From Alphaproteobacteria bacterium (lineage in GTDB: Bacteria > Pseudomonadota > Alphaproteobacteria > Micavibrionales > Micavibrionaceae), in the NCBI GenBank assembly GCA_030147745.1, contig JASBUS010000094.1:1-64000 (forward strand): a stretch of 64,000 nt of DNA, written 5' to 3'. Numbering within the stretch: position 1 is the stretch's first letter; the number at the start of each line of letters is the position of its first letter. The translations under genes were made by a program, and so were the position numbers. Below are positions 1 through 64,000 of this stretch, one piece after another. Below the pieces are notes generated by a model that saw nothing but the letters and a program-made list of their open reading frames with translations, was not told where the DNA came from and searched no databases.

Positions 1-2274
1 GACGCGCCGCCGCCAAAGGCTGACGCGCCACAAAATTTACAAAGTGAAGATGGCGCGCCCCTTGCGCCGCCGCCATTACAAACTGCGCCGCCACCACCAA
101 AACCGACATTATTGGACGAACAGAAAGACGGTTTATTAGACGGGACATCTACCGAGTTTAAATTAGCAACGCTTGACGATGGCGCACCATTAAGCGGCAC
201 AACGACTACGACACAAACCGCGCCGCCACCACTTGCGCCACCGCCGCCGAAAGTGATTGCAGAACCACCGCCACCAAGCGTGATTGATAGCGGTTCTGGC
301 AGCAGCACAGGTAGCGCCACAACGCCAACGCATATTAACTTGAACAATGCCGCAACTTTGCCAAAAGTGCATGTCATTTCAGGCATGCCAGATGGCGCAC
401 AATATGGCTCAGCCATTGAAATGGTTTATAATACATCTAATGGCTTTGATGATTTAGTCTTGCTGCGCGGCAGTTTTTCAAACGGCAATACATCGGGCAA
501 CTATGTCACCGTTAACGGCAACGCCAATTTAAGCGCAAGCTTTGACCTCGGCGGTGCAACTTATTACGACATCACCGATAACAGCACAGACAATACAAGT
601 GCGGAGCGTGTGACCTCCGTCACCAGCGGTGACTTTGATGGCGATGGTACACATGAATTACTGATTGGCGCAGCAAATGGATACACGCCAAACACAACTG
701 AAAATGATGGCTTTACCTATGTTAAAAATCTAAATGGCACAGACGGCATACAATATGCGAATTATTCAGGTATGGCGAGCGTCGGGATTGGTGAAGACTT
801 TATCGGTTATTCTATCAGCAATGTTGGCGATCTGAATAATGACGGTCATGTTGATATCGCTATTGCCGCCCCTGGGCGGAATACAGACGAAGGTTTAGTA
901 CGCCTAGAATTAGTTGGCGCCGACCTAGGCGACACGCCAAGTTCAATTAATTATGAAGGTTCAACTGGCCAATATATTGGCGGCGATGTAACCGCGCTTG
1001 GTGATATCAACGGCGATGGCTATGATGATTTTGCCTTTGGGGTGTTTGACGGCACGCTCAATAGCTCAGCGGTCACATCTAGCTTGAATTCATTCTTCAT
1101 TATTCAAGGCGGCAAAAACCCGCTTAATTATGATGAAATATTAGAAGCCAAGCAAATTGATGGCGGTACAGGTTTTGGACGTTATGTCGAAGGCGTTGGC
1201 GACGTCAATGGTGACGGCCTAAGTGATGTTTTGGTTAGCAATGGTGAGACATCATTAAAACTATTAATGGGTCAAGGCTCAATTTCAGACGGTAACGTCT
1301 CTGGCTTTACCAATCAATTCACTATTGATGTCACAGGCAGCGGCTATAACATCGAAGGCGCGGGTTCAATTGGTGATTTCAATGCCGATGGACATGATGA
1401 CTTCATCGTTATGATGCGCAATGGCACCGACATTAAAATGTCAATCATTATGGGTAGCCCTGACCTAAATGGCGTGACCGCAAATTTACAATATTTGCTT
1501 GATAATCCTGATATGAATCTCATGCTTAATTACACATTAGACAGCCTGCCTGCTGGCAAATATCACCTTGAATTTACTGGCGGCGATATGAATGGCGACG
1601 GTTTTGATGATGTCATCATTAGCGATTCTGAAAACAATACAGCCTTTATCGTTGAAGGGCGCGGCTATGGTGAGCATCTGTCTAACTATATTAAAGGGAA
1701 CAGCCTAACCGCCAATATCGACTATCAAATGATGACGGGCACGGCGCTGAATGACACCTTCATTCAGAACAACAAAATTGGTTTAGTTGCCCATGGCGGT
1801 GCGGGTCAAGACACCTTTGTAATTGATAAGGCCATTAATGGCGGCAATGCAGGCTTCCATCAAGTTGACGGCGGCGGCGGTGATAATGATGTTTTACGCC
1901 TCGCGGGCGGTCAAGGCAGCATTGATTTCACATTGCTGACACAAAATAACGTTCAACGCATCGAAAGCATTGAGGTTGGAAACGGCAATAACTTAACCTT
2001 AAGCGTTAAGCAAATTTTTGATATGCTCAAAAGCAGCGATAACGGCGAATTAAAAATCACAGCTCTTGGCGCAGGTCAGACGTTAGAAATAAAATCTGGC
2101 GATGACCCGAGCGATGATATGAACGGCCTTGCGAATGCTTTGGAAACATTGACAGAAGCTACTGGTATCGCCCCTGACGGCGCGAGCATGGCAGGGTATC
2201 AACGCTTTGAAATCGGCAGTTATAGCCTTTATGTTGATGATAATTTCGCGATTGTTACAACGCAAGCTGTATAA
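1..2274 (+). CDS. FG-GAP repeat exoprotein, C-terminal part (5' truncated by window edge)
   Basis: The frame is open from base 1 with no stop and continues proline-rich sequence, so the true start lies upstream; the TTG at 112 is only the first start-like codon. The first ~100 codons are low-complexity with repeated APPP blocks, probably a flexible stalk. Six calcium-loop motifs of the GDxNxDGxxD type follow, beginning near bases 628, 826, 1000, 1198, 1372 and 1582; this is the FG-GAP signature of integrin-alpha-like beta-propellers. After them comes a Gly/Asp-rich stretch with one RTX-like GGAGQDTF motif (about 1795-1815) and a C-terminal tail ending in small and hydrophobic residues, as in type I secreted proteins. 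It converges on a complete type I secretion operon 20 bp away, so it is the likely substrate. An adhesin or surface role is inference. Confidence 0.8.
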   Translation, partial: DAPPPKADAPQNLQSEDGAPLAPPPLQTAPPPPKPTLLDEQKDGLLDGTSTEFKLATLDDGAPLSGTTTTTQTAPPPLAPPPPKVIAEPPPPSVIDSGSGSSTGSATTPTHINLNNAATLPKVHVISGMPDGAQYGSAIEMVYNTSNGFDDLVLLRGSFSNGNTSGNYVTVNGNANLSASFDLGGATYYDITDNSTDNTSAERVTSVTSGDFDGDGTHELLIGAANGYTPNTTENDGFTYVKNLNGTDGIQYANYSGMASVGIGEDFIGYSISNVGDLNNDGHVDIAIAAPGRNTDEGLVRLELVGADLGDTPSSINYEGSTGQYIGGDVTALGDINGDGYDDFAFGVFDGTLNSSAVTSSLNSFFIIQGGKNPLNYDEILEAKQIDGGTGFGRYVEGVGDVNGDGLSDVLVSNGETSLKLLMGQGSISDGNVSGFTNQFTIDVTGSGYNIEGAGSIGDFNADGHDDFIVMMRNGTDIKMSIIMGSPDLNGVTANLQYLLDNPDMNLMLNYTLDSLPAGKYHLEFTGGDMNGDGFDDVIISDSENNTAFIVEGRGYGEHLSNYIKGNSLTANIDYQMMTGTALNDTFIQNNKIGLVAHGGAGQDTFVIDKAINGGNAGFHQVDGGGGDNDVLRLAGGQGSIDFTLLTQNNVQRIESIEVGNGNNLTLSVKQIFDMLKSSDNGELKITALGAGQTLEIKSGDDPSDDMNGLANALETLTEATGIAPDGASMAGYQRFEIGSYSLYVDDNFAIVTTQAV

Positions 2275-2293
2275 GAGCCCACAAAACTTCTTT

Positions 2294-4567
2294 TTACTTC
2301 GTGCGCGCGATATAGACGCCATCCCAATCTTGCGGCAAAGATGCTTCACGCAGAGAATCTATACGCTCACGATAACATGCATATAGCGGGTCTAACTCTA
2401 GCTCTAACTTCTCCGCTAAATAACGGCACGGCTTAATTTGCTTGCGCGCCTCATCCCAATTGCATGCACGATAGAAATTTAAGAGACGCTCATGCTCTTT
2501 TTTCAATTCTGCAAACAAATGCTCTTCCGCTAATTTTTCATCACCGAGCAATGTATAAATACGCGTTGGCTGCTGACGCCCCTTCACGCGGAGCAAGTCA
2601 AGTTCAAGCCATGCGAGCCCCGCAACATCAGGCTCAGCCAAGCAGTTTTCGCCGAGCAAAATGCCCACACCATATTGTTTGGTTTGCGCCTCAAGTCGTG
2701 ATGCCAAATTTACGGAATCCCCCAACACAGAATAAGCAAAACGCTGATCAGAGCCCATGTTCCCGACCGCGGCATGTCCCGTATTAATGCCAATGCCTGC
2801 TGCTAACACAAGAGCGTCATCATCTTTAGCACGACGTTTTTTGTTTAGGGCATCCAAACGCGCCTGCATATCCAACGCGGCCTTACAGGCATTATAAGCA
2901 TGGCGTTCATCATTAATTGGCGCATTCCAAAAGGCCATAATTGCATCGCCGATATATTTATCGATCGTGCCGCGATTTTCCATGATCGCCTTCGATAACG
3001 GCGTCAAGAATTCATTCATGAGCGAGATAATTTCATCTGGCGTCAGATGTTCACAAATCGATGTGAAATTACGAATATCCGAAAACATCGTTGTGATGTT
3101 TTTCTCTTCCCCGCCGAGTTTTAATTGATCGGGGTTTTGTGCCAATTGGTTCATATAGCTCGGTGAAATATAATGTTCAAAAGCATCACGCACCTTACGG
3201 CGTTCACGCTCTGATGACAAATAACCACTCGCCACTGATGCAACATAAACAAAGAACAACGCAATCGCGGGAAATACACCATCAAATAAAATGCCGAACG
3301 ACCCATAGGCGATATTGGTGACAGCAAAGCATAATGTCACGCAGCCGAGCATCAATATGGTTTGTCCACTTAGCGCCAAGCGCGCTGAAAGCCCCATCAT
3401 CAGCATACACAAGCCTAACAATAGCATTTGTTCAGCATGCAAGACATTATCAGGGCGTTTCAGGAATTGCCCCTGCAATGCTTGATCAATGATATTCAAA
3501 TGCACCTCGACCCCCGGGCGGTTATTCCCAACCGGCGTGGAACGAATATCTTTTAGGCCAATTGCCGATGTACCGATCAGGACGATTTTATCTTTTAAAC
3601 TTTCTAGCGGGACTTCACCGCGCAGCACGTCATAAGCTGAGAGATACCAATCTGGATTTGGGCGCGCATACCAAACATAAAACTGCCCATCAGCGCTTAA
3701 AGGCAGTTCAAAATTATAATCCCCGCCCTTGATATGCATATTACGGTTTTGCACGCCATCTAAACTGATTTGATTTTGCGCCGTTAGATAACGCAGCATT
3801 TCAGCCGTAAGTGATGGATAAAAGAAAAAGCGGTCATGTGCCGCCGCATCTACGCGAATATTTTTCTTCTCTATCCCCATAACCATCGGAATGGCGCGAT
3901 ATAAACCGTCCGTATCAGGCACAGCATAAAAATGCCCCTCGCCATAGGAAAAACGCGACAATATCGGGTAATTTGCGACTGTATCAAATGGGTAAATATA
4001 AGGCAGTAAATCATCCTTCGCTTGATGCGCAAAGCTTACATCGGCTTTTGGGCGCGGTGTATAGCCGAAGGCACTGGCGCTGCGTTGATCTTCAAAGTTC
4101 AGGCCGAGCACAACATTTCCTGCATCCCGTATGGCGCGCGCCATAATTTTATCGTGACTCTCGAGGCGGTCGAGCGCATTAAAAACGGCTTCATCGCCGC
4201 CCTGTTTGCGCCAAATACGCACAAGCTGATCAGGCGATGTGTTATCAGCCTCCGCAAAGACCATATCAAAACCGATGACTTTAGCTTGATAGTCTTTGGC
4301 GATTTTGGTGATAAGCTCCGCCACTGTTGTGCGCGGCCATGGCCATTGTCCAAGCTCTGGTCGGTCGAGGGATTTTTCATCAATATCAACAATTACGACC
4401 TGATCAGATGCAGGGCGCAGATGCGTTTTATTGAGGTTATCAAATAAGATGTTTTGGATTTGCAGGCGATATGGATGGTCACTATTCTGCACATAAAGCG
4501 CGATCAGCAAAACCGTCCCCATCATGAGAATATGTAGCGGCAAAAATTTTCTGAGGCGCGCTGACAT
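2294..4567 (-). CDS. CHASE2 domain class III adenylate/guanylate cyclase
   Basis: 757 aa. The N-terminus has one membrane segment (about residues 8-27), then an extracytoplasmic CHASE2 sensor region (about 35-370), about three closely spaced membrane helices (about 380-460) and a C-terminal class III cyclase domain (about 485-670). In the catalytic domain I see the two metal-binding Asp motifs FSDIRNFT (about residue 494) and GDAIMAFW (about 540), with a Lys just before the second (TIDKYIGD) where adenylate cyclases keep an adenine-selecting Lys. NTGHAAVGNMG and SVLGDSVNLASRLE complete the site, so it looks active and cAMP-making. The ATG at 4567 follows AAGGTAAGG. It starts 5 bp after the HlyD gene, so it is probably the last gene of the secretion operon. 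The linkage suggests cAMP signalling tied to secretion or adhesion; that is inference. Confidence 0.88.
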   Translation of the reverse strand: MSARLRKFLPLHILMMGTVLLIALYVQNSDHPYRLQIQNILFDNLNKTHLRPASDQVVIVDIDEKSLDRPELGQWPWPRTTVAELITKIAKDYQAKVIGFDMVFAEADNTSPDQLVRIWRKQGGDEAVFNALDRLESHDKIMARAIRDAGNVVLGLNFEDQRSASAFGYTPRPKADVSFAHQAKDDLLPYIYPFDTVANYPILSRFSYGEGHFYAVPDTDGLYRAIPMVMGIEKKNIRVDAAAHDRFFFYPSLTAEMLRYLTAQNQISLDGVQNRNMHIKGGDYNFELPLSADGQFYVWYARPNPDWYLSAYDVLRGEVPLESLKDKIVLIGTSAIGLKDIRSTPVGNNRPGVEVHLNIIDQALQGQFLKRPDNVLHAEQMLLLGLCMLMMGLSARLALSGQTILMLGCVTLCFAVTNIAYGSFGILFDGVFPAIALFFVYVASVASGYLSSERERRKVRDAFEHYISPSYMNQLAQNPDQLKLGGEEKNITTMFSDIRNFTSICEHLTPDEIISLMNEFLTPLSKAIMENRGTIDKYIGDAIMAFWNAPINDERHAYNACKAALDMQARLDALNKKRRAKDDDALVLAAGIGINTGHAAVGNMGSDQRFAYSVLGDSVNLASRLEAQTKQYGVGILLGENCLAEPDVAGLAWLELDLLRVKGRQQPTRIYTLLGDEKLAEEHLFAELKKEHERLLNFYRACNWDEARKQIKPCRYLAEKLELELDPLYACYRERIDSLREASLPQDWDGVYIARTK

Positions 4568-4572
4568 TTACC

Positions 4573-5892
4573 TTACCTTTCCCTAAAGGCCTGATCTTTC
4601 AGGCGCAGGACTGGCTTCATCAAATAAGCGATAATGGCTTTTCGCCCTGTGATGACATCAATATCAGCAAGCATACCAGGTGTGATTGGCAATTTACGCG
4701 CCCCTGCCATCAGGTAATTTTGTTCGGTTTTAACCTCAACCTCAAAATAGATATTGCCCTCACCATCATTCATGGTCGATGCACCGATGCGGGAAATTTG
4801 TCCATTTAACATGCCGTAACGCTGTGAATCATAGGCCGATATCCGCACTTTCACAGATTGCCCTTCTTCGATAAAGGCTATGTCATTTGGCGATACGCGG
4901 GCATTGATTTTCAAATCATCACCAAGCGGCACAATTTCGATGAGCGGTTTTGCCGGCTCAACAACGCCGCCAATCGTTTTAATAGTCACGGCATTAATGA
5001 TACCATCGACTGGCGCACGTAATGCGGCACGGTCAACCACATCACCAATCGCTATTAGGCTTTCTTCCATCGCAATGATTTGCGTTTTAACTTCACCAAG
5101 TTCTTTCAATGCCTGCGTACGGAACATATCTTTCTTTTGCTTGGCTTCTAATTCCAAAGCACTTATTTCGGCGTCATAACCAACAATTTTTTCACGCGCT
5201 TCAGCAAGGCGGCCTTTGGTTTCATTCGTCGTACGCTTCAAACGCAGTACATCCGTTTTGGCGATGGCACGCGCGGCGAGCATTTTCTCAGCAGCCGCTA
5301 ATTCCTGCTGTAATAACGATAGATTTTCTTTTTCTTTTGTGATCACAGCTTCATTTTCTGCCTTTGCGGCAGCGGCTTTATTGCGGCGGTCTTCGAATAT
5401 AGACACCGCATTTTGAAGTTCTTGCTGGCGCGAGGCATAAAGGCTTTTTTCATTTTCGATCAATGCAGGGTTTTGCGCCGCCAAATCATCTGGCACAATA
5501 AAATCACTGCCCGCTATTTCAGCTTCTAAACGCGCCTGCATAATTTTAAGGGCATAGAGCTTCGCTGCCCCTCCGCGCGCTTCGGATGAAAAAGCAAGGT
5601 CTGAGAGCTTTAATAAGAGCTGCCCCTTTTCAACGCGGTCGCCTTCCTTCACAAATATTTCCTGCAATATTCCGCCTTCAAGGCTTTGGACGATTTGCAT
5701 TTCTTGCGATGGGATAACCTGCCCCTGCCCGCGGGTGATTTCATCAATCTGGAAGACCGATGCCCATATGATGAATAGCACAAAGAGCAAGGCGACAAGC
5801 ATCAAGAATATCTGCCCGCTGCGCCCTGCGTTTAAAGCGCGCGCTTCTTCCAAGGCATTCATATATGCGGTTTGGGCGTTTTGTTTACTCAT
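4573..5892 (-). CDS. Type I secretion membrane fusion protein (HlyD/LapC family)
   Basis: 439 aa, the usual length for HlyD-type adaptors. Residues about 27-48 form the single N-terminal membrane segment. A split biotinyl-lipoyl domain follows (QVIPSQEMQIVQSLEGG, then VKEGDRVEKGQLLLKL), then a long Ala/Glu/Lys-rich coiled-coil hairpin (about 125-275), the second lipoyl half (RAPVDGIINAVTIKTIGG) and a C-terminal beta-barrel region with SAYDSQRYGMLNGQI, typical of the family. Its ATG overlaps the stop of the ABC transporter gene by four bases (ATGA, 5889-5892), so the two are translationally coupled. It bridges the inner-membrane ABC pump and the TolC-like outer-membrane channel. Confidence 0.93.
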   Translation of the reverse strand: MSKQNAQTAYMNALEEARALNAGRSGQIFLMLVALLFVLFIIWASVFQIDEITRGQGQVIPSQEMQIVQSLEGGILQEIFVKEGDRVEKGQLLLKLSDLAFSSEARGGAAKLYALKIMQARLEAEIAGSDFIVPDDLAAQNPALIENEKSLYASRQQELQNAVSIFEDRRNKAAAAKAENEAVITKEKENLSLLQQELAAAEKMLAARAIAKTDVLRLKRTTNETKGRLAEAREKIVGYDAEISALELEAKQKKDMFRTQALKELGEVKTQIIAMEESLIAIGDVVDRAALRAPVDGIINAVTIKTIGGVVEPAKPLIEIVPLGDDLKINARVSPNDIAFIEEGQSVKVRISAYDSQRYGMLNGQISRIGASTMNDGEGNIYFEVEVKTEQNYLMAGARKLPITPGMLADIDVITGRKAIIAYLMKPVLRLKDQAFRER

Positions 5893-8015
5893 GCGTCGCC
5901 TCCACCAGATAAAGATTTAATCACATCCGCTTTTGCGCCATCCATAATGACTTTGCCTTGTTCAACCACAATAATGCGGTCAACAATATCAAGCAGCGAT
6001 AAACGATGGGTAATTAGGATCAGCGTTTTATTATGCACCTCACCCTTAATATGCTGAACGAAGGCATTCTCCGCCTGTACATCCATTGCATTGGTTGGTT
6101 CATCACAAATATATAAAGATGGTTTCGTTAGCATGGCGCGCGCTAGCGCCACAGCCTGACGCTGACCGCCTGAAAGCGCGCTGCCGCCCTCTCCCACCTG
6201 TGCATCAAGGCCAAGCGGATGGGTTTTCACAAATTCATATACTCCTGAAATTTGCGCCGCGCGCAGGACGTCTTCGTCACTTGCCTCAATACGGGCGGCG
6301 GTGATGTTATCACGAATAGTACCGCGGAATAATGTGACATCCTGTGCGATATACGCAAAATTGCGGCGTAAATCAGCAGGGTCAATTTGTGCTTGATCGG
6401 TTTGGTTTATTAAGACCTGCCCTGCAGCGGGCTGATATAATCCCATCATAAGACGCGCAATGGTGCTCTTGCCCGAACCGATGCGCCCGATAATCGCAAC
6501 CTTCTCACCATGCTTGATGGAGAAGCTAACATCATCCAAAATTTTGCGTTCACTTTGCGGGTATGCGAAAGATAGATTTTTAAATTCGACTTCACCCTGT
6601 AAATGCGGGCGATGAATAAAGGCCTTATTAGCAGGACGTTCAACGTCTTTATGCATTAAGGCCGTAATGGTGTTAAGCGCGTTGCGCGTTTGATACATGC
6701 GCGTCATAAGGGATGCAATCTGCGCCATTGGCGCCACGGCGCGCCCCGCCAATAACACCGTCGCAATCAATGCACCGACGGATAATGCGTTGTCTTTAAT
6801 CAAATACATACCAAAGACAACAATCAGCACCGTCATCATTTGCTGCATAAAATAGGTCAGGCTTACCCCGAGATTTGAGAAATAGCGTGCCTCCTGCCCA
6901 TAACGCGCCATGTCGCCCAAATGTTCTGTATAGAGGCTACGGAGGCGTTGATCCGCCCCGATTGCTTTAATCGTTTCAAGGCCGTTAATGGTTTCGACCA
7001 ATACGCCATGACGGTCTTCCCCCGCACGCATGGCCTTTAAAATATCTTTCTTCAGCGCGACTTGCAGGGCATAGCTGACGACGATGATCGAGAGCATAAT
7101 CAGCAAGACTATTCCTGCCAATGGGCCGCCAACAAAGGCAATCACCAAAACAAATAACAGGGCGAATGGCAAATCAACCAAAGTCGCAATCGATGCTGAT
7201 GTAAAGAATTCACGCACCGAGTCAAATTCACGCAGCATATTCGCGAACACACCGCTTGAGGCTGGACGTTCAGATAACCGTATATTTAACAGCTGATCGA
7301 ATATTTTAACGCCCGTGATGACATCAAGGCGACGGCCTGCAACATCAATTAAGCGCCCACGAATAATGCGTATCGCTAAATCAAAAACCAATACGATTGT
7401 GGCGCCAATCGAAAATACCCAACCTGTTTCAAGCGCGGCATTTGGAATAACGCGATCATACATATTCATGATGAATAACGGAATGGTCAGGGCAAATCCG
7501 TTAATCAAGATCGCGGCGAGAATGACCAAACGATAAATCGCCATATTTTCTTTGAATAACGACCAGAACCAGTCTTTTGATAAGCTTTTATCTATTTTCG
7601 GCGCGGCAGATTTATCAATCGATGTTTGCGGCTTAAGGGCGATATACTGCCCTTTATAACGCGCTTTAATATCGGCTAGAGTTAATGTTTCTTCGCCTTG
7701 GGTTACGGGGTCATAGATATGATAATCATCCCCCTCTATCGCGCGCAGAACAAAGCCAGTTTGATCACCGCTTAATAGTATTAAAGGGCAGAGATGCTGT
7801 GAAATTTTTCCCGCGTCGGGTTCTTGGAAAACTTTGGCATTAAAGCCTGCATGTTGCGCCGCTGCGGCTGCGGTTTCGGCGCCGATCCCCTTGGACAGGC
7901 CACTTACCACGCCCTTTTCAAGCGCCGCGCGTGAACGTGCATGACCATGCAAAGCCGTCACATAAGACAGGCAAGCGAGCAAGTTGTTATCAGCTTGATT
8001 TTGCTTGTTTTCCAT
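5889..8015 (-). CDS. Type I secretion ABC transporter with C39-like domain (LapB/HlyB-type)
   Basis: 708 aa. It has an N-terminal C39-like domain (about 1-140), a membrane domain (about 160-440) and a nucleotide-binding domain (about 475-705). In the NBD, Walker A is GRIGSGKST (about residue 512), the signature is LSGGQRQAVALARAML (about 615), Walker B is LYICDEPT and the switch His is in LITHR. The start of the peptidase-like domain reads NNLLACLSYVTALHGH and lacks the DCG context of active C39 peptidases. It should therefore bind rather than cleave substrate, as expected for large RTX or adhesin exporters (HlyB, LapB). It sits between the TolC-like and HlyD genes. Only a weak AAAGA precedes the ATG. 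Confidence 0.93.
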   Translation of the reverse strand: MENKQNQADNNLLACLSYVTALHGHARSRAALEKGVVSGLSKGIGAETAAAAAQHAGFNAKVFQEPDAGKISQHLCPLILLSGDQTGFVLRAIEGDDYHIYDPVTQGEETLTLADIKARYKGQYIALKPQTSIDKSAAPKIDKSLSKDWFWSLFKENMAIYRLVILAAILINGFALTIPLFIMNMYDRVIPNAALETGWVFSIGATIVLVFDLAIRIIRGRLIDVAGRRLDVITGVKIFDQLLNIRLSERPASSGVFANMLREFDSVREFFTSASIATLVDLPFALLFVLVIAFVGGPLAGIVLLIMLSIIVVSYALQVALKKDILKAMRAGEDRHGVLVETINGLETIKAIGADQRLRSLYTEHLGDMARYGQEARYFSNLGVSLTYFMQQMMTVLIVVFGMYLIKDNALSVGALIATVLLAGRAVAPMAQIASLMTRMYQTRNALNTITALMHKDVERPANKAFIHRPHLQGEVEFKNLSFAYPQSERKILDDVSFSIKHGEKVAIIGRIGSGKSTIARLMMGLYQPAAGQVLINQTDQAQIDPADLRRNFAYIAQDVTLFRGTIRDNITAARIEASDEDVLRAAQISGVYEFVKTHPLGLDAQVGEGGSALSGGQRQAVALARAMLTKPSLYICDEPTNAMDVQAENAFVQHIKGEVHNKTLILITHRLSLLDIVDRIIVVEQGKVIMDGAKADVIKSLSGGGDA

Positions 8016-8079
8016 TCTTTATAAGCCCACAGAATCGCGCTTGGACAAAATCATCCAGTACTATGATGTCAGTTAAAGA

Positions 8080-8093
8080 TAAACAATTGTTTA
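8080..8093. repeat. 14-bp perfect palindrome between tolC-like and ABC genes
   Basis: TAAACAATTGTTTA is identical to its reverse complement. It lies in the 93-bp gap between the TolC-like stop and the ABC transporter start, about 65 bp upstream of that start. It could be an operator for a second promoter inside the operon; no matching regulator is in view. Confidence 0.5.
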
Positions 8094-8108
8094 ATAATAA
8101 AAAACCGT

Positions 8109-9572
8109 TTACGGGCAGATTTCAGATGCCCCTGCGGCGGCTTTTCCTTTGCCTTGCGCTTTTTGATCACCACTATGATCACAGAAGTTTTCCAATTTAG
8201 GCTGTACGGCATCCTGCTGTACATCATCAATGACCATTGCCGCCTCTGGGCTTAAACGGCTATACAGCGCGCCCATTGATGACAAAATCATATAATCTGC
8301 ATTTTGTGTGGCATAGCCAATTTGCACATCCTCTAACCCCAATGTGTAATGTTGGTCATGTGCCTGCATTAATTGGAGGAGTGAAATACTGCCGCCTTCA
8401 AATTGTTCACGGCGGGTATTCAATAGCGCTTTAGATAAAGCCAAACGGCGCGATGATATTTTACGCTGCTCAGTTAACTTATCGCGCATGATCCATGCTT
8501 CTTTAATATTATTAACGAGCTGCAATTCTTTTTCGCGGCGCTCTGCCAAGCTTTGTTGGTAAAGCTTGCGGCTACGTTTATAGCGCGATGTTTCCGCCCC
8601 GCCCGTTGAAAAGGCCCAATTCATTTTGACCACGGCGCGCGCATCAATCACTTCGCCGCCGATCACATCGTCTTGGTCTTTTTTATAATAGGATAATTCA
8701 CTATCCACTTTCGGGAAGAAAGATGAACGCTCCGCCAATGAATCATGCCAAGCGGCATTGCTGCTCTCATTCGCCGCACGTAATTGCGGATGGTTTTCAA
8801 GCGCCCATGCAATCGCCATATCTTGCGATTCAGGCATATTTAACGCCACGCGCGGGATTGATAACGTGCCTTCTGGTGGGTGCCCTGTCATCATGGCGTA
8901 ACGCGCCAGAGCGGATTCTTTTTGCGCTTCAAAGTCATTCTGCAATTTAGCAAGACGCGCAATTAAATCATAAGCCTGTGTTTGGTCACTGGCATCGACC
9001 GCACCTTGATCCACCAAGATTTGGAATTGTGGGCGGTATTTTTCAAGCGCTGTTTTATATTCAGATATATAAGCCAATGCGTCATTCGCGCGCAGGACAT
9101 CAATATAAGATGTCACAGTTTCGCTGGCCAGCATCTCACGAACATCATCCATCGAATATTGCGCGGCGGAGAAACGGTCTTTTGCCGCTTCGTGACGATT
9201 AACTGTGCCAAGGCCATTAAATAAATTCTGAGTCAGGGCGATATCCCCTTCCCACAGCCATGAATAACCCGAACCGCGCGTTACACTTAAACCGCGGCTT
9301 GTTGAGTTATCACCATAAACGCGACCGCCTGTGGCATTACTACTTAATGTCGGGAAAAATGCCGCGCGCTCTTCAGCGCGTTTTTCAGCGGCAGCTTCTA
9401 AACGAAGCAAGGCCGTTTCTTGACGCGGGTGGTTAGCCAAAGTTTTTTCAACCGCTTCGAATAAGGTTTCGGCGGATGCGTCCTGCACTGGGCATAAGGC
9501 TAAAACAGCACTGGACAAGCCTAGCGCAATCTTATATCTTAACTGTGAAATATTTTTATGAAAAAACATCAT
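8109..9572 (-). CDS. TolC-family outer membrane channel of the type I secretion system
   Basis: About 487 aa with the start at 9572. The frame is open up to an ATG at 9656, but from 9572 (or the adjacent ATG at 9569) the protein begins with a credible signal peptide: Lys/Arg n-region, hydrophobic IALGLSSAVLALCPV, then DASAETLFEA with cleavage likely after the ASA. The mature part has the two-fold repeat of the outer membrane efflux family: TLANHPRQETALLRLEAAAE in the first half and AWALENHPQLRAANESSNAA in the second. Each has long helices and a TQNLFNG or GGAETSRYKR segment. The last ~40 residues are a Lys/Ala-rich tail with two Cys. It is first in the minus-strand secretion operon. Confidence 0.88.
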   Translation of the reverse strand: MMFFHKNISQLRYKIALGLSSAVLALCPVQDASAETLFEAVEKTLANHPRQETALLRLEAAAEKRAEERAAFFPTLSSNATGGRVYGDNSTSRGLSVTRGSGYSWLWEGDIALTQNLFNGLGTVNRHEAAKDRFSAAQYSMDDVREMLASETVTSYIDVLRANDALAYISEYKTALEKYRPQFQILVDQGAVDASDQTQAYDLIARLAKLQNDFEAQKESALARYAMMTGHPPEGTLSIPRVALNMPESQDMAIAWALENHPQLRAANESSNAAWHDSLAERSSFFPKVDSELSYYKKDQDDVIGGEVIDARAVVKMNWAFSTGGAETSRYKRSRKLYQQSLAERREKELQLVNNIKEAWIMRDKLTEQRKISSRRLALSKALLNTRREQFEGGSISLLQLMQAHDQHYTLGLEDVQIGYATQNADYMILSSMGALYSRLSPEAAMVIDDVQQDAVQPKLENFCDHSGDQKAQGKGKAAAGASEICP

Positions 9573-9656
9573 GAGGCACTTTAAAAACAATATAAACCTC
9601 ATTGATTCTAAAACATATTTTAATAAGGCACAAGGGAGCCCATAAAAATATTTCAA

Positions 9657-9668
9657 AACATATATGTT
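9657..9668. repeat. 12-bp palindrome in divergent promoter region
   Basis: AACATATATGTT is a perfect palindrome between the minus-strand TolC-like gene and the plus-strand gene at 9684. Just downstream, AGGGGAGGA is the Shine-Dalgarno of the plus-strand gene. A shared operator is possible but unproven. Confidence 0.35.
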
Positions 9669-9683
9669 CAGGGGAGGACCGCC

Positions 9684-10109
9684 ATGCCCACCAATGGGGA
9701 CGGTTTTGAAAACGACAAGAATAATTCATCAGAAAACGAAATTGGCCAAAAGGCCAAATCGACGTCAGTCTTTAAACGTGCATTTCAAAGCGCAGGCAAA
9801 AAGCTAATCGTCGCTCAAATGTGCTATAAGGCGGCGACGGTACCCGAAAAAATTGTCCTGCAAATCGGCATACATTCGATGTTCTTTATCCCGCTGAACA
9901 ATGCCGTGGGGTTTGCGCTGCTTTATGACGACTATAAAACCTATAAGGCCAATAAAAATCGTCCTAAAGAAACACCATTACCCTATTGCACACAGCGCTT
10001 TAATGGCCTGCTTCTTACGCCCCTACCTTGCCGTCATGTTTTACAGCTAGATGCTGCGCCCGCGAAGAAATCCGATATTCCGACATATATCCCAAAACAA
10101 AATCCATAA
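9684..10109 (+). CDS. Unknown protein, 141 aa
   Basis: I do not recognise this family. The ATG follows a strong ribosome site (AGGGGAGGA, 9669-9679), so it is likely expressed. The first ~25 residues are polar and Asn/Glu/Lys-rich. A middle part (about 30-90) has a basic amphipathic stretch, FKRAFQSAGKKLIVAQM, then a hydrophobic run IHSMFFIPLNNAVGFALL that could be one membrane or membrane-associated helix. The C-terminal third is Pro/Lys-rich with two Cys. It stands alone between the divergent secretion operon and the transhydrogenase genes. No function is inferred. Confidence 0.65.
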   Translation: MPTNGDGFENDKNNSSENEIGQKAKSTSVFKRAFQSAGKKLIVAQMCYKAATVPEKIVLQIGIHSMFFIPLNNAVGFALLYDDYKTYKANKNRPKETPLPYCTQRFNGLLLTPLPCRHVLQLDAAPAKKSDIPTYIPKQNP

Positions 10110-10126
10110 TATATTCAAAGCCTCGC

Positions 10127-10156
10127 TTGCGTTTTTTATTGGTAAAAAAGCATATT
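10127..10156 (+). promoter_or_regulatory. Candidate sigma70 promoter for pntAA-pntAB-pntB
   Basis: TTGCGT (10127-10132), an 18-base spacer and CATATT (10151-10156) lie about 125 bp upstream of pntAA. The match is moderate. The remaining leader to 10280 holds no coding frame that I can support. Confidence 0.35.
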
Positions 10157-10280
10157 AAACACTTCACAAAGCGGGAGAGTTGTGTATTTTAATACGCGAT
10201 CCAACACTTAAGAGTCTATTGATGCCCAACCCAACTGGATTCGGGCTTATATTGCGAAAACCACATAAGAGAGGTTAACT

Positions 10281-11636
10281 GTGGCCCTTAACATTGCCGT
10301 ATTAAAAGAAAGCGCACAAAACGAAAAACGCGTGAGTGCAACCCCTGAAACCGTAAAGAAATACATCGCCGCCGGCGCTAAGGTGCAGGTCGAATCAGGT
10401 GCAGGTGCATATGCGCATATTTCTGATGACGCCTATAAAGATGCAGGCGCGAAGATTGTTAAGAGCGCGGAAGAAGCCATTAAAGGCGCAGGCGTTGTGC
10501 TTTGTGTACAATTCCCGAGCGATGCGGTTTTGAAAAAAATTGAAAAAGGCACATTACTAATTGGCCTTTTGTCGCCATTCGCAAATAAAGCCGCCCTTGA
10601 AATTTGTCACAAGCAAAACATCACAGCGATGGCGATGGAAATGGTGCCACGTATTTCACGTGCGCAATCAATGGATGCTCTTTCATCACAATCAAACCTT
10701 GCAGGCTATAAAGCCGTTTTGGACGCAGCCGAATATTACGGCCACGCCTTCCCACTTATGATGACCGCTGCAGGTACAATCCCACCAGCGAAAGTCTTTG
10801 TGATGGGTGCGGGTGTTGCAGGTCTTCAAGCAATCGCGACAGCAAAACGTCTTGGCGCGATTGTGAGCGCGACAGATGTGCGCCCAGCCGCAAAAGAACA
10901 AGTCGAATCACTCGGCGGTAAATTTGTTGCCGTTGAAGACGACGAGTTCAAACAAGCAGAAACAGCTGGCGGTTACGCCAAAGAAATGTCAGCGGAATAT
11001 AAAAAGAAACAAGCCGCATTGATCGCTGAAACCATCAGCAAGCAAGACATTATCATCACAACCGCGCTTATCCCAGGTCGCCCAGCGCCAAAATTGGTTG
11101 ACGACGCGATGGTTAAGTCAATGCGAGCAGGCTCAGTCATCGTTGATATGGCGGTTGAAACTGGCGGCAACTGTACACTTGCCGAAGCAGGCAAAGTTGT
11201 TGTGAAACACGGCGTTACAATTATTGGTCACGCCAATATGCCATCACGCCTTGCCGCGGACAGCTCCGCCCTTTACGCGAAAAACCTTTTAAACTTACTG
11301 AATCTACTTATCAAAGATGGCGCCTTAGCCATTGATTGGGAAGATGAAATTGTTAAAGGCATGAGCATTTGCAAAGACGGCGCATGGTTAAACGAAGCAT
11401 TCGGCAGCACAGCGAAACCAGCAGCTAAAAAAGCTGAAGCAAAGGCAGAGGTAAAGACTGAGCCAAAAGCGGATGCCAAAGCAGAGGAAAAACCTGCAGC
11501 AAAGCCAGCAGCTAAAAAAGCACCTGCAAAGAAAGCCACAAGCACAGCTAAGAAAGCTGCGCCGAAAGCAAAAACAGCAGCGCCGAAAAAAGCCCCTGCA
11601 AAGAAAACAACAACCACAAAAAAGGCCGATAAATAA
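10281..11636 (+). CDS. pntAA: Proton-translocating NAD(P)+ transhydrogenase subunit alpha part 1, with Lys/Ala-rich C-terminal tail
   Basis: GTG start after AGAGAGG. Domain I of transhydrogenase binds NAD(H) and works with PntAB and PntB to couple hydride transfer (NADH to NADP+) to proton flow. Visible signatures are RVSATPETV near the start, the Rossmann loop MGAGVAGLQAIATAKRLGA ending in an Asp (SATDVR) as expected for NAD, the QDIIITTALIPGRPAPKL segment and VDMAVETGGNC. Residues up to about 374 cover the normal protein (about 370-385 aa in split-subunit species). The remaining ~75 residues (11410-11633) are almost only Ala, Lys, Pro and Thr in PAAKK/APAKK repeats resembling histone H1 or DNA-binding tails. 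The tail is in frame with no break. The pntAB gene follows 42 bp later. Confidence 0.95.
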   Translation: MALNIAVLKESAQNEKRVSATPETVKKYIAAGAKVQVESGAGAYAHISDDAYKDAGAKIVKSAEEAIKGAGVVLCVQFPSDAVLKKIEKGTLLIGLLSPFANKAALEICHKQNITAMAMEMVPRISRAQSMDALSSQSNLAGYKAVLDAAEYYGHAFPLMMTAAGTIPPAKVFVMGAGVAGLQAIATAKRLGAIVSATDVRPAAKEQVESLGGKFVAVEDDEFKQAETAGGYAKEMSAEYKKKQAALIAETISKQDIIITTALIPGRPAPKLVDDAMVKSMRAGSVIVDMAVETGGNCTLAEAGKVVVKHGVTIIGHANMPSRLAADSSALYAKNLLNLLNLLIKDGALAIDWEDEIVKGMSICKDGAWLNEAFGSTAKPAAKKAEAKAEVKTEPKADAKAEEKPAAKPAAKKAPAKKATSTAKKAAPKAKTAAPKKAPAKKTTTTKKADK

Positions 11637-11678
11637 TCGCCCCCTTGAGACAAAACGGATAGATCAAAGGATTAAACC

Positions 11679-12086
11679 ATGAGCGAAACATCAAGCACAA
11701 TTTTAGATCAGGCCGCAGCCCTGGCCGAAAGCGCAAAAGTTTTAGCAGAGCAAGCCAAGCAGATTGCCGTTGAGGCGACTGCCGCTGCCGCACAAAGCGG
11801 TGGGGACAGCTTCCTTGTTAATGGCTTAACCGTTTTTGTTTTGGCCTGTTTCGTTGGTTACTACGTGGTTTGGAAAGTTACGCCAGCCCTTCACTCCCCA
11901 CTTATGGGCGTAACGAACGCGATTTCATCTGTGATTATCGTCGGCGCATTGATTGCCGCAGGTCCAGAAGATGGTGGCATTTCAAAATTCCTCGGCTTTT
12001 TGGCTGTAACATTGGCTTCGGTCAATATTTTCGGCGGGTTTATCGTCACAAACCGTATGCTCAGCATGTTCCGTAAAAAAGACTAA
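11679..12086 (+). CDS. pntAB: NAD(P) transhydrogenase subunit alpha part 2 (membrane domain IIa)
   Basis: 135 aa. An Ala/Glu/Gln-rich leader (about 1-40) precedes about three membrane helices: [32 protein letters not shown] and [18 protein letters not shown]. The pair [13 protein letters not shown] and [13 protein letters not shown] are hallmark sequences of PntAB. It supplies half of the proton channel together with PntB. It lies between pntAA and pntB in one operon. The leader is longer than the minimal subunit and is probably cytoplasmic. Confidence 0.95.
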
Positions 12087-12143
12087 GACTGACGCAGATA
12101 ACATTGAACAGACAGCATTACGCATAAAAGGTAGATATTAAAA

Positions 12144-13538
12144 ATGAGCTCTTTACCCGCATTATCTTACTTGATTTCCTCGGTTTGCTTTATTATGGCC
12201 CTACGCGGCCTATCAAGCCCAGTAACCGCAAAAAACGGCCTACGCTATGGCGTGATTGGTATGGCCCTTGCGATTTTCACAACACTTTGCACCAAAGAAG
12301 TTAGTTCTTATGGCGTGATTATTCTTGGTATTTTTGTTGGTGGCGCAATTGGCGCGACAATCGCCAAGAAGATCGAGATGACCGCCCTCCCACAATTGGT
12401 TGCTGCTTTCCACTCTTTGGTTGGTTTGGCTGCTGTATTTGTGGCAATGGCCGCTTATTTGAACCCAGAGGCCTATCATATTGGCGCACGCGGCGACATT
12501 AAAATCGCGAGCTTGATTGAAATGTCACTTGGCGTTGCGATTGGTGCCGTTACGTTTACAGGCTCCATTATCGCTTGGGGTAAATTACAAGGCACAATTT
12601 CAGGCAAGCCTGTTGTGTTTACTGGTCAGCACAAATTGAATGCCATTTTGGGCGTAACTTTGGTTGTCCTTATTATGTTGCTACTTGTTACACAAAGCGA
12701 CATGGCGTTTTATGCGATCATCCTTTTGGCTCTTGCCTTGGGTATCTTGATGATCATCCCAATTGGCGGCGCAGATATGCCTGTTATCGTTTCTATGCTG
12801 AACTCTTATTCAGGTTGGGCGGCTGCAGGTATTGGTTTCACATTGCACAACAACTTGTTGATCGTCACAGGCGCGCTTGTTGGTGCATCTGGTGCGATCC
12901 TTTCTTACATCATGTGTAAAGGCATGAACCGTTCCTTCATGAATGTGATTTTGGGCGGCTTTGGCGGCGATGATGCAGCAGGCGCAAGTGCGAGCTATTC
13001 AGACAAAACAGCGAAAATCGGTTCTGCTGATGATGCCGCGTTCTTGATGAAAAACGCGCGTAACGTCATTATCGTTCCGGGTTACGGTATGGCCGTGGCG
13101 CAAGCGCAGCACGTTCTTCGTGAAATGGGCGACATCCTTAAGGCGGAAGGCGTGAATGTTAAATACGCAATTCACCCAGTTGCAGGCCGTATGCCGGGTC
13201 ACATGAACGTTCTTTTGGCTGAAGCCAATGTGCCATATGACGAAGTTTTCGAGCTTGAAGACATCAACCGTGACTTCGCACAAGCCGACGTTGCTTATGT
13301 TATTGGCGCGAATGATATTACCAACCCAGCAGCGAAGCATGACACAACATCACCAATTTACGGCATGCCGATTTTGGATGTTGAGAAAGCGAAAACAGTG
13401 CTCTTCTGTAAACGTTCAATGGGGTCTGGTTATGCCGGCATCGACAACCCACTCTTCTTTGAAGACAACACCTATATGTTGCTTGGTGATGCGAAAAAGA
13501 TGACAGAAGAGATTGTCAAAGCGCTCGAAACGCTATAA
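12144..13538 (+). CDS. pntB: NAD(P) transhydrogenase subunit beta
   Basis: 464 aa, the usual PntB length. The N-terminal ~270 residues are membrane helices forming domain IIb. The C-terminal ~180 residues are the NADP(H)-binding domain III, with IIVPGYGMAVAQAQH (the dinucleotide loop), HPVAGRMPGHMNVLLAEA, the VIGANDITNPAAK stretch and IYGMPILDVEKAKTV followed by KRSMGSGYAGIDNPLF, all diagnostic. It ends the pnt operon. Downstream is an inverted repeat at 13552-13589 rather than a clear T-tailed terminator. Confidence 0.97.
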   Translation: MSSLPALSYLISSVCFIMALRGLSSPVTAKNGLRYGVIGMALAIFTTLCTKEVSSYGVIILGIFVGGAIGATIAKKIEMTALPQLVAAFHSLVGLAAVFVAMAAYLNPEAYHIGARGDIKIASLIEMSLGVAIGAVTFTGSIIAWGKLQGTISGKPVVFTGQHKLNAILGVTLVVLIMLLLVTQSDMAFYAIILLALALGILMIIPIGGADMPVIVSMLNSYSGWAAAGIGFTLHNNLLIVTGALVGASGAILSYIMCKGMNRSFMNVILGGFGGDDAAGASASYSDKTAKIGSADDAAFLMKNARNVIIVPGYGMAVAQAQHVLREMGDILKAEGVNVKYAIHPVAGRMPGHMNVLLAEANVPYDEVFELEDINRDFAQADVAYVIGANDITNPAAKHDTTSPIYGMPILDVEKAKTVLFCKRSMGSGYAGIDNPLFFEDNTYMLLGDAKKMTEEIVKALETL

Positions 13539-13551
13539 AGAGTAAGTGTAA

Positions 13552-13589
13552 ATATGGTCGCCTTGTACTAAAGATTAAGACGACCATAT
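13552..13589. repeat. 9-bp inverted repeat with 20-nt loop after pntB
   Basis: ATATGGTCG (13552-13560) and CGACCATAT (13581-13589) are perfect complements 20 bases apart, between the pntB stop and the hydrolase start at 13622. No T-run follows, so it is not a classic terminator. It may be an RNA hairpin or a regulator site for the hydrolase gene. Confidence 0.5.
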
Positions 13590-13621
13590 GTCGCATATTA
13601 TAATAGAAAGATAATAAACAT

Positions 13622-14647
13622 ATGCAAAGCACCGCTGAAAAGACTGTTGCCGTTCCGAATATCCCTGATATTGAAGCGCGTTTCTTAGAGCCTAAAAACT
13701 GGCGTTGGCATCAGTTTAAGGTTAAAGATCACATTGTGCGTTACGGTTCTGTTTTTCCGCGTGATCAAATTCCTGACGCGGTGGTCGTCTGCCTACCTGG
13801 GCTTGGCGAATTTGCTGAAAAATATTTCGAACTTGCCCGCGACATGATCAAGCTGAACTTGGCGTTCTGGGTTATTGATTGGCCGATGCAGGGCAAATCG
13901 TCTCGTCCATTGAGCAATCCGAATAAACTTCACGCAGAGAGCTTCGACCTTTTTGTCGAATCATTAGATCGCCTCTGCATGGATTACATCAAGCCATCAA
14001 GTGTGCACCCTGACCGCGGCCGCATTCCGATGGTGATGCTTGGCCATTCCATGGGCGCAAATATTGGCATGCGCTACCTAATGACGAAGCCTGAAAACTT
14101 TATCTGCGCGAGCTTCACAGCGCCACTATTGGGTATTCGTGTCTCACAATTCCTGCCAAGCTGGTTAGAACTTGCCATTTCCAAGACCTTCAAAATGATG
14201 AAGAAGAACTATGTTTGGGGCGGCACAGATTGGAACGACTTGCTGCGTGCGAATACAGGCAACGACATCCATTCAAGCGACGCTGAACGCGATAATGTGC
14301 ACCGCGCATGGTTATTGGCAGACCCTGCCCTACGCACAAGCGCACCGACATTTGGCTGGGTGAAAGCCGCGATTGAATCGTATAGCAAGCTAAACAAGAA
14401 AAGCAGCTTAAAGAGCCTAGAATTACCGATTCAGATCTTTGCGTGCGGTGATGAACAGCTTGTTAGCAATAACGCCATTCGCCGTGCAAGCCGCATCATT
14501 CCAAATGCGGAGTTTCATTTTGTTAATGGCGCAAAGCACGAGCTTTTGATGGAACGTGACGAGTATCGCAATCAATTTTTGGAATTATTCGATAAATTTA
14601 TTGACGAAAAAGTGCGACAAAACGATAATCGATTAACACTTTTTTAG
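13622..14647 (+). CDS. Alpha/beta hydrolase (lysophospholipase / serine aminopeptidase S33-like)
   Basis: 341 aa, no signal peptide. The nucleophile elbow is GHSMG with Ser at residue 143. The oxyanion-side sequence is VVCLPGLGEFAEKY, and VIDWPMQGKSSRP matches the D-x-x-G-x-G-x-S strand of lysophospholipase L2-type (PldB) proteins. The acid is probably in FACGDEQLVSNN and the base His in NGAKHELLMERD near the C-terminus. The whole triad therefore looks intact. Substrate is unknown; monoacylglycerol or lysophospholipid would fit the family. It starts 83 bp after pntB and may be transcribed separately. Confidence 0.85.
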   Translation: MQSTAEKTVAVPNIPDIEARFLEPKNWRWHQFKVKDHIVRYGSVFPRDQIPDAVVVCLPGLGEFAEKYFELARDMIKLNLAFWVIDWPMQGKSSRPLSNPNKLHAESFDLFVESLDRLCMDYIKPSSVHPDRGRIPMVMLGHSMGANIGMRYLMTKPENFICASFTAPLLGIRVSQFLPSWLELAISKTFKMMKKNYVWGGTDWNDLLRANTGNDIHSSDAERDNVHRAWLLADPALRTSAPTFGWVKAAIESYSKLNKKSSLKSLELPIQIFACGDEQLVSNNAIRRASRIIPNAEFHFVNGAKHELLMERDEYRNQFLELFDKFIDEKVRQNDNRLTLF

Positions 14648-14697
14648 AATTAGTTGCATAATCTATAGTGGTTTTATGATCAATTTTGGAGAAACGA

Positions 14698-14940
14698 ATG
14701 CGCATTGATAGAAAAAATATTAACGAATTAAGACTGAGCGACCGTATTCTCTTCGCCCTTGATTTGGCGCTACATCAGCAAGATGTCAAAGTGTCTGAAT
14801 ATCTTTGTAAGGCGCTTGAAATGTCCATGACACGTAACACAGGCGGCGGTGCATTTGTTGAACGCCGCGATTATCCGCCAGAGATTGAAGACGCATTAGA
14901 CCGCCTGATTGCTTTAAAAGCAGAAGTCGGAGCAGACTAA
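14698..14940 (+). CDS. Small unknown protein, 80 aa
   Basis: I start it at the ATG at 14698 because GGAGA lies six bases before it; a TTG four codons upstream has no ribosome site. The protein is soluble and mostly helical: a basic N-terminus (MRIDRKNINEL), a helical middle and an acidic end (PEIEDALDRLIALKAEVG). It is followed at once by a hairpin terminator. I do not recognise the family; a small regulatory or scaffold role is possible but not supported. Confidence 0.65.
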   Translation: MRIDRKNINELRLSDRILFALDLALHQQDVKVSEYLCKALEMSMTRNTGGGAFVERRDYPPEIEDALDRLIALKAEVGAD

Positions 14941-14944
14941 AACG

Positions 14945-14966
14945 AAGCGCCCCACGGGGCGCTTTG
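14945..14966 (+). terminator. Hairpin terminator after the 80-aa gene
   Basis: AAGCGCCCC and GGGGCGCTT pair around a two-base loop (14945-14964) and are followed by a short T stretch. It separates the pnt/hydrolase side from lpxC. Confidence 0.65.
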
Positions 14967-14998
14967 CTGCATTGTAACATTGGGTAACATTACGTGAT

Positions 14999-15038
14999 TT
15001 GTCCTTTACGCATGGGGTTTCTATATTAACAATAGAAA
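14999..15038 (+). promoter_or_regulatory. lpxC promoter with overlapping palindrome
   Basis: TTGTCC (14999-15004), a 17-base spacer and TATATT (15022-15027) make a good sigma70-type promoter 47 bp before lpxC. TTTCTAT (15018-15024) and ATAGAAA (15032-15038) form an inverted repeat over the -10 element, a position where a repressor could act. Confidence 0.55.
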
Positions 15039-15073
15039 ATACTCATAGAAGTTGATGGATAGAGCGGTAAACA

Positions 15074-16006
15074 ATGCGTGATCTCGATGTAAATACACAG
15101 AACCTAGTGCTACAACAAACTGTAGCAGACCATGTTGTTATGCATGGCACAGGTTTGCACTCAGGAGCGGAAACCGTTTTACGTATCCATCCAGCTAAAG
15201 TTGATAACGGCATCGTCTTCGTACGTAAAGACGTAACAGACCGCAACAACCTTATCCCTGCCCTTTGGGATCGCGTTGTTGATACACAGCTCTGCACAGT
15301 GATTGGCAACAAAGACGGCGTGACCGTTGGTACAATCGAACATATTATGGCGGCGCTTAGCGCCCTTGGCATTTCAAACGCGATGATCGAGCTTGATGGC
15401 CCAGAAGTTCCAATCATGGATGGTAGCTCTCTGCCATTTATTCGCGCGATTGAAGCGGTTGGCGTACGTCAGCAAGACGCTCCACTCAAAGTGATCAAGA
15501 TCCTTGAAGAAATTACATATACAGAAGACGACAAAGTTGTGCGCCTTATGCCTTCTGATCATGCTGAATTTGCGATTACAATTGATTTCTCACACCAATC
15601 CATTGGCCGCCAAAGCTACGCCCTTTCATTAGATGGCGATTCGTTCACAAACGAAATCAGCGATGCCCGCACATTTGGTTTCGCGCATGAAGTTAACTAT
15701 CTACGCTCCCTTGGCCTATGCCTTGGTGGCTCACTTGAAAATGCGGTTGTTCTTGATGAACAAAAAATCTTGAACCCTGAAGGTCTTCGTCATAATGACG
15801 AATTCGCGCGCCATAAACTGCTTGATGCCGTTGGTGACATTTTCCTTGCAGGCACACGTATTATCGGCGCTTATGATGGTTTCAAAGCAGGCCACGCGGT
15901 CAATAACCGTGCGTTACATGCGCTTTATGCGAATCCTGAAAAATGGGTTTATACAACGCTTGCTGTACAGGAATCCCCTAAAGCTGCGCAGCTTGCCACC
16001 GCTTGA
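15074..16006 (+). CDS. lpxC: UDP-3-O-acyl-N-acetylglucosamine deacetylase
   Basis: 310 aa, the standard length. LpxC is the zinc deacetylase of the committed step of lipid A synthesis. The sequence shows HGTGLHSGAETVLRIHPA at the N-terminus, the zinc-binding His in VGTIEHIMAALSALG, ELDGPEVPIMDGSSLPF, the second zinc motif HKLLDAVGD (HxxxD) and the catalytic His in FKAGHAVNNRAL. All key residues are present. It heads the plus-strand run lpxC-QNG1-bamD-recN-ligA and has its own promoter. Confidence 0.97.
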   Translation: MRDLDVNTQNLVLQQTVADHVVMHGTGLHSGAETVLRIHPAKVDNGIVFVRKDVTDRNNLIPALWDRVVDTQLCTVIGNKDGVTVGTIEHIMAALSALGISNAMIELDGPEVPIMDGSSLPFIRAIEAVGVRQQDAPLKVIKILEEITYTEDDKVVRLMPSDHAEFAITIDFSHQSIGRQSYALSLDGDSFTNEISDARTFGFAHEVNYLRSLGLCLGGSLENAVVLDEQKILNPEGLRHNDEFARHKLLDAVGDIFLAGTRIIGAYDGFKAGHAVNNRALHALYANPEKWVYTTLAVQESPKAAQLATA

Positions 16007-16102
16007 TCTATTGCGGCGCAAAAATAAACTAGACTTTTTCATCATTTTTAGTTATGTTATTGCCAACTTCATAACAAACAAGAGTAGTAACTGGGTTATT
16101 TC

Positions 16103-17110
16103 ATGGTGAGTTTGGCTTTATTAAAGGGCAGCGCACAAGCGCTTGCGCCGGAAAATTTTATCAAATCGTTGAAATGTAATTATGCATATGTTGCCCGTAA
16201 TGCGCATCATATCGAGATTAATTACGACATATTGGAAAGCTATGCACGTAGCTTGCCTAAAATGAATCCTGATGATGTGTTAGATAGCACACATCACTTC
16301 ATCTCTGATAACGCCGAATCTAACATTTCCTTCATTATCGCGCTCGATTCGATGAATTTCGGCAGCGGCTTCCAAGAACAGCTTAAGCGCGAAGGTTATG
16401 ATCAACCATCTGGTTTTTACTTCAAAGTTGCGAAGATCCTAAAAGCGCATTACGAGAGTAATGGCCCATTAACCGCTAAAGATTTATCAACTTTATCTGC
16501 TGTTGAAATTGCTAAACTTTTGCAATTGCCTGATATTTCAAAAAACCCATATAGTTTCCGTCTCGCCTCAAGCTATAGCGCGTCGGTTAAAGAAGTTGGC
16601 GCATTCATTATGGCGCAGCATGGCGGCTCTTTCACAGCCTTTATCGAATCATGCCAAGGCAGCGCGGAGAACTTTGTTTACGCCCTTACACGCCTTGCAA
16701 GTTACAACGACACTTGCTGCTATCGTGGCCAGCGCGTTTCATTTTACAAACGTGCGATTAGCTGCGCTGCGGATATGCAAGATATGTTCGCGCATAAAGG
16801 CGAAGTTTTGTTCAACGATATTAACGCCCTACCTTGCCTTGCGGATTGTGATATTCCGCATGTCTTGCGCGTTGATGGCATTTTGAAATATGACGAAGAG
16901 CTTACCTCTATTGTTGACGGTAAAGAATTGATCGAAGCGGGCTGCGAATACGAAATTGAACTGCGTGCTTGCGCCGTCCATGCCGTTGAAATTATGGCCG
17001 CGAAATCAGGCCGCAGCGCGATTGAGCTCGACCGCATTCTTTGGCATCGCGCCCAAGAAGAAGCCTATAAGGTCCTTACGCCGCATCGCTGCGAAACAAA
17101 ATTCTACTAA
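16103..17110 (+). CDS. Queuosine 5'-phosphate N-glycosylase/hydrolase family protein (QNG1, DUF2419)
   Basis: 335 aa, matching the ~340 aa of human QNG1 (C9orf64). Conserved family blocks in order are: IIALDSMNFGSGF (about residue 75-87); CYRGQRVSFYKRA (about 200); an FNDINALPCLADCDIPHVL block (the family's F-D-x-x-x-hydrophobic-ADYRxPQVL); DGILKYDEEL; YEIELRACAVHAVE (EVEIRxxSIxxVE); an ILWHRAQE block; and the C-terminal HRCETKFY. The family releases queuine from queuosine 5'-phosphate, allowing tRNA wobble-base salvage. The gene sits between lpxC and bamD, with its own terminator after it, so it looks inserted into an otherwise conserved block. The ribosome site before the ATG is weak. Confidence 0.85.
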   Translation: MVSLALLKGSAQALAPENFIKSLKCNYAYVARNAHHIEINYDILESYARSLPKMNPDDVLDSTHHFISDNAESNISFIIALDSMNFGSGFQEQLKREGYDQPSGFYFKVAKILKAHYESNGPLTAKDLSTLSAVEIAKLLQLPDISKNPYSFRLASSYSASVKEVGAFIMAQHGGSFTAFIESCQGSAENFVYALTRLASYNDTCCYRGQRVSFYKRAISCAADMQDMFAHKGEVLFNDINALPCLADCDIPHVLRVDGILKYDEELTSIVDGKELIEAGCEYEIELRACAVHAVEIMAAKSGRSAIELDRILWHRAQEEAYKVLTPHRCETKFY

Positions 17111-17129
17111 TCATATCAATATAAATGAC

Positions 17130-17168
17130 AAAGCGCTTATTTTTCAGGGGATGGGCGCTTTAATTTTA
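17130..17168 (+). terminator. Hairpin terminator after the QNG1-like gene
   Basis: AAAGCGC (17130-17136) and GCGCTTT (17155-17161) pair and are followed by an AATTTTA stretch. It would end the lpxC-QNG1 transcript before bamD. Confidence 0.5.
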
Positions 17169-17254
17169 TATATCGGCTTTGCCAATTTACGCCTAATTTT
17201 GTAGTGTTAGGCTTGTAATTCACCCTTCGCATTAATTGGCAAAAAGTAGAGAAG

Positions 17255-18082
17255 ATGATTAAACAATTCGCAATACTGACTATGGCTCTTTTCGTTTTAA
17301 CGCTTGGCGCATGTAGCTCTGACGACAAAGCTAAAACTGGCGCTGAAACAAATGAAACAGCGGTTGAGCTTTACAATAACGGTTTAAAGGCGATGAAAGA
17401 CGGCAATTACCGTCTGGCTATTACTAGCTTCGAAGATGTTGAACGTAAATATCCATATTCTGAATATGCCACAGATGCGCAGCTTCTTGCCGGTAAAGCC
17501 GCATTTGAAGGCGACTTTTTTGATGATGCGATTATTGCGTTAGACCGTTTCATTGAATTGCACCCAGGTAACGAGCAAATTGATTACGCCTATTATTTGC
17601 AGGCGCTTTGCTACTATGAACAAATTTCAGACGTCCGCCGCGACCAAAAGGCGACAAACGAAGCCTTAAACGCGCTTGATACGCTGATTAAACGCTTCCC
17701 AAACAGCCAATATAGCCGTGATGCGCAGCTAAAACGTGACCTAACACTTGACCACTTAGCGGGTAAAGAAATGGAAATTGGCCGTTATTACCTTACCCGC
17801 GGCCATGTCAGCGCGTCGATCACTCGTTTCCTAAATGTTGTGCGCAGCTATCAGACCACGACACATGTGCCTGAAGCCCTGCACCGCTTGATTGAAGCCT
17901 ATTTAAGCCTCGGCATTGAAGATGAAGCTTTGCGCGTTGCAAGTATTTTGGCGCATAACTATCCGGGCAGCCCATGGTATGAACAAACCTATAAATTGCT
18001 GAACCCTGAATTACGTGATGAACTAAACCGCCAGCGTTCATGGCTTGACCGTACGGTTGAGTCGCTGCTCGCACCTGAATAA
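17255..18082 (+). CDS. bamD: Outer membrane protein assembly factor BamD (lipoprotein)
   Basis: 275 aa. The lipoprotein signal ends in LTLGAC with Cys20 as the lipidated residue. Behind it are TPR-type helical repeats: AVELYNNGLKAMKDGNYRLA, then KYPYSEYATDAQLLAGKAAF and RFPNSQYSRDAQLKRD. The paired YPYSEYA / FPNSQY motifs are characteristic of BamD/ComL. As part of the BAM complex it inserts beta-barrel proteins into the outer membrane. It is followed 14 bp later by recN, the common alphaproteobacterial order. Confidence 0.95.
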   Translation: MIKQFAILTMALFVLTLGACSSDDKAKTGAETNETAVELYNNGLKAMKDGNYRLAITSFEDVERKYPYSEYATDAQLLAGKAAFEGDFFDDAIIALDRFIELHPGNEQIDYAYYLQALCYYEQISDVRRDQKATNEALNALDTLIKRFPNSQYSRDAQLKRDLTLDHLAGKEMEIGRYYLTRGHVSASITRFLNVVRSYQTTTHVPEALHRLIEAYLSLGIEDEALRVASILAHNYPGSPWYEQTYKLLNPELRDELNRQRSWLDRTVESLLAPE

Positions 18083-18096
18083 GCCAAGGGGCGCAC

Positions 18097-21866
<3,770 letters not shown>

Positions 21867-21971
21867 ATCCAAACTTACTATAAAATCGACATAGCGGTAG
21901 AGATATCTCACACAACTGCGACGCTATGGTCTTCCTCGACTATACGCGGGATAACAATTTTATTCGCAAAC

Positions 21972-21997
21972 AAAAAAGCGGCCCAAAGGCCGCTTTT
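21972..21997. terminator. Bidirectional terminator between ligA and ftsZ
   Basis: AAAAAGCGGCC and GGCCGCTTTT pair around a CAAA loop, with A-run on one side and T-run on the other, so it can stop both ligA (+) and ftsZ (-) transcription. The 146-bp gap holds nothing else I can name. Confidence 0.8.
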
Positions 21998-22012
21998 CTT
22001 ATTGGTCTTTAA

Positions 22013-23791
22013 TTAGTTCGCTTGGCGGCGAAGGAAGGCTGGGATATCCAACTCATCTTCTGCGTTGCGTGTTGCAGGGGCTGATGGCGCGTCAATATTT
22101 AACTGACCTTGTTTTGCAACTGGTGTGCTTGGCACATCGTCGCTAATACCAACAACATCTGCTTCTTCATCACGTAGAACGCCTGTGATGCGTTCAAAGA
22201 GTGATGGTGAGCGTTTCTTCATATGTGAAGCTTGTTTATGCGCCGCCGGTACTGGTGGGCGCAAAGTTAAGCTTGAACCTGCAGACGCGGCATTCATCAC
22301 ATCAGCTTGAACTTGGCCTTCTTGAACATCATCCAATTTAGGGCCGAAATTTTGTGATTGCTGCTGTGGCTGTGCGTATTGCTGTGGTTCTGCAACTGCA
22401 GGCGCTGCGGCTTGCATTGTGTGCTGAACATAGCTGTAAGCGCCGCCTTGTTCACGTTCTTGCTGTGACACTTGCATTGGCATTGGTGGGATGAATGTTT
22501 CCCCCATGCGTGTTGCTTGTGGCGCTGCAGATTTTGGTTCATTTGTTGACAAAGTTGACGCCGCGCTTGTGTAGCGTGGTGCTGTTTGGTCAAAAATATC
22601 TGTTTGGCGTGGTGCCATCACGGCCGCAGGGTTATAAGCTGGACGACCTGTTACAGGTGCCGCTGGCTTTTCTTCAACAGCTTGAACTTCTGCTGTTTCC
22701 TGTGGCTGCTGCGCGGCTGCGACAACATCAGTTTCATTTTTCACGTCGCTTGATGGTGTTACTGGCTGTGCGCGACCTGCATTGCTAAGGCCTTTGCCGC
22801 CGCCAATAATACGTGATGTTTGTACACCGTCGATGCCTGTCGCAACAACAGATACACGCATGACGCCTTCAAGTGTTTCATCGAAAGATGAACCGAAGAT
22901 GATGTTTGCGTTTGAGTCAACTTCTTCACGGATACGGTTACAAGCTTCGTCAGCTTCGTAAAGGGTCATATCCATGCCGCCTGTGACGTTAATGATAACG
23001 CCGCGTGCGCCTTTCATTGAAATATCGTCAAGCAATGGGTTGTTGATTGCCGCTTCAGCAGCTTCAATCGCACGGCGCTCACCTTGTGATTCGCCTGTAC
23101 CCATCATCGCTTTGCCCATTTCATGCATAACGCTGCGGATATCAGCAAAATCAAGGTTGATCAAACCTGGACGAACCATCAAATCTGTTACGCCGCGAAC
23201 GCCTGATTGTAATACGCCATCAGCCATTTTGAACGCTTCGGCGAATGTTGTTTTTTCATTCGCAACGCGGAACAAGTTTTGGTTCGGGATAACAATTAAT
23301 GTATCAACATATTCTTGCATTTCTTCAATGCCTGCTTCCGCCATTTTCATGCGGAGCGTGCCTTCAAAATGGAAAGGCTTTGTCACAACGCCGACCGTTA
23401 GGATGCCTTGGTCGCGTGCGGCTTTTGCAATTACTGGGGCTGCGCCTGTGCCTGTACCACCGCCCATACCGGCTGTGACAAACACCATATTGGCGCCTTC
23501 AAGATAGCTCATCACGTCTTCAAGTGATTCTTCAGCTGCCGCTTTACCCACTGATGGGTTTGCACCGGCGCCAAGTCCACCTGTGACTGTACGACCAAGC
23601 TGGATCACATGTTCCGCTGCTGAACCCGCCAATGCTTGCGCATCCGTGTTACAGACAACGAAATCAACGCCATCTAGATTCGAATTAATCATGTTGTTTA
23701 CAGCATTGCCGCCTGCGCCACCAACACCGACAACTTTGATTTTTGGCGAAAGCTCTGTTTGTTTTTCGTTTTGTATTCTTACATTGATCAT
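22013..23791 (-). CDS. ftsZ: Cell division GTPase FtsZ
   Basis: 592 aa. The GTPase core (about 15-330) carries [14 protein letters not shown], the tubulin signature [15 protein letters not shown], the PNQNLFR block and the T7-loop region [11 protein letters not shown]. It is followed by a ~235-residue linker rich in Gln, Ala and Pro, and the conserved C-terminal peptide [12 protein letters not shown] that binds FtsA and other partners. The long linker is normal for Alphaproteobacteria. Start: GGAGGA seven bases before the ATG. The upstream 428-bp gap to ftsA has DnaA boxes and a long hairpin, so expression may be uncoupled from the upstream cluster. Confidence 0.98.
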
Positions 23792-24219
23792 GCGGGCATC
23801 CTCCGTAGCACGATTTATAATTTAGCCGCTCAATTACGCGTGACGACTATTATTGTTTTACACAGTGCGACCTTCGTTATGCACAAACTTATCCACAGGG
23901 GCAGTTTATTTGTGCAGAATAAAAATCTTTAATTCTAAACCTATAGCGAACAGGAGAAACCCTATTCTTTATTGGCGTGATTCGTGAATCACATTTACAT
24001 TTTACAATCTGTGAATCAGGTGGAGCAAGGGGTTGAAGCTTTTGTTCTGTGGATAAGTGGATAACATTATCCACTTTATTCACATAGGGCTTTTTTAGAA
24101 CAAAACAAGCTGTGCCCTATTTTTGTTTTGGCTGCATTTAGACCAAGTTAGGCTGCACGCCGCGTATAAAAATACGCAAGCAAAGCCTAGCGCCGGTAAA
24201 AATGCAGCCAAAACAAAAA
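23792..24219. other. 428-bp ftsA-ftsZ intergenic region
   Basis: This is the longest non-coding stretch in the window. Reading toward ftsZ it holds a nested hairpin abutting the ftsA stop, a compact cluster of DnaA boxes, an AT-rich middle without open frames, and the ftsZ ribosome site. I could not pick a convincing -35/-10 pair for ftsZ by eye. Confidence 0.8.
23889..24084. promoter_or_regulatory. DnaA-box cluster upstream of ftsZ
   Basis: Three exact TTATNCACA boxes are visible: TTATCCACA at 23889-23897 (+), TGTGGATAA at 24048-24056 (-) and TTATTCACA at 24076-24084 (+). Three one-mismatch boxes lie at 24010-24018 (TGTGAATCA), 24056-24064 (AGTGGATAA) and 24067-24075 (TTATCCACT). The last four (24048-24084) are contiguous and arranged as a palindrome; AGTGGATAA-CA-TTATCCACT is a perfect inverted repeat. 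The position, roughly 100-295 bp upstream of ftsZ, would suit DnaA control of division or a DnaA-titration site. An origin role is possible but not supported by neighbouring genes. Confidence 0.7.
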
Positions 24220-24220
24220 T
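24119..24220. repeat. Perfect 21-bp inverted repeat with nested stems, abutting the ftsA stop
   Basis: The arms at 24119-24139 and 24200-24220 are perfect complements. Inside the 60-base loop, TAGGCT (24149-24154) pairs with AGCCTA (24184-24189), and GCGTAT (24162-24167) pairs with ATACGC (24172-24177) around an AAAA tetraloop. The RNA of either strand could form a long three-step hairpin. The right arm overlaps the first base of the ftsA stop codon. It may be a transcript-end or processing structure, or a small palindromic mobile element. Confidence 0.75.
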
Positions 24221-25548
24221 TACCAGTTCTCTTGAAGCCATAACTTGGTTTTTTGCCAGATTGAGCGTGTGTCGCCGCGCTCCGTAATCTCCGCTGGCAT
24301 TTCATTAGCATGACCACCCAAATAAGGGAAAAGCCCCGCAACAGTTGCGAAAGCTGGGGTATTTAATTCACGCGGCAAGGCTTGAATACCAATTGGCTTA
24401 CCAAGGCGCACTTGTTTATCAAGTACATAATGCGCAAGATCACGGCAGCCCGGCATTTGTGATGCACCGCCCACCAAAACAACGCGGCGACCGATGGCTT
24501 CGGTGACACCATTATCCGCCAGTTTCGCGCGGAGCTGTTCAAAGATTTCTTCCATACGTGGCTGAATAATCCCTACCAGAACCGAACGCGGCACATGGTT
24601 TGCGTGCATTTCATTATCATCCCCCATTTGCATGACTTCAATCATATCATGGGTGTCGGTGGTTGACGCCATGGCGTTGCCATAGAGAGTCTTAAGGCGT
24701 TCGGCTTCGGCGAAGCTTGTGGTTAGCCCCTGTGCAATATCATTGGTAACATGTGCGCCGCCATAAGGCACATAATCCGTCAGCAGCATACGTCCCGCTT
24801 GGAAGACGCTGAAGCTGGTGACCCCTGCCCCCATATCAATCAAGATACAGCCAAGGTCTTTTTCATCATCAACAAGGCAAGACAGACCGCTTGCATATGA
24901 ATCAACACAAAGCGCCGAGATGTCTAAATGTGAGCGTTTCACACTTTGCGCTAAATTACGAATGCCTGATGGATTGCCCATGACGATATGAATATTCATA
25001 TTGAGTTCTTCACCATTCATGCCAATCGGGTCGCTAATACCGCCATTGCCATCAAGCCAGAAGGCTGCAGGAATTGTATGAATAAGTTCCGCATCTTGCG
25101 TATCAAGGACGGAACGCTGCGCCTTCACAAGGCCGCGGTTAATGTCTTTACGTGTTACGCCGCTGCTGCTGACATCTACGGTAGCTTCGATGAACGATGA
25201 ATAACAATGCAGCGCCGATACGCTGACCACAACATCACGCAGTGGATAGCCCTTCAGGCGGTCAGCGGCTGTGTTTTCAGCCATATGGACAGCTTCGCGC
25301 ACCGCATTTTCAGCCGCCGCCAAATCAATCACTGCGCCGTTTTTAATACCTTCAGACGCGCGATATCCATGACCAACAATTTCAATATGACCAAATTCAT
25401 CTTGCACCTGCCCTAACAAGCAAACGATTTTGCTTGAGCCGATGTCAATCGCCGCGACGGCAGAACCTTTATTGAGAAATGTCTTTTGCTGCATGATTCT
25501 AGTATACGCGTTATCGTTGGTTATTGTTGTTGTTCTTTTATTACTCAT
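24220..25548 (-). CDS. ftsA: Cell division protein FtsA
   Basis: 442 aa, actin-like ATPase that anchors FtsZ to the membrane. Phosphate-1 motif AAIDIGSSKIVCLLG (about residue 33), a 1C domain (VSVSALHCYSSFIEATVDVS), phosphate-2 LIDMGAGVTSFSVFQAG, adenosine motif RVVLVGGASQMPGC, and a C-terminal amphipathic end SIWQKTKLWLQENW that fits a membrane-targeting helix. The annotated ATG shares one base with the ftsQ stop (TAATG). A second ATG 18 codons later, just before the conserved core, is an alternative start. Confidence 0.97.
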   Translation of the reverse strand: MSNKRTTTITNDNAYTRIMQQKTFLNKGSAVAAIDIGSSKIVCLLGQVQDEFGHIEIVGHGYRASEGIKNGAVIDLAAAENAVREAVHMAENTAADRLKGYPLRDVVVSVSALHCYSSFIEATVDVSSSGVTRKDINRGLVKAQRSVLDTQDAELIHTIPAAFWLDGNGGISDPIGMNGEELNMNIHIVMGNPSGIRNLAQSVKRSHLDISALCVDSYASGLSCLVDDEKDLGCILIDMGAGVTSFSVFQAGRMLLTDYVPYGGAHVTNDIAQGLTTSFAEAERLKTLYGNAMASTTDTHDMIEVMQMGDDNEMHANHVPRSVLVGIIQPRMEEIFEQLRAKLADNGVTEAIGRRVVLVGGASQMPGCRDLAHYVLDKQVRLGKPIGIQALPRELNTPAFATVAGLFPYLGGHANEMPAEITERGDTRSIWQKTKLWLQENW

Positions 25549-26414
25549 TAGATCGGGCTGCCTTTACCAGAAACAAAGCTATATTGCTTTTGTGCTGTGC
25601 CCGGATAGGCTTCGATGATTAAACGATCCTCTTGGCGTAGATCAACATTCTTAATTGTCTTATCCAAAATCGCATCGTCTTGATGTGTTTTTAGCAGGCG
25701 CTGCAGGGCAAGGCCAATATTATCTTCAGGAAGATTCACAGTGATTTTATTTTTGAGGTGTAAATCCCAACGGCGCTGCCCGACGAAACTTGCTTGGTCA
25801 ATCTTTTCCGCAATTTCTGGTACGGCTTTTAAATAGCCATTAAGCTCATTAAACTTTTCAGGTGCGGCTTTCCCGCTCAAAATTAGTAAATCTTCAAAAC
25901 GCTCGACATTTTGCGTGGTGATTTGATAACCGCTTTGATCAATAACCACCAAACGCCCTTCATTCAACCACAAAGCCGCAGGCACGCGCTCAGTCAGTGT
26001 AATATGCAGACTATCTGGGAAGACACGCTTAACAGCTAAATTTTCAATCCATGAAATATCGGCCAATGCTGCGTGAATTTTATGCGGGTCTATCGCGAAA
26101 AGCGGCATACCTTTTTCGGCATTGATCAACGCCATTAATAAGGCTGCATCGGTATTCTCGCGCCCTTCGACATAGATATTTTTAAGGCGGAAGCCCGCAT
26201 TGGCGCTTACCTCATAAAATTCTTGTGTCATAAGATTTTGCGTTTTGTTAACGCCGCCGCTTAAGACAAACCATGCACCGAGCCATAGCACAAAAAGCAT
26301 GACGGCAAAACGAAGACCGACACGCTTAAAAAAGACCAAGGCTGTGCTTAACCAGCGATTTGACTGGCGGCGCGGTCTTGCGTATGACGTTCTTGTTTTT
26401 GTTTGTCGTAGCAT
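25548..26414 (-). CDS. ftsQ: Cell division protein FtsQ
   Basis: 288 aa. A basic cytoplasmic N-terminus (RQTKTRTSYARPRRQSNR) is followed by one membrane helix (about 33-52, VGLRFAVMLFVLWLGAWFVL), a POTRA domain (RLKNIYVEGRENTDAALLMA through LHITLTERVPAALW) and the FtsQ/DivIB domain. It links the divisome to septal wall synthesis. The chosen start overlaps the end of ddl by 67 bases. The overlap is real, because the basic N-terminus and membrane helix depend on it. Confidence 0.93.
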   Translation of the reverse strand: MLRQTKTRTSYARPRRQSNRWLSTALVFFKRVGLRFAVMLFVLWLGAWFVLSGGVNKTQNLMTQEFYEVSANAGFRLKNIYVEGRENTDAALLMALINAEKGMPLFAIDPHKIHAALADISWIENLAVKRVFPDSLHITLTERVPAALWLNEGRLVVIDQSGYQITTQNVERFEDLLILSGKAAPEKFNELNGYLKAVPEIAEKIDQASFVGQRRWDLHLKNKITVNLPEDNIGLALQRLLKTHQDDAILDKTIKNVDLRQEDRLIIEAYPGTAQKQYSFVSGKGSPI

Positions 26415-27343
26415 AAAGCGTCTTCAATTAGATGGGCACAAAGTTCGACGAATGATGAACCGTTATAGATGACCTGAGATGGGCCGATAGATTCAGCCGT
26501 TAGACCCGGCTGCGTATTGATTTCTAATAAGTATAAACCATCTTTGCCCTGTTTGTCATTATATCTAAAGTCACAACGTGCAATACCGCGGCAGCCAAGC
26601 TTCGCATAAAGCTTCTCTGCATTCGACATCGCAAGATCATAGATCTCAGATGGTATTTCAGCAGGCAGCTGATAAACCGTTGTCGTATCAACATATTTGG
26701 CTTGATAGTCAAAAAATGGCTGCTTCGCGATGATCTTGGTCACGGCCTGCGCCTTACCATCCAAAACAGCGACGGTTAATTCTTCACCTGGGATGTAAGA
26801 TTCAATCATGACGCGGTCATCAAACGGCCAGTCGGCTTGAATTTTCGGCAAAAGATTCGCACCATCGGCACTGACCATATAAATGCCGACGCTTGAGCCT
26901 TCGTCTTTTGGCTTAATGACATATGGCGGCTTAATTGTATTTTGTGTGGTGATTTCAGCTTTGGTACAAATCAATTCGTCGGCCACGCTAATGCCAATAC
27001 CGCGCGCAATCGCTTTCGTCATCGGCTTGTCCATCGCGACGGCAGACGCCTGAACACCTGAATGAGTATAAGGGATATCAAGCAATTCTAAAATTGCCTG
27101 TATTGTGCCATCTTCACCGCCTTTACCGTAAAGGTTATTAAAGACGACATCTGGCTTAATATTTTCAAGTTCGACCATTAATTTGGCTAGGCTTTCGCGC
27201 ACATCAATCACATGCACATCAAAGCCGCCCTCTTTCAATGCAGCCTCAACGGCCTTGCCTTTGGTTAGTGAGACCATACGCTCAACCGACCAACCGCCGA
27301 GCAGTAAAGCAACTTTAATTTTGGCGTTTTTCTGCTTATCCAT
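26348..27343 (-). CDS. ddl: D-alanine--D-alanine ligase
   Basis: About 331 aa from the ATG at 27343, which has GGAG about nine bases upstream; the ATG at 27370 has no ribosome site. ATP-grasp enzyme making D-Ala-D-Ala for peptidoglycan. Visible are LLGGWSVERMVSLTKG, NNLYGKGGEDGTIQAILE, YTHSGVQASAVAMDK, PYVIKPKDEGSSVGI, and the Mg-binding block RGIARCDFRYND with LLEINTQPGLTAES. The C-terminal ~20 residues (QKQERHTQDRAASQIAG) are polar and extend over the ftsQ start. Confidence 0.95.
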   Translation of the reverse strand: MDKQKNAKIKVALLLGGWSVERMVSLTKGKAVEAALKEGGFDVHVIDVRESLAKLMVELENIKPDVVFNNLYGKGGEDGTIQAILELLDIPYTHSGVQASAVAMDKPMTKAIARGIGISVADELICTKAEITTQNTIKPPYVIKPKDEGSSVGIYMVSADGANLLPKIQADWPFDDRVMIESYIPGEELTVAVLDGKAQAVTKIIAKQPFFDYQAKYVDTTTVYQLPAEIPSEIYDLAMSNAEKLYAKLGCRGIARCDFRYNDKQGKDGLYLLEINTQPGLTAESIGPSQVIYNGSSFVELCAHLIEDALCYDKQKQERHTQDRAASQIAG

Positions 27344-27412
27344 TTTGAAAGATCTCCATAGTTCTATCATTACTATAGAATATAGGGCGCTGCGTTAGCA
27401 AAGCGGATCTTG

Positions 27413-28399
27413 TTAATCAATCCAGTTATCCAGAGGGGCTTGGCCGTCAGCATAGCGGCCTTCACGGCGGATTTCCCAGCGCAGCGTGATGCCGAAAGTT
27501 TCAAAGACACGGCGGCGCATTTCTTCGCCGAGGCATTCAAGGTCGAAGGCGGTTGCTGTCCCTGTGTTGATCATGAAATTGCAGTGTTTTTCAGACATCT
27601 GGGCGCCGCCGACTTTAAAGCCGCGGCCGCCGACCGCATCAACTAGACGCCACGCACCCCAATCTGGTGCAAGGCCAGAGTCTTCAAGGTCTTCTGCAGA
27701 TGGGTTTGCGAAGGTTGAGCCACCAGTTTTTTCTTTAATTGGCTGTGAGTTTTCACGCTTTTGTTTGATTTCAGCAATCTCTGCCATCAAATCATCAGTC
27801 TTGGCGCTTTGGCCTTTGAATAAAGCTTCAACGAAAAGCAATTCTTGACCCGGTGCAGAATGACGATAGCTGTAATGCATGCCATCAACAGACAGCGTGA
27901 GCAGATTCCCCTGACGATCAAGCGCTTTTAAACTTTCAAGGCTGTTCACGACTTCACGTCCATAAGCGCCTGCATTCATTTTCAAAGCGCCGCCAATTGT
28001 GCCCGGAATACCGCTTAAAAATGATAAGCCACCGATGCCTGCCTGCGCCGCCTTTTGCGCAACATTCATGTCTAGCGCCAATGCACCGCAGCGGACATAA
28101 CCGCCCTCTTCAACATCAATATAATTAAAGCTGCGGCCAAGTTTAACGGTGCAGCCATTCAAGCCGCCATCACGAAAAATCGTGTTTGAACCAACGCCAT
28201 AAATATGAAGCGGCGCACTAGCGTCATAGCCAGCAAGGAAGGTTTGCAGATCCGCAATATCTTCTGGGCAGACCATGACATCAGCCGTGCCGCCCGTTTT
28301 AAACCAGCCCTTTGCGCCCAAGGTCGCGTCATAGCGGTATGATCCACGAATTTCAGGTAAGGCCGTTGTAGCTTGATTATTTAACGCGGCATCGGTCAT
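27413..28399 (-). CDS. murB: UDP-N-acetylenolpyruvoylglucosamine reductase
   Basis: 328 aa. FAD enzyme that reduces the enolpyruvyl group to give UDP-MurNAc. It shows [17 protein letters not shown], the FAD loop [43 protein letters not shown] and the active-site Ser in [11 protein letters not shown], with the C-terminal [14 protein letters not shown] block; these match type I/II MurB of Alphaproteobacteria. Its ATG overlaps the murC stop (ATGA, 28396-28399). Confidence 0.97.
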
Positions 28400-29859
28400 G
28401 CGACGATTTTCTCCTGCGCAGCAAAAATCTTTTCCAATTGTTCAGGCAAAGCATTTGCCCATTTTGTGATGCTACCCGCGCCGAGGCAAACCACTAAATC
28501 ACCTGCTTTGGCTTGGTCAGCAAGTAATTGCGCCAAGTCATCCTCATGCGGCAAAACCATCGCGTCGCGATGACCATGGGCGTTGATGCCCGCGACAAAA
28601 TGCGTTTGATCAACACCGTCAATTGGCGCTTCGCCCGCCGCGTATATGTCCGCAACGATCACCGTTTCGGCATCATGGAAACATTTACAAAAATCATCAA
28701 ATAAATCACGCAAACGTGAGTAACGATGTGGCTGCACCACCGCGATGACTTTACCATCCGTACCATCAACAACTTGACGCGCAGCTTTCAACACAGCCTT
28801 GATTTCAACAGGGTGATGACCATAATCATCAATGACCGTAATACCATTGACTGTGCCTGTTTTGGTAAAGCGGCGCTTTACACCTGTAAAGCCTGCTAGA
28901 GCTTGGCGCATATCTTCTAATTCGAGGCCAAGTTCATAGCCAATGGCGAGCGCAGCCAAAGCGTTTTGCAAGTTATGACGCCCCGGCATTGGCAAGAAAA
29001 CATTTTCCAAGACAACGTCTTCATCTACACCATCTTTTAACCATGATGAGAAGACAACTGTGCAATAGCTGCCTTCAGCAACGGTGCGGATATTTTCGGC
29101 GCGGATATCCGCCTGTGGGTTAAAGCCATAAGTCAGGATACGGCGATCCGTTGTGGCTGCATTCAAAGATTGTACTTCTGGGTGATCCAGACACAATACA
29201 GCAAAGCCATAAAACGGAATATTTTCAATGAAACGTGAAAAGGCCTTACGCATATTGGTGAAGTCACCATAATGTTCCATATGTTCAGGATCAATATTGG
29301 TCACCACCGCAACTTGCGCAGGCAGGCGTGTGAATGACCCATCGCTTTCATCAGCTTCAACCACCATCCAGTCGCCCTGACCGATGCGTGCATTCGTACC
29401 ATATGAATTGACGATGCCGCCATTAATGACCGTTGGGTCTAGGCCACATTTTTCTAGCAATGTGCCGACCAGTGATGTCGTTGTGGTTTTACCATGTGTG
29501 CCGCCAATCGCGATGGCAGATTTAAAGCGCATCAGTTCAGCCAACATATCTGCACGGCGCACGACGGGAATTTTAAGCAGGCGTGCTTCGATTAATTCAG
29601 GGTTATCATTTTTCACGGCAGATGAAATCACCACAGCTGATGGGCGGCTTTCCCCCACATAGATATTTTGCGGCTGATGACCAATATGCACGGTCATGCC
29701 CTTGGCTTGTAGACGTTCAACATTCGGGTTTTGCGCCATGTCAGAGCCCTGCACTTGGTAGCCCATAGAATGCAGCGTTTCAGCAATGCCAGACATACCA
29801 ATGCCGCCAATGCCAATAAAATGTAATGTCCCGATATTTTGAATACTATCTAAGCGCAT
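28396..29859 (-). CDS. murC: UDP-N-acetylmuramate--L-alanine ligase
   Basis: 487 aa, usual length. It adds L-Ala to UDP-MurNAc. N-terminal Rossmann motif [23 protein letters not shown]-binding P-loop [58 protein letters not shown], and [14 protein letters not shown] are all diagnostic of MurC. It is 80 bp after murG and overlaps murB by four bases. Confidence 0.98.
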
Positions 29860-29939
29860 CTCTTCACCATTAAATGTTAAGCGCTTATCTATAAAGAAAT
29901 GCGCGCAAAAAATAAAGTTTTTAATCTAGATTTGGCTAA

Positions 29940-31028
29940 TCAATCCCAGCCGCGCGCCAAAGCGACGACCAAATTGCCTAAACGGCGACCCGCATCAGGT
30001 TTGGCGCAGCTTTGTGCTGCTTCTGCCGCTTTAAACAGAGCCTGCGGATTTTGCAGGAATGTTTCAAGGCGCGCCCCTAGTGCATCTGCCGTAAAACCTG
30101 ATTCCATCATAACCCATGCACCGCCCTTATTCGCGATGGCTTCCGCATTGATTTTTTGCTGTTGGTCGGCGTGATGCGGGTATGGCACATAAATCGCTGG
30201 ACGGCCTGCTGTTGACACTTCAGACACCGTGCTTGCCCCTGCGCGCGCAATGACCAAATGAGCCTTTTGCAATTGTTCAGAGACATTATTGAAGAATACA
30301 GCAATATCTGCACCGATATTGGCTGACTTGTATTTTGCAATTAACTCTTCACGGTCTTCATCACGGCATTGCTGCACAACGTGAATACGCTTGCGATATT
30401 GCTCAGGCAAAGACGCCAAAGCCTGCGGCACAACTTTTGACAATACAGTTGCGCCGAGCGAGCCACCCATCACAAAAATATTAAACGCGCCATCGCCCTG
30501 AATATCAGGATAAGGCTCTGTATATAAATCCGCAACGCCTTTACGGACAGGATTACCCGTGACAACGGCGCGGAGTTTATCATCCTTATCAAGGCCGATT
30601 GAGTTTTCATGTGACAACGCAATGCGCTCCGCACGCGGGGCAAGGAAGACATTGGCCTTACCTAAAATGGCGTTTTGTTCATGAATGATTGTTGGGATTT
30701 TTTGGCGCTGCGCGGCTAATACGGCTGGCACAGATGGATAGCCACCAAAGCCAATCACGACTTCAGGCTTTAAATCTGCGATCAGTTTTTTAGCCTGCAA
30801 ATAGCCAAGCCCCATAGAAAGCGTGCCTTTAAGCTTCGCGAGAATACCGCCGCTCCATGCGCTAGATTTCAGCACATGAACATCCACGCCAACGAAAGAA
30901 TCTTTATATTTAAGTGCGCGTAAATCCGTTGCCAAAGCGACATCAAAGCCCCGCGACTTCAAATCTTCGGCTAAAGCCGCCGCAGGAAAAATATGTCCGC
31001 CTGTACCACCAGCACTCAATAAAATCAT
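29940..31028 (-). CDS. murG: UDP-GlcNAc--lipid I GlcNAc transferase
   Basis: 362 aa GT28 transferase at the inner face of the membrane, converting lipid I to lipid II. GGTGGHIFPAAALAEDL gives the N-terminal glycine loop. VIGFGGYPSVPAVLAAQ and IIHEQNAILGKANVFLA follow, and FVMGGSLGATVLSKVVP with LVIARAGASTVSEVSTAGRP marks the UDP-sugar site. It starts one base after the ftsW stop. Confidence 0.97.
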   Translation of the reverse strand: MILLSAGGTGGHIFPAAALAEDLKSRGFDVALATDLRALKYKDSFVGVDVHVLKSSAWSGGILAKLKGTLSMGLGYLQAKKLIADLKPEVVIGFGGYPSVPAVLAAQRQKIPTIIHEQNAILGKANVFLAPRAERIALSHENSIGLDKDDKLRAVVTGNPVRKGVADLYTEPYPDIQGDGAFNIFVMGGSLGATVLSKVVPQALASLPEQYRKRIHVVQQCRDEDREELIAKYKSANIGADIAVFFNNVSEQLQKAHLVIARAGASTVSEVSTAGRPAIYVPYPHHADQQQKINAEAIANKGGAWVMMESGFTADALGARLETFLQNPQALFKAAEAAQSCAKPDAGRRLGNLVVALARGWD

Positions 31029-31029
31029 T

Positions 31030-32187
31030 TTATGACCCTTTACGCCACGCCGTTAAACCTTTTTTGGCGACAGATTGTTTTGGTTCACGGCGCGTTAAGG
31101 CCAAAACAACCCCCATTGCAAGTGACATCGCCAATAAGGACGAACCACCATAACTTAAAAACGGCAACGTCATGCCTTTTGCGGGCAACACCCCAAGCGA
31201 TGATCCCATATGAATCATGGCCTGTAATGCAAACATAGCAAGAATGCCGCTCACACAAATAATAGAAAATAGATTTTCACATTCACGCAAATTTTTCAAG
31301 GCGCGCATCAGAATAAAAACATAAAGCCCAATCACAAGGAAAATGAAGATCAGGCCAAATTCTTCCGCGCCGACTGAGAATATGAAGTCTGCATGGCTGT
31401 CTGGAATTTCAAGCTTCACATCCCCTTGCCCTGGACCTTTACCGAACAGGCCGCCGCTACGGAAGGCTTCCAATGATTTATCGACTTGGTAATTATCCCC
31501 GCTTTCAGGCGTGAGGAAACGGTCAATACGGCTGCGCACATGGGGGAAGAAACTATATGCGCCTGCAACCATTACTGCGCCAAGCGGCAATAGTGCCAAG
31601 ACATAGCGTAAAGATAGCCCCACAACGACAATCATAGCGGCAAGCATAACGGTAAGAACAAAGCTCATCCCGAAATCAGGCTGAATAAGGAATAAGAATA
31701 AGGTCAGCGTATAAAGTGCCGCAACATATTGCGGGCCTTTAAAGCGCGGGTCTTCTTTCCAGCGTGCAAGTAGCCATGCCGCGACCACAGCGAAGGCTGG
31801 CTTGGCAAATTCACTCGGCTGTAACGAAAAACCCGGCAGAGATATCCAGCGCTGCGCCCCTTTAATTTCAGGGCCAATAAACGGCACAAGGATAAGGGCG
31901 AATATGACCCCCATGAAAAACAAGCTGCCCAAACGCCAGACCATACGCGGTGAACATAATGACACCAAAAACATCAAGCTGACGGATGGTATAAGATAGA
32001 TTAAATGTTTAATGATGAAATGCATATCGGGCAGATTAATGCGGAGCGCCACAGCTGTGCCCGCCGCCGTCACCAGAATAATCCCCACAACCATTAAGGC
32101 CAATATGCCGAGCAATAAGACATGATCAACCGTCCACCACCAGCGGCCGATAAGAGATTGATCCGTACGCTCAGGCAATAAACTCAT
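31030..32187 (-). CDS. ftsW: Septal SEDS glycosyltransferase FtsW
   Basis: 385 aa with about ten membrane helices. SEDS-family polymerase working with FtsI. The sequence includes the WISLPGFSLQPSEFAKPAF block with the conserved motif around the essential loops, LLIQPDFGMSFVLTV (catalytic Asp region), and the C-terminal GMTLPFLSYGGSSLLAMS signature. Between murD (two bases upstream) and murG (one base downstream), it is clearly in the dcw transcript. Confidence 0.96.
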   Translation of the reverse strand: MSLLPERTDQSLIGRWWWTVDHVLLLGILALMVVGIILVTAAGTAVALRINLPDMHFIIKHLIYLIPSVSLMFLVSLCSPRMVWRLGSLFFMGVIFALILVPFIGPEIKGAQRWISLPGFSLQPSEFAKPAFAVVAAWLLARWKEDPRFKGPQYVAALYTLTLFLFLIQPDFGMSFVLTVMLAAMIVVVGLSLRYVLALLPLGAVMVAGAYSFFPHVRSRIDRFLTPESGDNYQVDKSLEAFRSGGLFGKGPGQGDVKLEIPDSHADFIFSVGAEEFGLIFIFLVIGLYVFILMRALKNLRECENLFSIICVSGILAMFALQAMIHMGSSLGVLPAKGMTLPFLSYGGSSLLAMSLAMGVVLALTRREPKQSVAKKGLTAWRKGS

Positions 32188-32189
32188 AT

Positions 32190-33587
32190 TCAGACGTTTT
32201 CCTCTAGCGCATTTACAAGCTCTTCGAAATGATCGCCGCGCGCTTCAAAAGACGTGAATTGGTCAAATGAGGCACAGGCTGGCGACAACAAAACCATGCC
32301 CGCCCCACCCGGTGCACCGCGACGGTTTTGCGCCATTTGATGCGCCTGTGCTACCGCGATATCAACCGTGTGTGAAATATCGTAATCAATATTATTAAGC
32401 TGCATCCATTTCGCGAAGGCATCAACGGATTCGCCAATCAAGAAGGCATGACGGATGCGGTCTGCATAATCCTCAAGACTATCTAAACCACCTTCTTTCG
32501 GCTGTCCACCGACAATCCAATACACATTTTTCATACCCGCTAAAGCGCGTGCTGTTGCATTGGCATTGGTTGCTTTACTATCGTTAATATAAGGCACGCC
32601 GTTAATTGTGCGGACAAGGAATTGACGATGTTTCAGGCCGCCAAATTTGTTATAAGCTTTCTCAAAGCTTTTCTCATCCATATCAAAACCATAATGAAGC
32701 GCCGCATAAGCCGCCGCGGCATTTTGATGATTATGAACGCCATTCATACGGTTATTCTTATTTAGGTCAATGGTAATCTCAGCGCGCTGATCGGTCAGAA
32801 TACCGCCGCGCACTGTAATATCGGCCGCACGCTCTGACATTGCCGCCACCGTAATCACTTGCCAATTTTCATCAGCGCGTAATTCTTCGGCGATTTTGAC
32901 CGTGTGCTCATCATCAATACAAATCACGGCGAAGCCTTTTTCGCCATCAACTGATGACGCAAAGATTTGTTTTTTCGCCGCGATATATCCATCCATACCG
33001 CCATGGCGTGAGAGATGGTCTGGCGTAATATTCAACAATACAGAAACTTTTGGCTTAAGTGATGGCGTAAGTTCTAATTGGTAAGACGACATTTCAAGCA
33101 CATAAGCGCCATCTTTTTTCGGCTTTTTCAGGTCCATGACAGGCACACCAATATTGCCGCCAATTTGTGTATCACATTGCGTAGAAAGCACATGACCAAT
33201 TAACGCTGTCGTCGTCGATTTACCATTTGTGCCTGTAATGGCGACCAAAGGTGTTTCAGGGTCAATCTTGCGCAAGACTTCAATATCGCTAATCACGGGA
33301 ATGTTTTTATTCAGCGCGCGTTCAACGATTGGGTGGGGCTGCGGATATTTATGCGGAATGCCAGGGGATAATATCAAAGCATCCACACCATCAAAATCCG
33401 CGGCATTTTCAAAATTGCATAGATCCAGACGGGCTTTACGCGCTTTTTCAAGCGCAGCTTCGTGATCATCCCAAACAAGGACGTCGATTTTTGCTTTTTT
33501 TAAGGCACGCGCAATCGACAAGCCTGTGCGGCCTAGTCCTAAAACTGCATATTTACGTCCCTGTAAATTTGATAACAAACTGCTCAT
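32190..33587 (-). CDS. murD: UDP-N-acetylmuramoylalanine--D-glutamate ligase
   Basis: 465 aa. It adds D-Glu to UDP-MurNAc-L-Ala. VLGLGRTGLSIARAL at the N-terminus, ILSPGIPHKYP, P-loop AITGTNGKSTTTALIGH, LEMSSYQLELTP, LNITPDHLSRHG, GVHNHQNAAAAYAA, and INDSKATNANATARAL are classic MurD motifs. The C-terminus keeps VLLSPACASFDQFTSFEARG. It starts 18 bp after the inserted secreted-protein gene. Confidence 0.97.
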   Translation of the reverse strand: MSSLLSNLQGRKYAVLGLGRTGLSIARALKKAKIDVLVWDDHEAALEKARKARLDLCNFENAADFDGVDALILSPGIPHKYPQPHPIVERALNKNIPVISDIEVLRKIDPETPLVAITGTNGKSTTTALIGHVLSTQCDTQIGGNIGVPVMDLKKPKKDGAYVLEMSSYQLELTPSLKPKVSVLLNITPDHLSRHGGMDGYIAAKKQIFASSVDGEKGFAVICIDDEHTVKIAEELRADENWQVITVAAMSERAADITVRGGILTDQRAEITIDLNKNNRMNGVHNHQNAAAAYAALHYGFDMDEKSFEKAYNKFGGLKHRQFLVRTINGVPYINDSKATNANATARALAGMKNVYWIVGGQPKEGGLDSLEDYADRIRHAFLIGESVDAFAKWMQLNNIDYDISHTVDIAVAQAHQMAQNRRGAPGGAGMVLLSPACASFDQFTSFEARGDHFEELVNALEENV

Positions 33588-33605
33588 TTAGCCTCGATAT
33601 AATTT

Positions 33606-34088
33606 TTATTCTTTAGCGCATGACAAGGCGGAAATTTGATCCGCCTGTTTTTGATAGCCAACGAAAGATAGCGTCATGCCCATGCCTTGTGGATCTGTAT
33701 AAGCAATCTGCTTACCACTCCATTCAGGATGTGCCTTAATCGTGTCGTGATAAACTTTTTGAAAACCATCAACTACTTCATGATTTTCACAATAGCAGTC
33801 ATGTTCACTTTGCCCTGCGACGACACAATCGCCAATTTTACTCTGTACTTTTTCTGTTTTGATCAGCAAATTACGAATATCTTCAACATCGATAATATTT
33901 GAAATCTCGACAAGCGCTTCGATGGCTTTCTCCGCATCAATTGCTGCTATGGCATCCACTTGCTCTTCGACTTCAGACTGACCATCCATCGCAACGTCTT
34001 CTGCCACTACGGCTTTAACGCCTTCTTCTGCTTTTGCGAATGATGGCGTGAAGGCCATAAACATCGCCATAATAATTATAAAACGCAT
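33606..34088 (-). CDS. Secreted protein of unknown function inside the dcw cluster
   Basis: 160 aa. The first 20 residues (MRFIIIMAMFMAFTPSFAKA) are a clear Sec signal peptide with an AKA-type cleavage site. The mature part begins with an acidic Ala/Glu/Asp-rich helix (about 22-75), then a C-terminal domain with four Cys (GDCVVAGQSEHDCYCENHE, and LSCAKE at the end) that could form two disulfides. AAGGAG eight bases before the ATG makes translation convincing. It lies between mraY (26 bp) and murD (18 bp) in the same direction, so it is co-transcribed with the wall genes. I do not recognise the family; the position suggests a periplasmic role in growth or division. Confidence 0.75.
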   Translation of the reverse strand: MRFIIIMAMFMAFTPSFAKAEEGVKAVVAEDVAMDGQSEVEEQVDAIAAIDAEKAIEALVEISNIIDVEDIRNLLIKTEKVQSKIGDCVVAGQSEHDCYCENHEVVDGFQKVYHDTIKAHPEWSGKQIAYTDPQGMGMTLSFVGYQKQADQISALSCAKE

Positions 34089-34114
34089 GATAATTGCTCC
34101 TTAACCACTGCGGC

Positions 34115-35200
34115 TTAACGCAGTTTCAAAGTTGCCAAACCCAATATGGCCAAGATGACCGATATAATCCAGAAACGTATTACGACCGTTGGTTCAGACC
34201 AACCTTTTTTCTCAAAATGGTGATGGATTGGCGCCATGCGGAAAACGCGCTTACCTGTCAACTTGAACGATGCCACCTGAATAATCACAGACAAAGTCTC
34301 CATGACAAATAAGCCACCAACAATTGCCAAAACCAATTCAGACTTCACCAAAACGGCTATCGCGCCAAGCACGCCACCGAGAGAAAGTGAGCCCGTATCA
34401 CCCATGAAAATCATTGCAGGCGGGGCGTTATACCAAAGGAAGCCCATCGCGCCGCCGATAATCGCGCCGCAGAGAATCGATAATTCACCGACGCCCGGCA
34501 CATATGAGATTTGCAAATATTCAGAGAAATCAACACGGCCCGTTAAATACGCAATAAAGCCAAAACACGCCGCAGCAATCGCGACGGGTACAATCGCAAG
34601 ACCATCTAAGCCGTCAGTTAAGTTCACGGCATTAGACGCACCGACCATGACCAACATTGCCCAAGGAATGAAGAACCACCATAAATCAATATAAGTGTGC
34701 TTTAGGAAAGGTATGGCAACGCCTGTGGCGATCTCGCTCGGCAGTACCATGCATGCAGCGACAGCCGCAGCGCCACTGACAACAAACTGACCAAGCAATT
34801 TTAAACGCCCTGGCAAGCCTGCGGTATTACGCTTCGTTAATTTTAGATAATCATCACCAAAACCGATTAGGCCGTAACCGACCAAAACAAGTAAAGCGAT
34901 CCAGATATATGGGTTAAAGAAATCCGCCCAGAGCAATGTGCTGACGGTTACAGAAACCAGAATCATCAAGCCGCCCATTGTTGGCGTGCCCGCCTTTTTG
35001 AAATGGGTTTCTGGCCCTTCCTTACGGATTGGCTGACCTTCTTTTTGTTTTTCTTTTAACCATGCGATGAATGCAGGCCCCATAATAAAGCTGATGACAA
35101 GCGAGGTCATCAACGCGCCGCCAGTACGAAAGGTTTGATAATTGAATAGATTAAAAAACTGCAGATGTTCACTGAGCGGCGATAGAAAATTATAGAGCAT
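34115..35200 (-). CDS. mraY: Phospho-N-acetylmuramoyl-pentapeptide-transferase
   Basis: 361 aa, ten predicted membrane helices. It transfers phospho-MurNAc-pentapeptide to undecaprenyl phosphate (lipid I). Key motifs are [11 protein letters not shown], the DDYLK Asp pair ([15 protein letters not shown]), [27 protein letters not shown], and the HHH motif [13 protein letters not shown]. It follows murF by 9 bp. Confidence 0.98.
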
Positions 35201-35209
35201 ATCCTAGAG

Positions 35210-36640
35210 CTATTGTTCTTGTTGGTTTTTCATTTTCTCCACTTTACGCATTGCTTCAACCACAACTCCCATTTTGGAAGATTTGGACCCCTTCACCATC
35301 ACCACATCACCTGGGACGAGGGCGTCAGGAACAATTTGCGCAAGTTCGGTACTGCTCTCTTTATGCACCGCTTTCTGTTCAGGTGGCAATGCGTCATGAA
35401 GATTTTTCATTAACGACCCACAAGTATATACAAGATCAATATTCGCCGCGCGCAATGGCAATGCCAATTCGGCGTGCAGGCGTTTCTCATCCTTACCCAA
35501 TTCAAGCATATCACCCAAAATAGCGATACGGCGGCCGCCGCGGCCAGGGTCAATCAACGCCAAGACCTTGAAGCCTGCCTGCATAGATGTCGGCGATGCA
35601 TTGAAACTATCATCAATCAACGTCACAGGATTATCAGGGTCACCATAGTCAAGATATTCACGACGGCCACGTCCAGCCAATGGCTCATTGCTTGATAGGG
35701 CTTTAATCGCTTTATCCAAATTACAGTGGCAAAGCTTAACCGCAAGCAAGACAGGAAGTGCGTTCATCACCGTATGACGGCCACCATGCGGCAAGAATAA
35801 ATCCTTACGCTCGCCAAGGATATTCACTTCACAGCGCACACCATTCCCTCCTTCAATAATATTCGCGGCTGAAGCATCGGCATCTTCCGTATCAATGCCG
35901 AAACTATAGACTTGCTCGACGCCCGCTTCACGCGCATAGCCCGCCAGAACATTAAAATACGCATCGTTTTGGTTTAGTATTGCTAGGCCACCTTTCTTAA
36001 CGCCTGTAAATATCTCCGCCTTCGCCTTGGCAATATCATCTGTACCGCCAGGGAAATGCTCTGTGTGAACGCCTGCAATGTTGGTAATAATCGCGATATG
36101 CGGCTGCACTAATGCGGTTAATGGCGTAATTTCACCTGGGTGATTCATGCCAATTTCAAATATGCCGTAATCTGTCCCACCATGCATTGATGCTAATGTA
36201 TACGGCACGCCCAGATAATTATTGTAAGAGCCCTGCGCCGCATGTGTTTGGCCTTGCACATCAAATGCTGCCGCAAGCATTTCTTTGGTTGATGATTTAC
36301 CAACGCTCCCTGTAACCGCAATCACTTTTGCGCCGCTGCGTGCACGTGAAAATTCAGCCAAATCAATCATCGCATCAAGCGTATCCTCAACAACAACCAA
36401 AGGTGCGTCTACAGATAGCCCTGCAGGCACATGCGAAACAATTGCCGCCACAGCGCCTTTTTCAAAAGCATCCGCAACAAATTTATGGGCATCAAAATAT
36501 TCCCCATTTAGGGCGATGAACAAATCCCCTTGGCTAACGCTACGGCTATCCATAGATACACCTGTTGCAGCCCAATTTTCATTGCCATGCAATGTCCCTG
36601 ATGTTGCTTTGATTACTTCTTTACTTGACCAGACTGTCAT
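35210..36640 (-). CDS. murF: UDP-MurNAc-tripeptide--D-alanyl-D-alanine ligase
   Basis: 476 aa. It adds D-Ala-D-Ala to the tripeptide precursor. SMDSRSVSQGDLFIALNGEY is the N-terminal substrate motif, followed by P-loop AVTGSVGKSSTKEMLAAAF, GSYNNYLGVPYTLA, EIGMNHPGEI, ITNIAGVHTEHF, DDSFNASPTSMQAG and the C-terminal VMVKGSKSSKMGVVVEAM. Three bases separate it from murE. Confidence 0.97.
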   Translation of the reverse strand: MTVWSSKEVIKATSGTLHGNENWAATGVSMDSRSVSQGDLFIALNGEYFDAHKFVADAFEKGAVAAIVSHVPAGLSVDAPLVVVEDTLDAMIDLAEFSRARSGAKVIAVTGSVGKSSTKEMLAAAFDVQGQTHAAQGSYNNYLGVPYTLASMHGGTDYGIFEIGMNHPGEITPLTALVQPHIAIITNIAGVHTEHFPGGTDDIAKAKAEIFTGVKKGGLAILNQNDAYFNVLAGYAREAGVEQVYSFGIDTEDADASAANIIEGGNGVRCEVNILGERKDLFLPHGGRHTVMNALPVLLAVKLCHCNLDKAIKALSSNEPLAGRGRREYLDYGDPDNPVTLIDDSFNASPTSMQAGFKVLALIDPGRGGRRIAILGDMLELGKDEKRLHAELALPLRAANIDLVYTCGSLMKNLHDALPPEQKAVHKESSTELAQIVPDALVPGDVVMVKGSKSSKMGVVVEAMRKVEKMKNQQEQ

Positions 36641-36643
36641 TGT

Positions 36644-38053
36644 TTACGCCTCTCTATACGCCTTTTTTACTTCTTCAATATCATCAAATGGAATTACGTC
36701 TTGGCCAATAATTTGGCCTTGCTCATGCCCTTTTCCGGCAACGAGCAATATATCTTTTGCACCAAGCATTTTGACGGCTTTGCGAATAGCTTCGGCGCGC
36801 CCAGCGACTTCTTCCGCCGCGGGATAGCCAACCATCACTTCACGGCGAATAGATGCCGCATCCTCTGTACGTGGATTGTCATCGGTAACGATCACATGAT
36901 CTGCGATTTCGCCTGAAATTCTTGCCATTGGCGCGCGCTTGGTTTTATCGCGATCACCGCCGCAGCCAATTAATGCAACCAAACGTCCACCTTCGCTGAG
37001 ATGAGGTTTTAATGCCTTTAATACAGTTTCAAGTGCGTCTGGGGTGTGGGCATAATCAACAAAGACTTGCGCCCCTTGTGGGTGGCCCGCGACCATATCC
37101 ATACGTCCATGTACAGGCGTTAAGCTTTCGAGCTTTTTGATATTTGCAGTCAATTGATTTGGATAAGCCAAAGCTAGCGCTGCCAATGCATTATACAGTT
37201 GAAACGCGCCCAATAGCGGCAAATGGATTTGGACATCTTGTCCCTCAACCTGTAAATTCGCTTCAATACCATCATGCACTGGTTTGAAATCTAGAATTTT
37301 GAGGGCATCGCCCTTTTGGCCAAATGTGATGATGTTTAAATCACGCGCTTTTGCATAAGCGACAACATCATCCGCCTCCGCGATATCGGCATTAATTACC
37401 GCAACTGCGCCTTTTGGCAGCATGTCAAAAAGGCCAAGTTTCGCCTGCATATACGCCTGCATTGTTTTGTGATAATCAAGGTGATCATGCGAAATATTCG
37501 TGAAGGCCGCAGCCTGTAATTTCACGCCCGCTAAACGCCCCTGCTCTATCCCATGCGAGGATGCTTCCATCGCCAAATGCGTGACACCTGCATCTGCGCA
37601 TTCCGCCAATATTTCATGAAGCATTGATGGGTCTAATGTCGTTAAACCCGCGCTACGGTCAAGGCCATGACCTTGCAGACCAATCGTACCAAGGCTAACG
37701 GCATTATCACCCCAAAGCTGACGCACAAAATTGACGACGGAGCTTTTGCCATTTGTGCCTGTAACTGCAACGATATGGTCAGGCTGCGCGTTAAAATACG
37801 CCCCACATAGACGCGCGTAATCTGCACGGATATCAGCGCTTTCTTGCCAGATCACCGCTACTGGCAAATCCGCAGGTTTTTCTGTTCCTTGCGGGACAAG
37901 TAAGTAAGTTGCGCCGGCCGATAAAGCCGCAGCAATATAAGCGCGTCCATCTTGTTTTACGCCCGGAAGAGCGGCAAAGATATAGCCCGCCTGAACAACG
38001 CGGCTATCGTTGGTGATGCCTTTATATTGCGATAAATCGAGCGCTTTGATCAT
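36644..38053 (-). CDS. murE: UDP-MurNAc-L-Ala-D-Glu--2,6-diaminopimelate ligase
   Basis: 469 aa. NDSRVVQAGYIFAALPG, P-loop AVTGTNGKSSVVNFV, EASSHGIEQGRLAGV, FTNISHDHLDYHKTM, VDYAHTPDALETVL and IVTDDNPRTEDAASIRRE are present. The DNPR motif selects meso-diaminopimelate, so the organism's wall should be DAP-type. Its ATG overlaps the ftsI stop by four bases. Confidence 0.97.
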   Translation of the reverse strand: MIKALDLSQYKGITNDSRVVQAGYIFAALPGVKQDGRAYIAAALSAGATYLLVPQGTEKPADLPVAVIWQESADIRADYARLCGAYFNAQPDHIVAVTGTNGKSSVVNFVRQLWGDNAVSLGTIGLQGHGLDRSAGLTTLDPSMLHEILAECADAGVTHLAMEASSHGIEQGRLAGVKLQAAAFTNISHDHLDYHKTMQAYMQAKLGLFDMLPKGAVAVINADIAEADDVVAYAKARDLNIITFGQKGDALKILDFKPVHDGIEANLQVEGQDVQIHLPLLGAFQLYNALAALALAYPNQLTANIKKLESLTPVHGRMDMVAGHPQGAQVFVDYAHTPDALETVLKALKPHLSEGGRLVALIGCGGDRDKTKRAPMARISGEIADHVIVTDDNPRTEDAASIRREVMVGYPAAEEVAGRAEAIRKAVKMLGAKDILLVAGKGHEQGQIIGQDVIPFDDIEEVKKAYREA

Positions 38054-39822
38054 CTATCATGCTCCTTGAAATGAACGTAACGTTTTAAAGGCGCAGCAAT
38101 ATCATGCGCATCATCCGTGTTACGACGTTTGATACCAACCATTGGCGCCATTGCCTCAATCACGCGGCCAACAGCAGGTGCACCGACCCAACCACCTGTG
38201 GCGTAACCGAATGTATGTTTTTGTCCCTTCGGCTCATCCACCATGATGAAGACGACATAGCGCGGCGCATCGACAGGAAACACCCCCAAAAATGAAGACA
38301 ACAAACGGTGACGATCATAACCACGCCCATCTTTAGATGGCTTCTCTGCTGTGCCCGTTTTCCCGCCAACCAGAAGCCCCTTGACATCAGACGCGCCGCC
38401 TGTACCTTCCGTTACAGCAAGGCGTAAAAGTGCACGCATATCGCGAGACGTCTTTTCAGATACGATACGAACAGTTTTTTCTAGATCTTCTGGCGCAGTT
38501 ACCACCAAACGCGGCGTCACAAGGTGACCACCATTGACAATAGATGCCGCCGCACGGACTAGCTGAAGCGGGCTGATGGCAATACCGTGACCATAGGCTG
38601 TGGTCAGCGTGTTAATTTCACGCCAAGGATTCGGGACAAGCGGCGCCGACACTTCTTTAAGGTCAAATTGCGGCGCATCCATAAGCCCAAGATCACGGTA
38701 AAAGGCTTTGATATTATCAGTGCCAACCATTTCAGCCATTTTGGCCGAACCAATATTTGACGACACCATGAAGACTTCAGGCACAGTCAAAATACGTTTT
38801 TCAGCATGGTAATCATGAATTTTAAAGCGGCCATAAGTAATAGGCTCACGCGCATCAAAACGGTGCCCCATGCCAACTTTTTTGAACTCCAACACAGCGG
38901 CGGTTGAGAAAATTTTGAACGATGACCCAAGTTCATACACACCTTGTGAGAAACGATTAAACATTTCAGGCGCATTTGGGTTAGGCGGATTATTAGGGTC
39001 AAAATCAGGCAATGATACCGCAGCCAAAATTTCACCTGTATCAACATCCATCACAAGCCCCGCGCCTGCTTTAGCTTGGAATTCTTTTATCGTATTGCTA
39101 ATTTCACGGCGCAAAATATGCTGAACGCGGACATCAATCGTCGTACGCAATTCCGCTTCGCCGTCACTCACTTCTGTCGCCTTTTGACTTGCGAGATATT
39201 CATCCAAACCGCGTTCAAGTCCCATAATACCTTTAGCTTCACGGTTAATACGGCCGACTAAATGTGATGTCAGCGCGCCTTGCGGATAGAAGCGGTAATC
39301 TTCCTGCGTATAGCCAAGCGCTGGCTCCCCGATATTCAGAACCGCCTCTTGCTCTTTTGGCGTTACGCCATGCTTAATCCAGACAAAGCGGCGCGGTAGG
39401 TTCAACTTCTCAAGCAGTTCATCCGCGGTGTATTCAGGGAAGATCTTGGCCAGCTCATAAGCTGTTTTTTGCTTATCAATAATTTCAGCTGGATCAACAT
39501 AGAGGGAATCTGTTTTAAGGCTTGTCGCCAAAATAACGCCATTACGGTCAACAATATCACCGCGGCGGGTTAAAGCCACCACATCAGCCTGCTGCTCTTC
39601 CATCATCGCTTCATCATGTACAAGCATTTCAGCCGCTGGGAATAACGTGTGCTCAGCCTGCATAACCATCAAATCTGTGGCGCGAAGCCCCATGAAAGCA
39701 AAGCCCAAACACGCGATCACTTGGAAGAACACTAAACGCCCATGCATCACTTTAAGGGCGCGGTCGCGGTTTTCACTAACGCGGACATGTTGCTGACGGA
39801 AACGCAGGTCTAATGCTTTCAT
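38050..39822 (-). CDS. ftsI: Septal peptidoglycan transpeptidase FtsI (PBP3)
   Basis: 590 aa class B penicillin-binding protein. One membrane helix (about 30-50), a pedestal domain (GDIVDRNGVILATSLKTDSL) and a transpeptidase domain with the SxxK motif in YELGSSFKIFSTAA, SxN in VSSNIGSAKM and KTG in LVGGKTGTAEKPSKDG. The VGAPAVGRVIEAM ending is common in this family. It overlaps both ftsL and murE by four bases, so translation is coupled. Confidence 0.97.
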   Translation of the reverse strand: MKALDLRFRQQHVRVSENRDRALKVMHGRLVFFQVIACLGFAFMGLRATDLMVMQAEHTLFPAAEMLVHDEAMMEEQQADVVALTRRGDIVDRNGVILATSLKTDSLYVDPAEIIDKQKTAYELAKIFPEYTADELLEKLNLPRRFVWIKHGVTPKEQEAVLNIGEPALGYTQEDYRFYPQGALTSHLVGRINREAKGIMGLERGLDEYLASQKATEVSDGEAELRTTIDVRVQHILRREISNTIKEFQAKAGAGLVMDVDTGEILAAVSLPDFDPNNPPNPNAPEMFNRFSQGVYELGSSFKIFSTAAVLEFKKVGMGHRFDAREPITYGRFKIHDYHAEKRILTVPEVFMVSSNIGSAKMAEMVGTDNIKAFYRDLGLMDAPQFDLKEVSAPLVPNPWREINTLTTAYGHGIAISPLQLVRAAASIVNGGHLVTPRLVVTAPEDLEKTVRIVSEKTSRDMRALLRLAVTEGTGGASDVKGLLVGGKTGTAEKPSKDGRGYDRHRLLSSFLGVFPVDAPRYVVFIMVDEPKGQKHTFGYATGGWVGAPAVGRVIEAMAPMVGIKRRNTDDAHDIAAPLKRYVHFKEHDR

Positions 39823-40196
39823 TCTGCATCGCCCCCTGCCGCTGGTTCAGTTGCCGCTGCATCTTGTACATTATCAAAACGTTTACGCGCTACTGGCGGG
39901 TGGCTTGGCACATCAGGCTCAGGCACTTGCGCCGCATCGCCCGTCACATTCTCAATCGAGATTTGCTTAGCATCCAAAAGTTTATTGGCCGCCTTCTCAA
40001 GGCGCTCAGGGCGGTTCAAGTAAGACCATTCAGCCTTAAGCAAACGACGCTCTTCTTTAAGCTGAGCAATCTCACGCCTTTTCGCGGCAAGGACACGTTC
40101 TTTATGCTGAACAGCCTGCGATACCTGATAAAGCGTTACCGCCGACACGCCGAACATGACCAATAGGAAAATTACGAATACACGTTGCAGGCTCAT
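39819..40196 (-). CDS. ftsL: Cell division protein FtsL-like
   Basis: 125 aa. One N-terminal membrane helix (about 5-25, VFVIFLLVMFGVSAVTLYQV) is followed by a Lys/Arg/Glu-rich coiled coil with LKEERRLLKAEWSYLNRPERL. That last motif (W-x-x-L-x-x-P-x-R-L) is the conserved end of FtsL. A Pro/Ala-rich tail finishes the protein. Assignment rests on this motif, the bitopic topology and the position between rsmH and ftsI, each overlapping by four bases. Confidence 0.88.
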   Translation of the reverse strand: MSLQRVFVIFLLVMFGVSAVTLYQVSQAVQHKERVLAAKRREIAQLKEERRLLKAEWSYLNRPERLEKAANKLLDAKQISIENVTGDAAQVPEPDVPSHPPVARKRFDNVQDAAATEPAAGGDAE

Positions 40197-41167
40197 GATT
40201 GATCCTCCATCGCATAATAAGGCACATCGGTACGGAAGGCACAGCGTAATTTTGCGGAACGCGAACGCGGGTTGATCGCGATTTCAGATTCCGCGGCTAA
40301 GACAGCCTTCTTTTGATCAACACGAAGCAATGGCTGCGCTGTATCTTCCTTAAGCTCTGGCGCAAAGCGTGAAACCGTTTTTTGGTTCAGCAGCGCGCGA
40401 TCACGCATAAAGTTTTTAACGATGCGATCTTCGAGGGAGTGGAAGGTTACAACCACCAAACGCCCTTCGGGCTTCAAAATGCGCAGCGCTGCTTCCATGC
40501 CACGCTCAAGCTCACCCAGCTCATCATTCACATAAATGCGCAGCGCTTGGAATGTGCGGGCCGCGCGGTCAGATTTATCTTTTTTCGAAAACGGCACAGC
40601 GCTGCGCACGACATCCGCAAGCTGCGCTGTTGTTTCAATGCGCATTTCGGCGCGCGCACGGATGATTGCCTTTGCCACGCGGCGTGAATGGCGCTCCTCA
40701 CCATATTTAAAGATGATATTCGCGAGGTCTGTTTCATCCATTTCAGCAACCACATCCGCAGCGCTTGGCAATAGCGAACTCACGCCCTCCATACGCATAT
40801 CAAGCGGACCATCTTTTGCGTATGAAAAACCACGCTCCGCCATATCAAGCTGCATTGATGACACACCAATATCGAGCACAACACCATCGAGCGGCGGAAT
40901 ATTTTCAAGCTGATCCATATCGCCGAAACAGCCCTTACGCAGCTCAATACGCCCACCAAAATCAGCAAGCCATGGCGCAGCCATTTCATGTGCCAGCGGA
41001 TCACGATCCACACCAATCACACGGCATTCTGCTGCATTGGCGACCGCCTTCGAATAACCACCCGCGCCAAATGTGCCATCAAGATACACCCCACCCGCAC
41101 AAGGCGCGAGCGCCTCAAGCACTTCAGGCAACATTACGGATATATGTGGCTGACTTGGTGCGCTCAT
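40193..41167 (-). CDS. rsmH: 16S rRNA (cytosine-1402-N4)-methyltransferase
   Basis: About 324 aa from the ATG at 41167 (MSAPSQPHISVMLPEVLEAL). The frame is open 67 codons further upstream, but that stretch is not family-like and the typical protein begins here. SAM motif YLDGTFGAGGYSKAV, GVDRDPLAHEMA, the VLDIGVSSMQLDMAERGFS block, RHSRRVAKAII and VVTFHSLEDRIVKNFM are RsmH/MraW signatures. It is the first gene of the dcw run; no mraZ precedes it. Confidence 0.96.
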   Translation of the reverse strand: MSAPSQPHISVMLPEVLEALAPCAGGVYLDGTFGAGGYSKAVANAAECRVIGVDRDPLAHEMAAPWLADFGGRIELRKGCFGDMDQLENIPPLDGVVLDIGVSSMQLDMAERGFSYAKDGPLDMRMEGVSSLLPSAADVVAEMDETDLANIIFKYGEERHSRRVAKAIIRARAEMRIETTAQLADVVRSAVPFSKKDKSDRAARTFQALRIYVNDELGELERGMEAALRILKPEGRLVVVTFHSLEDRIVKNFMRDRALLNQKTVSRFAPELKEDTAQPLLRVDQKKAVLAAESEIAINPRSRSAKLRCAFRTDVPYYAMEDQS

Positions 41168-41334
41168 GCGTGCACCGCCAATGTAGTCAGAATCCAAATG
41201 TCTAGGGCAAAATTCGTCATGAAGTGACGGTCCTATTGAAAAGTTTTGCGGTTGATAGATGCAAAGATGTGATTTGCTTTTAAGGAGGGACGCCGCACGA
41301 AGAACGGCGCTACAGATTATAAGTATCATGATTT

Positions 41335-41381
41335 GCGAATCGGGTAAAAATATAAGCGAATCGGGCAATATAAAAATCGGG
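41335..41381. repeat. AATCGGG direct repeats in the rsmH / desaturase divergent region
   Basis: GCGAATCGGG occurs at 41335-41344 and 41356-41365, 21 bp apart (two helical turns), with a third shorter copy AATCGGG at 41375-41381. They sit in the 297-bp gap between the divergent starts at 41167 and 41465, where a regulator of either operon could bind. Confidence 0.5.
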
Positions 41382-41464
41382 GATAACAGCTAAAGCTTGT
41401 ATTTTTCCTGTAAAGTTATAGAATCAATAAATGGGGCTATGCTGGCGTTTAATGAGGTTTGAGA

Positions 41465-43267
41465 ATGGAAGAAATTTGGTTTAGAGCGCTTAACGCGCTG
41501 AACGCGTTTGGCGCATCATCGCAGCGTACATATTTCTTGTATTTAATCGGCGCGGCTATTTTGGCTTTTGGCGTTTATTTTCTTGGTAGCAACCGCGCCA
41601 TGATTACGGGCGACAAAAGTGAACCACGCAGCCTTGGGAATTTTTTTCGCTATTTATTTAATAAAGACGTCTTCCTTCACAAATCATCACAGCAAGATTA
41701 CGCCTATTTCATCACCAATGCCTTTGTTCATTATGGCATCATTTCCACCTATGTTTTGACCGCGCCGCTTTTTGCCTTTACGGCAATTGCCTTACTCTCC
41801 AAAACTTTAGGCGTGCCGGAAGGCACATTAGCTGCCGCATCAAATTATCAGATGATTATGCTTAGCATTGCCTTTGCCTTGCTTTATGATTTTGGGGCAT
41901 TTTTTTCGCATTACTTGATGCATCAAAGCCCCTTCCTTTGGGCCTTTCACAAAGTCCACCACTCCGCGGAACGCTTGAACCCATTCACCCTCTTCCGCAT
42001 GCATCCCGTAGACTTAATCTTAACCGGGGCGATTGTGTCAATATTGACGGGCCTTGGTATGGGCGCGATGATTTATTTTTGGCAAGTTGAAGTTGCCTAT
42101 AAAGAATTACTCGGCATTAACTTTGTTTTCTTCCTCTATTATCTGTTTGGGTATAATTTGCGCCACTCACATGTCTGGCTGCCTTACCCAAAATGGCTAA
42201 GTTATTTATTGCTTAGCCCTGCGCAGCACCAAATTCACCATAGCATTGAGCGCAAGCATTGGGACAAAAATTTGGGGCTTATTTTCGCCTTTTGGGATGG
42301 CTTGTTTAAAACACTCTATATCCCGAAAAAAGATGAAGAGAAATTTGCTTATGGCGTATCTAAAAGCGAACCTAATCCATATGACAGCGTGCTGAGCATG
42401 TATATCAAACCTTTTGGTGACGCATGGGCTTATTTTTCAAAAGGCCAAAGCAAACGTCACGCCGCTATGATGCTGTTTTTCATCTGTGTCGTGGGTGGGT
42501 TTATTTACAATATCTTCCTCGTCACAGGCAAAAATATGCAGGCCATTCAAAACGTGCCAAGCACCGTTTTTTTAGAAGACCTGACATGGTCCGAGGCCAA
42601 TATTGCCATGACCAATGGCTATGACCGCATCATCATCCCGACAGGCGGCACGGAACAAAATGGCCGCCATGTTATTCTCGGCAAGCATAACTATGTGATT
42701 AAAGAAAGCGCGGAGCGCATTGCCAAGCGCGTCGGAAAAACTTTGGTTGCACCAGTTTTGGCCTATGTTCCCGAAGAAGTCCATATGACCTTCCCTGGCA
42801 CGATCAGCGTTAGCGAAGAAAGTTACGCCGCAATTCTTGAAGACGCTGCGCGCAGCTTCCAGCGCCACGGTTTTAAATATATCTTCTTCCTTGGTGACAG
42901 CTCACATAACCAAAAACCACAAGAAGACGTCGCCGAAAAACTCAATATGGAATGGTTTGGCGAAGGCGCAGTTGTGGCAAGCATCTCGGATTACTATAAA
43001 GAAAACGGCCAAGTTGCATGGCTGATTGAGCAAGGTTATAGCTTACAAGAGATTGGCGGACATGCAGGCATTCGTGATACATCCGAAATTTTGGTCGCAC
43101 ACGACGAAGGCTTCCGCCACCACCCCATCACACCAAAGGGCTTCCAAGGTGGCGATTCAAATGGCGATTATAAAAAGGCGAATAAGAAAATAGGCGAGCA
43201 GATGTTTAACTTAAAAGCCGATGCTGCCGTTAAACAAATCAATAGCATTATCAATGAAGCACCATGA
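41465..43267 (+). CDS. Fusion: fatty acid hydroxylase/sterol desaturase membrane domain + creatininase-fold domain
   Basis: 600 aa from the ATG at 41465, which has GAGG seven bases upstream; a TTG two codons earlier is less likely. Residues about 20-320 are a di-iron membrane hydroxylase of the sterol desaturase family, with His boxes H149-xxx-H153 (SHYLMH), H162-xx-HH (HKVHH) and H255-xx-HH (HQIHH), plus several membrane helices. A further helix (about 340-360, MMLFFICVVGGFIYNIFLV) leads to residues about 370-600, which match the creatininase/MftE fold: IIIPTGGTEQNGRHVILG, MTFPGTISVSEESY, FLGDSSHNQ, and GHAGIRDTSEI. Usual metal ligands are changed (EQH to E397-Q-N399; GHGGN to GDSSHN), so activity is uncertain. 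The stop overlaps the next gene's ATG. Confidence 0.85.
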   Translation: MEEIWFRALNALNAFGASSQRTYFLYLIGAAILAFGVYFLGSNRAMITGDKSEPRSLGNFFRYLFNKDVFLHKSSQQDYAYFITNAFVHYGIISTYVLTAPLFAFTAIALLSKTLGVPEGTLAAASNYQMIMLSIAFALLYDFGAFFSHYLMHQSPFLWAFHKVHHSAERLNPFTLFRMHPVDLILTGAIVSILTGLGMGAMIYFWQVEVAYKELLGINFVFFLYYLFGYNLRHSHVWLPYPKWLSYLLLSPAQHQIHHSIERKHWDKNLGLIFAFWDGLFKTLYIPKKDEEKFAYGVSKSEPNPYDSVLSMYIKPFGDAWAYFSKGQSKRHAAMMLFFICVVGGFIYNIFLVTGKNMQAIQNVPSTVFLEDLTWSEANIAMTNGYDRIIIPTGGTEQNGRHVILGKHNYVIKESAERIAKRVGKTLVAPVLAYVPEEVHMTFPGTISVSEESYAAILEDAARSFQRHGFKYIFFLGDSSHNQKPQEDVAEKLNMEWFGEGAVVASISDYYKENGQVAWLIEQGYSLQEIGGHAGIRDTSEILVAHDEGFRHHPITPKGFQGGDSNGDYKKANKKIGEQMFNLKADAAVKQINSIINEAP

Positions 43268-44019
43268 TTACACCACAAAGCATCGAGATAAAAGGTGACG
43301 CGCCCTATCGTATTTTTGGGACGCTCTATGCAGAATCAGATGAGCGTAAAAAGCTGATCATTAATTTGCACGGTCTCACCCATAGCCAATGGGGTTACCT
43401 TCAGCAAAATTGCATCCCCCCCTTCACAGATGCAGGTTATGACGTTTTTAATTTTAGCTTTTACGACCGCATGCCCGGTTCACGGCGTATGAATGAAGCA
43501 AGTTTAAGCGCGCATGTTACAGATTTTCAGCATGTGCTTAATCATTTCGCCGATCAATATGACGCGGTTTATATTACAGGACATAGCCTTGGCGGCCTTG
43601 TGATGTTAATTGCCAATCCCGCAAATATCAAAGCCGCAAGCTTTTGGGATCCTGCTTTCGATGTGACGCATTTTTGGTCAACAGGCGCCTATTTAATGGA
43701 GATACCCGCCCTTAACGCCTTTAAATTAGATTATGGCGCTGAATTTGTGATTAGCGCCGATTTAGTGCGCGAGATTCAAGATTACGATCATGCGCGCTGC
43801 TTAGAACTTGCAAGTGACTTTCACGCCCCAGCGCAGATGATCATCCCTGCGCTGAGTATCTTTTTAGCAAGCCCACATATATCACCAGCCGAATATGATG
43901 AGGCCTTTAAAACATATCAACGTATTTCAATGCCCAATACTGACCATTGCTTTTATGGCATAGGTCAGGATCAAGCGTTATTTAGCCATACATTAAACTG
44001 GTTTAATCAGTTCGTTTAA
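43264..44019 (+). CDS. Alpha/beta hydrolase coupled to the desaturase-creatininase fusion
   Basis: 251 aa, no signal peptide. The ATG overlaps the upstream stop (ATGA, 43264-43267), so the two proteins are probably made together. The N-terminal strand ends in LIINLHGLTHSQWG (oxyanion HG), the nucleophile elbow is ITGHSLGGLVML, and the base His is probably in MPNTDHCFYGIG near the end. An acid residue is less clear. It resembles small lipase- or esterase-like hydrolases. A role on the lipid product or substrate of the hydroxylase is inference from coupling. Its TAA shares a TTAA with the stop of the convergent gene. Confidence 0.8.
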   Translation: MITPQSIEIKGDAPYRIFGTLYAESDERKKLIINLHGLTHSQWGYLQQNCIPPFTDAGYDVFNFSFYDRMPGSRRMNEASLSAHVTDFQHVLNHFADQYDAVYITGHSLGGLVMLIANPANIKAASFWDPAFDVTHFWSTGAYLMEIPALNAFKLDYGAEFVISADLVREIQDYDHARCLELASDFHAPAQMIIPALSIFLASPHISPAEYDEAFKTYQRISMPNTDHCFYGIGQDQALFSHTLNWFNQFV

Positions 44020-44309
44020 CGGAAGCTGCGCATGAAACGTTTATGTGCTTCACGGTCATAGTCAGGCGCTTCTTTAGTCGCTTCTGGCTGTACTGGCGTT
44101 TCAGCAGCATCTTCCGCCTTAGCGTCCGTGTCATATTTCTTGTTTTGCTCTGCGATACGTTTTAAACGCGCTTCTTCTTGCGCTTTTAGATTTTTCTGCA
44201 TTTGCTCGTAAAATTTAGGGTCATTTGCAAAACACGCATTCACCTTGACCGACAAATCAATATGGTCAGTTGTAAGGTTTTTATAGATAAGGGAATTTAG
44301 ATCAGACAT
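44016..44309 (-). CDS. Small charged helical protein, 97 aa
   Basis: I start at the ATG at 44309 because GGAGTG precedes it; the frame extends to 44363 but without a ribosome site. The N-terminal half (MSDLNSLIYKNL ... FANDPKFYEQMQKN) is followed by a strongly charged coiled stretch KAQEEARLKRIAEQNKKY, an Ala/Glu/Pro linker and a basic end HKRFMRSFR. No membrane or signal sequence. I do not recognise the family. It converges on the hydrolase with a four-base overlap. Confidence 0.6.
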   Translation of the reverse strand: MSDLNSLIYKNLTTDHIDLSVKVNACFANDPKFYEQMQKNLKAQEEARLKRIAEQNKKYDTDAKAEDAAETPVQPEATKEAPDYDREAHKRFMRSFR

Positions 44310-44452
44310 TTTTGGCACTCCATATTTTCGTTTTGCACTGAATATGGAATATCTGTTTAGCAAGCTGCGTAGATTATGTCAACAACTTAATATATATCGC
44401 GCTTTTTTCTGAATATTCTTATCTGCGCCCTATTCTTAACGCATTGAAATCG

Positions 44453-44461
44453 TGGTATAGT
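44453..44461 (+). promoter_or_regulatory. Extended -10 promoter candidate for acnA
   Basis: TGGTATAGT is an extended -10 (TGn-TATAGT) 112 bp before the acnA start. A weak -35, TTCTTA, lies 17 bases upstream (44433-44438). Confidence 0.4.
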
Positions 44462-44474
44462 GACCTACTTTTTT

Positions 44475-44511
44475 AAGTGATTAGTTAAAACGATATTTCC
44501 GTTAATCGCTT
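44475..44511 (+). promoter_or_regulatory. Hairpin in the acnA leader
   Basis: AAGTGATTA (44475-44483) pairs with TAATCGCTT (44503-44511), with one G-U pair, in the predicted 5' leader of acnA. It could influence translation or stability of the message; no known riboswitch or protein site was recognised. Confidence 0.35.
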
Positions 44512-44572
44512 CTTAAGAACAGGAGTTTATTATTTCTTGTCCAACGCCTAAATGAAAAGGATAAATGAAACC

Positions 44573-47329
44573 ATGACAAAATCCGGACATGACACACTCG
44601 GCACAAAAAAAACGCTCGATGTTGATGGTCAAAGCTATAGCTATTTTTCTTTGAAAGAAGCGGAAAAACAGCTGGGTGATATTTCTAAACTGCCCTTCAC
44701 GCTTAAAGTTCTTCTTGAAAATTTATTGCGCTTTGAAGACGGTCGCTCTGTTACGACCACAGACGTCAAAGCCGTTGTCGAATGGTTGAAATCACAGCAA
44801 TCAACACATGAGATTGCCTTCCGCCCTGCGCGCGTATTGATGCAAGACTTCACAGGCGTTCCTGCGGTTGTTGATTTGGCTGCAATGCGCGAAGCGATGG
44901 TTTCCCTAGGCGGCGACCCACAAAAAATTAACCCACTTTCAGCCGTTGATTTGGTTATCGACCACTCTGTTATGGTTGATGAATTTGGTTCACCAAAAGC
45001 GTTCCAAGACAATGTGGATTTAGAATTTGAACGCAATAAAGAGCGTTATGAGTTCCTACGTTGGGGTCAATCGGCCTTTAAAAACTTCCGCGTTGTACCG
45101 CCGGGTACAGGTATTTGCCACCAAGTGAATATCGAATATCTTGCCAAAACAGTGTGGAGCGAAGAAGACGAACGCACAGGCGAAATGCTTGCTTATCCTG
45201 ACACATTGGTTGGTACAGATTCACACACAACAATGGTGAACGCGCTTGCCGTCCTTGGTTGGGGCGTTGGTGGTATTGAAGCTGAAGCGGCAATGCTTGG
45301 CCAGCCCGTATCGATGCTTATCCCTGAAGTTGTTGGTTTTGAGCTAACAGGCGAAATGGCTGAAGGCATTACCGCAACTGACCTTGTTTTGACCGTGGTG
45401 CAAATGCTGCGTGCGAAAGGCGTGGTTGGTAAATTTGTTGAATTCTATGGCGATGGCCTAGACCACCTAACATTGGCGGATCGTGCGACAATTTCTAACA
45501 TGGCACCTGAATATGGTGCGACATGTGGTTTCTTCCCAATTGATGATGAAGTCTTGCGTTACCTTAAATTCACAGGCCGCGATGATCACACCGTTAATTT
45601 GGTTGAGCAATACGCGAAAGAGCAAGGCCTATGGCGTACAAAAGGTCATGTGGCGACATATACAGACACATTGCACCTTGATATGAAGACGGTTGTCCCA
45701 ACAATCTCTGGTCCAAAACGTCCGCAAGATAAGATTGTCTTGAGCGATGCTAAAGGCGCCTTCAATAAAATGCTTGCGGAGACATTAGGTGCAAACCCAC
45801 GTAATGGTGCAAGTGACATGGTTGAAGAAGGTGGAAACTTGGCCGCAGAAGGCAGCTTTAACGCTATGGATAAACGCATTGCGGTTGAAGGTAAAGACTA
45901 TGACATCGGTCATGGTGATGTTGTGATCGCGGCGATTACAAGCTGTACCAACACATCAAACCCATTCGTTTTAATGGCTGCTGGTTTGGTGGCGCGCAAG
46001 GCACATGCCCTTGGCATGAAAGTTAAGCCTTGGGTGAAAACTTCATTGGCACCGGGTTCTCAGGTTGTGACAGACTATCTTGAAAAAGCTGGCCTACAAA
46101 AAGACCTTGATGCTATGGGCTTTAACCTTGTGGGTTATGGCTGTACAACATGTATCGGTAACTCTGGCCCATTGCCTGGCCCAATTGGTAAAGCGATTGA
46201 AACAGGTGATTTGAACGTGACTGCGGTACTTTCTGGTAACCGTAACTTCGAAGGCCGCATCAGCCCGCATGTTAAATCAAACTATTTGGCGTCCCCTCCT
46301 CTTGTTGTGGCTTATGCATTGGCGGGCTCTATGCGCGTTGATCTTGCGAGCGAACCACTTGGACAAGATGCAAAGGGTAATCATGTTTACCTTAAAGACA
46401 TTTGGCCAACAAATGCAGAAGTGAACGCCCTTGTTGAACAATGCCTAACACCGGCAATGTTTAAAGAGCGTTACGCAAACGTCTTCTTGGGTCCAAAAGA
46501 GTGGCAAGCCATTGGCGGTGATGCCTCTGGCGAAACTTACAGCTGGAACACATCATCAACATATGTGAAAAACCCTCCATTCTTTGAAAATATCAAAGGC
46601 GAAGCGGGCAGCGTTAAGCCCATTGAGAACGCACGCGTTCTTGCTGTGCTTGGCGACAGTGTAACAACTGACCATATTTCACCTGCGGGCTCAATTAAAA
46701 CAGATGCCCCTGCTGGTAAATATTTGGCGGGTCACCAAGTTGCAGTTAAAGACTTCAACTCATATGGCTCACGCCGTGGTAACCACGAAGTCATGATGCG
46801 CGGTACATTTGCGAATATTCGCATCCGCAATGAAATGGTCGGCGGCAAAGAAGGCGGTTATACACGCCATATGCCAGGCGGCGCAGAAATGAGCATTTAT
46901 GACGCAGCGATGGCTTACCAAGCCGAAGGCACACCATTGGTGGTGTTTGGCGGTAAAGAATATGGCACAGGCTCTTCCCGTGACTGGGCAGCGAAAGGCA
47001 CACGCCTATTGGGTGTTAACGCCGTTATCGTTGAAAGCTTTGAGCGTATTCACCGTTCGAACCTTGTTGGTATGGGCGTATTGCCATTACAGTTCAAAAA
47101 TGGCGAAAACCGCAATACGCACAAAATTGATGGCAGCGAAGTTGTGACCATCAAAGGTATTGAAAACCTTAGCCCAGCCTGCACATTGACGCTTGAAATT
47201 AAGCGCGCAGATGGCAGCGTTGATACGGCTGAAGTTCTTTGCCGTATTGATACGCTTGATGAGCTTGATTACTACAAAAACGGCGGCATTCTACATTACG
47301 TATTGCGTAATCTTGCTAAAGCCGCTTAA
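44573..47329 (+). CDS. acnA: Aconitate hydratase A
   Basis: About 918 aa from the ATG at 44573; an ATG seven codons earlier is in frame and possible. TCA-cycle enzyme interconverting citrate and isocitrate through a 4Fe-4S cluster. Cluster cysteines are visible in [10 protein letters not shown] and [14 protein letters not shown]. Other family blocks are [81 protein letters not shown], and [15 protein letters not shown]. Length and motifs are those of the AcnA/IRP class. A strong terminator follows. Confidence 0.98.
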
Positions 47330-47356
47330 TCAAGCGCGATAAAAGAATAATAAATG

Positions 47357-47387
47357 CGGCCTGCACCCAAGTGCAGGCCGTTTTTTT
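47357..47387 (+). terminator. Strong intrinsic terminator after acnA
   Basis: CGGCCTGCAC and GTGCAGGCCG form a perfect 10-bp stem with a CCAA loop, followed by seven T. Confidence 0.92.
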
Positions 47388-47449
47388 ATTGAATTTTAAG
47401 ACTTATGTTGTTAAATATGTCAATACACTAGACATAAGAGGTAAAAATT

Positions 47450-48217
47450 ATGGTCGCTGTAGATAATCTCAAAATTATTGAGAGCTCAAATAAAGACGAA
47501 ATTTTCCAAGGCTTGGCAGAGCGCGGTGCAAATTCACTTTGCATCACCAATGGCACATATGTTGCCCCTGCCGCGTTCGTTGTACCAACGACATTGGCTG
47601 GCTTCCAATTCATTAAAGACCGCAAAGCCACCGCACAGGAATGCTTTGTTGTTGCCCTTAACTCAGATGTCAGCATGGCGAATATCGCCGCTGAAAAAGC
47701 CGCTAAAGGTGAAGATATTGGCGAAGTCGAAGACCAAGTGACACGCGCACGTAAAGTGCTAGAGCCACTAGCTAAACAATTCCCTGAACATCACATCGTT
47801 GGCATTTTTTATGATGAAGCAACACCTGTTGCGTTATATGAATATCTGGAAAGCCATACGCCGCTATTGTTGAACACATTGTTCAAATTTGGTTATGGCA
47901 CAAATCCTGAAGCAGGCGATATTGAAGGTGCATCTTGTTTTGATAGCGTTTGCGCCTTCCCATTCCCAAATGATGCGAAACCACTTTGTGATAATTTGAC
48001 GAAGCGCACAGCAAACCGTCAAAATTACGAAGTCTATCGTCTGACGGATGAAGTCTCTAAAAACGGCAAAGCCTATATGAGCAAAGACAACAAAGTCTTG
48101 TTTGATTTAGAAGAAGATGAAGGCCTAGAGATTTATGCGCCAGCCGCAGACGCTGAAACAGGCGAGAAAAAAGCGGAAAATAATGGCATCTTCCGCTCAA
48201 TCTTTGCTTTTCGTTAA
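47450..48217 (+). CDS. HldE/RfaE-like nucleotidyltransferase-fold protein lacking the HxGH motif
   Basis: 255 aa, start after AGAGG. The first ~170 residues follow the cytidylyltransferase-like domain of heptose-1-phosphate adenylyltransferase (HldE C-terminal half): CITNGTYVAP where active enzymes have TNGCFDILHxGH, then CFVVALNSDVSM for VAVNSDxS, a basic TRARKVLEPLA helix and HHIVGIFYDEATPVALYEYLE for VVxFxEDTPxxLI. In this alignment the catalytic HxGH falls on A41-A-F-V44, so both histidines and the Gly are gone. The C-terminal ~80 residues are not part of that family as I know it. It is likely a non-catalytic or repurposed homologue. The TTAA stop is shared with the next, convergent gene. 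Confidence 0.6.
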   Translation: MVAVDNLKIIESSNKDEIFQGLAERGANSLCITNGTYVAPAAFVVPTTLAGFQFIKDRKATAQECFVVALNSDVSMANIAAEKAAKGEDIGEVEDQVTRARKVLEPLAKQFPEHHIVGIFYDEATPVALYEYLESHTPLLLNTLFKFGYGTNPEAGDIEGASCFDSVCAFPFPNDAKPLCDNLTKRTANRQNYEVYRLTDEVSKNGKAYMSKDNKVLFDLEEDEGLEIYAPAADAETGEKKAENNGIFRSIFAFR

Positions 48218-48987
48218 GGCTGTTTAAACAGAAACGGCAATTCCCAAGTTAAACGCGCAGCCTGCTTTGGTTGCGCGCTTTCTTTTGCGCGGTATAGTTC
48301 ATGCAAAAGGCCTTTGATATTTTGATATTCAAAATCAATCTGCGCGCCCTGCACTAAACCTTTATTCTGACCGCCAAGCAAAGCCGTCTTCATGCCCATG
48401 GACTTGGCGCAAGCCAAATGCGCAGCGTTATTATCCACGACCAATACAGTTGAAAGGTCATCCCCTTCTTGATAGCCCAGATGTGCTAAGGCAGGGAGAT
48501 ATGCCGCCTGCGTTGTCTTATTCGCGAAGTCGACATCTTCATGTGCAAAGATGCTCTCACGCGCATGGATATCGCGAAGGCCGCTGACGCGGTAAAACTC
48601 TTCAGCGAAATCACCGCTTAGGCGTGTGACCGTCGCAAAATTAACATGCACCGCCGCGCGGCGCGTAGCGCGCAGTAATTTATAATCAGGGGTGATATGC
48701 TTAACTTTATAGCCATATACGCCGCCTTCAAGCTGCGCGTAGATTTCACGCTGCAAGCTATTCTTGCTAATGCCAAGTGCATCGGCAAGCCCCTTCACAG
48801 GGCTGACGCGGCCCGCCACATGGCGATCATATACGGCCATGGCATCTTCGATTTTATGATTGGGGTCTTTGGCCGCAACCGCATTTATCACGGCATGTTC
48901 AAAATGGCGACGAATGCTATCGGTGACGTTATATTGCGTCCCCTGCAAGCCAAGAATTACATCGGTAATCTGTGCAATTTTTTTCAT
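48214..48987 (-). CDS. HAD-like (pyrimidine 5'-nucleotidase-type) protein lacking the nucleophile Asp
   Basis: 257 aa, AGAGG five bases before the ATG. The N-terminus DVILGLQGTQYNVTDSI aligns with the HAD motif I block FDLDNTLY, giving G13 and Q15 where the two catalytic Asp should be. A helical cap follows (about 25-110), then VNFATVTRLSGDFAEEFYRV in place of motif II (T/S-N-G), ANKTTQAAYLPALAHLGY for the motif III Lys block and VLVVDNNAAHLACAKSMGM for motif IV (VDDSxxNLxAAxxLGM). The fold is thus recognisable but phosphatase chemistry is probably lost. Its neighbour at 47450 shows the same pattern of a conserved fold with an erased active site. Confidence 0.6.
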   Translation of the reverse strand: MKKIAQITDVILGLQGTQYNVTDSIRRHFEHAVINAVAAKDPNHKIEDAMAVYDRHVAGRVSPVKGLADALGISKNSLQREIYAQLEGGVYGYKVKHITPDYKLLRATRRAAVHVNFATVTRLSGDFAEEFYRVSGLRDIHARESIFAHEDVDFANKTTQAAYLPALAHLGYQEGDDLSTVLVVDNNAAHLACAKSMGMKTALLGGQNKGLVQGAQIDFEYQNIKGLLHELYRAKESAQPKQAARLTWELPFLFKQP

Positions 48988-49070
48988 AAAACCTCTCTTA
49001 TCATTCGGTTTTACCTTATTTACAATAATTTTTCAAGAAAGTTATGTTTTGAACAAGTATTTTTTGGGAT

Positions 49071-49400
49071 TTACGGCAATTTGGGGATTTTTGCGCCGCT
49101 TTTTACCATACGTGCTTCGCTATAGGGGAAGTTCTTGATTGTACGGGCCGTCTGCGCGCCGAATTCAGCACTAACTACACCGCGGACATGATTTTCAAGG
49201 TGCACATTGCTTAGGGCTGCATGGGTGCTCATAACCGCTTGATAGGCCTCAGCCCCGCGGGTGTGGTTTACGAATAAACGCGATTCATCCAAACGAATGC
49301 TTAAGTTATCTAAGATAGGTGATTTAAACAAATTGGCATCTTCAGCACATGATTTAAACCCTAAATGCAGCAACTTATCTGTTATATTTGGCGCACTCAT
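49071..49400 (-). CDS. Unknown protein, 109 aa
   Basis: Start at 49400 with GGAG seven bases before the ATG. Soluble, no signal peptide, mixed composition: SAPNITDKLLHLGFKSCAED at the N-terminus, a middle with IRLDESRLFVNHTRGAEAYQ, and a basic C-terminus (ARMVKSGAKIPKLP). I do not recognise the family. It stands alone between the HAD-like and BPL_N genes on the same strand, with gaps of about 83-86 bp on each side, so it may have its own promoter. Confidence 0.6.
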   Translation of the reverse strand: MSAPNITDKLLHLGFKSCAEDANLFKSPILDNLSIRLDESRLFVNHTRGAEAYQAVMSTHAALSNVHLENHVRGVVSAEFGAQTARTIKNFPYSEARMVKSGAKIPKLP

Positions 49401-49486
49401 TTTGTGTCTCCTTATCCGTTAAGACAGTAGACCATATTGTCGCGGATGCGCGCAATTTAATGATGTAAGCTGTTGAATATCATATC

Positions 49487-50290
49487 TTATTTAAGCGACA
49501 ATTTTGTATCGATCGGCGCTAAAAATACGTCACAGAAGCGCAAACGTGCATCTTGATACAAAGCGAGCTTTTCCATTTCATCATAGAAAGACTGCGGCAA
49601 GAAGCGCTGCGGGTCGATATAATTGATATATTCTTGGTCGCCATATTCAAATGGGAAGGCACTGACATTGACTGTACCGCCAAGGTCTAAACGGCGGAGT
49701 GCGACAATAGGCACGCCTGCTGCTTCATTGAAACGCGCGAGCACTTCATATTGGCCTTTGGCTTTCGGGCTAACCGACAAGGCTGGCCCAGTTGAATAAA
49801 AGACTTTAGTTTCATCCGCCTTGCCGCTTACATTATTAAACGCGATTTTAACGGCGCTCATCCCCGAATGCGCGGCGAAACGGTCAGGATGAACCAATTC
49901 AATGATTGGGCCATCCGCGCGCCCCTCAAGGATCGCGAGCGGTGAATTAATTTTACGCAGCTCACCCGTCTGCAAAAATTTATAAGAGAATTTCTCTGCC
50001 GCTAAATATGCACCCGCGCAAATGCCGTAAAAATCCATACCGCCCTTTACGCAAGAGACAAGATAATCAAAACCATCTTGCTGTAATTGTTCACGATATG
50101 CTGAACTTCCGCTTGGCGTCCCCGGCATAAAAAAGGCAATAGTGTCTTTATTGGGATATTTATGCGCGCGGACATCTTCGCCATCAGCCTGAATAATCGC
50201 AATGCCCTGATGCGCATAACGGCGCTTCAGCATATGCAAAAGCGCCTGCGTAGAGGCCATGATGTCCTGATAAACAACGATATTTTTCAT
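49487..50290 (-). CDS. BPL_N-type class I glutamine-amidotransferase-like protein
   Basis: 267 aa. The sequence fits the biotin-protein-ligase N-terminal (BPL_N) family of class I amidotransferase-like proteins. NIVVYQDIMAS starts the first strand, FFMPGTPSGSSAYREQL is the glycine-rich turn, and DFYGICAGAYLAAEK holds the nucleophile elbow with Cys91. A later VFYSTGPALSVSPK strand and RRLDLGGTVNVSAFPFEYG block also match. The biotin ligase catalytic domain itself is absent. The family's reaction is not established; free-standing copies occur in several bacteria. It lies downstream of the atp operon, from which it is separated by an inverted repeat. Confidence 0.75.
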   Translation of the reverse strand: MKNIVVYQDIMASTQALLHMLKRRYAHQGIAIIQADGEDVRAHKYPNKDTIAFFMPGTPSGSSAYREQLQQDGFDYLVSCVKGGMDFYGICAGAYLAAEKFSYKFLQTGELRKINSPLAILEGRADGPIIELVHPDRFAAHSGMSAVKIAFNNVSGKADETKVFYSTGPALSVSPKAKGQYEVLARFNEAAGVPIVALRRLDLGGTVNVSAFPFEYGDQEYINYIDPQRFLPQSFYDEMEKLALYQDARLRFCDVFLAPIDTKLSLK

Positions 50291-50326
50291 GCAAACAGCT
50301 CCCCGCTAAAGCTGTGCTCACCTTAA

Positions 50327-50361
50327 ATAATCGTTTTAATTTACTTAAAAAAAACGATTAT
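50327..50361 (-). terminator. 11-bp inverted repeat overlapping the atpC stop
   Basis: ATAATCGTTTT (50327-50337) and AAAACGATTAT (50351-50361) pair around a 13-base loop; the right arm covers the atpC stop codon. It is AT-rich and may end or attenuate atp transcription before the BPL_N gene. Confidence 0.45.
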
Positions 50362-50804
50362 GCGTGTAAGTGGCCTGTTACGGCACTAAGCTTAGCTTTG
50401 ACAACTTTAATCGCGTTTTCAACGCGTTTCTTGTCATGATCACCTGAAACCATACCAAGATCTTCTTTCAGATCCGCAAGTTTCTTTTCAAGGTCATCTT
50501 GTTTCAATTCAGATACCGCAATTGCTTCTTCTGCCAAAATCGTGCAGTTTTCAGACGAGATATCTGCGAAGCCACCGGCAATAAAAATCTTATGCGCTTC
50601 TGCGCCATCTTCTTTCGTGATGCTCACAACGCCTGGACGCACAGTCACAACAAATGGTGAGTGGCCTTTAAGTACACCAAGGTCACCTTCTTCACCCGGC
50701 ACAACAACTTGCACTGCAGGTTCATCCATAAGGATTTTCTCTGGTGAAACAAGTTTGAAACTGAATGTTTTTAATGCTGCGTCTGTCATATTAGTCATGC
50801 TCAC
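50358..50804 (-). CDS. atpC: F1 ATP synthase epsilon subunit
   Basis: 148 aa. N-terminal beta-sandwich (FKLVSPEKILMDEPAVQVVV, PGEEGDLGVLKGHSPFVVTV) and a C-terminal helical hairpin (ELKQDDLEKKLADLKEDL). It is the central-stalk regulatory subunit. Last gene of the atpHAGDC run, 65 bp after atpD, which matches the F1-only operon of Alphaproteobacteria. Confidence 0.96.
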   Translation of the reverse strand: MSMTNMTDAALKTFSFKLVSPEKILMDEPAVQVVVPGEEGDLGVLKGHSPFVVTVRPGVVSITKEDGAEAHKIFIAGGFADISSENCTILAEEAIAVSELKQDDLEKKLADLKEDLGMVSGDHDKKRVENAIKVVKAKLSAVTGHLHA

Positions 50805-50869
50805 AAATAAATTAGGTTATTTAGAATGCTGATGCGGCCTTATGATCAAGGCCGCATAGCCAATCCAAA

Positions 50870-53247
<2,378 letters not shown>

Positions 53248-53304
53248 ATTATTTCCCTTTTCTTAGAAAACCTGTACAAAGTGGCCCGAGGGGCTGCTTA
53301 AAAA

Positions 53305-54855
53305 TTAAGCAGCCTTTTTATTCGGGTCTGAATAACCTTTGCCAAAGTTATCTAGGAAGGCGATCAATTCTGCTTTCACTTCGTCAGAGATTTTTTGCTC
53401 TGTACGAATTGCATCAAGAATTTTTGTGCCGTTTGCACGAAGGTCAGCCAAAAGTTTTGCTTCGTAATCAGATACTGATTCAACTGCAACTTTATCAAGG
53501 TAACCATTTGTACCAGCAAAGATCACAGCAACTTGCTCTTCCACTTTAAGCGGAGAGTATTGAGGCTGTTTCAAAAGCTGTGTCAAACGTGCACCACGTG
53601 CAAGAAGCTTCTGTGTAGACGCATCAAGGTCAGATGCGAACTGTGCGAAAGCTTCCATTTCACGGTACTGCGCTAGCTCAAGCTTAATTGTACCCGCAAC
53701 TTGTTTCATCGCTTTGATCTGCGCTGCAGAACCCACGCGTGATACCGATAGACCAACGTTAATCGCTGGACGGATACCTTTATAGAACAAGTTTGTTTCC
53801 AAGAAGATCTGACCATCTGTAATAGAGATCACGTTTGTTGGAATATATGCAGATACGTCACCCGCTTGTGTTTCAATGATTGGCAATGCAGTCAAAGAAC
53901 CCGCGCCACGTGCGTCGCTCATTTTCGCTGAACGTTCAAGAAGACGTGAGTGAATATAGAATACGTCACCTGGGTAAGCTTCACGACCTGGTGGACGACG
54001 AAGTAGAAGTGACATTTGACGGTAAGCAACAGCTTGTTTAGACAAGTCATCATATACGTTCAATGCGTGCAGGCCGTTATCACGGAACCATTCACCCATC
54101 GCAGCACCTGCATAAGGTGCCAAGAACTGCATTGGTGCAGGGTCAGATGCTGTCGCTGCAACAACGATTGAGTATTCCATTGCGCCTTTGTCTTCAAGCT
54201 CTTTCACAAGCTGTGCAACTGTTGAACGCTTTTGGCCGATTGCAACATAAATACAATATAGGTGCTTTTTCTCGTCTGGGTCTTGGTTGATTGATTTTTG
54301 GTTCAAGATTGTATCAATCGCCACAGCTGTCTTACCAGTCTGACGGTCACCAATGATCAATTCACGTTGGCCACGACCAACTGGAACAAGCGCGTCAATC
54401 GCTTTAAGACCTGTTTGCATTGGCTCATGTACAGATTTACGTGGGATAATGCCAGGTGCTTTAACTTCAACAAGACGCTTTTCTTTTGCTTTCAAAGGGC
54501 CTTTGCCGTCGATTGGGTTACCAAGTGCGTCAACAACGCGACCAAGCATTTCACGACCAACTGGAACCTGAACGATTTCACCAGTACGTTTAACGATGTC
54601 GCCTTCTTTAATGCCACGGTCTTCACCGAAGATCACGACACCAACGCAGTCAACTTCAAGGTTCAAAACCATACCTTTAATGCCGCCTGGGAATTCAACC
54701 ATCTCACCCGCTTGGGCTTGGTCAAGACCATAAATACGGGCAACACCGTCACCGACGGACACAACTTGACCGATTTCGGCAACATCAGCCTGCGCACCAA
54801 ATTCGGCAATCTGCTTTTTTAGGATATCTGAAATTTCAGCTGAACGGATTTCCAT
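53305..54855 (-). CDS. atpA: F1 ATP synthase alpha subunit
   Basis: 516 aa. Regulatory nucleotide-binding subunit of F1. Walker [18 protein letters not shown], the VGRGQREL block before it, [16 protein letters not shown], and the signature [17 protein letters not shown] are visible. Its start shares one base with the atpH stop. Complete and well conserved. Confidence 0.99.
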
Positions 54856-55469
54856 TAAACGACCTCTTCTTTTTTAGATGAATTAGGATTGGCGAGAATA
54901 TTCTCATTGCTTGAAGCGCCGCCCATTTTGATTTTAAGCATTTCGAGCTTACGCTTCACTGAACTGTCAAACATTTTAGACCCTACGGTAACAACCATAC
55001 CGCCTAAAAGATCTTCTTTAACACTAATACTAACGGCGACTTCTTTGCCGATAGATTTCGACAAGGCTTTTTCAAGCGCTGTGATTTGTGTCTTGGTTAG
55101 GTCTTGCGCGACTTCAACGCTCGCATGCACACGGCCTTGAATATCTGACAAGCGTGCAGCAAATGCACCCAAGATATCCGCCAATGCGTCCATGCGGCCG
55201 TTCTGCGCGAGAACACCAAGGAAGTTTGTTGTAACTTTGTGGAATTTTGCTTTAGTCGCAATGGCCTGCATTGCTGATGCTTGCGCCGCACCTTTATAGA
55301 TTGGTGAGCTTACCAATGTATTAAGGTCTTCAGAATCCGCGAGCATCGCGCGCAATTCATTGGCATCGCTTTCTACAGAATCTAGTGCTTTGGCGTCTTG
55401 CGCCGCTTCCATCAGCGCTTTAGCATAACGCTGCGCCACTAAAGAATAAGAAGAACCAATTTGAGGCAA
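54855..55469 (-). CDS. atpH: F1 ATP synthase delta subunit
   Basis: 204 aa, somewhat longer than the ~177 of E. coli. It joins F1 to the peripheral stalk. N-terminal helical domain ([18 protein letters not shown]), then [20 protein letters not shown] and the C-terminal [22 protein letters not shown], which is the diagnostic block. The last ~20 residues (Asn/Ser/Lys-rich) are an extension. First gene of the operon. The 144-bp gap upstream should hold the promoter, but I could not choose a convincing pair of boxes. Confidence 0.95.
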
Positions 55470-55613
55470 TGCTTCAATCCTTTGCTAATACTACCTATGT
55501 GATCACAAGTACCAAAGAAAACTTATAGAATCCTCTGATGACTTTAATTGCGCACACAGTTAGCATAGCTTTTTATAATGTTCAAGAGGGTTTTGCGCAA
55601 AAACGTACTATTT

Positions 55614-55871
55614 TCAGCTGTTTTCGTCGGACTCGTTTTTTGCAATATCGGCATCTTCTTGATTCAACACGGATGTGCCTGACATACGACGTTTGAGCTT
55701 TTTAATCCACCAACGCAGAAATAAAACCGCCAATAACAAAAGAAACGGCACAAGCAAAACAAATGGGCCAAGCAAATTGCCGACCACAACCAAACCCGGC
55801 CCGACATAAGCCTGCGCTGTTCCAGTCATCAATATAAAAGCGAATATAGCGGCAAGACATTGTTTCATCAT
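55614..55871 (-). CDS. Small membrane protein with YVGPG motif
   Basis: About 85 aa from the ATG at 55871; a second ATG follows at once and the frame also opens upstream inside the preceding gene. Signal-like N-terminus (KQCLAAIFAFILMTGTAQA), then AYVGPGLVVVGNLLGPF and a membrane helix VLLVPFLLLLAVLFLRWWI, a basic KKLKRRM stop-transfer and an acidic tail. Short bacterial proteins with a Y-V/I-GPG motif after the signal peptide are known but uncharacterised. Its start lies two bases from the stop of the arylsulfotransferase-like gene, so the two are an operon. Confidence 0.65.
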   Translation of the reverse strand: MMKQCLAAIFAFILMTGTAQAYVGPGLVVVGNLLGPFVLLVPFLLLLAVLFLRWWIKKLKRRMSGTSVLNQEDADIAKNESDENS

Positions 55872-55872
55872 A

Positions 55873-57201
55873 TTATGGCGCCCCTTCTGGCTGAATAAAC
55901 TCAAGGCTATTTTCCGGTATTTTCACAGCACTCGTCAAGACAGGATGATGGGAAACGCCTTTTATATCGTGACGTTGCGGCAGAAAATATTCCATGACCA
56001 GTTGACCTTCTGGCGTAACTTCAAACAAACGCCCCTTATTCGGCACAGTTGACATTGTATTACCATTCGCTAAACGCTGCTGAAAGCCCCAAAATTCACT
56101 TTCAACCGGATCATCCGATGTGCCTGCATAAGACCAAACGACCTCTAATGTTTCTGGGTCGAGCTCAATAAGTCGTGAATAGCCCTCAGCTGCGCCTAAA
56201 TGCCCTTGGTTATCATATAGTAAAAAATGACCATTTGGCAGCACATCAATGTCATGCGGCATTTGCGTTGGAATACGCGCCGCCCAGCTCACTTTATTTT
56301 GGACAGGGTCAATCGCGGCGAGCACATCAATATTACGAATATTCACCAAGATATCGCCTGTTTTCAAAAATGACGGGACAGACATATCCGCCTCAATGAC
56401 CTCAATTGAATTGGTATGGGTATAATCGCCCTTACCATCATCATGTACATACATCATGATATTTTTATACGGCGATTGACGCAGCATATCGATCACAGGA
56501 TATTCCGCGAGGATATTGCCCTGCTGATCCAGCTTGATTACATTGTCTTGTAAATAAGGCGCGGCAAATGCAACATCTTCGTCAAAGCGCCCCGTATCAG
56601 GGGTCGTATTAATGTCATGACGCAGCGCATAGATATTGCCCGCATGATCAACATGCAGGTCGTTATAATAATTGCCATCCTTCGCCCAAAGGACATTTGA
56701 ATCTTTATCCATCATTACAAGCCCAGCGCCCCAAGGGGTCGAACCATATAGACTTGCGATCACAACCACGCGCCCATCAGGAAACACATGCAAATCACGC
56801 AAGGTGAAATAATCAAACGGGACTTTGCGCATCGTGTTTAAATGCGCCTGATCAGGCCAAAGGGCTTCGACATCTAATGTCCATTTATAAAGCTCATCGC
56901 CTTTATAAGAAAGCAAATGCACGGTCGTGTCTGCAGTCGAGGTATAAGCAATATAATCTTTTTGCACCAGATCATCATCCAGAAGCGCCAAGCCCTGTGG
57001 CTGGCCGTCATCTGCATACCAGCGCCAGTCATTATTCATGTCTTCAATATTGAAATAGGCATTATAAAGACTGCCGTAAGCGCCAATGGTCGGCGCGAGA
57101 AGATTATACGGGAAAATCTTGGCTTGCGCAGAAACGAAACCATAAATAAACACCGCAAAAACGGCGAAGAATTTTAAGATGAAAATTAAATCTTTTTGCA
57201 T
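55873..57201 (-). CDS. Arylsulfotransferase (ASST)-like membrane-anchored protein
   Basis: 442 aa. N-terminal signal anchor (FILKFFAVFAVFIYGFVSA), then a beta-propeller-like body facing the periplasm. Blocks seen in the arylsulfotransferase family are GLALLDDDLVQKDYIAYTS, DLHVFPDGRVVVIASLYG, the LHVDHAGNIYALRHD repeat, HTNSIEVIEAD, MPHDIDVLPNGHFLLYDNQG and SRLIELDPETLEVVWSYAG with FQQRLANGNTMSTVP. The HTNS and DIDVLPNG blocks are the strongest pointers. True sulfotransferase activity is not certain; the PF14269-type members often have no proven substrate. The small YVGPG protein follows and is probably co-expressed. Confidence 0.72.
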   Translation of the reverse strand: MQKDLIFILKFFAVFAVFIYGFVSAQAKIFPYNLLAPTIGAYGSLYNAYFNIEDMNNDWRWYADDGQPQGLALLDDDLVQKDYIAYTSTADTTVHLLSYKGDELYKWTLDVEALWPDQAHLNTMRKVPFDYFTLRDLHVFPDGRVVVIASLYGSTPWGAGLVMMDKDSNVLWAKDGNYYNDLHVDHAGNIYALRHDINTTPDTGRFDEDVAFAAPYLQDNVIKLDQQGNILAEYPVIDMLRQSPYKNIMMYVHDDGKGDYTHTNSIEVIEADMSVPSFLKTGDILVNIRNIDVLAAIDPVQNKVSWAARIPTQMPHDIDVLPNGHFLLYDNQGHLGAAEGYSRLIELDPETLEVVWSYAGTSDDPVESEFWGFQQRLANGNTMSTVPNKGRLFEVTPEGQLVMEYFLPQRHDIKGVSHHPVLTSAVKIPENSLEFIQPEGAP

Positions 57202-57353
57202 GCCCCTACCCGTCCAAAATTCATATCTGCACAGGCTATCGCATTCAACTAAAATGAAAAAGTCTTTTTTATCGTTATAACCCCGAAATTTTTGGTTTCT
57301 TTCACGAAAAATTAGTATATTTAGCGCAATATACGAATATGAAGGGGCAGAGC

Positions 57354-57941
57354 GTGGGCGAACAGGTAGAATATAAAGCAGAGCGTTATTTTTATGACCT
57401 CAGACAATTGGCAAGTTATTGCGATATGGCACATACGCAAGCAACAACAATGTGCAAAGCCAATAGCGCGGCGTTTTACGGTGCCCTCCAACAGCTGATC
57501 AACAGCTATATTGCCGAAGATTTACGCTATATTTCAATTACCGCAAAAGATGCACAGAATAAGAAATCACCGCTGCATTGTATTAATGCCCATGTCTATG
57601 AACATGTAAATCGCAAAGACATCGATGCATTAAACTTACCGCCTTATATGGCTTTTAAGCCATCCCTACTACCGATTGCCGCACAATATTGTGTCGAACA
57701 AATTTTGAACGATTCTCATTTAGCAATACAGCGTAAGCAAAATTTGCGTGACAGTTTAAACGAACCACAAATCGCCGAAATTATCAGTCACGACATTGCG
57801 CTGAAAACCAATTTCCATCAGGCGGTAGAGAAAATGAAACACCATAAAATTGACATGGTGATTGTCCCGACTGGACAGTTTAACAATCCTGATGTTGCAC
57901 TCCGCTATCATATTGATGCGATGAATATGAGCCATCATTAA
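57354..57941 (+). CDS. Unknown protein, about 195 aa
   Basis: I favour the GTG at 57354, six bases after AAGGGG; the ATG at 57339 in the same frame has no ribosome site. Cytoplasmic, mostly helical, with several Cys and many His: YFYDLRQLASYCDMAHTQAT near the start, SPLHCINAHVYEHVNRKD in the middle and a short sheet-like KIDMVIVPTGQFNNPDVAL near the end. I do not recognise the family. It is followed by another orphan on the same strand after ~100 bp. Confidence 0.6.
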   Translation: MGEQVEYKAERYFYDLRQLASYCDMAHTQATTMCKANSAAFYGALQQLINSYIAEDLRYISITAKDAQNKKSPLHCINAHVYEHVNRKDIDALNLPPYMAFKPSLLPIAAQYCVEQILNDSHLAIQRKQNLRDSLNEPQIAEIISHDIALKTNFHQAVEKMKHHKIDMVIVPTGQFNNPDVALRYHIDAMNMSHH

Positions 57942-58043
57942 AAAAACCGCTATTTCGCGTCATATTTCCCTTGAAGTTTTCATAAGAGATTCGTATAACC
58001 TTGCTGCAAAGCAAAACGGTCAGAAAAATAGAGGGTTCAGTCC

Positions 58044-58652
58044 ATGCATTTACACAACACGCATCGTCCAACACATTGGTTTTTTAATATCGATCATGTG
58101 ATCTCAAACCATAAAGACGCTATTGCAAAAACATCACCCTATCTTACTGGCATAAATGCCTCTATGGCGAAAAGCATGGTTGCGGCATATAAGGCCGAAC
58201 TTGATTACGCAGAAGAATTAAAAAGACAAAAGATTAGTTACATCACTGTCCGCGCGACCAATTACATTTCACCTGCTGTTGACTTGTTTAACGCTCTTGC
58301 CAAAGGTCGTTTCGTCCCGACCACCCCACATGTTGTAACACAGCTTGAAAACAGCACGGTTACTTCGGCGCGTCAACTTGACCCTTGTGGCGCATTTTAC
58401 GATTTTGAGAACTTAAAAGACGAAATCAACGCACAGCTTGAAATGGTTATGGATGCGAATGGCTCAACAAAAAGCCAAGCACAAGGCTTCCTTGAAACAC
58501 AGACAAAATTGTCAAAGAAGTTTTCTGACGAAGTCAGCATATTGAACAAAACAAATAAGCAAGGCGTTATTGTTGTGTTCAACGAGGGCATGGCACATGA
58601 TTATGCGCTTAAAGCCACGACACAAGACTTAGCGCTTCGTGCTAATTTCTAA
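58044..58652 (+). CDS. Unknown protein, 202 aa
   Basis: ATG preceded by AGAGGG. Cytoplasmic, no signal peptide. His-rich start (MHLHNTHRPTHWFFNIDHV), long helices (MAKSMVAAYKAELDYAEELK and ENLKDEINAQLEMVMDAN) and a Lys/Thr-rich helix TQTKLSKKFSDEVSILN. The length and amphipathic helices are loosely phasin-like, but I see no phasin signature and do not assign it. It converges on priA three bases later. Confidence 0.6.
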   Translation: MHLHNTHRPTHWFFNIDHVISNHKDAIAKTSPYLTGINASMAKSMVAAYKAELDYAEELKRQKISYITVRATNYISPAVDLFNALAKGRFVPTTPHVVTQLENSTVTSARQLDPCGAFYDFENLKDEINAQLEMVMDANGSTKSQAQGFLETQTKLSKKFSDEVSILNKTNKQGVIVVFNEGMAHDYALKATTQDLALRANF

Positions 58653-58655
58653 TCA

Positions 58656-60866
58656 TTAAAAGAAGCTCTGCGGGTCGATGTCGGCCCGCACGCTTATCGT
58701 CGATGGAATTTTCGTTGACCCAAGCCATGATGTAATGGCCTTCTGAATATTCAAATTCTTATTCGCTTGCACCAATAAACGATAACGATATTTACCGCGC
58801 AAACGTGCCAATGGCGCTGGCGCAGGGCCATAGATATTGACCCCTTCGGCGCGCGGCGCATTACGGCCCAATTGATAAGCGAGTTTTTCTGTTTCCCCTT
58901 CATCGCGCCCTGCGACAATAATGCCAACCAAACGCGAGAATGGCGGCATATGCGCCTGTTCACGTTCAAAACATTCTGCATCCAAAAAGGCATCACGGTC
59001 ACCACTGGCAAGCGCTTGCAACACTTTGGATTGCGGCGCAAAGCTTTGCAGATAAACCGTGCCCTTCACATCTTCACGCCCCGCACGGCCAGCAACCTGA
59101 TGCAGCAATTGGTAACAGCGTTCTGTTGCGCGCAAATCCCCGCCCGATAAACCCAAATCGGCATCGACGACGCCGACCGTTGTCAGTTTTGGGAAGTGGT
59201 GACCTTTGGCAATAATTTGCGTGCCGATAATCACGTCATATTCGCCATCTTTAATGGCCTGCAGATGCTTACGCAGCGCTTCAGGGTCATCACTATCATC
59301 ACTCGATAAAGTAATTTGCCTAAATTCAGGGAAGAGCATTTTTAATTCTTCAGACACACGCTCCACCCCTGGGCCACAAGCTGCGAAACTATCCAAGTCA
59401 TTACAGGATGGGCAGTTTTTAGGGATGGAACAATAATAGCCACAATGGTGACAATTCAATTTATTATTGCGGCGATGCTCAACCAACCACGCCGTACAGC
59501 GCGGGCATTGCATACGATGACCACAGCTGCGGCATAATGTCAGCGGTGCATAGCCACGGCGGTTAAGGAATAACAGCACCTGTTCACCGCGCGCAACGGT
59601 ATCACGAATAGCCTCAACCAATGTTGGTGCGATAAAGGATTGCCGGTCAGGCTTATCTTCCTTCAAATTTAAAATACGGACATCAGGCATACCCGCGCTA
59701 CCGAAGCGCGATTCAAGCGTGAGGTGATGATAGCGCCCCTGCCATGCATTATATATAGTCTCCACCGCCGGGGTTGCCGAAACCAAGACAATTGGGCAAG
59801 ATTCCTTCTGCGCGCGTAAAATCGCCATATCACGCGCATGATATAACACGCCCTCTTCCTGTTTATAGGCGGGGTCATGTTCCTCATCGACAATAATCAT
59901 GCCGAGATTCTTATAAGGAAGGAATAAGGCTGAGCGCGCCCCAACGACGACTTTGGTTTGCCCTTCTGCCACGCCGCGCCATGTTTTACGGCGCTGCGCC
60001 GATGTAAGCGCCGAATGCCAAAGCGCAGGACGCGTACCAAAGCGTGCCGTGAAGCGATCAAGAAAGGCATTCGAAAGCGCAATTTCGGGCAGCATTAATA
60101 CGACTTGTTTATCTTCGCGGATAGCTTCACAGACGGCTTCGAAATACACTTCGGTTTTACCCGCGCCTGTTACACCATCAAGCAAATAACAGTCAAACGC
60201 GCCCGCCTTAACGGCCGCCGTCAACTCATCCGCCGCGATGCGCTGACTTTCAACCAATGTTGCGCCGGGCTTATCAATATCAGGATATACACATGGCGGG
60301 CTTTCGGGCTTAAGTACCGTTTGTAGATAACCACTCTCCGCCATTGATTTAATTACGGATGGTGAACATTCCGCATCACCCGCAATTTCACTTGCGCGGC
60401 GGGCTTGGCCATCTTGCAGCACATCAATCACTTTACGGCGTTTTGGCGGTAATTTTTGAAGCGCCTGTGCATCAAGCATCGGTGCAATTTTATAAAGTAA
60501 AACTTCTTTCGGTGGCGTAAAAGCAGATGGTGCCGACAGACATAATTTCAACACTGCGCCCAAGGCGTTCAGCGTATATTTCGCCATAAAGCTGACAAAG
60601 TCGCGCTGTGCCTGCCCCATTGGCGGCAAGTCATATTTTTCGGCGATTTCTTTTAACTTATCGGGGTTGCCGTCATAGTCTTGATCCAAGTTCCAGACCA
60701 CACCAATTAACATACGGCTACCAAGCGGCACGGCAACATAATCGCCAAGCTGCACCGTCATATCCGGCGGCACGCTATAACTATAGGCCTTATCAATAGG
60801 CATTGGCACCAGCACTTGTGCCAGTTTCTGTGGTTGGGAAAGAGGATCAGCAAATAAATCAGCCAT
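58656..60866 (-). CDS. priA: Primosomal helicase PriA
   Basis: 736 aa, standard length. 3'BD domain at the N-terminus (VPMPIDKAYSYSVP, YVAVPLGSRMLIGVVW), Walker A LLDGVTGAGKTEVYFEAV, the DEEH box MIIVDEEHDPAYKQEEG, VLVSATPAVETIY, the Cys-rich zinc region (CRSCGHRMQCPRCTAW, CHHCGYYCSIPKNCPSC), and helicase motifs IIGTQIIAKGHHFPKLT and HQVAGRAGREDVKG. It restarts stalled replication forks. Divergent from the transaldolase gene. Confidence 0.98.
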   Translation of the reverse strand: MADLFADPLSQPQKLAQVLVPMPIDKAYSYSVPPDMTVQLGDYVAVPLGSRMLIGVVWNLDQDYDGNPDKLKEIAEKYDLPPMGQAQRDFVSFMAKYTLNALGAVLKLCLSAPSAFTPPKEVLLYKIAPMLDAQALQKLPPKRRKVIDVLQDGQARRASEIAGDAECSPSVIKSMAESGYLQTVLKPESPPCVYPDIDKPGATLVESQRIAADELTAAVKAGAFDCYLLDGVTGAGKTEVYFEAVCEAIREDKQVVLMLPEIALSNAFLDRFTARFGTRPALWHSALTSAQRRKTWRGVAEGQTKVVVGARSALFLPYKNLGMIIVDEEHDPAYKQEEGVLYHARDMAILRAQKESCPIVLVSATPAVETIYNAWQGRYHHLTLESRFGSAGMPDVRILNLKEDKPDRQSFIAPTLVEAIRDTVARGEQVLLFLNRRGYAPLTLCRSCGHRMQCPRCTAWLVEHRRNNKLNCHHCGYYCSIPKNCPSCNDLDSFAACGPGVERVSEELKMLFPEFRQITLSSDDSDDPEALRKHLQAIKDGEYDVIIGTQIIAKGHHFPKLTTVGVVDADLGLSGGDLRATERCYQLLHQVAGRAGREDVKGTVYLQSFAPQSKVLQALASGDRDAFLDAECFEREQAHMPPFSRLVGIIVAGRDEGETEKLAYQLGRNAPRAEGVNIYGPAPAPLARLRGKYRYRLLVQANKNLNIQKAITSWLGSTKIPSTISVRADIDPQSFF

Positions 60867-60910
60867 AACCTTACTTTATGCGCCCCCCGCCCGCGGCGCA
60901 AGGATTTTCA

Positions 60911-60942
60911 ATCTTGCAATATACGCAAGATGTGGCTAATCT
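60911..60942 (+). promoter_or_regulatory. Promoter and inverted repeat upstream of the transaldolase gene
   Basis: TTGCAA (60914-60919), 17 bases, TAATCT (60937-60942) make a good promoter 40 bp before the start. ATCTTGC (60911-60917) and GCAAGAT (60925-60931) form a perfect inverted repeat over the -35, in the priA-fsa divergent region, a plausible operator. Confidence 0.55.
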
Positions 60943-60981
60943 GTGGGCCTTATTAAATTCTTATAAAAGGTAATCTAAATT

Positions 60982-61638
60982 ATGAAGTTTTTTGTAGATA
61001 CAGGCGAAATTGACGACATTAAAGACCTTGCTGCGACAGGGCTTTTGGATGGTGTAACCACAAACCCATCTTTGATTGCCAAGTCAGGCCGTAACTTCCT
61101 TGAACTGATTGCCGAAATTTGCGGCGTTGTTGATGGCCCAGTTAGCGCCGAAGTTGCCGCGACAGATTACGCAACAATGATTAAAGAAGCTGAAAAGCTT
61201 GCAGCGATTGCGGATAACGTTGCTGTTAAAGTGCCGCTGACTGAAGACGGCCTTAAAGTGTGTAAAGCCATGAGCGATAACGGCACAATGGTCAATGTTA
61301 CATTATGTTTCTCAGCTGGTCAGGCGATTTTGGCAGCAAAAGCAGGCGCAACATTTATTTCACCATTTGTTGGTCGCCTTGATGACATCTGCCAAAACGG
61401 GTTAGAGCTTATTGCCGATATCTGCCAGATTTACAGCATGTACCCTGAATTTGACACAGAAGTCTTGGTGGCCTCTGTCCGTAACCCAACCCATATTATT
61501 GAATCAGCTAAAATGGGTGCAGACGTTGTAACTTGTCCACCATCCGTGATCAAGCAGCTCTATAAACACCCACTGACCGATAAGGGTCTTGCTGCATTTG
61601 TTGATGATTGGAAGAAAACAGGCCAATCTATCTTGTAA
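60982..61638 (+). CDS. fsa: TalC/MipB-type transaldolase (fructose-6-phosphate aldolase family)
   Basis: 218 aa, the short class. (beta/alpha)8 enzyme of the pentose phosphate pathway. [42 protein letters not shown], the Schiff-base Lys83 in [36 protein letters not shown], and [23 protein letters not shown] are all typical. Whether it is a transaldolase or a fructose-6-phosphate aldolase cannot be told with certainty; most homologues of this type are transaldolases. The order priA / this gene / DUF484 is common in Alphaproteobacteria, here interrupted by three orphans. Confidence 0.93.
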
Positions 61639-61648
61639 AATTAATAAG

Positions 61649-61675
61649 CGCTAATAGCTTGATATATTAGCGTTT
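61649..61675 (+). terminator. Weak hairpin after the transaldolase gene
   Basis: CGCTAATA (61649-61656) and TATTAGCG (61665-61672) pair and are followed by three T. It is a weak terminator candidate. Confidence 0.4.
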
Positions 61676-61690
61676 CCTATCTCATTTTTG

Positions 61691-61738
61691 TGCGCGATGC
61701 GAAACTTATGTATAGTTATAGCATCGCGCATATTTTTT
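61691..61738 (+). terminator. 10-bp hairpin with T-run just before the orphan gene cluster
   Basis: TGCGCGATGC (61691-61700) and GCATCGCGCA (61721-61730) pair perfectly around 20 bases, followed by TATTTTTT (61731-61738). It resembles a terminator but ends only 10 bases before the next ATG (61749), so it may be an attenuator or a regulated leader. Confidence 0.6.
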
Positions 61739-61748
61739 GGGGTAGATA

Positions 61749-62465
61749 ATGAACTACAGACAGATCTTTAACAAAATCGTTGCCCAGTTACCTGTTATAG
61801 GCCCTCATTCTGGCATGGAAGCTTTGTTGCTTGCGGCGGGTAAAAAGCCAGTTGGCGCGCTGCTACTGTTTAAAGACAGAGTTAACGTCAATAACCCGTT
61901 ATGCCTTGCGGAACATTTACAAGCACAGATTCTTGACAAATTAGTCGAGCAAGAAAAACTCATTTCAACTGATATTACTTACCCCGTTGAGGGACTAAAA
62001 GATGGGTTGGTATGCCGCCATTACGCACAGCCCGGTAAAGAACAAGATTTATTTGAATTCGCACATTCTAATGCCTTGGGCCCACGCCATCTCGACACCG
62101 AAGAAGGTGATCAACTATTGCGCAAAAGAATTGGTGATTACTTAGGCTATCGTAACAGAGATCAATTTCTTTGGGAGAATATACTCCATAGTCCCGTTAT
62201 ACCAAATCGAATAAAAGACGCTATCGCAAGAACAAACGTAACAAGAAAGCACGCCTATCAATCCGATCTTTATCGTCAAATTCAGGATGAACCACAGAAT
62301 GAAGCGGTTAAGCAGATCCTTGAGATTCACGATCGATTGCGCACAGATTTCGATGGCGTTCGCCAAGCGGTTATTGATGATATTGCCGCCAAATCGGCGG
62401 AGAATACCGTGCCCGAAAACACAGCAAAACCAGCTAAAGCAAATTTTTCTTGCAATAATACGTAA
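61749..62465 (+). CDS. Unknown protein, 238 aa
   Basis: ATG preceded by GGGGTAG. Cytoplasmic. The N-terminal half has GPHSGMEALLLAAGKKPVGA and LLFKDRVNVNNPLCLAEHLQ; the middle carries RHLDTEEGDQLLRKRIGDYLG; and the C-terminal ~40 residues are Ala/Lys/Pro-rich, ending in a Cys (FSCNNT). No known domain is recognised. It opens a run of three small orphan genes on the plus strand. Confidence 0.6.
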   Translation: MNYRQIFNKIVAQLPVIGPHSGMEALLLAAGKKPVGALLLFKDRVNVNNPLCLAEHLQAQILDKLVEQEKLISTDITYPVEGLKDGLVCRHYAQPGKEQDLFEFAHSNALGPRHLDTEEGDQLLRKRIGDYLGYRNRDQFLWENILHSPVIPNRIKDAIARTNVTRKHAYQSDLYRQIQDEPQNEAVKQILEIHDRLRTDFDGVRQAVIDDIAAKSAENTVPENTAKPAKANFSCNNT

Positions 62466-62515
62466 AACCCCTTATAACATCGGCCATCAACCATATTTAT
62501 TGCTGAGAGGTCGAT

Positions 62516-62830
62516 ATGAAAGGCATTAAACAGCTGTTTAACTGGGTTGCTGAGAACTTAGATCCTTACAATCTTTTCCCTAAAGAGTGGGAATTAAGTA
62601 AAGATGAGCAATATCATTTGATGGTTAAAGGCTACAAAGTCGATACCGTTAAACGACCAGCCGTAATTCACCCCTATTGTCCAGTACATGTCTTCTATGA
62701 CTGCCAGATTGTCAAAACCAATGATGACCAACATTTAAAACGCGCTGGCGTCGAGAAAGTCCAAGCGATTTTGGACAAATATAGAGCGCAAGCTAATCCC
62801 GATAACAATCCCTCTTCTAAGCCGGAGTAA
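62516..62830 (+). CDS. Unknown protein, 104 aa
   Basis: Start after GAGAGG. Begins with an amphipathic helix MKGIKQLFNWVAENL, then FPKEWELSKDEQYHLMVKG, a PAVIHPYCPVHVFYDC part with two Cys and a charged C-terminus. The opening plan (N-terminal amphipathic helix with Trp, then an L-S-x-D-E motif) recurs in the next gene, five bases downstream, so the two may be distant relatives or partners. Function unknown. Confidence 0.6.
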   Translation: MKGIKQLFNWVAENLDPYNLFPKEWELSKDEQYHLMVKGYKVDTVKRPAVIHPYCPVHVFYDCQIVKTNDDQHLKRAGVEKVQAILDKYRAQANPDNNPSSKPE

Positions 62831-62835
62831 ATGAC

Positions 62836-63156
62836 ATGAGCAACTTTAAAGAAACCCTCAAAAACGCATGGCAGAAAGTCTGCTCATTCCTGAACAACGA
62901 AGAACACAAACGCAGTGTGTTTTATCTGTCAGATGAAGAGCGTAAAAAGTTGAATGAAGATTACACTTTAACACAGCAGTTTATTTACCCAGTTGGTCGT
63001 TATCCTGCCTATACTATGAGTATTCCAACACAAACATTTAAAGTTCAACACTTAGATGGTCGTGCGTTAAGCGAAGATGAGATATCAGCGCTTGAGCAAC
63101 GCTTAAGCGATATGCGCCACACACCGAAAAATGATGACAATCAACCAAAGCTTTAA
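62836..63156 (+). CDS. Unknown protein, 106 aa
   Basis: Start after GGAG, five bases downstream of the previous gene, so co-translated. N-terminal amphipathic helix FKETLKNAWQKVCSFLN, then FYLSDEERKKLNEDY, a QQFIYPVGRYPAYTM segment and an acidic helix DGRALSEDEISALEQRL. Resembles its neighbour in layout. A terminator follows. Function unknown. Confidence 0.6.
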   Translation: MSNFKETLKNAWQKVCSFLNNEEHKRSVFYLSDEERKKLNEDYTLTQQFIYPVGRYPAYTMSIPTQTFKVQHLDGRALSEDEISALEQRLSDMRHTPKNDDNQPKL

Positions 63157-63184
63157 TTAGTTTATCATTTTGTAATTACGATAA

Positions 63185-63217
63185 AAACAGGCCCATCTGA
63201 TGCGGTCTGTTTTTTTA
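63185..63217 (+). terminator. Intrinsic terminator after the orphan trio
   Basis: AAACAGGCC (63185-63193) and GGTCTGTTT (63204-63212) pair with one G-U pair and run into a seven-T tract. Confidence 0.75.
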
Positions 63218-63299
63218 TATTTGAAAAGCATTGCCTAAAGCGGCGTTTACAGGCAAAATAATACTGTTGTACTGCAATTCAAATATATGAAACATCCTT

Positions 63300-63989
63300 A
63301 TGAACGCCGCACCTATTATAAACAAACAAGATATTCTTGGCTGGCTGAAAGATAATCCAAACTTTTTGGAATCCTGCCCAGAAGCCGCTGACCTCCTTCT
63401 CCCGCCTAGGTTGAAAAAAGAAAAAGGCATCGCCGATTTTCAGTCTTACCTGCTTGACCGCGTAAAGGCCGATAAGGAAATGGTGCTAGAAACGACGCGT
63501 GAGATTGTTGAAAACGCGCGCAGCAATATGAACAACCAAACCCGCATTCATATGGCGGTGCTCCATGTCTTAGAAGCGCAAAGCTTTGATGAATTAATCA
63601 CCAGCATCACTATGGACTTAACCGCCATGCTGGATGTCGATATCACGACCTTGTTGGTGGAAACAGATGACCATGTCATACCGCACACCAATATTCCCGG
63701 TTTAAAAATGGTGCCAAAGGGCACAATTGATAAATGGATGGAAGACCGCCCCGCCCGCCTTCAGGCCGATATCACAGGGCTTGAAGCCATTTATGGCAGC
63801 GGCGCGAATTTAGTCCGCTCGCAAGCTTTAATCCGCATTGATATATCTATGGATATGCCACCAGCCTTACTCTGCTTTGGTTCACGCAATGCGCTGACCT
63901 TTGAAGATGGCCAAGGCATTGAACAAATCTCATTCCTTGCACGTGTGATTGAACGCTGCATCCGTTTATGGCTGACTGTCCCAAACTAA
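63300..63989 (+). CDS. DUF484 family GAF-like protein
   Basis: 229 aa. N-terminal helical block ILGWLKDNPNFLESCPEAAD with LPPR, then IADFQSYLLDRVKADKE, a connecting coiled helix and a GAF-like domain (about 85-225). This matches DUF484, usually encoded just before the xerC recombinase gene in Alpha- and Gammaproteobacteria; the window ends before that gene. Ligand and role are not known. The ribosome site is weak. Confidence 0.88.
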   Translation: MNAAPIINKQDILGWLKDNPNFLESCPEAADLLLPPRLKKEKGIADFQSYLLDRVKADKEMVLETTREIVENARSNMNNQTRIHMAVLHVLEAQSFDELITSITMDLTAMLDVDITTLLVETDDHVIPHTNIPGLKMVPKGTIDKWMEDRPARLQADITGLEAIYGSGANLVRSQALIRIDISMDMPPALLCFGSRNALTFEDGQGIEQISFLARVIERCIRLWLTVPN

Positions 63990-64000
63990 ACCAAGTTTTA

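Follow-up and report, generated by a model that had tools for sequence, protein, structure and literature searches.

The window (the whole 64,000-nucleotide stretch of DNA analyzed here, from a bacterium of the alphaproteobacterial family Micavibrionaceae) carries a fusion gene on its forward strand at 41465-43267 that encodes a 600-aa protein, in which a membrane di-iron-type hydroxylase is followed by a hydrophobic helix and a creatininase-fold domain, as judged from the open reading frame, Pfam, AlphaFold and the occurrence of the same fusion elsewhere. The frame runs from an ATG at 41465 to a stop codon at 43265-43267, with an in-frame TTG at 41459 picked as the start by the ORF caller, and holds both domains without interruption, as the initial annotation of this DNA had claimed, each with a Pfam score far above its curated cut-off. 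The gene upstream is divergent and encodes a MraW-type methyltransferase. On the downstream side, a gene for a 251-aa alpha/beta hydrolase with a GHSLGG motif (43264-44019, forward strand; Abhydrolase_6, 37.7 bits against 26.3), which is a genus-level neighbor of the fusion, overlaps the fusion stop codon and begins inside it (ATGA, at 43264) just as had been noted; beyond it come a 115-aa gene on the opposite strand and an aconitase gene, in that order. The 115-aa gene (44016-44363, reverse strand) is convergent with the hydrolase gene, whose end it overlaps, and has no Pfam match above cut-off.

In the N-terminal half, residues 136-283 (41870-42313; this and all following features of the protein are on the forward strand) form an FA_hydroxylase domain (PF04116, 81.3 bits against a curated cut-off of 31, E = 1.1e-22). 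All three His boxes of the family are present, their superfamily pattern being presumably HX3-4H, HX2HH and HX2HH: box 1 is H149-x3-H153 (41909-41923), with both His in 75/75 aligned hydroxylases (16 fused or adjacent and 59 others), and box 2 (H162-x2-H165-H166, 41948-41962) and box 3 (H255-x2-H258-H259, 42227-42241) likewise have their His in 75/75 rows. Ten His are invariant in all 16 linked (i.e., fused or adjacent) hydroxylases. Judged by its residues, the stretch from 1 to about 325 is a protein of the fatty acid hydroxylase superfamily with an intact di-iron-type His set. Comparison of its model with solved structures gave no Foldseek match with E < 0.001 (best Z, 4.3), and a phmmer search of this half against the PDB returned only matches with E of 0.4 or worse, all to unrelated proteins. 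The genome of the window has a second FA_hydroxylase gene, located where a contig begins (G000:C94:5-343; loci L002 and L054).

The creatininase-fold domain and its metal site

AlphaFold modeled the fusion protein with a mean pLDDT of 91.5 and a pTM of 0.76 from a 66-row alignment. The C-terminal domain, residues 366-600 (42560-43264), contains a Creatininase Pfam match over residues 371-566 (PF02633, 115.9 bits against a cut-off of 31.3, E = 2.5e-33), and its model aligned with creatininase-family chains at Z scores of 22.4-24.1, against 8.4 for the best other chain. The closest were 3no4_C (Z 24.1, rmsd 3.3, 228 residues aligned) and 3a6f_F (Z 23.8, rmsd 2.9, 226 aligned), with Z scores of 23.4-23.8 for 3a6x, 1j2t and 1q3k, and the best Foldseek E value was 3e-10. 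A structural search of residues 370-600 had been named beforehand as the decisive check on the fold, and a creatininase fold is what it found (Z about 24).

Set against creatininase, whose metal and catalytic residues we take to be E34, H36, D45, H120, E122, E177 and H178 (numbering read off the aligned chain), the window protein keeps E34 and H178 and replaces H36 with N399, D45 with H408, G119 with D478, H120 with S479, E122 with H481 and E177 with G532. We compared 30 domains of the subfamily with ten canonical creatininase relatives fetched from the same class as controls. At E397-Q398-N399 (42653-42661; creatininase E34-Q35-H36) the Glu and Gln are present in 30/30 members, and the H36 position is occupied by Asn in 18, Ser in eight and Gly in four, compared to His in 10/10 controls. 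Within G406-K407-H408-N409 (42680-42691), K407 and H408 are found in 30/30 members, H408 standing at the position of D45, which is Asp in 10/10 controls. The segment G477-D478-S479-S480-H481-N482-Q483 (42893-42913; the N118-G119-H120 region of creatininase) is more variable, with Asp in 28 and Glu in two at 478 and Ser in 18 and His in 12 at 479, followed by Q483 in 30/30. H533 (43061-43063; creatininase H178) is kept in 30/30 members and 10/10 controls. Six residues (E397, Q398, K407, H408, Q483 and H533) are therefore invariant across the 30 subfamily domains, and H36 and D45 are both replaced in 30/30 members and in 0/10 controls. Since the canonical controls do not conserve E122 and E177 either, the losses that define the subfamily are those of H36 and D45 (and of H120 in 18/30). 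The altered ligands to which the initial annotation had drawn attention are thus a fixed trait of a subfamily and not a peculiarity of one protein, and E397-Q-N399, GDSSHN (477-482) and the three His boxes were all found where it had placed them, with a hydrophobic helix (335-353) present between the domains. These residue patterns set the creatininase half in a subfamily of its own, with rewritten metal ligands.

Both halves of the fusion are under purifying selection relative to the nearest relative, L170 (dN 0.13 and 0.14), with dS values of about 1.9 and 2.5 that are near saturation. Decay of the second domain is disfavored by the residue conservation across the 30 members together with the low dN. 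A serine-hydrolase reading of the GDS motif was dropped, given that position 479 is Ser in 18/30 members and His in 12/30. We also considered an internal start that would yield a free second domain: the window protein has two Met before the helix, and eight of the nine other fusions have none (by eye, ATG only).

Occurrence, genomic partners and phylogeny

The same fused frame is present in ten distinct genomes, down to 33% identity. Seven are from the family, namely the window's genome, G471 and G472 of the same genus (loci L056 and L170 both being from G472, ARS11), and G480, G482, G483 and G425; beyond it, the fusion occurs in G521 from another family of the class, in a Rhodospirillales record (L057, counted as genome G868 since the coordinates match to within 3 bases) and, at 33% identity, in a Ferrovum record (L058). 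This corresponds to 7/104 genomes of the family and 8/142 of the order. A frameshift joining two genes, which had been put forward as the finding that would overturn the fusion, was checked directly: because ten distinct genomes have the same stop-free frame, chance and a frameshift in the assembly are both excluded as sources of the fusion, and misassembly is rejected on the same ground. The genome of the window is a draft in 101 contigs, but with the open frame repeated in other genomes we give next to no credence to an artefact of assembly or reading frame.

A split form was found in five genomes of the class (L036 to L040), with separate neighboring genes on one strand and the hydroxylase first; a sixth split locus, L051, has its second gene truncated where the contig ends. 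In two of these (L036 and L037), a choice-of-anchor-I gene lies upstream of the hydroxylase. For co-occurrence we surveyed an even draw of 385 genomes of the class, taking a score of at least 84 bits as the mark of the creatininase subfamily (canonical relatives score 71 bits or less) and leaving a cut creatininase piece in G372 (52 bits) out of the count. The subfamily was present in 14/385 genomes and the hydroxylase, at E of 1e-20 or better, in at least 36; at least nine genomes had both, with six fused or adjacent and three unlinked, and at least 27 had the hydroxylase without the creatininase subfamily. Among the matches listed, 5/14 subfamily genomes had no hydroxylase at E 1e-20, one of which (G324) has its gene at a contig end. 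The Fisher p for co-occurrence was 3e-7 across 385 genomes that are not independent of one another. Genomes in which the creatininase subfamily is unlinked or solitary count against a hydroxylase partnership. A search of viral contigs gave two pattern matches, neither of them a relative.

Other clades of the subfamily have other neighbors. A YncE-type propeller gene stands next door in 13/13 loci examined (L033:7977-10027, L048, L049, L178-L181 and L183-L188), made up of 9/9 of one clade and four further plasmid loci, and a BNR-repeat propeller gene precedes the creatininase-like gene in 3/3 loci of another clade from one genus (L041:6857-8868, L042 and L044), where a hydroxylase relative is present and unlinked. 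No match to YncE- or BNR-type propellers was found near L046, L047 or L182, and a YncE match was found in one (G521) of the eight fusion genomes searched, out of ten. These propeller partners count against a fixed partnership with the hydroxylase. Three plasmid copies of the exported creatininase-like gene lie near heavy-metal or copper genes.

The hydroxylase, too, has relatives with a different partner. In a related clade, 11 rows of 671-687 aa are fused to a solute-binding protein, as established by Pfam for two (L030:1447-3465 and L121:7941-9953) and by sequence similarity for all (also L070, L074, L079, L090, L093, L101, L023, L124 and L127), and the solute-binding protein is also met as an adjacent, unfused gene. 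In L121, Pfam identifies a DUF4856 gene upstream and, on the downstream side, genes for an ABC permease and an ATPase, and L101, L109 and L065 have at the place of the permease a gene of its size, known by size alone. By eye, an AxA sequence resembling a signal-peptidase site precedes the binding protein in several of these fusions. L101 and L124 come from records titled Bacteroidota, yet their neighbors on the tree are alphaproteobacterial (L030 for L101, L090 for L124); these bins are possibly contaminated or mislabeled.

The hydroxylase tree was built from 75 rows (10 fused, six adjacent, three unlinked, 11 with a solute-binding protein and the closest 45 of 108 others, with 63 dropped). 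A single group of 17 (SH-aLRT 88, not starred, by a quick method) takes in every fused and every adjacent row; its remaining member, L052, has no creatininase gene within the roughly 250 bases up to its contig end. The creatininase tree has 30 rows; nine of the fused ones cluster there (93/95, not starred), and a single origin for the fusion is not rejected (AU p = 0.40). Adjacent rows occupy three places on that tree, three of the five beside standalone rows, so that no single group unites the linked members. L058 sits on a long branch and is of unsure placement on both trees.

Membrane topology and proposed function

Between the two domains lies a hydrophobic helix, residues 335-353 (42467-42523; mean hydropathy 2.4 over 19 residues, within a helix spanning 330-362 in the AlphaFold model), where standalone relatives have their signal-like segment, and it probably makes a single membrane crossing. 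A hydrophobic segment stands directly ahead of the domain in 20/20 standalone or adjacent subfamily members and in 0/10 canonical controls, with a 15-residue mean hydropathy of at least 1.8 in 19 of the 20 and 1.36 in one; in eight of the 20 the called start lies 50 or more residues ahead of the domain, leaving the segment internal, and a nearer start is presumed. An AxA signal-peptidase site was not seen by eye in the window protein and is possible in L057 and L058. The His boxes of the superfamily face the cytosol, and since one further crossing would follow at 335-353, the creatininase-fold domain is probably periplasmic, across the membrane from the hydroxylase His cluster. The distribution of charge in the window protein (K/R and D/E counts of 15 and 11 over 204-334, three and two over 149-184, and one and one over 111-129) lends this topology weak backing. 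By analogy, the solute-binding-protein fusions, with an exported type of partner at the same junction, would also favor a periplasmic second domain. That the two domains would work on opposite faces of the inner membrane is our own addition to the initial annotation.

We somewhat favor the reading that the fused inner-membrane protein combines a cytosolic hydroxylase with a periplasmic, metal-binding creatininase-fold domain, both acting on one envelope lipid. The fusion gene would have arisen when two genes, neighbors in other genomes, were joined. The N-terminal hydroxylase (about 1-325), expected at the cytosolic face, would oxidize a membrane lipid, and helix 335-353 would cross the membrane and carry the domain 366-600 into the periplasm. 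In the exported domain H36 and D45 would have been lost, and H408 and an acidic residue at 478 (Asp or Glu) fixed beside the kept E397 and H533, giving a rebuilt site that most likely still binds metal, probably one ion, and that could bind or hydrolyze the head group or an amide of the same, or a related, envelope lipid. The role proposed for the hydroxylase draws on knowledge of the family and its intact His residues, and that of the second domain on conservation; the number of metal ions, the substrate and the order of the steps are guesses on our part. Variable position 479 (Ser or His) counts against the proposed metal-site reading.

The main rival, which we regard as possible and hold with distinctly less conviction, is that the creatininase-fold domain is a nonenzymatic periplasmic partner that binds a ligand or metal and regulates, feeds or anchors the hydroxylase. 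Such a role would suit the related hydroxylase clade with a solute-binding protein fused or adjacent at the same position (L121 adding the ABC permease and ATPase), the loss of two canonical ligands in 30/30 members and of H120 in 18/30, and the YncE-type propeller genes that adjoin members elsewhere, but six residues invariant in 30/30 look like a working site and not a decayed one. We think it unlikely that the fusion simply follows from gene order, two neighboring genes having joined without any cooperation between the domains: a single origin for the fusion is not rejected, each family is also met without the other and the linked members are scattered on the creatininase tree, and yet the linkage persists as neighboring genes in six loci and as a fusion in ten genomes (identity down to 33%), and the linked hydroxylases cluster on their tree.

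The initial annotation had joined oxidation, amidohydrolase-like and esterase-like modules into one lipid or amide modification pathway, a version that now appears very improbable. In its favor, the hydrolase gene adjoins the fusion and overlaps its end in the three genomes of the genus (window, L170 and L171), but it was not found beside any of the seven other fusions, and of the 28 family genomes (among 104) with hydrolase homologues at E 1e-8, only five have the fusion and 23 do not. On these neighborhoods and this distribution we rejected the hydrolase as a core part and left it out of the system, of which it is probably not an essential member.

Returning to the preferred reading of two domains serving one lipid, we tentatively extend it to the subfamily at large, as a speculative idea that may well be wrong: an exported creatininase-fold branch with a rebuilt metal site could be an interchangeable periplasmic module in Proteobacteria, paired in one clade with YncE-type propellers, in another with BNR-repeat propellers and here with a di-iron lipid hydroxylase, the fused protein then working a lipid from both inner-membrane faces. 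The subfamily offers a clean, testable case within a metallohydrolase fold, with two ligands that are conserved in the controls (10/10) replaced in 30/30 members, plus a probable relocation to the periplasm. Being linked repeatedly to a single group of membrane hydroxylases, it would be expected to share a substrate with them, which offers a way to approach those enzymes. Standalone members are recorded as 'creatininase family protein', and their ligand pattern argues against creatininase activity.

Comparison with known systems

The folds are known; as far as our searches go, the architecture, the rewriting of the ligands and the export of the subfamily appear to be undescribed. The initial annotation knew of no described protein with this pairing, and within the open-licence literature we found no description of a hydroxylase joined to a creatininase, the one co-mention with sterol desaturase being in a crab transcriptome; nor was an exported creatininase subfamily named among the matches listed from that literature. 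With the fatty acid hydroxylase/sterol desaturase superfamily (PF04116) the window protein shares the three His boxes, the ten invariant His and the membrane helices, and it differs in its extra C-terminal domain of another fold. The only NCBIfam model matched by this half is the ornithine lipid hydroxylase OlsE (NF052566), at 41.3 bits against an equivalog cut-off of 475. A test for ornithine lipids was uninformative, as PF13444, which we take to be the family linked to OlsB, matches 97/104 family genomes (the fusion occurring in seven) and also E. coli.

Creatininase itself (PF02633; 1j2t, 1q3k and 3a6x, presumably all from Pseudomonas putida) has the same fold over 224-229 residues and the two kept residues E34 and H178. 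Unlike creatininase, the window protein is without H36, D45, H120, E122 and E177, is membrane-tethered and is probably periplasmic, and it scores 55.6 bits against the equivalog cut-off of 235 for the enzyme model TIGR04448. Related by profile, at scores well short of assignment, are IolN (NF041098, 48.7 bits against 245) and MftE (TIGR03964, 45.2 bits against 172), the latter family being the subject of PMC3023750. The fusions of a hydroxylase with a solute-binding protein share with the window protein a related hydroxylase, a hydrophobic segment at the same junction and an exported type of partner, and they differ in what that partner is: a solute-binding protein in fusions of the L030/L121 type and a creatininase-fold domain in the window protein.
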